A stretch of DNA of 35,694 nucleotides from an uncultured Pelagibacteraceae bacterium (GTDB lineage: Bacteria > Pseudomonadota > Alphaproteobacteria > Pelagibacterales > Pelagibacteraceae), in assembly GCA_902525355.1 (NCBI GenBank), contig CABZGO010000016.1, forward strand, positions 1-35,694, in the 5' to 3' direction. The notes beneath the pieces are model-generated. The model saw nothing but the letters and a program-made list of their open reading frames with translations. It was not told the origin of the DNA and searched no databases. Shown here piece after piece: positions 1 through 35,694 of this stretch (position 1 is the first letter of the stretch; each line of letters starts with the position of its first letter). A program made the translations under genes and the position numbers.

Positions 1-1086
1 CCTGAATTTCGCATCAGTATCAATATTTAATAGTTTTGAAGTTTTTCTAATAGATCTAGGAGTAAAATATGCAGACTCTAATAAAATATTTTTTGTATTA
101 ATTTCAGTACCAGAACGTATCCCTCCAATAATTCCTCCTAATCCTAAAATACCAGATTTATCAGAGATGACACACATATCTTCATCTAATTTATACTTCT
201 TGTTATCAAGGGCTTCAAAAGTTTCACCCTTTTTTGAGTTTCTTACTATTATTTCTTTATCAATTTTATCTGCATCGTAAGCATGAAGAGGTCTATTAAG
301 ATCTAACATCACATAGTTTGTAATATCAACAATAGCTGAGATTGGTTTTTGGCCTAGTGACTCAATTTTCTCTTTTAGCCATTTTGGACTTTCTTTATTT
401 GTAACCCCTGTAATTAAGCAACTACCAAAAGTATTACAACCTTGATTTTTTTCATTTGTGATAGAAACTTTGATTTTTTGAGATCCATTTTTTTTTAAGT
501 TTTTGTTGAGAATATTTTTTAATTTACCAAATCCAGTTGCTGCAAGATCTCTAGCTACCCCTCTTACTCCTAAACAATCGGGGCGATTGGGAGTTATTGA
601 TAAATCAACAACTTTCTCGCTATTAATTTTAAAAAAATTTGTGCCAATTCTATTAGAGTACTCGCTTGATTTTAGTTCTGTTATTCCTTGACTTTCATCT
701 GATATGTTCAATTCAGACTCAGAACATAGCATTCCATAAGAAGTGACTCCTCTTATCTTGCTAATTGTAAGTTTCATATTATTTTTTGGAATTATTGATC
801 CTGGGCCTGCATAAACAGTAAAAAGATCTTTTTTGGCGTTTGGTGCTCCACATACTACTTTAACAGTATTATCGTTACCAATATCAACATCACATACTTT
901 AAGTCTATCTGCATTTGGGTGTTTTTCAGCATTAACTATTTTTGCTACTTTAAAATTGTCTAAATCAGAATTTAAGTTCTCAAAACTTTCAACTTCAAGG
1001 CCAATGTCTGTTAATTTTTCAATTAATTCTCTATCTCTTTTTTTTGTATCTAGATGCTGTTTCAACCAACCAATTGTAAATTTCAT
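1..1086 (-). CDS. pheT: Phenylalanine--tRNA ligase beta subunit (3' part cut by window edge)
   Basis: Beta subunit of the alpha2-beta2 phenylalanyl-tRNA synthetase, which charges tRNA-Phe in the cytoplasm and carries the tRNA-binding and editing domains. 362 codons are visible, roughly the N-terminal half of a protein that is usually near 800 residues. The N-terminus [12 protein letters not shown] and the tRNA-binding-domain stretch [11 protein letters not shown] are readable. So are the family motifs [11 protein letters not shown] (about residue 110-120) and [19 protein letters not shown] (about residue 160-180). The start codon overlaps the pheS stop as ATGA, so translation is probably coupled to pheS. 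It is the last visible gene of the long minus-strand run. The reading frame is open to the edge with no sign of damage. Confidence 0.96.
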
Positions 1087-2150
1087 CTGCTAAGGCCTCT
1101 ATAGTTTGATGGTACATCTAATGGGTCAAAACCAAAATGGTTAAGCCATCTATAATCTGTCTCAAAAAAAGCTCTTAAATCATTTATTCCATACTTGAGC
1201 ATTCCAAGTCTGTCTATACCTATACCAAAAGCATATCCTTGATATTTTTCAGGATTTACTTTTACATTTTTTAGTACATTAGGATGTACCATGCCACAAC
1301 CTAAAATCTCTAGCCACATATCTCCCTCACCAATAATTATTTTTCCATCTTTAATTTCATAACTAATATCTACCTCTGCAGATGGCTCAGTAAATGGAAA
1401 ATGACTTGGTCTAAATCTCATTTTAATTTTGTCTACTTCAAAAAATGATTTTATAAAATAATTTAAGCATCCTTTTAAATGTCCCATATTTATATCTTTA
1501 TCAATGTGAAGTCCTTCAACTTGATGGAACATAGGAGAATGAGTTTGATCACTATCCGATCTATATGTTCTTCCTGGAGCTATAATTTTAAACGGAGGTT
1601 TTCCATTTAACATTGTTCTAACTTGTACTGGAGAAGTATGAGTTCTAAGCAATAATTCTTTATTATTACTTAAGTAAAAAGTATCATGCATATCTCTCGC
1701 TGGGTGATTATCAGGTGTATTTAATGCAGTAAAATTATAATGCTCATTTTCAATATCTGGGCCTTCTTCAACACTGAAACCTATTTCAGAAAATATTGAG
1801 GATATCTCATCTATTACCTGTGAAACAGGGTGAATTTTTCCTTGATTTATTTCTCTTTCAGGTAAAGTTACATCTACTTTTTCATTTTCAAGTTTAGAGT
1901 TAATTTCATTTGTTTCAATTTCTTGTAGTTTATTATTTATTTTTTCTTGTAATTCTTCTTTAATTAAATTTAGTTCTGATGCAAACTTTTTTCTTTCATT
2001 ATCTGTTAACGATCCTAATAATTTAAAGGAGTTAGAAATTTTTCCATTCTTGCCAAATAACTCTGTTTTAATCTGATTTACATTTTCAACATTTAAATCG
2101 CTATTTAATTTACCTAAATATTCGTTTTTAATTTTTTTAATATCAAGCAT
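1083..2150 (-). CDS. pheS: Phenylalanine--tRNA ligase alpha subunit
   Basis: Catalytic alpha subunit of phenylalanyl-tRNA synthetase (class II). An N-terminal coiled-coil region (first ~85 residues) is followed by the class II core. Visible motifs are [49 protein letters not shown] (motif 2 region), [12 protein letters not shown] and [10 protein letters not shown], then motif 3 [15 protein letters not shown] short C-terminal tail after the usual end point resembles other alphaproteobacterial PheS proteins. I chose the ATG at 2150 ([13 protein letters not shown]). An in-frame GTG at 2171 would add seven residues, but no good ribosome site precedes it. It lies 43 bp downstream of rplT and overlaps pheT by 4 bp. 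Confidence 0.96.
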
Positions 2151-2193
2151 ATTCTTAGAATATTTGTTCACTCTAGAAAAACAACAATGAAAA

Positions 2194-2550
2194 TTAATTT
2201 AATGCTGCTTGAGCTTTTTTAACTATAGTTTTAAATGCTTCTGGATTGTCGTAAGCAATTTCAGCTAGAATTTTTCTATCAATTTTAATGCCTGTTTTAT
2301 TTAACCCATTTATAAATTTTGAATAAGTTAATCCCTCAGATCGAACTCCAGCATTTATTCTCTGTATCCATAGTGATTTAAAATCTCTTTTTTTATTTCT
2401 TCTATCTCTATAAGCGTATTGCATGGCTTTTTCCATTGCTTGACGAGCTACTCTTATTGTATTTTTCCTTCGGCCCCACTGACCTTTAACAGCTTTCAAT
2501 ACTTTTTTGTGTTTTGCTCTACTTGTTACACCTCTTTTAACTCTAGCCAT
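2194..2550 (-). CDS. rplT: 50S ribosomal protein L20
   Basis: Primary 23S rRNA-binding protein of the large subunit, needed early in 50S assembly. It has 118 residues, the normal length. The basic N-terminal arm [19 protein letters not shown] and the core [21 protein letters not shown] are diagnostic. It follows rpmI after 1 bp, giving the conserved infC-rpmI-rplT order. In enterobacteria and Bacillus this operon is autoregulated (by L20 or through an infC leader). I do not see a recognisable leader structure for that in the 53 bp between infC and rpmI. Confidence 0.98.
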
Positions 2551-2551
2551 A

Positions 2552-2758
2552 TTACCCTCTTAAGTTATATGGCATATAAGATTTAACAATCTTACCATCT
2601 TGTCTTGACATTACTGTAGTGCCTCTTTGCTTTCTAATCTGTGAATTTGTTCGTTTAATCATACCATGTCTTTTTCCAGCCTGAGCAGTAATAACTTTTC
2701 CTCTTGCTGAAATTTTGAACCTTTTTTTGGCTGAACTTTTTGTTTTTAATTTAGGCAT
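2552..2758 (-). CDS. rpmI: 50S ribosomal protein L35
   Basis: Small basic large-subunit ribosomal protein. It has 68 residues, slightly above the usual 64-66. The family start [15 protein letters not shown] and the central [11 protein letters not shown] stretch are readable. It lies between infC (53 bp upstream) and rplT (1 bp downstream). The start is ATG, and the upstream bases (ACCCTCAAAATT) hold no Shine-Dalgarno-like purine block. Confidence 0.97.
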
Positions 2759-2811
2759 AATTTTGAGGGTTTATACAAATATTAATATTAATTTACAACC
2801 AGAAATAAGGC

Positions 2812-3357
2812 TTATAAAGGCTGGATAACCATTATCATTTGCTTACCATCAAACTTTGGTTGTAGTTCGACACGGCCTACTGACTCCATATCTAGTTTGA
2901 TCTTATCCATTAACTCATTACCCAAACTAGAATGTTGTAGTTCTCTTCCTTTAAATCTAATTGTAAATTTTACCTTATCCCCTTTTGCAATAAATTTTTG
3001 TGCATTTTTAATTTTAAAGGTGTAATCATGTACCTCGGTAACAGGTCTTAATTTAATTTCTTTTAATTCTATCTTCTTTTGTTTTTTCTTAGCTTTATTA
3101 GCTTTTTTTTGTGCATCATATTTATATTTTCCCATATCCATAATTTTACATACAGGAGGTTTTGCATTTGGGGCTATCTCGATTAAATCTAAACCCTCTT
3201 CTTTCGCTCTATCAATCGCATCTTGTAAATTAAGTATACCTAAGTTATCGCCATCGCTTGCAATAACCTGAACATCTTGCGAAGTTATTCTTTGATTTGT
3301 TCTAGGGCCCCTAGCTTTTGTTCTTCTTTGAAAATAGTTTTGTTTAAAATCTGCCAC
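2812..3357 (-). CDS. infC: Translation initiation factor IF-3
   Basis: IF-3 binds the 30S subunit, keeps it apart from 50S and checks start-codon pairing. The protein has 181 residues with the normal two-domain layout. The N-domain includes RTNQRITSQDVQVI and LDLIEIAPNAKPPVCKIMDMGKYKY. A Lys-rich linker follows (KKANKAKKKQKKIELKEIKLRP), then the C-domain with KFTIRFKGRELQHSSLG. The start is GTG and lies directly against the thrS stop (TAA-GTG, no gap). No ATG lies upstream in frame without running into thrS, and the next Met is at residue 73, inside the fold. Non-AUG starts are common for infC (AUU in E. coli), where they allow IF-3 to control its own synthesis. Confidence 0.97.
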   Translation of the reverse strand: MADFKQNYFQRRTKARGPRTNQRITSQDVQVIASDGDNLGILNLQDAIDRAKEEGLDLIEIAPNAKPPVCKIMDMGKYKYDAQKKANKAKKKQKKIELKEIKLRPVTEVHDYTFKIKNAQKFIAKGDKVKFTIRFKGRELQHSSLGNELMDKIKLDMESVGRVELQPKFDGKQMIMVIQPL

Positions 3358-5277
3358 TTAGATTGAAGGTGCTTTATTAAGAGCAGAGTATTTTTTTAAG
3401 AATTCTTTTAAATCCATAACTTCTTGTTTTTTAGAATCCAATCTTCTAATAGTTACTGTGTTGCTGTCAACTTCTTTTTTTCCACATATTAGAAGCATTG
3501 GTACTTTAGTTAATGAATGTTCTCTAATTTTATAATTTAAATTGTGGTTTTTTAAATCTACTTCAGAAGAAAGTCCTACTTTTTTTAATTGGCTGTTTAC
3601 TTGTTTTGCATAATCATCAAAATCACTTGAGATGGGAATAACTATTGTTTGAGTAGGACAAAGCCAAAAAGGTAATTTTCCAGAGTAATTTTCAATTAAA
3701 ATTCCAATAAACCTCTCTAAAGATCCAAATAAAGCTCTGTGAAGCATAACAGGTACTTTTTTGTTTCCATCACTATCAACAAATGAAGCACCTAGTCTGC
3801 CTGGTAAATTTAAATCTACTTGAAGAGTTCCACATTGCCAATCTCTACCAATAGCATCTCTCAAAACGAATTCTATTTTTGGACCGTAAAAAGCCCCTTC
3901 ACCTTTATTAATAGAGTATTCTAACTTTGTTGCTTTTATAGCCTCCAATAATGCTGCTTCAGATTTATCCCATACTTTATCATCGCCAACTCTCAAGTCT
4001 GGTCGATCAGAATATTTCAAAATTACATCTTCAAATCCTAAATCTTTATAAATTTCTAAAATTAGGTTTGTTACACTTAAACATTCCTGAGTGATTTGTT
4101 CTTCCGTACAAAAAATATGTGCATCGTCTTGAGTGAAAGCTCTAACTCTCAATAATCCGTGAAGCGCTCCAGATGGTTCGTATCTATGAACTTTTCCAAA
4201 TTCTGACATTTTAAGTGGTAAATCCCTATAACTTTTTAAACCTTGATTAAAAACCTGAACACAGCCAGGACAATTCATCGGTTTTATAGCAAAAACTTTT
4301 TCATCAGGTGTAGTTGATGTGTACATGTTTGCACCGAATTTTTCCCAGTGTCCGGATTTTTCCCAAAGCGAGCGATCTAATATTTCTGGGGTATTAATTT
4401 CCTGATATCCTGCAATTTCTTGCTTCATCCTCATATAAGAAATAAGTTTCTGAAATAAGTTCCATCCCTTTTGGTGCCAAAATACAGAGCCAGGACTTTC
4501 TTCTCTGAAATGAAATAAATCCATTTCTTTGCCTATTTTTCTATGATCTCTTTTTTCTGCTTCTTCTATTCTTTGAAGATACAAATCCAGATCCTTTTGA
4601 TTCGCCCAGCTCGTACCATAAATTCTTTGCAACATTTCGTTATCAGAGTCCCCTCGCCAATAAGCTCCTGATACTTTTGTTAATTTAAATGCCTTGCCAA
4701 TTTTACTAGAGGATTCTAAGTGGGGCCCTCTACACAAATCGTGCCATGTATCACCATGATGATAAATAGTAAGCATCTCATTTTTTGGAATACTCTCAAT
4801 TATTTCAGCTTTATATTTTTCTCCAATTTCTTTAAAATGAGCTATTGCCTTATCCCTTTCCCATACTTCTCTTCTAGTTTTTACATCCTTATCAATTATT
4901 TCTGACATTTTATTTTCAATTTTATTAAGATCATCACTAGTAAAAGGTTCCTTTCTAGCAAAATCATAATAAAAGCCATTTTCTATAACTGGGCCAATTG
5001 TTACCTGTGTTCCTGGAAATAATTCTTGAACAGCCATTGCCATAATATGTGCTGTATCATGTCTAATAACTTCCAAACCCTCAGGATCTTTTGCGGTAAA
5101 AATTTTAATTGAACTATCCTTGTCTATAATTGAATATAAATCTTTTAGTTCACCATTTACACTCATCACTAAGGCTTGTTTAGCTAGAGATTTACTTATT
5201 TTTTCTGCAACCTCTGAACCTGTTATACTTTTATCAAAGTTCAATTTTTTACCGTCAGGTAGTGTAATATTTGGCAT
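3358..5277 (-). CDS. thrS: Threonine--tRNA ligase
   Basis: Class II synthetase that charges tRNA-Thr. Its 639 residues match the full bacterial form. Domains in order are the TGS domain (about 1-60), the N2 editing domain with the HxxxH pair H73/H77 (RHDTAH) that clears Ser-tRNA-Thr, the catalytic core with the zinc-ligand motif MNCPGC, the motif 2 region RYEPSGALHGLLRVRAFTQDD and motif 3 MLHRALFGSLERFIGILIE, and finally the C-terminal anticodon-binding domain. The start codon overlaps the stop of the upstream glycosyltransferase by one base (TAATG). infC follows with no spacer. Confidence 0.98.
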   Translation of the reverse strand: MPNITLPDGKKLNFDKSITGSEVAEKISKSLAKQALVMSVNGELKDLYSIIDKDSSIKIFTAKDPEGLEVIRHDTAHIMAMAVQELFPGTQVTIGPVIENGFYYDFARKEPFTSDDLNKIENKMSEIIDKDVKTRREVWERDKAIAHFKEIGEKYKAEIIESIPKNEMLTIYHHGDTWHDLCRGPHLESSSKIGKAFKLTKVSGAYWRGDSDNEMLQRIYGTSWANQKDLDLYLQRIEEAEKRDHRKIGKEMDLFHFREESPGSVFWHQKGWNLFQKLISYMRMKQEIAGYQEINTPEILDRSLWEKSGHWEKFGANMYTSTTPDEKVFAIKPMNCPGCVQVFNQGLKSYRDLPLKMSEFGKVHRYEPSGALHGLLRVRAFTQDDAHIFCTEEQITQECLSVTNLILEIYKDLGFEDVILKYSDRPDLRVGDDKVWDKSEAALLEAIKATKLEYSINKGEGAFYGPKIEFVLRDAIGRDWQCGTLQVDLNLPGRLGASFVDSDGNKKVPVMLHRALFGSLERFIGILIENYSGKLPFWLCPTQTIVIPISSDFDDYAKQVNSQLKKVGLSSEVDLKNHNLNYKIREHSLTKVPMLLICGKKEVDSNTVTIRRLDSKKQEVMDLKEFLKKYSALNKAPSI

Positions 5278-6431
5278 TAATTAAATAGTTTTTTGTACTC
5301 TGAATAAGTAGAAAAACACATTTTTTCAACATTAAATTTCTTTAAAGCATTTTCTCTTCCAAAATTACCCATTTTTGAAAGTTCATTAAGATCTAAGTTC
5401 ATTACTTTTATAATTTTTTTCGCTAAATCATCAGGATCACCCGCTTCAAATAATATTCCAGATTTTCCATCAATAATTGTCTCATTAGATCCACCAATAT
5501 TGCTAGCAAGAATTAATTTTTGCATAGATTGAGCTTCTACCGCAACTCTCCCAAAAGCTTCAGGTTCAATTGATGTGGAGACAACTATGTCAGAAATTTT
5601 GTAAGCTAATGGCATGTTTTTACAATGGTCTATAAATCTAATTTGTTTGGTAAGTCTATATTGTTCAACAAGTCTGATTAATTTTTTTTTATAAAGATCT
5701 CTACCTTGGTCATTACCTAAAATTACTGCAATGAAAGAGTCATTGCCTAATTGAATATTTACTTTATTTAATGCTTCTAGAAACATCTCTTGACCTTTCC
5801 AAGCTGTAAGTCTTCCAGGTAATAAAATTATTTTTTTTCCAACTATCAAATCCCAAGATTTAAATAAATTATCCTCATCAGCTTCTAGAGTTGTTGAGGG
5901 ATCAAAGTAATCTGTATTTATACCTCTAAATATAGATAATAATTTTTTTTTATCTGTTAGATACTCCACATAATTTTGTTTAATGTGTGTAAATATAAAG
6001 TTAGATCCAGCGATAATTAAATCAGATCTAACCATTACAGAATTGTAAAATTTTTTTAATTTACTTTTAAAGTTATAAGTTCCATGAAAAGTTGTAACAA
6101 ACTTTCTTTTGGTAATTTTTGTCGCGAACAAACATGACCATGCAGGCGCTCTACTTCTAGCATGAACAATATTTATTCCATTTATTATGATAATTGCGGA
6201 AATAATTATTGAATTTATAAATATCATTAAAGGATTTTTTAAGTGGACAGGAAGTCTTATAACTTTAACTTTTTTTTTATCTATATACTTTAGAAGTTCG
6301 CCGCCACTTGTAATTAAATATGAACCAACATTATTTTCTGGTAAGTAATGTGCAATATCATAACAACCTGTTTCTGCACCACCATAACCTAATTTAGGAA
6401 TTACCTGTAATACTTTTAATTTAGGCTGCAT
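5277..6431 (-). CDS. GT4-family glycosyltransferase
   Basis: Predicted retaining glycosyltransferase of the GT-B fold, family GT4, probably acting on lipopolysaccharide or another envelope glycan at the inner face of the membrane. The 384 residues start with the GT4 hallmark VIPKLGYGGAETG. The C-terminal Rossmann half carries LLPGRLTAWKGQEMFLEAL and the donor-binding E-x7-E motif in EPEAFGRVAVEAQ, followed by GGSNETI. The acceptor and sugar cannot be told from sequence. It is the first gene of the thrS-infC-rpmI-rplT-pheST run and overlaps thrS by one base, so the synthetase may depend on its translation. It faces the alpha/beta hydrolase across only 42 bp. Confidence 0.88.
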   Translation of the reverse strand: MQPKLKVLQVIPKLGYGGAETGCYDIAHYLPENNVGSYLITSGGELLKYIDKKKVKVIRLPVHLKNPLMIFINSIIISAIIIINGINIVHARSRAPAWSCLFATKITKRKFVTTFHGTYNFKSKLKKFYNSVMVRSDLIIAGSNFIFTHIKQNYVEYLTDKKKLLSIFRGINTDYFDPSTTLEADEDNLFKSWDLIVGKKIILLPGRLTAWKGQEMFLEALNKVNIQLGNDSFIAVILGNDQGRDLYKKKLIRLVEQYRLTKQIRFIDHCKNMPLAYKISDIVVSTSIEPEAFGRVAVEAQSMQKLILASNIGGSNETIIDGKSGILFEAGDPDDLAKKIIKVMNLDLNELSKMGNFGRENALKKFNVEKMCFSTYSEYKKLFN

Positions 6432-6473
6432 GTGATAATAATAATATAAACCTAGTCAACATGAATACTTTAT

Positions 6474-7235
6474 ATGAAAAAAAATAAATTTCTAAGAATT
6501 TCTAAATATAAAAAACTAAGATATATCACAAATAATTTTAAGAAAAATCTCTACATAGTTTTTTTACCAGGTTTTGCATCAGACATAGATGGTGATAAAC
6601 CGAAGAAATTTTTAAAATTCAGCATTAAAAAAAAATTAGGGTTTTTGGCTTTAGAATATTTTGGCCATGGAAGGTCTTCAGGAGAATTTACTAAGGGTAA
6701 TATTACAAAATGGTCAAAAGACGCAAAAATTGTGATTCGTAGAATTATAAAAAAAAATGATTTTATTCTCATTGGCTCTAGTATGGGTGGATGGATTTCG
6801 ATGATAATGCATAAATATTTTGGTTCTCAAATTAGAGGCTTCTTAGGTATTGGATCTGCGCCTGAGTTTCTTACAAGAATTATGTGGAGAAAATTTCCAA
6901 AAAAAACCAAGGATGAAATAATCAAAAAAGGAATATCTAAAATTAAGAATGGTGATTATGAATATTTAATAACCAAACAGCTTATTCTAGATGGAAAAAA
7001 ATCTACCAATAAAGTGCTTAATAAAAAATTAAATAACATTATACCTGTCACAATGGTTCATGGACAAAAAGATGAGGTGGTTCCTGTTAAATACTCAAGA
7101 ATGGTATTAAAAACTTTTACTAAAGCGGATAAAAAACTTTTAATAATTAAGGATGGAGATCATAGTCTATCCTCAAGCAAGAATTTAAATATAATTTGTA
7201 AAGAATTAGAAAAGATAATAAAAAAAATTAACTAG
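6474..7235 (+). CDS. Alpha/beta hydrolase (ABHD10-like esterase/thioesterase)
   Basis: A 253-residue single-domain serine hydrolase. The nucleophile elbow is GSSMGG, the acid is probably the Asp in HGQKDEVVP, and the catalytic His is in DGDHSLS. An oxyanion-side motif LPGFASDIDGDKP and the GHGRSSGEF segment fit the bacterial relatives of mitochondrial ABHD10, which act as thioesterases or esterases. The physiological substrate cannot be read from the sequence. It is transcribed away from the glycosyltransferase, and its last 8 bp overlap the end of gltB on the other strand. There is no signal peptide, so it is cytoplasmic. Confidence 0.85.
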   Translation: MKKNKFLRISKYKKLRYITNNFKKNLYIVFLPGFASDIDGDKPKKFLKFSIKKKLGFLALEYFGHGRSSGEFTKGNITKWSKDAKIVIRRIIKKNDFILIGSSMGGWISMIMHKYFGSQIRGFLGIGSAPEFLTRIMWRKFPKKTKDEIIKKGISKIKNGDYEYLITKQLILDGKKSTNKVLNKKLNNIIPVTMVHGQKDEVVPVKYSRMVLKTFTKADKKLLIIKDGDHSLSSSKNLNIICKELEKIIKKIN

Positions 7236-10200
7236 CTTTTCCAACTAAACTTTTATTTGTAATAGGATTATCTAATTTATTTAACATTTCTTTAGGACAA
7301 ACCTGAAGGAAATTATTTAATTCTTCATCAAAATTTTCGATAATTTTTGCTGACAAATTTGAATTAGTTTCTTGAGTATGTTTTAAAACTAAATCTTTTA
7401 GATAATTTTTCCAATATTCTGTCTCTGGCGTTTGCCAGACTATTGTTTCAGGATTAGCTTTTTTTGCAAACTGACTTTTTGGATCATATATAAATGCCAT
7501 ACCACCAGTCATACCAGCTCCAAAGTTATCACCTACCTCTCCCAATATTACTATTGACCCACCTGTCATATACTCACAACCATTTGAGTCACATCCTTCT
7601 ATAACTGCAATAGCACCTGAGTTTCTGACAGCGAATCTTTCACCCGCCTGTCCAGCCGCAAAGAGATATCCTGATGTTGCTCCATACAGTACTGTATTTC
7701 CTATTATTGTATTTTCGTTTGATATTAAATTACTCTCATCTTGGAGTTTAATTACTATAGATGCACCTGAAAGACCCTTTGCAACGTAATCATTGGCATC
7801 TCCTTTTAAAATCAATTTTAGTCCTTTAACACCAAAGGCACCAAAAGATTGACCAGCAGAACCTTTGAATTTAATAGCAAAAGTATTTTCCCCTAACTTA
7901 TTATTTCCAAACTTTTTATAAAGATTATAAGAAATTCTTGTTCCAACTGCTCTATCTGTATTTTCAATCGTATAAACATTGTCTAGTGGTAATTTTCTAT
8001 TAATAAAACTTTCTATCTCAGGCCAAATTTTTTGGTCTAAAGTACCTGGTACTTCATTTATTATAGGCGTTTCACAATATCTTTTATTTGTACCTGGATC
8101 AGCTTGAACAAATAAAGGATTTAAATCTAAATCATCTAAATTTGGTGATCCTTTACTAACTTGTCTTAGTAAATCTGTTCGCCCAATTACCTCGTTTAAA
8201 GTTTTAAATCCTAAACTTGATAAAATTTCTCTAACTTCTTGAGCTATGAAAGAGAATAGATTTACTATTTTTTCTGGGGTACCAGTAAATTTTTTTCTTA
8301 ATTCATCATCTTGTGTACAAACTCCAACTGGACATGTATTAGAATGACATTGTCTAACCATTATACAACCCATTGCAACTAACGCAGTTGTTGCTACGCC
8401 AAATTCTTCAGCTCCCATCATTGCTGCAATTACTACGTCTCTTCCAGTTTTAATCCCTCCGTCAGTTCTCAATGTAACAAGGTGTCTTAATTTATTTAAA
8501 GTTAATACTTGGTTTGCCTCTGTTAGTCCCATTTCCCATGGAATACCAACATATTTAACACTTGTTTGTGGAGTAGCACCTGTACCTCCATTATGACCTG
8601 AAATTAAGATTATATCTGCTTTTGCTTTCGCAACACCCGCAGCAATTGTTCCTATACCAGAAGAGGCAACAAGTTTAACACCAACTCTCGCCTTAGGATT
8701 AATTTGTTTTAAATCATAAATAAGCTGAGCTAAGTCTTCGATTGAATAAATATCGTGGTGCGGTGGTGGTGATATTAAAGTTACACCAGGAGTAGAGTGT
8801 CTTAATCTTGCAATTTCCTCAGTTACTTTAAATCCCGGTAATTGTCCTCCTTCACCAGGTTTTGCGCCTTGAGCAATTTTAATTTCAATCTCATTACAAT
8901 TATTTAAATAGTTTATAGTTACTCCAAATCTTGCTGAAGCAATTTGTTTTACCCTAGAGTTTGCACTATCTCCGTTATCTAATACTTTAAACCTTTCCTC
9001 ATCTTCTCCACCTTCTCCACTACATGAAGCTCCTTTAATTCTATTCATTCCCATAGCAAGTGTTTCGTGTGCCTCTTTTGACAAAGCGCCATGAGACATA
9101 CTTCCGCTACCAAATCTTTTCATAATCTCAGTTATTGGCTCAACTTGATCAATATCAATTGCTTGTTGATTTTTAAAATCTATTAAATCTCTTAAACTAA
9201 TTGGTTTTAAACCATAAATACCCTTAGTATATTTTTTGTAAGTTTCATATGAATTTGAGCCTACAGCTGCTTGTAAAAGATGAATTAATTTTCCTTGATA
9301 TTGATGTGTTTCACCATTTTTTCTATATCTATAAATTCCACCAATTGGTAAAATATTAGAGTGAACATCAAATGCATCTTTATGTATAGATCTTATTTTT
9401 TTTTCAATACCAGTTAAACCTATTCCAGAAATTTTAGATAATACTCCTGGAAAATAATCTTTTACAATTGTTCTGCTCAATCCAACAGTTTCAAAATTAC
9501 AGCCTCCTCTATATGAGCTTAAAACTGATATACCCATTTTAGACATTATTTTTAATAATCCAAGATTTACTGACTTAATGTATCTAGTTACACACTCATC
9601 AAAAGAGAAATTGCCAAAAAGTTTTTTTGAATATCTTTGATATAAACTATCAAATGCTAAGTAGGGATTAACCGTTGTAGCTCCAACACCTATTAATGTT
9701 GCAAATGAATGGGTATCTAAGGCGTCTCCTGTTTGTACATTAATTGAAGCATAGCCTCTCAAACCTAATTTTATTAAATGAGTATTTATTGAACCAATAC
9801 ATAAAAGCATTGGCATTGGTAATTTTGTTTCAGATATATTTTTATCAGATAAAATAAGTTGGGTTTTGCCCTCTCTAACTGCTTTTTCAGCATTTTTTTT
9901 TAATAATTCTATAGCTTCTTCTAAACTTTGCTCATTGTTGAATGTACAATCTAAAATTTTGTAGTTATCTCCAAAATAATTTACAAATTTTTCAAACTGA
10001 GTGTTTGATAAAATTGGACTATCTAAAACATAAATATTTTCCTCGGTAAGATTTGAAAAATCTAGTATATTTCCTAAATTTCCAAATCTAGTTTTCAAAC
10101 TCATCACTTTATTTTCTCGAAGAGAGTCGATTGGGGGATTGGTCACCTGACTAAAATTCTGTCTAAAATAATGATAAAGAGGCCTATATTTATCAGATAA

Positions 10201-11724
10201 AACTGCAAGGGGAGTATCATCTCCCATTGATCCGGTTGCTTCTTTAGCATCCTCTGCCATTGGATGCAAAATTAACTCCAAGTCTTCAAGGCTATAACCA
10301 AAACAATGTTGTATCTTTTTTAAATCTGTACCTGAAAACTCACTTTTTTCATTTTCTATAGTCAATGATTTATCTAATTCAATTATTTGATTATTAAAAT
10401 GTTTGTATTCCTTAGACAAATAATTTTTTATTTGATTATTTGTATATACTTTTCCTTTTTCAATTCTTACACCCAAAATTTCTCCTGGTCCTAATCTTCC
10501 TTTTGAAACAATTTTCTTCTCATTTAAGTCAATCATTCCTGTCTCAGATCCTGCGAATAAAAGTTTATCTCTTGTAATGGTATATCTAAGAGGTCTAAGT
10601 CCGTTTCTATCGCTACCTACAATAACCCATTCATTATCAGTTGCAGCTATAGCTGCAGGTCCATCCCAAGGTTCCATTGTGCTATTTAAAAAGTTGAAAA
10701 GTTGTTGATGATCTTTAGGAAGAACTTTGCTTTTTTTTGACCAAGCATCTGGGATTAGCATAAGTTTAGCGAGGGGTGCTGAATGTCCGGAAATATTTAA
10801 TAATTCAAATACATTATCTAATGATGCAGAGTCAGAGTTACCAGCAGGTATTACAGGTTTTAAATTTTCCATATCATCAAATAAATGACTAAACATTTCT
10901 TCTTCGTGAATTCTCATCCAATTTATATTTCCTTTTAAAGTATTTATTTCTCCATTATGGGCAATCGATCTAAAAGGTTGGGCTAAGTCCCAACTTGGAG
11001 CAGTGTTTGTAGAAAATCTTTGATGGAAAATTGCATAACGTGAAATGAAACGTTCATCTTTTAGGTCTGGATAAAAATCAGATAAAGACTCAGCTAAAAA
11101 CATTCCTTTATAAATTATTGATTTAGAACTGAATGAACAAATATAAAAATTATTTAATTGATTTCTTAGAGCTTCTTTTTCAATTTTTCTTCTTGTTTCA
11201 TAAAGAGCTCTTTCTAAGTCTTTACCATGAATTGACTTATCATTATGAGTAAAAAGAACTTGTGCAATTTCAGGTCTAGTTTGTTCTGCCTTTTCACCTA
11301 AAACAGATGGATCCACAGGCACTTGTCTCCATCCATAGATGTTAAAATTTTTTTTTGTTAGTTCACTTTCTACGATTGATCTGCATTGCTCCTGTCCCCC
11401 AAAATCATTTCTTGGTAAAAAAATCATTCCCACACATAAATCTGAATTATCGTGCTCGTGACCTGTTATTTCAATTTTTTCTGCAAAGAAATCACTTGGT
11501 ATTTCAACATGAATACCTGCTCCGTCTCCAGTTTTGCCATCTGCATCAATTGCACCTCTATGCCATACAGCTTTTAGAGCCTCAATACCGTACTCGACTA
11601 CTTTTCTTGATTTTAAACCCTCAGTTGATGCAACAAGGCCAACTCCACATGCATCATGCTCCATAGTTTCATCATAAACATAATTTTTTTTTAAAAGTTT
11701 ACGGTTTTTATTTTGGATATCCAT
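7228..11724 (-). CDS. gltB: Glutamate synthase (NADPH) large subunit
   Basis: GOGAT alpha subunit. It moves the amide nitrogen of glutamine to 2-oxoglutarate to make two glutamates, as the second step of ammonium assimilation after glutamine synthetase. It has 1498 residues. A 25-residue propeptide is followed by the catalytic Cys26 of the Ntn glutaminase domain (EHDACGVGL). Then come the central domain, the FMN-binding synthase domain (SPPPHHDIYSIEDLAQLI, LISGHNGGTGATP), the 3Fe-4S cysteines in CHSNTCPVGVC, and the C-terminal GXGXG beta-helix domain with repeated Gly motifs. The start codon overlaps the gltD stop by one base (TAATG), and the 3' end runs 8 bp into the convergent hydrolase gene. 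Confidence 0.97.
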   Translation of the reverse strand: MDIQNKNRKLLKKNYVYDETMEHDACGVGLVASTEGLKSRKVVEYGIEALKAVWHRGAIDADGKTGDGAGIHVEIPSDFFAEKIEITGHEHDNSDLCVGMIFLPRNDFGGQEQCRSIVESELTKKNFNIYGWRQVPVDPSVLGEKAEQTRPEIAQVLFTHNDKSIHGKDLERALYETRRKIEKEALRNQLNNFYICSFSSKSIIYKGMFLAESLSDFYPDLKDERFISRYAIFHQRFSTNTAPSWDLAQPFRSIAHNGEINTLKGNINWMRIHEEEMFSHLFDDMENLKPVIPAGNSDSASLDNVFELLNISGHSAPLAKLMLIPDAWSKKSKVLPKDHQQLFNFLNSTMEPWDGPAAIAATDNEWVIVGSDRNGLRPLRYTITRDKLLFAGSETGMIDLNEKKIVSKGRLGPGEILGVRIEKGKVYTNNQIKNYLSKEYKHFNNQIIELDKSLTIENEKSEFSGTDLKKIQHCFGYSLEDLELILHPMAEDAKEATGSMGDDTPLAVLSDKYRPLYHYFRQNFSQVTNPPIDSLRENKVMSLKTRFGNLGNILDFSNLTEENIYVLDSPILSNTQFEKFVNYFGDNYKILDCTFNNEQSLEEAIELLKKNAEKAVREGKTQLILSDKNISETKLPMPMLLCIGSINTHLIKLGLRGYASINVQTGDALDTHSFATLIGVGATTVNPYLAFDSLYQRYSKKLFGNFSFDECVTRYIKSVNLGLLKIMSKMGISVLSSYRGGCNFETVGLSRTIVKDYFPGVLSKISGIGLTGIEKKIRSIHKDAFDVHSNILPIGGIYRYRKNGETHQYQGKLIHLLQAAVGSNSYETYKKYTKGIYGLKPISLRDLIDFKNQQAIDIDQVEPITEIMKRFGSGSMSHGALSKEAHETLAMGMNRIKGASCSGEGGEDEERFKVLDNGDSANSRVKQIASARFGVTINYLNNCNEIEIKIAQGAKPGEGGQLPGFKVTEEIARLRHSTPGVTLISPPPHHDIYSIEDLAQLIYDLKQINPKARVGVKLVASSGIGTIAAGVAKAKADIILISGHNGGTGATPQTSVKYVGIPWEMGLTEANQVLTLNKLRHLVTLRTDGGIKTGRDVVIAAMMGAEEFGVATTALVAMGCIMVRQCHSNTCPVGVCTQDDELRKKFTGTPEKIVNLFSFIAQEVREILSSLGFKTLNEVIGRTDLLRQVSKGSPNLDDLDLNPLFVQADPGTNKRYCETPIINEVPGTLDQKIWPEIESFINRKLPLDNVYTIENTDRAVGTRISYNLYKKFGNNKLGENTFAIKFKGSAGQSFGAFGVKGLKLILKGDANDYVAKGLSGASIVIKLQDESNLISNENTIIGNTVLYGATSGYLFAAGQAGERFAVRNSGAIAVIEGCDSNGCEYMTGGSIVILGEVGDNFGAGMTGGMAFIYDPKSQFAKKANPETIVWQTPETEYWKNYLKDLVLKHTQETNSNLSAKIIENFDEELNNFLQVCPKEMLNKLDNPITNKSLVGKAS

Positions 11725-13157
11725 TATGCAACCTTCATTTTTTGTTTTGATTGAAGATAACTTTCAATTGAAGTCGCAGCATCTCTACCATCTTTAATGG
11801 CCCATACAACTAATGAGGCTCCTCTTACTATATCTCCAGCAGCAAACACACCCGGTATACTAGTTTCTAAGGTATCAAAGTCAGCTTTTATTGTACCCCA
11901 CTGAGAAACTTGTAATCTAGGTTCTTGAAATAGAACTGGTAAATCTTCTGGATCAAAACCTAAGGATTTAATTACCAAATCAGCATTAATTTCAAATTCT
12001 GAGTTTTCTTCTGCAACAGGTCTTCTTCTGCCACTTTCATCTGGATCTGTTAATTTCATTTTATCTACAATAATACTATTTACTTTATTAGTTCCTTTAA
12101 ACTCTTTTGGATTGCTTAACCAAATAAACTCTACACCTTCCTCCTCAGCATTACCTACTTCTCTCGCAGATCCAGGCATATTTTCTCTATCTCTCCTGTA
12201 AAGGCATTTTACAGATTTAGCTTTTTGTCTTACAGAAGTTCTTACACAGTCCATTGCAGTATCTCCACCACCAATTACCACTACATCTTTACCCTCAGCA
12301 TTTAATGTTCCATTATCAAACATTTCCACTTTATCACCTAAACCTTTTTTGTTTGAAGCTGTTAAGAATTCCATTGCAGGAAAAATATTACTTAGATCAT
12401 TTCCAGGTAAGTTAACCTCTCTTGCTTTATAAACACCTGTTGAAATTAATAAGGCATCATGTTTTAATTGTAATTCTTTCAATGTAGAATCTTTACCAAC
12501 CTCAAAATTATGAACAAATTTTATTCCACCTTCTTTTAAAAGTTTGATCCTTCTTTCGACTACATGTTTCTCTAATTTAAAATTTGGTATTCCATATATT
12601 AATAATCCACCAGCTCTGTCATATCTATCATATATTGTTATTTGGTATCCTTTTTTACGTAATTCTTCACCACAAGCTAGTCCTGCGGGACCTGCTCCAA
12701 TAATTCCAACACTTTGTTCATTTTCAATTTTTACATTTATTGGTTTTACCCAGCCATTTTCCCACGCTTTATCTGTTAAATATTTTTCAACTGAACCAAT
12801 TGTTACTGTTCCATGTCCCGATTGCTCAATTACACAGTTTCCTTCACATAACCTATCTTGTGGGCATATTCTTCCACAAACTTCAGGCATATTATTGGTG
12901 CTTTGAGATAGATGATAAGCTTCTTCATATCTTCCCTCTGCAGTTAACTTTAACCAATCAGGTATATTGTTGCTTAGTGGACAGTGAACCTGACAAAAAG
13001 GAACACCACACTGTGAACACCTGCTTGACTGTTCTTTAGCTTTTTCATGAATGAACTCTTGATAAATCTCGCCAAAATCCTCTTTTCTTTGGGATTTATC
13101 TCTTTTAGGTGGATTTTGTTGACCTATATCTACAAACTTAAGCATTTTATTTGTCAT
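11724..13157 (-). CDS. gltD: Glutamate synthase (NADPH) small subunit
   Basis: GOGAT beta subunit. It oxidises NADPH through FAD and passes electrons through 4Fe-4S clusters to the large subunit. The N-terminal cysteine motifs are CSQCGVPFCQVHCP and CGRICPQDRLCEGNC. The FAD-binding site is GIIGAGPAGLACGEEL, and the NADPH site is VVIGGGDTAMDCVRT. The C-terminal FAD contact is FAAGDIVRGASLVVWAI. Three in-frame ATGs are possible at 13184, 13157 and 13145. I chose 13157 (MTNKMLKF) because it gives the same distance to the first conserved residues as E. coli GltD; none has a clear Shine-Dalgarno. gltB follows with a one-base overlap. Confidence 0.95.
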   Translation of the reverse strand: MTNKMLKFVDIGQQNPPKRDKSQRKEDFGEIYQEFIHEKAKEQSSRCSQCGVPFCQVHCPLSNNIPDWLKLTAEGRYEEAYHLSQSTNNMPEVCGRICPQDRLCEGNCVIEQSGHGTVTIGSVEKYLTDKAWENGWVKPINVKIENEQSVGIIGAGPAGLACGEELRKKGYQITIYDRYDRAGGLLIYGIPNFKLEKHVVERRIKLLKEGGIKFVHNFEVGKDSTLKELQLKHDALLISTGVYKAREVNLPGNDLSNIFPAMEFLTASNKKGLGDKVEMFDNGTLNAEGKDVVVIGGGDTAMDCVRTSVRQKAKSVKCLYRRDRENMPGSAREVGNAEEEGVEFIWLSNPKEFKGTNKVNSIIVDKMKLTDPDESGRRRPVAEENSEFEINADLVIKSLGFDPEDLPVLFQEPRLQVSQWGTIKADFDTLETSIPGVFAAGDIVRGASLVVWAIKDGRDAATSIESYLQSKQKMKVA

Positions 13158-13265
13158 TTGAGTCGGCTTATACACCAGAAGCATATATGCTTAAAGTATT
13201 ACTAGGTAATATATACTGACATATATTTTCAAAAAATATTGATTTTACTTTATTTTCTATTTTAC

Positions 13266-13313
13266 GCATAATTGGTATGCATTTAAAAGATTGCCTTATT
13301 TAGGTAATCTTTT
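13266..13313. promoter_or_regulatory. Two tandem inverted repeats between gltD and uppP
   Basis: The 150-178 bp divergent region between gltD and uppP (depending on the gltD start) holds two hairpin-forming repeats. The first is GCATA-attgg-TATGC at 13266-13280. The second is an 11-bp stem, AAAAGATTGCC (13285-13295) with GGTAATCTTTT (13303-13313), one G·T pair and a 7-nt loop. They end 22 bp before the uppP start, so they could form in the uppP leader, act as an operator for gltD, or mark a terminator. The sequence does not decide between these. No convincing promoter was identified beside them. Confidence 0.4.
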
Positions 13314-13335
13314 AACTATCTATTAAAATTCCTTA

Positions 13336-14103
13336 ATGATTCCAAAATATATAGAAGCATCAATTTTAGCATTTGTACAAGGTTTTTCTGAATTTATACC
13401 AGTAAGTTCCTCTGCCCACCTTATAATTATATCAAAAATATCGAACTTTAGTATTAGCTCTCTTCAACTTGATATTAGTCTTCACTTAGGTTCTCTATTG
13501 GCAATTATTTTTTATTTTAGAAAGGATTTAGTAAATATTTTAGGAAATAAGTCTTTGTTATTACTTATAATTTTAGGTTCTTTACCATTAGTTGTTGTTG
13601 GTTATTTTATTTATACCTCGGGACTAATTGAAAATTTACGAAATTTAAAAGTTATAGCATGGACAACTTTAATATTTGGTATTTTATTATTTATTGCAGA
13701 CCGATCTAGTTTTAAAAATAAAATTGATACTAATTTAAGTTTTAAAAATATTTTAGTTATCGGTATTTTTCAGATTTTAGCTATTATACCTGGCGTAAGC
13801 AGATCAGGTATAATAATCACAGCTTCAAGATTTTTAAATTTTGATAGAGTAGATTCTACAAAAATATCTTTTTACTTATCAATACCTGCACTAGTAGGAG
13901 CAAGTATACTTAGCTTGAAAGATGTAATGAGTGCAAATATTGATTTGAACATATTATTTTTATATTCAATAATATTTTCATTTACAGTTTCTTATTTAAC
14001 AATCAAATATTTTTTAATTTATGTAAAAAATTTTAATTTAAATATTTTTGTTTATTACAGAACTTTTCTTGCTTTAATTCTTTTTGTAATTGCTTATAAC
14101 TAA
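13336..14103 (+). CDS. uppP: Undecaprenyl-diphosphatase
   Basis: Integral membrane phosphatase (BacA/UppP family) that dephosphorylates undecaprenyl pyrophosphate outside the inner membrane, recycling the lipid carrier for peptidoglycan and O-antigen synthesis. It has 255 residues and about seven or eight hydrophobic segments. The two family signatures are present: VQGFSEFIPVSSSAHLIII (the (E/Q)xxxE motif with Q15 and E19) and IIPGVSRSGIIITASRFL, with the Arg that contacts the pyrophosphate. It is a little shorter than the E. coli protein (273). The start is ATG. The 3' end overlaps the convergent transporter gene by 4 bp. Confidence 0.95.
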   Translation: MIPKYIEASILAFVQGFSEFIPVSSSAHLIIISKISNFSISSLQLDISLHLGSLLAIIFYFRKDLVNILGNKSLLLLIILGSLPLVVVGYFIYTSGLIENLRNLKVIAWTTLIFGILLFIADRSSFKNKIDTNLSFKNILVIGIFQILAIIPGVSRSGIIITASRFLNFDRVDSTKISFYLSIPALVGASILSLKDVMSANIDLNILFLYSIIFSFTVSYLTIKYFLIYVKNFNLNIFVYYRTFLALILFVIAYN

Positions 14104-14984
14104 TTTTTAGTGCTTGGAGAAATTTGAGATGAAATTACTGCAATCAATATTAACAAGCAACCAATCATGTTATTTGTACTTAAAAATTGATTTAGGATAA
14201 CCCATCCTGCCACAGCTGCAAATACTCCTTCGAGAGAATAAATAATTGCAGCTGGCGCCTCCTCTATGTTTTTTTGTGCATACATTTGTAATGTAAAGGC
14301 TATTCCACCTGATAATGCTCCTGCGTAAAGAATAGAACTACTTTCCATAAATATTTTTGAAATATTTATTTCTTCAAAAATATAAGAAAAGATTAATGAA
14401 AGTGTTGCAACAAATAATGCTTGAAGTGCAGCATAAAACATTGGAATATCAAATTCTTCCATGAACTTACCTGCAAAAATTATATGCAAAGCCCAAAATA
14501 CTGAGCACATTATAACTAGACCGTCACCTAACATAATTTCTGAGTTAGAAAAATCACTTAGAAGATATACACCAAGAACACAAAGACCAATTGCAGGCCA
14601 TATACTCCAATGAACTTTTTTAGCGTAGATAAAAAATAACAAAATTGGAACTATTGGTACATAAAATACTGTAAAAAAGGCTGCATTTGCAATATTTGTA
14701 TATTGAAGAGCAGCTTGTTGTAAAAAAGTTCCCAAAAAAAGTGATACTCCCATGAAAACAAGATATTTTATAAAAAGATTTGATTTTGACAGTATTTCAA
14801 GTTTAATTTTCTTCCTCTCAAGTAATAAGGCAAGTGGTAATATTGTAAAAAAGCCAACAATAAATCTTGCTGAATTAAAAGTTAATGGACCGATATTATC
14901 CATACCAGTGTCTTGAGCGATGAAAGCTGTTCCCCAAATAAAAGTTGTGACTAGTGCGCAGACCATTGAAAGGGATTTTGTCAT
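14100..14984 (-). CDS. EamA/DMT-family transporter
   Basis: Predicted inner-membrane metabolite exporter or importer with two EamA repeats. It has 294 residues and ten hydrophobic segments in two five-helix halves. The first half starts TTFIWGTAFIAQDTGMDNIGPLTFNSARF. The second half shows LEGVFAAVAGWVILNQFL, the conserved E-G segment of the family's fourth helix in the repeat. The substrate is unknown. It lies 26 bp after the dioxygenase gene in the same direction and is probably the last gene of the aceE-aceF-dioxygenase transcript. It may move a substrate or product of that dioxygenase, but only position supports this. Confidence 0.87.
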   Translation of the reverse strand: MTKSLSMVCALVTTFIWGTAFIAQDTGMDNIGPLTFNSARFIVGFFTILPLALLLERKKIKLEILSKSNLFIKYLVFMGVSLFLGTFLQQAALQYTNIANAAFFTVFYVPIVPILLFFIYAKKVHWSIWPAIGLCVLGVYLLSDFSNSEIMLGDGLVIMCSVFWALHIIFAGKFMEEFDIPMFYAALQALFVATLSLIFSYIFEEINISKIFMESSSILYAGALSGGIAFTLQMYAQKNIEEAPAAIIYSLEGVFAAVAGWVILNQFLSTNNMIGCLLILIAVISSQISPSTKN

Positions 14985-15010
14985 TATATTTAATTAGATA
15001 ATTTTATTAA

Positions 15011-16111
15011 TTAATTTATTCCGTTTAACTTACAAGAGCTGTCAAAATCCTCTTTGTTAATATAACATCCAGACATTTTTCTAACTCCATTAAACGATCC
15101 TCTACCATGAAGTATTCGCCAATTATTAAATATTAGAAGTTCTCCAGGTTTAAGTATATGTCGCCACTGATAATCTTTATTGTTAGCAATAAGATCAAAT
15201 TTTTTTATCGCTTCATAAAACTTTAATGTTAAATCTTTTTCAAATCTAAATGGTGCTCGATCATAATTATTAAAACTAACTTGAACTATTTCATTATTTA
15301 CATTTAATTTAAATATTGGTCTTTCAGCCTCAAGATAAACACCATCACCGATATAGTTTCCCTTAACATTTATTTTTGTCATTAATTCATACATTGGCTG
15401 GTTTTCTTTTTTTATTATTTCTGCTATTTTTAATCCATCAACCATGATCGATTCACCACCTCTAGCATTGTATTCACAACATAGTAATAATTGTAATCCT
15501 GGAGCATCATTACTATAAGTTGAGTCTGTATGAGGTCTGAGTTCTTCTTGAGTATAGGCGCTGTCAGCTTTATTTTCGTCTGACTCAAAACTCCATAGTC
15601 CTCCAAATATAGAGTTTCTTATGTAACCAATTTTATTTGCAATTGTTTCAACGGGCTTTAAATTTGTTTCACAGTTTTTAATTACTGAAAATCCATATTC
15701 GTAAAGATTTTTCAAAAAATTTCTAAATCCTTTGTTTGATAAAATTGAATTATAATCTAAAAAAATTTCTTCTTTTATTTCATTAGATTTCCAGATTTTT
15801 AAATTAGGTTTTACTTCTTTATTCTTTTTTATTTTATTATTATTTAGAAATTCAGATGAATATTTAACTGGTTTTTCTAAATCAGGCCATGAAATACACA
15901 AATATTTTCCATTTTCAATTATTTCTGCCTTTTTAACTTTTAAGTTTATATCTAATGCTGCTGTATATGTTTTCCTTTGGCTAGACCTTTTATCCCAATT
16001 TTGCTCATCTTTTGCATGATCTCTTAGCCAAATATTAGGAAAAATTTCAGAATTTTCTCCGTTAAAGTGGACGTGCACATCATCTGCTAGTATTTCAATT
16101 TTAGTAATCAT
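15011..16111 (-). CDS. Gamma-butyrobetaine-hydroxylase-like Fe(II)/2-oxoglutarate dioxygenase
   Basis: A 366-residue protein with an N-terminal GBBH-like domain (IFPNIWLRDHAKDE, then ISWPD) and a C-terminal TauD-type dioxygenase domain. The iron ligands are His194 and Asp196 (RPHTDSTYS) and His335 (NNWRILHGRGSF). Arg344 is well placed to hold 2-oxoglutarate. Relatives hydroxylate gamma-butyrobetaine to carnitine or trimethyllysine. Here the cysteines that bind zinc in the N-terminal domain of known GBBH are missing: WLRD is followed by HAKDEQNW instead of a Cys-rich stretch. Substrate identity is therefore open. Its ATG overlaps the aceF stop (ATGA), so it is translated with the pyruvate dehydrogenase genes. 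Confidence 0.85.
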   Translation of the reverse strand: MITKIEILADDVHVHFNGENSEIFPNIWLRDHAKDEQNWDKRSSQRKTYTAALDINLKVKKAEIIENGKYLCISWPDLEKPVKYSSEFLNNNKIKKNKEVKPNLKIWKSNEIKEEIFLDYNSILSNKGFRNFLKNLYEYGFSVIKNCETNLKPVETIANKIGYIRNSIFGGLWSFESDENKADSAYTQEELRPHTDSTYSNDAPGLQLLLCCEYNARGGESIMVDGLKIAEIIKKENQPMYELMTKINVKGNYIGDGVYLEAERPIFKLNVNNEIVQVSFNNYDRAPFRFEKDLTLKFYEAIKKFDLIANNKDYQWRHILKPGELLIFNNWRILHGRGSFNGVRKMSGCYINKEDFDSSCKLNGIN

Positions 16112-17034
16112 TTACTCAAGTTATATGCAAAATTAGACCCAAGATTATCTTTTAATTCGTTATTAAACTTCGCAGCCTCAGCACCATCTATAATTCTGTG
16201 ATCATATGAGAGAGATAGTGGAAGCATGGTTCTTGGAACAAATTTACCATCAATAAATACCTGTTTTTTATGACTTCTACCAACACCAAGTATAGCAACT
16301 TCTGGAAAGTTAATTATTGGTGTGAAAAACGAACCACCTATGCCACCTAAGCTTGTGATAGTCATTGATCCTCCAAAGAACTCTTTTTTATCAATTTTTA
16401 AATTTCTACAATCATTACTTACTTTTTTTAATTCCTCGCTTAACTGATTTATATCTTTTTGATTAGCATTTCTAATTTTAGGAACCATAAGTCCATGTTG
16501 AGTGTCAACAGCGATACCAACATGAAAATACTTTTTAAAAGTAATCTTTCCTTTATCAATATCATCAATTGATGAATTAAAGGATGGAAATTTTTTTAGT
16601 GAAAGTACCAATGCTTTTATAATAAATGCAAGAGGAGTAATTTTAATTCTTTGTCCTGTATAATTATCTTTTATTGAGTTTCTAAATTCTTCCATTTCTG
16701 TAATATCAGCCTCATCATGGTTAGTTACATGTGGAATGTTTGTCCACGAATTTACAAGATGTGGAGCTGCTATTTTTTTTACTCTAGGAATATCTTTAAT
16801 TTCAACTTCCCCAAAATCTGAATGTTGATATTCGCTTTTAATAATTTTTTCTTTTTGACTTTCACTATTATTCTGGAGATTATTGATTCTAGATGAGACA
16901 AAGTCTTTTAAATCTTTTTCAACAACCCTACCTAACCTCTCTGTCCCCTTAACATTATTTATATCTACTCCAAGTTCTCTTGCAAATTTTCTAACTTTTG
17001 GACTTGCAGATATTTTATTTGATTGATCAGACAT
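16108..17034 (-). CDS. aceF: Dihydrolipoamide acetyltransferase (E2) lacking its own lipoyl domain
   Basis: E2 core of the pyruvate dehydrogenase complex. It transfers the acetyl group from a lipoyl arm to CoA. The protein has only 308 residues. It begins directly with the peripheral subunit-binding domain (about 9-48: ASPKVRKFARELGV, then GRVVEKDLKDF), then a short linker and the catalytic domain, which starts near FGEVEIKDIPRVKKIAAPHLV. The active-site signature is DHRIIDG, with His279 and Asp283. No N-terminal lipoyl domain is present, and there is no room for one: the ATG lies directly against the aceE stop codon. The missing lipoyl domain is found on AceE, encoded just upstream. No E3 gene (lpd) lies nearby. 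Confidence 0.94.
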   Translation of the reverse strand: MSDQSNKISASPKVRKFARELGVDINNVKGTERLGRVVEKDLKDFVSSRINNLQNNSESQKEKIIKSEYQHSDFGEVEIKDIPRVKKIAAPHLVNSWTNIPHVTNHDEADITEMEEFRNSIKDNYTGQRIKITPLAFIIKALVLSLKKFPSFNSSIDDIDKGKITFKKYFHVGIAVDTQHGLMVPKIRNANQKDINQLSEELKKVSNDCRNLKIDKKEFFGGSMTITSLGGIGGSFFTPIINFPEVAILGVGRSHKKQVFIDGKFVPRTMLPLSLSYDHRIIDGAEAAKFNNELKDNLGSNFAYNLSK

Positions 17035-20000
17035 TTACATTTTTGTTGGCATGGGTTTGTTTTTATCAATTTTATACTTTTTGAATGCATCTTCAGCATA
17101 CTTTGATGCAACAAGCTGTTCATTGGCTAAGACGCTAAGGCTATAAGCAACTATGTGTTCTTTATCTACTTCAAAAAAATTTCTTAAGTTTTTTCTTGTA
17201 TCACTTCTTCCATATCCATCAGTACCTAATGAATAAAAACTCTTTTTTGTAAAAGGTCTTATTTGATCAGCATTTATTCTCATATAGTCAGTGGCTGTAA
17301 GGATAGGACCTTGTTGTTTTCCTAAACATTCCTCTACATATGATTTTTTATTTGTTTCTGCGGGATTTAGAAGGTTAAATCTTTCAACTTCCATTCCATT
17401 TTTTCTTAACTCATTAAAACTAGTAACACTCCAAACTTCACTATCAACCTGATATTCTTTTTTAAGAATTTCTGATGCTGCCATCATTTCTCTTAGTATT
17501 GTTCCAGAGCCTAATAATTGAATTTTTGCTTCTTTAGAAACTGATGTTTCTTTAATTTTATACATTCCCTTCAGAATTCCATCGTCACAATCATCTGGCA
17601 TTGCAGGGTGAGAGTAATTTTCGTTCATTGTTGTAATATAATAAAAAATATTTTCATTTTTTTCATGCATCCTTCTTAAACCTTCTCTAAAAATCACAGC
17701 TAATTCATAATGGAATGTTGGATCATAAGAAATGCAGTTTGGAATTGTTGATGCTAACAAATGACTATGACCATCTTGGTGTTGAAGACCTTCTCCTGCA
17801 AGTGTTGTTCTTCCTGCAGTCGCACCAATTAAAAAGCCTCTCGCTTGACTATCTCCTGCAGCCCAAGCAAAATCTCCAATTCTTTGAAAGCCAAACATAG
17901 AATAGAAAAGATAAATTGGTATCATTTCAATATCATGATTTGTATATGCTGTTCCAGCTGCTATCCAAGAAGACATTGAACCAGCTTCTGTAATACCTTC
18001 TTCTAATACCTGACCACTTTTTTCTTCTCTATAAGATGAAAGTTGTGCTGAGTCTTCTGGCTCATATTTTTGACCTTCATGAGCATAAATACCTATTTTT
18101 TGAAAGAAACCCTCCATTCCAAATGTTCTAGCTTCATCGGGAATAATTGGAACCAATTTTGGTGCAACATTTTTATCTCTCAAAAGATTAGTTAACATTC
18201 TTACTAATGCCATTGTTGTAGACATTTCTTTTTCGCCAGTAGACTTTTTCATAAAGTCAAAAATATCTTTAACTGGGGCTTTAATCGGTTTCGAATATGA
18301 TGTTCTCTCTGGTATAAATCCACCAAGTTCTAATCTTCTTTTTTTTAAGTATTTTATTTCTTCAGAGTTTTCATCTGGCTTGAAATATTCAATGTTTTTT
18401 ACTTGAGAGTCTGTCAAAGGAACATCAAACCTATCTCTGTAATACATTAAATCATCAACATCCAATTTCTTTTGTTGGTGAGTAGTGTTTACGCTTTCAC
18501 CACTTTTACCCATACCATAGCCTTTTATGGTTTTGGCTATAATGACTGTGGGGCTTCCTTTGTGATTGACCGCTTTATCGTATGCAGCATAAACTTTATG
18601 AGGATCATGGCCACCTCTATTAAGCCTCCAAATATCAGTATCTGACATTGATGAGACTAATTCTGAAGTTTCATGATATTTGCCAAAAAACTTTTCTCTT
18701 ACATACAGTCCGTTTCTTGCTTTAAATGCCTGATATTCACCATCTACGGTCTCATTCATAATTTTAACTAAATGTCCCGTCTTATCATTTGCTAAAAGTG
18801 AGTCCCAATAAGATCCCCAAATAACTTTTAAAACGTTCCAACCACCTCCTCTAAAAATACCTTCTAACTCTTGAATTATTTTTCCATTTCCTCGTACTGG
18901 ACCGTCTAATCTTTGTAAGTTACAGTTTACAACAAATATTAAATTATCCAAATTTTCACGCGCTGCTAAACCAATTGCCCCAAGTGACTCAGGTTCATCC
19001 ATTTCTCCATCTCCAAGAAAAGCCCAAACTTTTCTTCCCTCGTCCTTAATTAACCCTCTATTAATTAGGTATTTCATAAATCTTGCTTGATATATTGCTA
19101 ACATTGGACCAATACCCATTGAAACTGTTGGAAATTGCCAAAAATCTGGCATTAGCCAAGGATGAGGATAAGATGAAAGTCCATCAGTTTGTACTTCTTG
19201 TCTAAATCTATCTAACTGCTTTTCATTTAATCTTCCCTCAAGAAAAGCTCTTGCATACATTCCTGGTGCACTATGACCTTGAAAATATATTAGATCACCT
19301 CCGAATTTATTATTTTTTGCTCGCCAAAAATGATTCATCCCAACATCATACAAGGTTGCTGCTGACGCAAATGTTCCTATGTGACCACCAAGTTCAGGAT
19401 GTTTTTTATTTGCTCTCACTACCATTGCAGCAGCATTCCATCTAATTAATGACCTTAACTTACGTTCAATGTTTTGGTCTCCAGGTGATCTTTTCTCCTC
19501 GTCAGGGGGTATCGTATTCACATAAGGGGTAGTTTGAGTATGAGGAATTTTAGATCCAGCTTTATAAGATTGATCAATTAATTGTTTAATTAAAAAATGA
19601 GCTCTTTCAGAGCCATCATTTTGCAGAACTGCACTTAAAGAGTCTAACCACTCTTTAGTTTCAACAGGATCAATATCATCGTTGCTACTGACCATTTTAA
19701 CTTCATTAATCAATCTTGTTTGCTTGATTTGTTTTGGCTCTATAATTTTGGTTTCAACTTTTATATCAGATTTTGTAGCAGTTTCTGCTTCCTCTATTAA
19801 TTTTTCTGTTGAAGGTGGAATTTTTTCGTCTAAAGTTTTATTTATTTTGTCACGTTCATCTTTATTTACCGAAGATAGAGTTAATATTAAATCACCTTTC
19901 GAAACTTTGTCACCTATTTTTACATTTACATTTTCAATTATGCCCTCATAATTGGATGGCACTTCAACACTTGATTTATCACTTTCTAATGTGACAACAG

Positions 20001-20100
20001 GGTCATTTTTATTGATTTTGTCCCCTTTTTTTACAAGTACTTCAATTATTTCAACGTTTTCAAAGTCTCCTATATCAGGAACTAATAAATCTAAATTCAT
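17035..20100 (-). CDS. aceE: Pyruvate dehydrogenase E1 (homodimeric) with an N-terminal lipoyl domain
   Basis: Thiamine-diphosphate E1 that decarboxylates pyruvate and acetylates a lipoyl group. It has 1021 residues against 887 in E. coli. The extra length is at the N-terminus. Residues 1-78 are a complete lipoyl/biotinyl fold: DIGDFENVEIIEVLVKKGD, then lipoyl Lys42 in LESDKSSVEVPS, and ENVNVKIGDKVSKGDLI. A charged linker (about 79-139) follows. The normal AceE begins at about residue 140 (DDIDPVETKEWL), with WFPTVSMG-type core motifs, the ThDP motif GDGEMDEPES to NCNLQRLDGP, and SYDPTFHYELAVI near the C-terminal part. aceF follows with no gap. The ATG at 20100 is the first codon of the lipoyl domain, so the fusion does not depend on the start choice. 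Confidence 0.96.
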   Translation of the reverse strand: MNLDLLVPDIGDFENVEIIEVLVKKGDKINKNDPVVTLESDKSSVEVPSNYEGIIENVNVKIGDKVSKGDLILTLSSVNKDERDKINKTLDEKIPPSTEKLIEEAETATKSDIKVETKIIEPKQIKQTRLINEVKMVSSNDDIDPVETKEWLDSLSAVLQNDGSERAHFLIKQLIDQSYKAGSKIPHTQTTPYVNTIPPDEEKRSPGDQNIERKLRSLIRWNAAAMVVRANKKHPELGGHIGTFASAATLYDVGMNHFWRAKNNKFGGDLIYFQGHSAPGMYARAFLEGRLNEKQLDRFRQEVQTDGLSSYPHPWLMPDFWQFPTVSMGIGPMLAIYQARFMKYLINRGLIKDEGRKVWAFLGDGEMDEPESLGAIGLAARENLDNLIFVVNCNLQRLDGPVRGNGKIIQELEGIFRGGGWNVLKVIWGSYWDSLLANDKTGHLVKIMNETVDGEYQAFKARNGLYVREKFFGKYHETSELVSSMSDTDIWRLNRGGHDPHKVYAAYDKAVNHKGSPTVIIAKTIKGYGMGKSGESVNTTHQQKKLDVDDLMYYRDRFDVPLTDSQVKNIEYFKPDENSEEIKYLKKRRLELGGFIPERTSYSKPIKAPVKDIFDFMKKSTGEKEMSTTMALVRMLTNLLRDKNVAPKLVPIIPDEARTFGMEGFFQKIGIYAHEGQKYEPEDSAQLSSYREEKSGQVLEEGITEAGSMSSWIAAGTAYTNHDIEMIPIYLFYSMFGFQRIGDFAWAAGDSQARGFLIGATAGRTTLAGEGLQHQDGHSHLLASTIPNCISYDPTFHYELAVIFREGLRRMHEKNENIFYYITTMNENYSHPAMPDDCDDGILKGMYKIKETSVSKEAKIQLLGSGTILREMMAASEILKKEYQVDSEVWSVTSFNELRKNGMEVERFNLLNPAETNKKSYVEECLGKQQGPILTATDYMRINADQIRPFTKKSFYSLGTDGYGRSDTRKNLRNFFEVDKEHIVAYSLSVLANEQLVASKYAEDAFKKYKIDKNKPMPTKM

Positions 20101-20177
20101 TTTTGTAATATATATATATCAATATTTGCTAAAAAAATAATTTACATTATTAATTATGTATAAAAACTGTACAAATT

Positions 20178-20254
20178 GCGCCTGTAGCTCAATTGGATAG
20201 AGCGCTTGGCTACGGACCAGGAGGTTCTGGGTTCAACTCCTAGCAGGCGCACCA
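20178..20254 (+). tRNA. tRNA-Arg (anticodon ACG)
   Basis: Complete cloverleaf. The acceptor stem GCGCCTG (20178-20184) pairs with CAGGCGC (20244-20250). The D-arm is GCTC/GAGC. The anticodon stem CTTGG/CCAGG frames the loop CTACGGA, giving anticodon ACG (read as ICG after deamination, for CGU/CGC/CGA codons). The T-arm is CTGGG-TTCAACT-CCTAG. The discriminator A and CCA are encoded (20251-20254). The next start codon on the same strand is only 14 nt after CCA. Confidence 0.97.
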
Positions 20255-20268
20255 AAATGAAAGGATAA

Positions 20269-20352
20269 ATGAAAATATCACTTGAAAAATCTGTAATTTA
20301 TTTCTTTTGTTTAGTAATAATATTTATACTTATTATGACAATAATTCTTTAA
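20269..20352 (+). CDS. 27-residue single-span membrane peptide, coupled to the thioesterase gene
   Basis: A short reading frame between tRNA-Arg and the thioesterase. It begins MKISLEKSVIYFF and continues as an uninterrupted hydrophobic run (residues 9-27, mostly Ile/Leu/Val/Phe with one Cys14). It would be a single transmembrane helix with a short charged N-terminus. Two things argue that it is translated: a purine-rich AAAGGA lies just before the ATG, and its stop overlaps the thioesterase ATG as TAATG, the same coupling seen at thrS, gltB and the TerB-like gene here. I do not recognise a family. It could be a leader peptide whose main role is to deliver ribosomes to the next gene. The composition is unremarkable for AT-rich DNA, so chance remains possible. 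Confidence 0.5.
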   Translation: MKISLEKSVIYFFCLVIIFILIMTIIL

Positions 20353-20777
20353 TGAAAAAAAAATTTGAACAATTAAGCAATAAACCAAGTTACATGAAAC
20401 ATAATGGTGGTTTATTATTTAGATATATTAACAAGAAAAAATTTGAGTTTAAAACTAAGATTAAAAAAACACATTTAAATAAAGCTGGGATAACCCATGG
20501 TGGTTATATTTGTACAATCATTGATGCAGGTGCAGGTACTGCTTGTCACAGAGCAAGTGGAAATAAACCATGTGTAACTATTTCATTGGATATAAAATTT
20601 ATAACTCCCTCAAACGTTGGAGACGAATTATTGGGAAAAGTAGAAATTCAAAAAGTTACAAAGTCAATGGTATTTATAAATTGTAAACTCAAGTGTAAAA
20701 ATAAATTAATTGCAAGTGCGGTTGGGATTTGGAAAATTTTACGAAGACCTCTTCCAAATGCTGGACTAGGTGGGTAA
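20352..20777 (+). CDS. PaaI-type hotdog-fold thioesterase
   Basis: Predicted acyl-CoA thioesterase of the PaaI/YdiI hotdog family. It has 141 residues from the ATG at 20352 (MKKKFEQLSNKPSYMKHNGG). The family signature HLNKAGITHGGYICTIIDAGAGTA holds the conserved Asn/Gly, HGG and the acidic residue on the central helix. The sheet residues VTISLDIKFITPSNVGDELLGKVEI follow. The substrate is unknown, though PaaI relatives hydrolyse aromatic or short acyl-CoAs. An in-frame TTG at 20307 would extend it by 15 residues, but the one-base TAATG overlap with the small membrane peptide supports the ATG. It is convergent with the TRAP permease gene across 3 bp. Confidence 0.87.
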   Translation: MKKKFEQLSNKPSYMKHNGGLLFRYINKKKFEFKTKIKKTHLNKAGITHGGYICTIIDAGAGTACHRASGNKPCVTISLDIKFITPSNVGDELLGKVEIQKVTKSMVFINCKLKCKNKLIASAVGIWKILRRPLPNAGLGG

Positions 20778-20780
20778 GTT

Positions 20781-22766
20781 TTATTTTCTTAATTGAAGAA
20801 TAAATATTGGCAATGCTAAAACTAAACCAATAATTGATGAACTTAGACCAGGTGCAATAAATAATAATGAAATAATTCCCAAATACCATCTTTGAAACAT
20901 AGAAACTCTTTTAAATAGATAGCCTGTAAATCCAATTCCAATCAAACCAATTCCAATCATTGCAGATATTAAAGTTACAAAAAAATCATAATAATTAAAT
21001 CCTTGGGCAACCAATAGTAGAGATGGTGAATAAACAAATACAAAAGGTACAAGAGCTTTTGCAATTCCTAATCTAAATGCAGTATTACCCGTGGTAAATG
21101 GATTTGATCCTGCAATTCCGGCAGCAGCATATGCTGCGAGAGCAACAGGCGGTGTTATGTCAGCTAAGACACCATAATAAAATACAAAAAAGTGAGAAAC
21201 AATGGGCTCAATTTGTAATTGAGTGAGAGCAGGCGCAGCAACAGCAACTAGTATTATGTATGTTGCAGTAGTTGGTACTCCTGTACCCATAAATATGCAT
21301 GATATTGCTATTAGTATTAGTGAGAAAAATAATGTTAGATCGGCTAAAGAAAAATAATTGAAAGGTAAAAAGTTTAAGAAGAAACCTCCAATATCACCAG
21401 CCGTTTGAATTACTACATAACCTAGTCTAAAACCAACACCTGTTAATGTAACTACACCAACTATAATTCCAATTGATGTTGCAGCGGCTCCAACAGCCAA
21501 AGTATTCTTTGCTCCTCTAGCAAGACACTCAAATAAGTCGTTAAAAGTAAGTCTATTTTTTTTTCTAATAAATCCAATGACCACACATGCAATTATCCCA
21601 TTTACTGCAGCATAATCTGGAGTGCGACCAATTAAAATTAAATATACCAAGATAAACAATGGAACTATTGCAAGCCAATTGTCTTGTATAATTTTTATAA
21701 ATTTAGGAACCTCACTTTCGTTTAAACCTCTAAGTCCTAGTTTTTTTGCCTCTAAATGAACCATTACAAAAATTCCAAAATAGTGAAGTAGTGCTGGAAT
21801 TAATGCAGCTGCTAAAATATCTCTTAAAGGCAATTCTAAATATTCCACCATAATAAATGCAGCAGCCCCTAAAATAGGTGGAGTTATTTGTCCACCAGTG
21901 GACGCTGTAGCTTCTACTGCGCCGGAAAAATGTGGAGGATATCCAACTTTTTTCATTGCAGGTATTGTTAAAGATCCAGTTGTTACTGTATTTGCAATCG
22001 AAGACCCAGATATAGTCCCAAGAAACGCTGAAGAAAAAATTGCTACCTTTGCTGGTCCTCCAGAATATCGTCCAGCTATTACCATTGCTAAATCAATAAA
22101 CAGTTGTCCTAGTCCTATTCGTGTTGCAAGTACGCCAAACAAAATAAATAAAAAAACATATTGAGCCATAACACCAACAGCGATTCCATAAATTCCTTGG
22201 TTAGTAATATAAATATGATTTACAAACCCTGCCCAACTACTTCCACCGTGCTTTAAAGCTCCAGGGAAAATAGGACCATATAGAGCAAAAATCATAAATA
22301 TTACACATATCAATGGTAGTGTATATCCAATAGATCTTCTTGCAGCTTCAAGGGTCAAAATTATAAGGATTGATCCCATGATAACTTCAGTACTAGAGGG
22401 ATTTCCTACTCTGCTAGCTAATATTTCAGGAGGCAATAAAGGTAAATAAAGTGCAGTTATTATAACTAGAATTGAAAAAACTATATCTATTATTGGAACT
22501 TTTCCTTTTGATTTGTCATAAGGGAAATTTTTCCAATTATAAAATAGAAATACTAGACCAACTACAAAAGAAATATGAATACCTCTATGAAGTATATCTC
22601 TAATTGTTCCAAATCCTGAAGCATAAAAATGGTAAATTGACATTGTAACTAAAGCAATAAACGTCAATAATTTCAGAAAATTTTTTAATTTTCTTTCGTT
22701 ACTTTTTATTTCAAACTTTTCTTCAAGTTTTGAAACTTCCTCAGGAGAAATGTTAAATTGAGACAT
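20781..22766 (-). CDS. TRAP transporter fused permease (TAXI-associated)
   Basis: Membrane part of a tripartite ATP-independent periplasmic (TRAP) transporter, in which the small DctQ-like and large DctM-like subunits are fused, as is usual for TAXI-type systems. It has 661 residues with about 16-18 hydrophobic segments. Typical DctM-type stretches are ALYGPIFPGALKHGG, FSSAFLGTISGSSIANTVTTGSLTIP, VEATASTGGQITPPILGAAAFIM and FMGTGVPTTATYIILVA. It works with the TAXI binding protein encoded 57 bp upstream and is driven by an ion gradient. The solute cannot be named. A strong hairpin sits 5 nt before its ATG. Confidence 0.94.
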   Translation of the reverse strand: MSQFNISPEEVSKLEEKFEIKSNERKLKNFLKLLTFIALVTMSIYHFYASGFGTIRDILHRGIHISFVVGLVFLFYNWKNFPYDKSKGKVPIIDIVFSILVIITALYLPLLPPEILASRVGNPSSTEVIMGSILIILTLEAARRSIGYTLPLICVIFMIFALYGPIFPGALKHGGSSWAGFVNHIYITNQGIYGIAVGVMAQYVFLFILFGVLATRIGLGQLFIDLAMVIAGRYSGGPAKVAIFSSAFLGTISGSSIANTVTTGSLTIPAMKKVGYPPHFSGAVEATASTGGQITPPILGAAAFIMVEYLELPLRDILAAALIPALLHYFGIFVMVHLEAKKLGLRGLNESEVPKFIKIIQDNWLAIVPLFILVYLILIGRTPDYAAVNGIIACVVIGFIRKKNRLTFNDLFECLARGAKNTLAVGAAATSIGIIVGVVTLTGVGFRLGYVVIQTAGDIGGFFLNFLPFNYFSLADLTLFFSLILIAISCIFMGTGVPTTATYIILVAVAAPALTQLQIEPIVSHFFVFYYGVLADITPPVALAAYAAAGIAGSNPFTTGNTAFRLGIAKALVPFVFVYSPSLLLVAQGFNYYDFFVTLISAMIGIGLIGIGFTGYLFKRVSMFQRWYLGIISLLFIAPGLSSSIIGLVLALPIFILQLRK

Positions 22767-22771
22767 AATAA

Positions 22772-22797
22772 TGCCCTAAGTCTTATGACCTAGGGCA
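22772..22797 (-). promoter_or_regulatory. Stem-loop between binding-protein and permease genes
   Basis: On the minus strand TGCCCTAGGTC and GACTTAGGGCA form an 11-bp stem with a single G·U pair and a 4-nt ATAA loop. It is GC-rich for this genome. It lies 26 nt after the TAXI gene stop and ends 5 nt before the permease ATG. There is no T-tract after it, so it is not a standard terminator. Likely roles are protecting the upstream binding-protein mRNA from 3' decay, or reducing ribosome access to the permease start. Both would give more binding protein than permease. Confidence 0.65.
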
Positions 22798-22823
22798 CAA
22801 TATATTTTAGAATACTTTTAAAT

Positions 22824-23831
22824 TTAATTTATAAGTCCTGCTTCTTTATAGAACTTTTCTGCACCAGGATGTAACGGTACTCCTACTCCAGAAAGAGCAG
22901 TATCAGGCGTTATTGTTTTACCTTTAGCATGACCAACATCCATAAGCTTTCTAGATTCTTTATTCCATAAAGCTTTAGTGATTTGATAAATTAACTCATT
23001 ATCTTCTTTTGCAGACGTAAACCATTGAGCACCTACTGCTACAGTATTTACTTCATCAACTCCTTCATAAGTTCCTGAAGGAATTGGGCTTTGTGAGAAA
23101 AATCCATATTTTGAAGTTAATGCTTTAGCTCCTGCACCATCTATAGGAACTAATTTTATATCAACTGCAGATGCTAACTCAACAATGGCTCCAGTCGGGA
23201 AACCTGCTACAACAAAAATAGCATCAACTTTACCATTTCTTAGGGCATCTGTAGCTGCCTTACCTTTTAAAGCTTCAGCTTTTACATCACTAGTACTTAA
23301 ACCATTTGACTCTAAAATTAATTTAGCGTCAACATATGTACCAGATCCAGGTTCATCGAGCGAAACTCTTTTACCTTTTAGGTCCTTAACAGAATTTATA
23401 TTGCTTTTTTTAAGCGCAACTAAATGAATATGTTCTTGAAAAAGTGCTGCAATAGTTCTTAAATCTTTTGCAGGTTCTTTTCCTTCCATAGTTCCAGTAC
23501 CAGTGTAAGCCCAATAAGCAACATCAGACTGTGCAAACCCTGAATTCCTTAAACCTGAAATAATAGCATTTACATTATCTACTGATCCTCTTGATGAAAC
23601 AGCTGATGCAATTAAGTTAGGCACTCCACAACTCCCGCCTTTACCACATTCTCTTGATCCTGGCGGTTTAGAAATCGCATTTGCAATCATTCCACCAACT
23701 GGGTAATAAGTGTAAGCCGTTCCTCCTGTACCAATTGTAAAAAATTTAAGTTCTTGAGCAAACGATTTACCTGACAAACTAAGTGTCAGAAGTAATACCA
23801 TTAGAGAACTTTTGAATAAGTTTTTAATCAT
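22824..23831 (-). CDS. TAXI-family TRAP transporter solute-binding protein
   Basis: Periplasmic binding protein of the TAXI type (335 residues). A signal peptide covers about residues 1-25 (hydrophobic LMVLLLTLSLSG, then SFAQE as the probable cleavage region). The mature protein starts with the TAXI signature LKFFTIGTGGTAYTYYPVGG. Later stretches include VALKKSNINSVKDLKGKRVSL and GSGTYVDAKLILESNG. The start is the ATG at 23831, because GGAG lies 5-6 nt upstream, one of the few clear Shine-Dalgarno sites here. A GTG two codons earlier is less likely. A short CGKGGSC loop could form a disulfide. It precedes the permease gene. Confidence 0.94.
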   Translation of the reverse strand: MIKNLFKSSLMVLLLTLSLSGKSFAQELKFFTIGTGGTAYTYYPVGGMIANAISKPPGSRECGKGGSCGVPNLIASAVSSRGSVDNVNAIISGLRNSGFAQSDVAYWAYTGTGTMEGKEPAKDLRTIAALFQEHIHLVALKKSNINSVKDLKGKRVSLDEPGSGTYVDAKLILESNGLSTSDVKAEALKGKAATDALRNGKVDAIFVVAGFPTGAIVELASAVDIKLVPIDGAGAKALTSKYGFFSQSPIPSGTYEGVDEVNTVAVGAQWFTSAKEDNELIYQITKALWNKESRKLMDVGHAKGKTITPDTALSGVGVPLHPGAEKFYKEAGLIN

Positions 23832-23907
23832 TTTCACTCCAATCTATTAATTATTATCACTATTTAATATTAATCAATTATTATTGTCTATAGAAATTAT
23901 GGAGTAT

Positions 23908-25866
23908 TTATGGTGTCTTAAGTTCATCTAAATTTTTAAACTCATTTAAAATATTTGGATTTATAAGAGCTTGAATATTTTTTATTTTATTTCCCTCAAC
24001 AGTGTTTCGAACAGCTATCTCAACTATTTTTCCATTTTTTGTTCTTGGTATATCTGAAACCTCAATTATTTTTTTGGGTACGTGCCTTGGGGATGCATCT
24101 AAACGTATAGCTTTTTTAATTTTTAAAGATAAATCTTCATTTAATGACTTAGGTTTCTTAAGAACAACAAATAATATAATTCTTACATCATTATCCCATT
24201 TCTGACCTATAACTATTGATTCTTTAACTTCTTTAAATTTGTCGACTACAGAATATATCTCAGCGGTACCTAATCTTGCTCCACCAGGATTTAGTGTAGC
24301 ATCTGACCTTCCATAAATTACATAGCCTCCGTTAGATTTTCTTTCAGCAAAATCTCCGTGATGCCAAATATTTTTATATTTTTTGAAATATGCACTTTTA
24401 TATTTTTCATTATTTTTATCATTCCAAAATAATTTTGGCATTGAGGGAAAGGGCGATTTACAGACTAATTCTCCTTTTTGATTTATTAAAGACTTTCCTC
24501 TTTCAGAAAAAACATCTGTATTCATTCCTAATCCATTATTCTGAATCTGTCCCCTGTAAACTGGAGAATATATATTACCTAATACAAAGCATGATACTAA
24601 ATCTGTACCACCCGCAATAGATGCTAAATGAACATTTTTTTTTACATTTTTATAAACATACTCAAAACCATCAGAGGATAAAGGTGATCCAGTAGAACAA
24701 ATAGTTTTGAGAGACTTTAGTTTAAATTTTTTTTTAATATTTACGTTAAGCTTTTTTAATTGGTCTATATACTTTGCACTTATACCAAACAAAGAGATTT
24801 TTTCTTTGGTAGCTAATTTAAATAGTAAATCATTTCTTTTGTGCATTGGAAAGCCATCAAATAGAACAATAGAAGCTTTCGATGCCAAGAAAGTTATTAA
24901 CCAATTCCACATCATCCATCCACAGGTAGTAAAATAAAATACATTATCTCCTTCCTTAACATCACAATGAAGTTTATGTTCCTTAAGATGCTGTAACAAA
25001 ACACCACCGGCTCTATGACATATGCATTTTGGTTTCCCTGTTGTTCCACTTGAATATAAAATTGCTAGCTCTTTGTCAAAATCAAACTTTTTAAATTTAT
25101 ATTCTCTCTCTTTTTTATATTTAATTTTATTATAATAAAAAATTTTAATTCGTTTGATCTTATTTTGTTTTAAACTTTTCTTACCTGGATAATTAGTAAT
25201 TAGAACACATTTAATAGATTTAATTTTTTTTAGAATAGCTGGTAATCTTTCAAGTACATTGATCTCTTTACCATTATAATAATACCTATCTGTAATTATT
25301 AATAATTTTGGTTTGATTTGAGAAAATCTTTCTACAACACCTTTTATACCAAAGTCTGGTGAACATGAGGACCAAATGGCTCCAATAGCACTAGTGGCTA
25401 AAAAACTCTCAATTGTTTCTATTTGATTTGCAGTATAAGCTGCAATTCTGTCTCTTTCTTTGATTTTATTTTTTTTAAAAAAATTAATTAATTTTACAGT
25501 GTTATTATTTAATTCATTCCAAGATTTTTCTTCTCGATATCCGTTTTCACTAATAAATGTAACAGCCTTTGAATTATCATTTTTAGATAACAAGTTTTCT
25601 GCATAATTTAATTTAGATTTTACTAAAAATTTACTTTTAAAAATTTCTTTTGGAAAATGAAATTTATCATTTTTAAGACCTTTGACATTTGAAAATTCCC
25701 ATATAGAAGACCAGAATAGTTTTGGGTTTTCAATTGTCCAATTATACAATTTTTTGTAATTTTTCTTAGGTGTGTAATTAAATTTTTTTGCTAAAAACTT
25801 TTCAAATTCAAATAAATTTGATTTTGATTTTGTTTTAGAATTTGCTTCCCACAGTTTCTGAGGCAT
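23908..25866 (-). CDS. aacS: Acetoacetyl-CoA synthetase
   Basis: AMP-forming acyl-CoA synthetase (ANL superfamily) that activates acetoacetate to acetoacetyl-CoA. It has 652 residues, normal for this family. The N-terminal ACAS domain starts LWEANSKTKSKSNLFEFEKF. The AMP-binding motif is LYSSGTTGKPKCICHRAGG, followed by the AacS-typical HLKEHKLHCDVKEGDNVFY and TTCGWMMWNWLITFLAS. The C-terminal domain has YGRSDATLNPGGARLGTAEIY and the reactive Lys in PRTKNGKIVE. It could support ketone-body or polyhydroxybutyrate carbon use. It lies 76 bp upstream of the TAXI gene on the same strand, which may point to a shared substrate theme, but that is only positional. Confidence 0.92.
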   Translation of the reverse strand: MPQKLWEANSKTKSKSNLFEFEKFLAKKFNYTPKKNYKKLYNWTIENPKLFWSSIWEFSNVKGLKNDKFHFPKEIFKSKFLVKSKLNYAENLLSKNDNSKAVTFISENGYREEKSWNELNNNTVKLINFFKKNKIKERDRIAAYTANQIETIESFLATSAIGAIWSSCSPDFGIKGVVERFSQIKPKLLIITDRYYYNGKEINVLERLPAILKKIKSIKCVLITNYPGKKSLKQNKIKRIKIFYYNKIKYKKEREYKFKKFDFDKELAILYSSGTTGKPKCICHRAGGVLLQHLKEHKLHCDVKEGDNVFYFTTCGWMMWNWLITFLASKASIVLFDGFPMHKRNDLLFKLATKEKISLFGISAKYIDQLKKLNVNIKKKFKLKSLKTICSTGSPLSSDGFEYVYKNVKKNVHLASIAGGTDLVSCFVLGNIYSPVYRGQIQNNGLGMNTDVFSERGKSLINQKGELVCKSPFPSMPKLFWNDKNNEKYKSAYFKKYKNIWHHGDFAERKSNGGYVIYGRSDATLNPGGARLGTAEIYSVVDKFKEVKESIVIGQKWDNDVRIILFVVLKKPKSLNEDLSLKIKKAIRLDASPRHVPKKIIEVSDIPRTKNGKIVEIAVRNTVEGNKIKNIQALINPNILNEFKNLDELKTP

Positions 25867-26028
25867 AAAAAAATATATTTAATTTTTTGAAATTATGATA
25901 ACCTTAATGCATTAAACAATAAAAATGAGAACTTTTTCGTCAATGATTCGGACTAGTTTTAGTCTATTTTTGTTCTTTAAAGGTAACAATATATAGTATT
26001 AGTAAAAAAAATCACACCAAAACTAGAA

Positions 26029-28512
26029 ATGGCAAAAAATAAAATCACAGCAGTTCTTGGACCTACGAATACTGGAAAAACCTTCCTGGCAATAGAGACT
26101 ATGCTCTCGTTTGAAACGGGTATGATCGGTTTCCCTTTAAGACTTTTGGCAAGAGAAGTATATGACAAAATTATTACAAAAGTTGACCCATCAAAAGTAG
26201 CTTTGATTACAGGTGAAGAAAAAATTATTCCAATTAATGCAAAATATTTTCTTTGCACTGTTGAGTCCATGCCATTGGATAAAAGTTTAGAGTTTGTTGG
26301 AATTGATGAAGTTCAAATGTGTAATGACCACGAGAGAGGCCATATTTTTACAGATAGATTATTACATATGAGAGGTGAAAAACTTACTATGTTAATGGGT
26401 TCAAACTCAATAAAAAAAATTATTCAAAAACTGGATGATGATGTTGAATTTAAAAATAGAGATAGACTATCAAAATTATCTTTTGGTGGTCATAAAAAAA
26501 TTTCAAGGATTGAAAGAAAAAGTGCTGTAATAGCTTTTTCTACTGAAGAAGTTTATGCAATTGCAGAATTGATTAGGCGTCAAAAAGGCGGAGCTGCTAT
26601 TGTGATGGGTTCTCTTAGTCCGAAGACAAGAAATTCACAAGTAAGTTTATACCAATCTGGTGATGTTGATTACTTAGTTGCAACTGATGCAATTGGAATG
26701 GGTATAAATATGGATCTAGATAATGTTTATTTTTCAAATTTAAAAAAGTTTGATGGTAAAAAGTTAAGAAATTTAAATATTTCTGAAATTGGACAAATTG
26801 CAGGTAGAGCAGGAAGATACTTAAACGATGGTATATTTGGTACAACAGGTGAATGCAAAGAAATAGGATCTGAAGAAATTGCAGCATTAGAAACACATAG
26901 TTTTCCAGATATACAAACCATCTTTTGGAGAAACTCAAAATTAAATTTGTCTAACAAAGTTTCGTTGTTAAAATCTTTAGAGGAGAGACCTCATAAGGAA
27001 TGGCTAAGAAGAATAAATGAATGTCAAGATGAAAAAGTGTTAAAATACTTTCTTAAAGAGGCTCCAAATATAAAAATAGAAGATAATACTGAAATTTTAC
27101 AAATACTTTGGGAATGTTGTCAAATACCTGATTTTGTAAAGAAAACTTACGGTCATCATTTTGATGTTGTGAGTAAAATTTTCAATTTTTTAACAAATAG
27201 AAATAATAAAGTTCCTAACCACTATATGAAGGAACAACTATCCCTACTTGATAAATTAGATGGAAACGTTGACTCTTTATCAAATAGAATTGCTAACGTA
27301 AGAACATGGGCTTATGTATCAAATAAATCTAATTGGGTTGAAAATCAGGACTATTGGATAGAGAGAACTAAAAAACTTGAAGATAAACTATCTGATAGAC
27401 TTCATGAGGAATTAACAAAAACTTTTATTGATAAAAGGGCAAGTGTATTAGCTAGAGGTTTAAAACAAGATATATTATTTGAAACAGAGATTGTTAATGA
27501 CGAAGAAGTAATGATTAATGAACAGTATATTGGTCGTTTAAAAGGTCTTAAATTAGAATTGGATTTAAAGGTTGATACATTAGATGCTGACGTAAAATCT
27601 TTAAAAAAAGCTGCGAGACAAAACGTTGTTCCCGAAATTATAAAAAGAATAACACAAATTATTGATACTGGTTTAATTGAACTAAAAAATGATTTTAAAA
27701 TTTATTGGAATAACAATCAAATTGCAAAACTAATTCCAGGCTCAGATTATCTGAATCCACAAATTCATTTAATTATTGATGAAATGATTGAGAATATTGA
27801 AAAATCAAGACTAAATGATTATTTACAGAACTGGATAAATAACAAAATTGAAACAGAGTTAAAAAGTCTAATAGATTTAAAAAATGTTAAAGATAATAAT
27901 TCAGAATTAAGAGCTTTAGCTTATCATCTTTATGAAAGCAATGGAGTTGTTAAAAGAGATGGAGTATTAAATTATTTAAATAAACTTAATCAAGATGAAA
28001 GAAAAAAATTGAGGAAATTAGGTGTAAAATTTGGAAGGTATCATATTTTTTTATTTAAATTGTTTAAACCAAGTTCTGTATCATTAAGAATTCTATTATG
28101 GAAAAATTTTAATGAGAAAAATTTTGATTTCTCACCACCAACTTTTGGATTGAATTTTTTAGAAGAGAAGAGAATATTAAATAAAAATCTAATGCTCCTA
28201 TGTGGTTTTGAAAAATTTGAAAATTTATATGTGAGGATAGATATTTTAGAAAGGTTGTTTTTAATGATTTTTAACACTAAATCAGAAGATAAAATTAAAG
28301 AGATCAAATTAATTCCCGAAATGCTGAATTTGTTAGGTTGTAATAAACAAAATTTTGTGAAATTAATAAAAAAAATGAATTACAAAACTTATGAGAAAAA
28401 TAAAAATCTTCACTTTAAATATATTCCATCTAAAAAAGTAATTAAAAAAGATATAAAGAAGAATATTAATGACAATCCATTTAATGTACTTTCACAACTT
28501 AACTTGAAATAA
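26029..28512 (+). CDS. SUV3-like DExH-box RNA helicase
   Basis: Superfamily 2 RNA helicase related to mitochondrial SUV3, which works in RNA turnover. It has 827 residues. The Walker A motif GPTNTGKT is at residues 11-18 and the DExH-type box DEVQ at 93-96. MGSLSPKTRNSQVSLYQSG follows, then YLVATDAIGMGINMDLDNV and motif VI QIAGRAGRY. The second half (about 310-827) is a long alpha-helical region of the kind seen in alphaproteobacterial relatives and ends in a Lys-rich tail. Its stop overlaps the TerB-like gene's start by one base (TAATG). It is the first gene of a four-gene overlapping block. Confidence 0.9.
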   Translation: MAKNKITAVLGPTNTGKTFLAIETMLSFETGMIGFPLRLLAREVYDKIITKVDPSKVALITGEEKIIPINAKYFLCTVESMPLDKSLEFVGIDEVQMCNDHERGHIFTDRLLHMRGEKLTMLMGSNSIKKIIQKLDDDVEFKNRDRLSKLSFGGHKKISRIERKSAVIAFSTEEVYAIAELIRRQKGGAAIVMGSLSPKTRNSQVSLYQSGDVDYLVATDAIGMGINMDLDNVYFSNLKKFDGKKLRNLNISEIGQIAGRAGRYLNDGIFGTTGECKEIGSEEIAALETHSFPDIQTIFWRNSKLNLSNKVSLLKSLEERPHKEWLRRINECQDEKVLKYFLKEAPNIKIEDNTEILQILWECCQIPDFVKKTYGHHFDVVSKIFNFLTNRNNKVPNHYMKEQLSLLDKLDGNVDSLSNRIANVRTWAYVSNKSNWVENQDYWIERTKKLEDKLSDRLHEELTKTFIDKRASVLARGLKQDILFETEIVNDEEVMINEQYIGRLKGLKLELDLKVDTLDADVKSLKKAARQNVVPEIIKRITQIIDTGLIELKNDFKIYWNNNQIAKLIPGSDYLNPQIHLIIDEMIENIEKSRLNDYLQNWINNKIETELKSLIDLKNVKDNNSELRALAYHLYESNGVVKRDGVLNYLNKLNQDERKKLRKLGVKFGRYHIFLFKLFKPSSVSLRILLWKNFNEKNFDFSPPTFGLNFLEEKRILNKNLMLLCGFEKFENLYVRIDILERLFLMIFNTKSEDKIKEIKLIPEMLNLLGCNKQNFVKLIKKMNYKTYEKNKNLHFKYIPSKKVIKKDIKKNINDNPFNVLSQLNLK

Positions 28513-28937
28513 TGTTTAATATTTTTAAAAAAACAGAAACTGAGAAAGAAAATAATCATCCATCAACAATGGCGGTAGCTTGTTTGCTAGTTCATTCAGC
28601 AAGAATTGATGAGAATTATACTGATAAAGAAAAAAAAATTATTAAAGATGCAATTATTGAAATGGGAGCAGAGACTGAAAATATTGATAAAATAATAAAA
28701 GATGCTGAAGAAAAAGAAAAAGACTCAAATCAAATTCTAGATTTTACAAGAGAAATTAAAAATATTGATGAAGAGGATAAAAAAATCATTATAGAGGCAT
28801 TGTGGGATATTATATATTCGGATGAAGATGCTGATATGTATGAGTCAAACCTAATGAGAAGATTATCTGGATTACTTTATCTAGATACAAAAACCGTAGG
28901 TGACATTAAAGAGAAAGTTCGCCAAAAAAAAACATGA
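28512..28937 (+). CDS. TerB-like (tellurite-resistance family) helical protein
   Basis: A 141-residue acidic helical protein resembling the TerB/co-chaperone-like fold. Typical stretches are [26 protein letters not shown], a later [31 protein letters not shown], and the acidic D-E repeats that TerB proteins use for metal binding. The biochemical role in this family is not settled. It overlaps the helicase stop (TAATG) and the ferredoxin start (ATGA). In many alphaproteobacteria a small S4-domain RNA-binding gene sits between helicase and ferredoxin; here that place is taken by this protein. Confidence 0.82.
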
Positions 28938-29263
28938 CATATTTAGTAAATGATAAATGCATCAAATGTAAATTGATGGATTGTGTAGAAGTATGTCCAG
29001 TGGATTGCTTTTACGAAGGTAAAAATATGCTTGTAATTAAACCCGATGAGTGTATAGATTGTGGCGTTTGTGAGCCAGAATGTCCTGTGGACGCTATAAT
29101 ATCCGATAACGAGGATGATAATGGTAAATGGTTAGAAATAAATAAAAAATATGCAGATTTGTGGCCAAATATTAGTAACAAAAAAGATCCACCTGCGGAT
29201 CATGAACAATTTAAAGATGTAAAAGATAAGTATGAAAAATATTTTAAAGAAAATCTTGAATAA
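28934..29263 (+). CDS. fdxA: 7Fe ferredoxin
   Basis: Small electron carrier with one 3Fe-4S and one 4Fe-4S cluster, of the Azotobacter FdI type. It has 109 residues. By alignment with that family, Cys9, Cys17 and Cys50 would hold the 3Fe cluster, and Cys21, Cys40, Cys43 and Cys46 the 4Fe cluster (CVEVCPVDC and [14 protein letters not shown]). The C-terminal extension [16 protein letters not shown] is typical of alphaproteobacterial FdxA. It overlaps the TerB-like gene by 4 bp, and the carD start lies 32 bp inside its 3' end. Confidence 0.96.
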
Positions 29264-30095
29264 TAAAAAAATAAAAACAAAAGTTCCAAAAAAAAATAAG
29301 ATTATAAAAAAAGTAGTTAAACTAAAAAAAGTTTCTAAATTAGCTAAAGTAAAAAAAGTTTCTAAAGTAGCTAAAGTAAAAAAAGTAAGAAAAGTAATTA
29401 AAGTAGTTAGAATTAATAAATTAATTAAAGATACAAAAAGAAAAGATAAAATTGAAACAAAAACTGATCCACTAAGAATTCCTAAAAACAATGAGCAAAA
29501 ACCTGAAATCAAAAAAGTAAAAAAACAAGATACTGAAAAAAGACTATTTAAGATTAAAGATTATGTTGTTTATCCAAAACATGGTGTAGGTCAAATTACA
29601 GAGTCAAAAAAAATTAATATTGGTGGTATTGATGTTGAAACATATATTCTTAAATTTGAAAAAGACAAAGCAAACGGGATGGTTCCTGTAAATAAACAAT
29701 CTCATTTAAGACCACTAGCAACAATTAATCAGATAAATAAATGTGTAAGTATTTTAAAAAGTAAACCAAAAATTAAACGATCAATGTGGAGCAGGAGAGC
29801 TCAGGAATATGAAGCTAAAATATCTTCTGGCAAAATTTATGAGTTAGCTGAAGTAGTGAGAGATCTAAATAAAGGAGATGATATTATGATTGATCAATCC
29901 TATAGTGAAAGACAATTATTTGAAAAAGCTTACGAGAGATTATTAACTGAATTCCAGATTGTAATGGGTTCAAGTTTAGAGGATGCTCAAAAAAAGCTTG
30001 ATAAAGCTTTAAAAAGAAATTTAGAAAAACAGGTTCAGAAGATTGAGGAAAAACAAGTGGCTGAAAAACCAATAAATCAGGAAGATACAGAATAA
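29232..30095 (+). CDS. carD: CarD/CdnL-family RNA polymerase-binding regulator with a Lys-rich N-terminal extension
   Basis: CarD proteins bind the RNA polymerase beta subunit and stabilise open promoter complexes, especially at rRNA promoters. The CarD domain runs from about residue 105 ([18 protein letters not shown], then [14 protein letters not shown]) to about 265, with the conserved [16 protein letters not shown] helix. Before it lies a ~100-residue, very Lys-rich, low-complexity region. This contains three nine-residue repeats of the type KKVxKxxKV at residues 32-58. ATG 29232 is the only ATG before the CarD domain, so the 32-bp overlap with fdxA and the extension appear genuine. CdnL proteins are commonly about 160-170 residues, so 287 is long. 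Confidence 0.93.
29325..29405 (+). repeat. 27-bp tandem repeat inside carD
   Basis: Three consecutive 27-bp units encode [18 protein letters not shown] and KKVRKVIKV. The first two units differ at a single base (residue 6 of the unit, Leu to Val). The third has diverged further. This suggests expansion by duplication within the coding region, in frame. Confidence 0.75.
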
Positions 30096-30132
30096 AAAAA
30101 ACGCTCCCCACGCAAGCGCCATGAGAAGCGTT
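30094..30132 (-). terminator. Intrinsic terminator of the Lys-rich mini-gene
   Basis: Read on the minus strand, AACGCTTCTC (30132-30123) pairs with GGGGAGCGTT (30109-30100) over 10 bp with two G·U pairs. Eight T residues follow (30101-30094). The G·U pairs exist only in the minus-strand RNA, where the plus strand would have C/A mismatches. The signal is therefore directed leftward and belongs to the small gene at 30155-30238, not to carD. The T-tract covers the last two bases of the carD stop codon. Confidence 0.85.
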
Positions 30133-30154
30133 ATCAGTTAAAAAGAATACTAAA

Positions 30155-30238
30155 CTATCTTCTTTTTTTCTTCTTAGCTTTTTTCTTAGCTTTTTTCTTA
30201 GTTTTCTTTTTAGCAGCTTTCTTTTTTCTTTTAGCCAT
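30155..30238 (-). CDS. Polybasic 27-residue protein
   Basis: A 27-codon gene starting MAKRKKKAAKKKTKKKAK and ending KKKKRR. It has 17 Lys, 3 Arg, 5 Ala, 1 Thr and the starting Met, with AKKK/TKKK-like four-residue periodicity. The evidence that it is a real gene is its complete set of signals. GGGAG lies 6 nt before the ATG. A near-consensus promoter (30290-30318) and a stem-loop at the expected 5' end of the RNA are upstream, and a strong terminator lies 22 bp after the stop. I do not recognise a named family. The composition resembles histone H1-like C-terminal tails, so nucleic-acid binding is the natural guess. It converges on carD, which has a Lys-rich tail of its own. Confidence 0.82.
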   Translation of the reverse strand: MAKRKKKAAKKKTKKKAKKKAKKKKRR

Positions 30239-30259
30239 CTTTAGCTCCCTTTTTTTTTA

Positions 30260-30280
30260 AACGAATCTTTATGATTCGTT
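30260..30280 (-). promoter_or_regulatory. 5' stem-loop of the polybasic mini-gene mRNA
   Basis: AACGAATC and GATTCGTT form a perfect 8-bp stem with a 5-nt loop. With the promoter just upstream, transcription would begin within a few bases of this stem, putting it at the extreme 5' end of the mRNA. 5'-terminal stem-loops of this sort slow RNA decay (as in E. coli ompA). An A-rich stretch and the GGGAG ribosome site follow. It could instead be a weak terminator of the acyl-CoA synthetase transcript, but no U-tract of useful length follows. Confidence 0.6.
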
Positions 30281-30289
30281 AATTACTAA

Positions 30290-30318
30290 TTTTTATTTTT
30301 TTTGAATAGCTATGTCAA
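30290..30318 (-). promoter_or_regulatory. Sigma-70-type promoter for the polybasic mini-gene
   Basis: Minus strand. A perfect -35 hexamer TTGACA (30318-30313), a 17-bp spacer and a -10 hexamer TAAAAA (30295-30290, 4 of 6 consensus bases). Transcription should start near 30283, giving an RNA of about 190 nt down to the terminator at 30094. This is the best promoter match I found in the window. Confidence 0.7.
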
Positions 30319-30428
30319 ACATATAATTTTTTAAAAAATTTAAAAATAAAATTATTTTTTTATTTTTTTTGTTAATTAAACAAAAGTTACATAAATCGCT
30401 ATTAATAAAGTGTTTTTTTAAAAAGATT

Positions 30429-32129
30429 TTAATAAAGTTTTTCAAATTCATTTTTATATTTCTTAACAATTTTATACCTTTTTAGTTTTAAAGTTGGAGT
30501 TAGCATTCCATTCTCGATTGAAAATTTTTCATTAATTATAAAAAATTTTTTTATATTTTCTATTCTTGAAAGATTTTTATTAATATTTTCTATTTCTTTT
30601 TGTATTTGATCATTACTTGTACCAATATTATCCTCCGACAGAACTAATAAAGCAACTAAATATGGTTTATTATCTCCATAAACAACTGATTGATCAATAA
30701 GTTTCGAATTTGATAATTCATTTTCTATTTTAACTGGAGATATATTGTCTCCACCTGGTGTTATTAAAATATCTTTTTTTCTATCAGTAATTTTTAGATA
30801 ACTGTTCTCAAAAATTCCAATATCTCCTGTATGCAACCAACCATCCTTTAAAACTTTTTTGGTTTCTTCATCATTATTCCAATAACCCAACATTACATTC
30901 TCACCCTTAACTAAAATTTCTCCATCTGAGGCTATTTTTACCTCATTACCTTTAAATGGTGGTCCCACAGTCTCAACCCTAATATCGTTAATTGGGTTAC
31001 AACTTACAACTGGAGAGGTCTCGGTTAATCCATAACCCTGTAAGGTTGGTAAGCCTATTGCATTTAAAAAAATACCAACTTCTTTATCAAGCGCTCCGCC
31101 ACCTGAAACAAATGTTTTAAGCTCACCGCCAAATTGACTTTTGATTTTTTTTCTCACAATCTTTTCTAAAATACTATCAATCATTTTTTCTAAAATTGTT
31201 AAAGATTGTTTATTAATTTTTTTAGTTCCTAGTTCTAACATTTTAAATATTAAACTTTTCTTTAAACCTGTTGCTTTATTGAAACTTGCATTGATTTTTT
31301 GAAAAAGATTTTGGTAAAACCTTGGTACTGCAGTCATTATTTGGGGTTTACAATCATTCATATTTTTAATTAATTTTTCAATACTCTCTGCATAGAATAT
31401 TTTTGCTCCAACACTTATTTGAACAAATTGAACGGTGTGTTCGTAAGAATGTGATAGGGGTAACCAAGTTAAAAACCTGGTCTGATCTGATAACAAAGGT
31501 TTTAATATATCAAGCGCACCATCACAATTATTTAAAATACCACCATGACTTAAAATTACACCTTTTGGGTTACCTTGGGTTCCTGAGGTATAAATAATAC
31601 AAGCAGGATCATTTCTTTTAATTGATAAGTCTGGAACGTTTAAATCTTGATAGTCTAAATTAGAAAATAATTTATTAACATTTATATAAGAATCCGTATC
31701 TGCATCTAATTCTTCAAAAGAAAATATTTTATTAATAAAACTCTTTTTTTTTATAATTTCTTTTACTTTGCTATATTGTTCTTGATTAGAAACAAAGATT
31801 AATTTTGGATTACAATTTTCAATAATATATTCGTAATCTTTCTCAGCATAAGTTGTATATGCTGGAACAGTTATTACTTCGGATAACATTACTGAAAGGT
31901 CAGTTATTAACCATTCAGGTCTATTTTCAGATATTAATAAACATCTATCACCTTTATTTGTATATTTTTTAATTTCTGAAGAAAGTTTTTTAATTGAATG
32001 GAATGTTTTTTCCCACGTAAAATAATTATTGTTATCTTTCAAAGATGTTAAAAGAATATTATTTTTTTTTTGTTTTTTATAATTAATAAAAAAGAGATCG
32101 ACTAAATTATTTATATTTTGTGTACTCAT
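30429..32129 (-). CDS. Long-chain fatty acyl-CoA synthetase (AMP-forming)
   Basis: ANL-superfamily ligase of the FadD/FAA type. It activates a fatty acid to acyl-AMP and then acyl-CoA for degradation or lipid synthesis. It has 566 residues. The P-loop is ACIIYTSGTQGNPKGVILSHGG. LPLSHSYEHTVQF and GYGLTETSPVVSCNP follow, then DGWLHTGDIGIFENSYLKITDRKKDILITPGGDNISP. The C-terminal domain ends with TPTLKLKRYKIVKKY, which holds the position of the catalytic Lys. No membrane span is obvious. Its ATG is only 7 nt after the encoded CCA of tRNA-Leu on the same strand, so it probably shares the tRNA transcript. Confidence 0.92.
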   Translation of the reverse strand: MSTQNINNLVDLFFINYKKQKKNNILLTSLKDNNNYFTWEKTFHSIKKLSSEIKKYTNKGDRCLLISENRPEWLITDLSVMLSEVITVPAYTTYAEKDYEYIIENCNPKLIFVSNQEQYSKVKEIIKKKSFINKIFSFEELDADTDSYINVNKLFSNLDYQDLNVPDLSIKRNDPACIIYTSGTQGNPKGVILSHGGILNNCDGALDILKPLLSDQTRFLTWLPLSHSYEHTVQFVQISVGAKIFYAESIEKLIKNMNDCKPQIMTAVPRFYQNLFQKINASFNKATGLKKSLIFKMLELGTKKINKQSLTILEKMIDSILEKIVRKKIKSQFGGELKTFVSGGGALDKEVGIFLNAIGLPTLQGYGLTETSPVVSCNPINDIRVETVGPPFKGNEVKIASDGEILVKGENVMLGYWNNDEETKKVLKDGWLHTGDIGIFENSYLKITDRKKDILITPGGDNISPVKIENELSNSKLIDQSVVYGDNKPYLVALLVLSEDNIGTSNDQIQKEIENINKNLSRIENIKKFFIINEKFSIENGMLTPTLKLKRYKIVKKYKNEFEKLY

Positions 32130-32136
32130 AATTTTA

Positions 32137-32223
32137 TGGTGGGCAAAGAGAGAATCGAACTCTCACAGTATTGCTACTATTGGATTTTGAGTCCAACGCG
32201 TCTACCAGTTCCGCCATTCGCCC
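32137..32223 (-). tRNA. tRNA-Leu (anticodon CAA)
   Basis: Class II tRNA with a long variable arm. The acceptor GGGCGAA pairs with TTTGCCC, with one G·T pair. The D-arm is GGCGGAACTGGTAGACGC. The anticodon stem TTGGA/TCCAA frames CTCAAAA, giving anticodon CAA (reads UUG). The variable arm is TAGTAGCAATACTG and the T-arm is GAGAG-TTCGATT-CTCTC. A discriminator and CCA are encoded (32140-32137). It runs toward the acyl-CoA synthetase gene, 7 nt away, and back-to-back with the YqaA-like gene. Confidence 0.97.
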
Positions 32224-32280
32224 AAAGCTTTGCATATTTTAACTGATAGTATTAAATCATTTATTGTATTAAAAGAAAAT

Positions 32281-32889
32281 ATGTTTAAAGAGCTGTACAA
32301 TAAAACAATTAAATTAGCAGGTCATAAAAGATCTAAATCTATTTTGGGATTTATATCTTTCATTGAAAGTTTTATATTCCCGATACCTCCTGATGTTTTG
32401 ATAATTCCTATGACAATAGCTCGAAAACATGAATGGATTAAAATTGCAATGATTGCAACCATAGGATCTGTTTTGGGAGCTTGCCTAGGGTATTTTATAG
32501 GATATGTCTTCTTCAATGAAATCGGACTAAAAATTTTTGAGATATATGGTGTTGATAACGCTTCATTTTTAAAAGATAAAGTTTCTTCTGAAGGTGGTGT
32601 TATAGCCTGGATAACTCTTTTAGCAATTGCTGGATTTTCACCAGTGCCTTTTAAGTTGCTTACAATCACAAGCGGTTTTATAAACTTTAATATTTTGTAT
32701 TTTATTATCATTTCTCTTTTAACAAGAGGTTCACGTTTTTTTTTAATAGCATTTTTAGTTGGAAACTTTGGACCTACAATGAAAAAGATTATTGAAAAAA
32801 AACTTCTAAAATTTTCTATTTTTTTATCAATAATTTTGATTATTTTTGTATATGCTATTTATACATTTTTAAATAATTTTATTAATTAA
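32281..32889 (+). CDS. YqaA/DedA-like (VTT-domain) membrane protein
   Basis: Inner-membrane protein of the SNARE-associated/VTT (DedA-related) family, YqaA branch. It has 202 residues with about five hydrophobic segments. Characteristic stretches are FIESFIFPIPPDVLIIPMTIA, ATIGSVLGACLGYFIGY and GFSPVPFKLLTITSGFINF. DedA relatives are linked to lipid flipping and membrane homeostasis; the YqaA branch is uncharacterised. The ATG at 32281 is used. A TTG 51 bp upstream in the same frame would sit within seven bases of the tRNA-Leu 5' end and is unlikely. dsbB follows after 2 bp. Confidence 0.85.
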   Translation: MFKELYNKTIKLAGHKRSKSILGFISFIESFIFPIPPDVLIIPMTIARKHEWIKIAMIATIGSVLGACLGYFIGYVFFNEIGLKIFEIYGVDNASFLKDKVSSEGGVIAWITLLAIAGFSPVPFKLLTITSGFINFNILYFIIISLLTRGSRFFLIAFLVGNFGPTMKKIIEKKLLKFSIFLSIILIIFVYAIYTFLNNFIN

Positions 32890-32891
32890 AT

Positions 32892-33371
32892 ATGATCATA
32901 TTTCCTAAAAGAAAAAATTTTTATTTAATTATTTTATCAATTTCGTTAATTTCAACAATTTCAGCTTTATATATTGAATATATACTTAATTATGAACCAT
33001 GTAAGTTATGTATCTATCAAAGATTACCCTACATAACTGCAGTATTAGTAAGTTTTGTTGGATATTATTATTTTGGTAATGATAAAATTTTAATAATTAT
33101 AATTATGATATTTGCTATAAGTTCTATAATTTCTGGCTATCATTTTGGAATTGAGAACAATTTAATTAAAGAAATTTCTAGTTGTGCTAATGACTCCCTT
33201 GATATATCAAATAAGTCAAAATTATTGGATAGTCTTAGTAAAAGTATGCCAATTGACTGTAAAGATGCTACTTTTAAAATTTTAGGATTTTCACTAGCGG
33301 CAATAAATACAATTTTATCAATTTTAATTGTTATTTTTTCTATTAGAACATTGTCCTATGAAAAAAACTAA
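32892..33371 (+). CDS. dsbB: Disulfide bond formation protein DsbB
   Basis: Inner-membrane oxidase that re-oxidises DsbA and passes the electrons to ubiquinone. It has 159 residues and four transmembrane helices. The first redox pair is Cys37/Cys40 in EPCKLCIYQRLPY, with Arg44 close by. The second periplasmic pair is Cys98 (SSCANDS) and Cys123 (PIDCKDA). The partner DsbA gene is not in this window. It follows the YqaA-like gene by 2 bp and overlaps coq7 by 14 bp, suggesting one transcript. Confidence 0.92.
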   Translation: MIIFPKRKNFYLIILSISLISTISALYIEYILNYEPCKLCIYQRLPYITAVLVSFVGYYYFGNDKILIIIIMIFAISSIISGYHFGIENNLIKEISSCANDSLDISNKSKLLDSLSKSMPIDCKDATFKILGFSLAAINTILSILIVIFSIRTLSYEKN

Positions 33372-33891
33372 TAAAAAAAAATTAGAAGAATTTATAAGAG
33401 TAGATCATGCTGGCGAAAGAGGTGCAATTAAAATCTATGAAGGTCAACTACTTGCTCTAAATACTATTGTAAAAAATGACGATTTAAAACAAACTATTTA
33501 TGAAATGAAAAAGCATGAGGAAGAACACTCGAATTTTTTTGAAGATGAAATAGAAAAAAGAAATATCAAACCAACTAAATTACTGCCATTATGGGATTTA
33601 CTTGGATTGGGTCTTGGTTTTGGTTCAACAATCCTTGGAAAAAAAGCTGCGATGTTATGTACAGCCTCTGTTGAAGAGGTAATTGATGAGCATTACAAAA
33701 ATCAAATTGATCAAATAGAAGTGGATGAAAAGGATTTAAAAGAAAAAATGATAAAATTTAGACAAGATGAATTAGATCATAAAGATATAGCTTATGAGGA
33801 AGGAGCCACAAAAAAAGGACTTTATTCCATTATGGACAAAATAATTAAAACTGGCTCTAAGGTTGCTATAAAAATATCTGAAAAAATTTAG
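33358..33891 (+). CDS. coq7: Demethoxyubiquinone hydroxylase (COQ7 type)
   Basis: Di-iron monooxygenase that carries out the C6 hydroxylation near the end of ubiquinone synthesis (a COQ7 enzyme rather than flavin-dependent UbiF). It has 177 residues from the ATG at 33358. The repeated E-x2-H ligand pattern is readable: FIRVDHAGERGAIKIYEGQ, then KHEEEHSNFFEDE, then ASVEEVIDEHYKNQ, then QDELDHKDIAYEEGA. A weakly hydrophobic stretch (LLGLGLGFGSTILG) fits its membrane association. A start at 33328 is a non-ATG codon and less likely. The stop touches the convergent HNH gene with no base between. Confidence 0.94.
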   Translation: MKKTNKKKLEEFIRVDHAGERGAIKIYEGQLLALNTIVKNDDLKQTIYEMKKHEEEHSNFFEDEIEKRNIKPTKLLPLWDLLGLGLGFGSTILGKKAAMLCTASVEEVIDEHYKNQIDQIEVDEKDLKEKMIKFRQDELDHKDIAYEEGATKKGLYSIMDKIIKTGSKVAIKISEKI

Positions 33892-34452
33892 TTACGGCTC
33901 AAGTTCAACATCCCAATACAAATAGTCCATCCAACTTTTATGTAAAAAGTTTGGTGGGAAATTCTTACCATTTTTGTGAAGATCTTCTGTTGTAGGTTGA
34001 AAAGGCCATTGGTTTAATGTCATACCTGAATTCTTTATTAGTCTTCCTCCCTTTTTAACATTACAAGATGAACAGGCTGTTACAACATTATCCCAATCTG
34101 TTTTTCCACCTTTTGATCTTGGCAATAGATGATCAAATGTAAGTTCGTTTTTACTTCCACAATATTGGCAGCTAAACTTATCTCTTAAAAATACATTAAA
34201 CCTCGTAAAGTTAGGATTAGATTGAGGTCTGATGTATGATTTAAGCGCAATTACACTTGGAAGTTTCATACTAAATGAAGGACTTCTGATTTGTCTATCA
34301 TAATAACTAACAATAGAAACCCTATCTAAGAAAACAGATTTAATTGAATCCTGCCAACTCCATAATGAAAGTGGATAATAACTTAAAGGTCTATAATCTG
34401 CATTTAAAACTAATGCAGGACATTTTTCTAAGGAAGTACTTTGATCAGACAT
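33892..34452 (-). CDS. HNH endonuclease-domain protein
   Basis: A 186-residue protein from the ATG at 34452. Its C-terminal half carries an HNH fold: CQYCG and CSSCNVKKGG form the zinc Cys pairs, with DHLLPRSKGGKTDWDNV as the catalytic stretch between them. The N-terminal half (CPALVLNADYRPLSYYPLSLWSW) is conserved in related bacterial HNH proteins that are widespread in alphaproteobacteria and whose function is not established. Longer starts exist at 34461 and 34476, but the probable -10 box lies at 34468-34473, which argues against 34476. Confidence 0.88.
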   Translation of the reverse strand: MSDQSTSLEKCPALVLNADYRPLSYYPLSLWSWQDSIKSVFLDRVSIVSYYDRQIRSPSFSMKLPSVIALKSYIRPQSNPNFTRFNVFLRDKFSCQYCGSKNELTFDHLLPRSKGGKTDWDNVVTACSSCNVKKGGRLIKNSGMTLNQWPFQPTTEDLHKNGKNFPPNFLHKSWMDYLYWDVELEP

Positions 34453-34467
34453 TTCAATCATACATAA

Positions 34468-34495
34468 AACATACATTAAAAATACATTTTATCAA
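34468..34495 (-). promoter_or_regulatory. Candidate promoter for the HNH gene
   Basis: Minus strand. TTGATA (34495-34490, 4 of 6) and TATGTT (34473-34468, 4 of 6) are separated by 16 bp. Transcription would start near 34461, giving a very short leader to the ATG at 34452. The match is moderate and AT-rich DNA produces such pairs by chance. Confidence 0.35.
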
Positions 34496-34522
34496 CACAT
34501 CTAATTTAATATTAAATATTTA

Positions 34523-35179
34523 TTAACTAATTAATTTTTTTTTAATAAAGTTTAATGCCGCACTTGATGCTTCAATAGGTATATGATGATCACAGTTTTT
34601 AATCATTAAAGTTTCAATTTTAATTTTGTTTCTAATAAAAAAATCCTTAGCTTCAAGCAAATTGTTCGGGGGGACGATTGGATCATTTTCACCATGTATC
34701 ATTAAAACATTAGTTTTATTTTTAATTCTTAAAGAAAGGTCTTTCATATTTATGATTCTTCCAGAAAACCCTACAATACAACTAAATTCTTTTTCTGATG
34801 TTAGACCAACATTTAATGACATCATGCATCCTTGACTGAAGCCAGAAACACAAATTTGTGAATATTCTAAATTAAAATAATTACTTACTTCTGAAATATA
34901 ACTGTTTAAAATATTTTCTGCCTTTTTTGACTCTTGGAGAGTATATTCTTGATCTTCATTATTTAGATCAAACCATTGAAAACCAGTTGGATTTATGCTG
35001 CACAACTCGTGTGCATCAGGGCATAAAAAAACTGTATTTTTTAAAAATCTTTTCCAATTTAAGGTAAGCATACTGATGTCTTTACCATCACCTCCATATC
35101 CATGAAGTAAAATGACTGCACTTTTTACTTTCTCATTATTTTCTGGTTTTATCATTGTTGTATTTAACGAAAATTTCAT
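34523..35179 (-). CDS. Carboxylesterase/phospholipase-family alpha/beta hydrolase
   Basis: A 218-residue hydrolase of the carboxylesterase type (YpfH/acyl-protein thioesterase-like). The strand-turn motif is VILLHGYGGDGKD. The nucleophile elbow is GFSQGC, the acid is the Asp in HGENDPIVP, and the His is in CDHHIP. The substrate is not evident. The start is the ATG at 35179, which overlaps the stop of the thioredoxin-like gene upstream (ATGA). A TTG six codons earlier is therefore not needed. There is no signal peptide. Confidence 0.88.
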   Translation of the reverse strand: MKFSLNTTMIKPENNEKVKSAVILLHGYGGDGKDISMLTLNWKRFLKNTVFLCPDAHELCSINPTGFQWFDLNNEDQEYTLQESKKAENILNSYISEVSNYFNLEYSQICVSGFSQGCMMSLNVGLTSEKEFSCIVGFSGRIINMKDLSLRIKNKTNVLMIHGENDPIVPPNNLLEAKDFFIRNKIKIETLMIKNCDHHIPIEASSAALNFIKKKLIS

Positions 35180-35694
35180 AAATTTTTTGGTAACCAATCA
35201 AGTAATGATTGATCATTAAAGTCAATATAGCCAACAATTCTACCAACTTCAAAACCATTTCGGTCTATTAAAATTGTTGTGGGTAATCCTCGTAGCTTAA
35301 ATAACTGTGAAAACTCTGGTCCAGATCCTGTAAATATATCTAAATTCATAATTTTGATGTCGTCAAAAAACTCTTTTGATTTTTTATAACTATCGCCACC
35401 AATATTAATCGGGATAATATTGATATTTTTAAATTCAATTAAAGTTTTAAGTTTATCCAAAGATGGCATCTCTTTTTTACAAGGAGCACACCAAGTAGCC
35501 CAAAAATTTATTATTAATGGGTTTGATTTATAATCATTTAAACTTACTTTTTCACCTTCAGATTTAATAAATTCTATATTTTCAATTTTTTTCTTGTCTT
35601 TATGTACTATAAGATTCTTAATTTCTGGACGCTCTATTGAATATGAGACGCTAGATGATATTAAGTAAAATATTATTATAAGATAATTAAAAAA
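35176..35694 (-). CDS. TlpA-like thiol-disulfide oxidoreductase (5' end cut by window edge)
   Basis: Thioredoxin-fold protein of the TlpA/ResA/CcmG group, which reduces periplasmic disulfides, often for cytochrome or oxidase maturation. The frame is open to the right edge (172 codons visible) with no start codon seen. The visible N-terminal part is hydrophobic (NYLIIIFYLISSSVSYS), a likely membrane anchor or signal peptide. The active site is NFWATWCAPCKKEMPSL. The cis-Pro loop RGLPTTILIDRNG follows. It overlaps the esterase start by 4 bp. Reading only from the internal Met at 35469 would remove the WCAPC site, so the longer frame is correct. Confidence 0.92.
   Translation of the reverse strand, partial: FFNYLIIIFYLISSSVSYSIERPEIKNLIVHKDKKKIENIEFIKSEGEKVSLNDYKSNPLIINFWATWCAPCKKEMPSLDKLKTLIEFKNINIIPINIGGDSYKKSKEFFDDIKIMNLDIFTGSGPEFSQLFKLRGLPTTILIDRNGFEVGRIVGYIDFNDQSLLDWLPKNL

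Follow-up and report, generated by a model that had tools for sequence, protein, structure and literature searches.

SAR11 bacteria (order Pelagibacterales) are the most abundant bacteria of the ocean. In a contig of an uncultured Pelagibacteraceae bacterium (35,694 nt, analysed at full length and referred to as the window), a short minus-strand reading frame composed largely of lysine and arginine codons lies opposite the end of carD. Is this mini-gene a protein gene, to what kind of protein might its product belong, and what sets its expression? The features of the locus are as follows.

30318-30094, minus strand: whole unit, with promoter, 5' hairpin, Shine-Dalgarno (SD) sequence, 27-codon Lys/Arg open reading frame (ORF) and terminator; convergent with carD
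30289..30318, minus strand: promoter TTGACA with AT-rich -10 (TAAAAA/AAAAAT); kept across genus loci
30260..30280, minus strand: hairpin AACGAATCATAAAGATTCGTT of the 5' leader, which contains CGAATC(A), a motif found across the order, at 30272-30278; from fold and conservation
30232..30249, minus strand: start region GGGAGCTAAAGATGGCTA; 18 nt complementary to the loop of an RF01814 rhtB RNA elsewhere in the genome
30155..30238, minus strand: polybasic, H1-tail-like ORF of 27 codons; intact in 79 of 81 genus loci
30094..30132, minus strand: intrinsic terminator, 13-pair stem and run of eight T; terminator-like in 79 of 79 genus loci
29232..30095, plus strand: carD (CdnL/CarD; PF21095, PF02559), with Lys-rich N-terminal extension; convergent neighbour
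30429..32129, minus strand: AMP-binding acyl-CoA ligase-like gene (profile match), upstream neighbour of the mini-gene, also in the other genera read

Translation of 30238-30155 (minus strand) gives MAKRKKKAAKKKTKKKAKKKAKKKKRR, a protein of 27 amino acids with Lys or Arg at 20 positions. TTGACA starts at 30318; spacers of 17 nt and 18 nt yield only TAAAAA and AAAAAT, respectively, so the -10 element is weak. The hairpin, with arms AACGAATC and GATTCGTT around a loop, has a folding energy of -8.1 kcal/mol (z -3.3; 1 of 200 shuffles equally stable), and its pattern occurs at a single site in the genome. GGGAG, CTAAAG and ATG follow in that order. Two of the eight T of the terminator lie inside the stem, and the run shares bases with the carD stop codon. 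All elements named in an earlier note (TTGACA with a 17-bp spacer, stem-loop, GGGAG, 27-residue ORF with 20 Lys/Arg and eight-T terminator) were thus found again in the sequence.

The ORF and the terminator stood out from their surroundings. Among 194 ATG-initiated ORFs of at least 20 amino acids in the window, the mini-gene alone reached at least 50% Lys plus Arg, and 60 windows simulated with a Markov-1 model contained zero ORFs at 60% or above. The terminator had the highest pair count of 6 terminator-like sites in 10.7 kb (shuffled sequences: mean 2.8 sites). Promoter-like matches as a class were no commoner than in shuffled sequences (64 found, shuffle mean 67.2), so the claim of a promoter rests on its conservation. 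A Lys-rich stretch at 3069-3108 (minus strand) weakly matches the mini-gene; by eye, it may fall inside the gene for initiation factor 3.

We then compared the locus within the genus of the window (g1), here called Pelagibacter. A whole-genome DNA search returned some match in all 101 genus genomes, the window's own included; the match was only short or of low complexity in 20 and extended to the unit in 81. According to the earlier note, close relatives lacking the start codon, the SD or the frame would count against the gene. At the 81 loci, the Lys/Arg ORF was intact in 79, one (L072) was frame-broken at 16 codons and one (L024) was cut by a contig end. SD and ATG were readable in 79 loci (L072 included; L023 and L024 cut), with the SD region GGGAGCTAAAG in 74, GGGAGCTAAAA in 4 (L018, for example) and GGGAGTTAAAG in 1 (L062); in other genera, GGGAGATAAAG or GGGAGAAAAG was found. 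Among 78 intact full reads, the ORF was 21-32 codons long, and both a start cap, M[AP][KT][KR]3, and an end cap, [KR]4+, were kept in all. Additional genus loci showed the ORF in 23 of 23, 21 of them from new genomes. All 77 loci whose upstream sequence is complete have TTGACA, and the 5' hairpin was found in 78 of 79, the sole exception being cut. Because conservation begins at TTGACA and stops at the terminator, the unit is self-contained, as had been proposed.

Codon phase provided a further line of evidence. In 51 distinct coding sequences, GAA and GAG made up 0 of 1388 in-frame codons versus 236 and 194 of 1337 in the two alternative frames. The absence of these codons from the true frame alone is not what would be expected of an incidental purine-rich RNA. 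By codon phase and conservation, the mini-gene is a real protein gene.

The position beside carD was fixed, and the gene was present in 30 of 30 order loci fetched via carD, which answers the earlier call for a synteny comparison. We also searched for carD in 39 family genomes picked for having no clear match to the unit (all 20 of the genus and 19 others). In 35 of them the assembly lacked carD too, and several of these assemblies had completeness ratings above 90%. The other 4 had carD: two loci (L206 and L207) carried the mini-gene and two (L204 and L205) ended at contig edges. Among the loci read, none had carD and sufficient flank without the mini-gene.

Outside Pelagibacter, the ORF was present, at 20-58 amino acids, in 37 of 38 loci from ten further genera of this family (g2-g9, g12 and g13); these reads cover the family outside g10, g11 and g14, and weak family-wide matches were followed in part. 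The exception, L115 (g6), kept promoter, leader and start and was frame-broken. L108, also among the 38, resembles the genus form, and its assembly carries a contamination rating of 6%. The frame breaks of L072 and L115 fall in A-rich stretches, where sequencing error and real loss are indistinguishable. In the sister family, all 10 uncut loci carry a protein of 60-91 amino acids, e.g. MEELKVIFAKARKKAKKKAAPKKKRKAAKRKPAKKK..., beside carD at the same site, with KKAAPKKK-type repeats as in histone H1 tails. TTGAC, CGAATCA and a G-rich SD were found in 10 of 10 of these loci, and a T tract 3' of the gene in 9 of 10 (by pattern match). The form of g12 is intermediate, with 34-58 amino acids containing Ala, Pro and Lys. 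Elsewhere in the class, we read 28 loci, some of which have truncated flanks, and found no comparable ORF beside carD, only a few short chance ORFs. The mini-gene occurs in both sampled families of the order. A class-wide protein search of 115 genomes with an 85-residue relative as query gave no match, even in two SAR11 carriers of the gene, and is uninformative on its spread. In viral contigs, a single pattern match was judged unrelated from the sequence after it.

In a CarD tree, the two SAR11 families grouped together (99/95). The 20-35-residue forms, which are those of Pelagibacter and six related genera, made up one clade (90/97), and longer forms (29-58 residues; one g5 copy of 20) lay at the unresolved base of the family. 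The simplest reading is that the protein shrank in this lineage; the direction is unproven because there is no outgroup copy.

What kind of protein would the mini-gene encode? Distinct intact coding sequences of the genus specify 55.9% Lys, 21.5% Arg, 18.7% Ala, 2.4% Thr and 1.4% Pro, with Asp and Glu absent; across the window's family the protein consists almost only of K, R, A, T, P, G, S and V and has no aromatic residues. Two features of H1-like proteins are evident: a Lys/Ala-rich, low-complexity composition almost devoid of acidic residues (in the genus sequences), and a length that varies by in-frame repeat number, from 20 to 91 amino acids across the order. Pro-containing AAPKK-type repeats occur in the 10 sister-family proteins and 5 of g12 and are absent from the window's own protein. 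Pfam, NCBIfam and PHROGs gave no match over cut-off and PDB no useful relative, low-complexity queries being poorly served by such searches; the sole sub-threshold family match (E 8.5, with the 85-residue relative) was taken as chance. Models of the histones Hc1 and HC2 exist in Pfam. Since no family model matches, we assign the mini-protein to no named family, whether Hc1, Hc2 or ribosomal. An Rfam search with the unit returned nothing useful. No description of the gene was found among the titles and abstracts listed from open-licence literature, nor in the available portions of PMC5069720 and PMC2704228.

The best reading of the product is a shrunken H1-like, nucleic-acid-binding polycation, predicted to be disordered. 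The earlier note had suggested, from charge, a function in binding nucleic acid or ribosomes; this may now be narrowed towards a nucleoid-type H1-like polycation. Lys/Ala(/Pro)-rich repeats of this kind are found in chlamydial Hc1/HctA and Hc2/HctB, in Bordetella BpH1 and in the C-terminal tail of Pseudomonas AlgP. For AlgP, the part of the report available portrays a disordered, H1-like tail of which fragments bind DNA (PMC9239181). Hc2 varies in length by in-frame repeats, according to the accessible part of its description (PMC2848022), and the mini-protein family likewise changes length by repeat number with the frame kept. Unlike bacterial H1-like proteins, the genus form has only 21-35 residues, lacks a folded N-terminal domain, contains little Pro and has Arg-rich end caps; it is also without an HMM match, and its DNA binding is putative. 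To our knowledge, a mini H1-like protein of this size would be among the smallest histone-like proteins known. It would exemplify a histone-like protein reduced almost to its charged tail, and a gene of 20-35 codons so widespread would be a missing part. Genes of this length are short enough for the usual gene callers to miss.

The leader of the mini-gene contains a nearly invariant motif. CGAATC was present in 78 of 78 genus leaders long enough to include it, followed by A in 77 and by G in one, and CGAATCA in 47 of 47 other ORF-bearing loci, even where a shifted stem leaves most of the 7-mer unpaired. In the window, the 7-mer (30272-30278, minus strand) sits near the likely 5' end. As an alternative, the hairpin might be a DNA palindrome serving as an operator, as would fit the left half of the motif being kept as sequence and the breaking of a pair in 3 of 78 loci. 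Of 78 genus loci, 22 have G instead of A in one arm, and 20 of these keep a G-U pair; the second arm of other genera reads GATTTGT, again with G-U retained. Because such changes keep pairing in RNA and break the palindrome, this reading is less likely.

Searching 11 genomes with TTGACN{28,42}CGAATCA gave 11 matches: the mini-gene in 10 of 11 genomes (that of G012, with CGAATCG, was missed) and one extra match in G244, located 25 nt before an HU match. The pattern alone was no rarer than its reversed control (11 versus 15 matches in the 11 genomes), so we read the leaders of 50 PF00216 genes, looking for ACGA(A/T)TC within 75 nt of the start. The motif preceded 13 of 13 HU-type genes outside Pelagibacter. 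Eleven had strict ACGAATC (nine of the sister family, G140 and G105) and two the variant ACGATTC (G109 and G122); the nine sister-family cases being related, about three independent lineages are represented. ACGA(A/T)TC was found in 0 of 7 HU-type leaders read in Pelagibacter and in 0 of 30 other PF00216 paralogues, the start being uncertain in some of the latter (L354, L356, L357 and L378-L380). In 22 of 23 loci of the sister family, g7, g9 and g12, the start of the mini-gene is preceded by CTCC/CCTC/CTCT, which might mask the SD; in Pelagibacter, CTCC/CCTC was found before the start in 0 of 79. Scarcity of HU was considered as a reason for the gene and rejected, 20 of 21 SAR11 genomes examined having 2-3 PF00216 matches.

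HU itself is folded, bends DNA and has about 90 residues. The mini-protein resembles it in a likely nucleoid role and in a common leader motif or start-region sequence; unlike these, its protein sequence has no relation to that of HU.

In Pelagibacter, the start region points to a different connection. Employing the pattern GGAGCTAAAN{0,1}ATG in 7 genomes, we obtained 24 matches (reversed control: 2), namely 7 at the mini-gene, 7 on the strand opposite an rhtB RNA, 5 at HU (ACCGGAGCTAAAATG) and 5 others. The start region of HU has GGAGCUAAA / GGAGCTAAA in common with that of the mini-gene. cmscan identified the rhtB RNA (RF01814) in 7 of 7 genus genomes, at 73-90 bits with a gathering cut-off of 55, and the hairpin of the motif was seen in all seven. 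Five genomes have the loop sequence UUAGCCAUCUUUAGCUCCCGG, the other two CUAGCCAUC.... Because the SD-ATG pattern recurs on the strand opposite rhtB, the loop is antisense to the SD and start codon of the mini-gene. In the genome of the window and two others, the complementarity runs to 18 nt. In the four genomes with a Pro second codon it covers 14 nt and then meets a mismatch; the loop does not follow the codon change.

Duplex energies were calculated first for the whole RNA, where the mini-gene exceeded all background in only 3 of 7 genomes, and afterwards for the 26-nt loop region, with 1194 ATG windows, all taken from this window, as background. The loop region paired with the mini-gene at -28.8 to -37.1 kcal/mol and beat all 1194 background windows in 7 of 7 genomes, by a narrow margin in the four Pro-codon genomes (-28.8 to -30.2 versus -27.7 for the best background). 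With HU, it gave -20.9 to -22.2 in 5 genomes, matched or beaten by 5-16 of the 1194. The plus strand of the window itself scored 23.5 against RF01814, below threshold; it resembles the loop in sequence without being an rhtB RNA, and the weak match fits the complementarity of loop and start region. The SD strand of the rhtB hairpin could encode only 3-24 amino acids of unsteady sequence and is therefore unlikely to be a gene.

By eye, the rhtB hairpin appears just before a LysE/RhtB-type exporter gene (closest in L404) and, on the other strand, precedes a small conserved gene and a glutaredoxin-like gene (read from L392, L395, L396, L404, L407, L408 and L411). In L408 the exporter-side context differs and the hairpin stays.

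These matches suggest antisense control of the mini-gene by the rhtB RNA, like that of IhtA on chlamydial HctA. In Chlamydia, the loop of the small RNA IhtA is complementary to the AUG region of the H1-like hctA mRNA, as given in the available part of PMC4355289. The rhtB loop is likewise complementary to the AUG region of an H1-like gene. Unlike the IhtA pairing, of about 7 nt in that source, the rhtB run is 14-18 nt; the two RNAs are unrelated, HU is a possible second target of rhtB, and the rhtB pairing is predicted from sequence. The rhtB motif was reported as a hairpin with a conserved loop and about 1250 representatives, listed on the rhtB strand (Meyer et al. 2009, PMC2704228), and the accessible portion of that paper proposes no target for it. 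The match of the conserved loop to the start region of the mini-gene, and partly to that of HU, provides this motif of 2009 with a target that can be tested. Both links, to HU and to rhtB, were recognised post hoc.

The frame, composition, end caps, leader motif, promoter, terminator and position by carD are all conserved. We think it probable that the mini-gene encodes a disordered, almost purely cationic H1-tail-like protein that binds nucleic acid and whose expression is set with that of HU. Such a protein would bind DNA, and probably RNA, through its charge and may help to compact or coat the nucleoid together with HU. The ACGAATC leader motif suggests that, in the sister family and some genera, its expression would be set jointly with HU; in Pelagibacter, the rhtB loop may pair with the SD and start codon of the mini-gene, and partly with those of HU, and block translation. 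More tentatively, these could be parts of a SAR11 nucleoid-protein regulon, in which the mini H1-like protein and HU are co-set via ACGAATC or, in Pelagibacter, via an rhtB RNA occluding both start codons, a logic that Chlamydia would have reached independently with IhtA and HctA. Independent expression, as suggested in the earlier note, would fit a unit with conserved signals of its own and is qualified by the leader elements common to HU and by the start region mirrored in the rhtB RNA.

Other functions of the product were weighed against this one. If the product were bound to the ribosome like eL41 or bTHX, as a short basic protein that neutralises rRNA, this would agree with the size, the charge, the complete unit and the wide presence in the order. 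A length of 20 to 91 residues set by repeat number and, in the window's family, a composition nearly confined to eight residue types, none of them aromatic, argue against it, as do the lack of any Pfam match for the mini-protein to ribosomal mini-proteins (eL41, bTHX, mS38/COX24) at E up to 10 and a leader motif common to HU, as seen in a comparison of PF00216 leaders; we regard this alternative as unlikely. It is quite unlikely that the protein is a polyanion chaperone that organises RNA or polyphosphate rather than the chromosome: charge alone cannot separate DNA from RNA or polyphosphate, but the leader elements common to HU point to DNA. The model for such a role would be AlgP, whose tail is H1-like and which is located on polyphosphate granules, as stated in the available part of PMC9239181.

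A third alternative, which we consider very unlikely, is that the product works together with CarD, serving at RNA polymerase promoters as a separate basic tail, much as the HMGA-like domain does in myxobacterial CarD. The mini-gene is convergent with carD in every order locus read, SAR11 CarD itself bears a Lys-rich extension, and the title of a 2009 PNAS article is said to state that H1-like and HMGA-like domains are functionally equivalent in a CarD-type factor. However, the two genes have separate signals as well as opposite directions, carD lacks such a gene beside it at the 28 loci elsewhere in the class (some with cut flanks), and gene order in SAR11 is generally conserved. A structured non-coding RNA with an incidental ORF, or a leader peptide, would account for the conserved hairpin, terminator and leader 7-mer but is highly improbable, the former being contradicted by codon phase and in-frame length changes and the latter by the absence of any same-strand gene before the terminator, with carD lying antisense after it.

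Preferring the H1-tail-like protein, we note separately that the Lys-rich N-terminal extension of SAR11 CarD (window 29232-29489, plus strand; loci L146-L175) comprises 44-105 amino acids up to the first in-frame ATG, with 33-48% Lys/Arg, in 29 of 30 loci, none being obtained for L170. Similar CarD extensions were seen in some other alphaproteobacteria (L181, L184, L188, L192, L193, L194 and L200).
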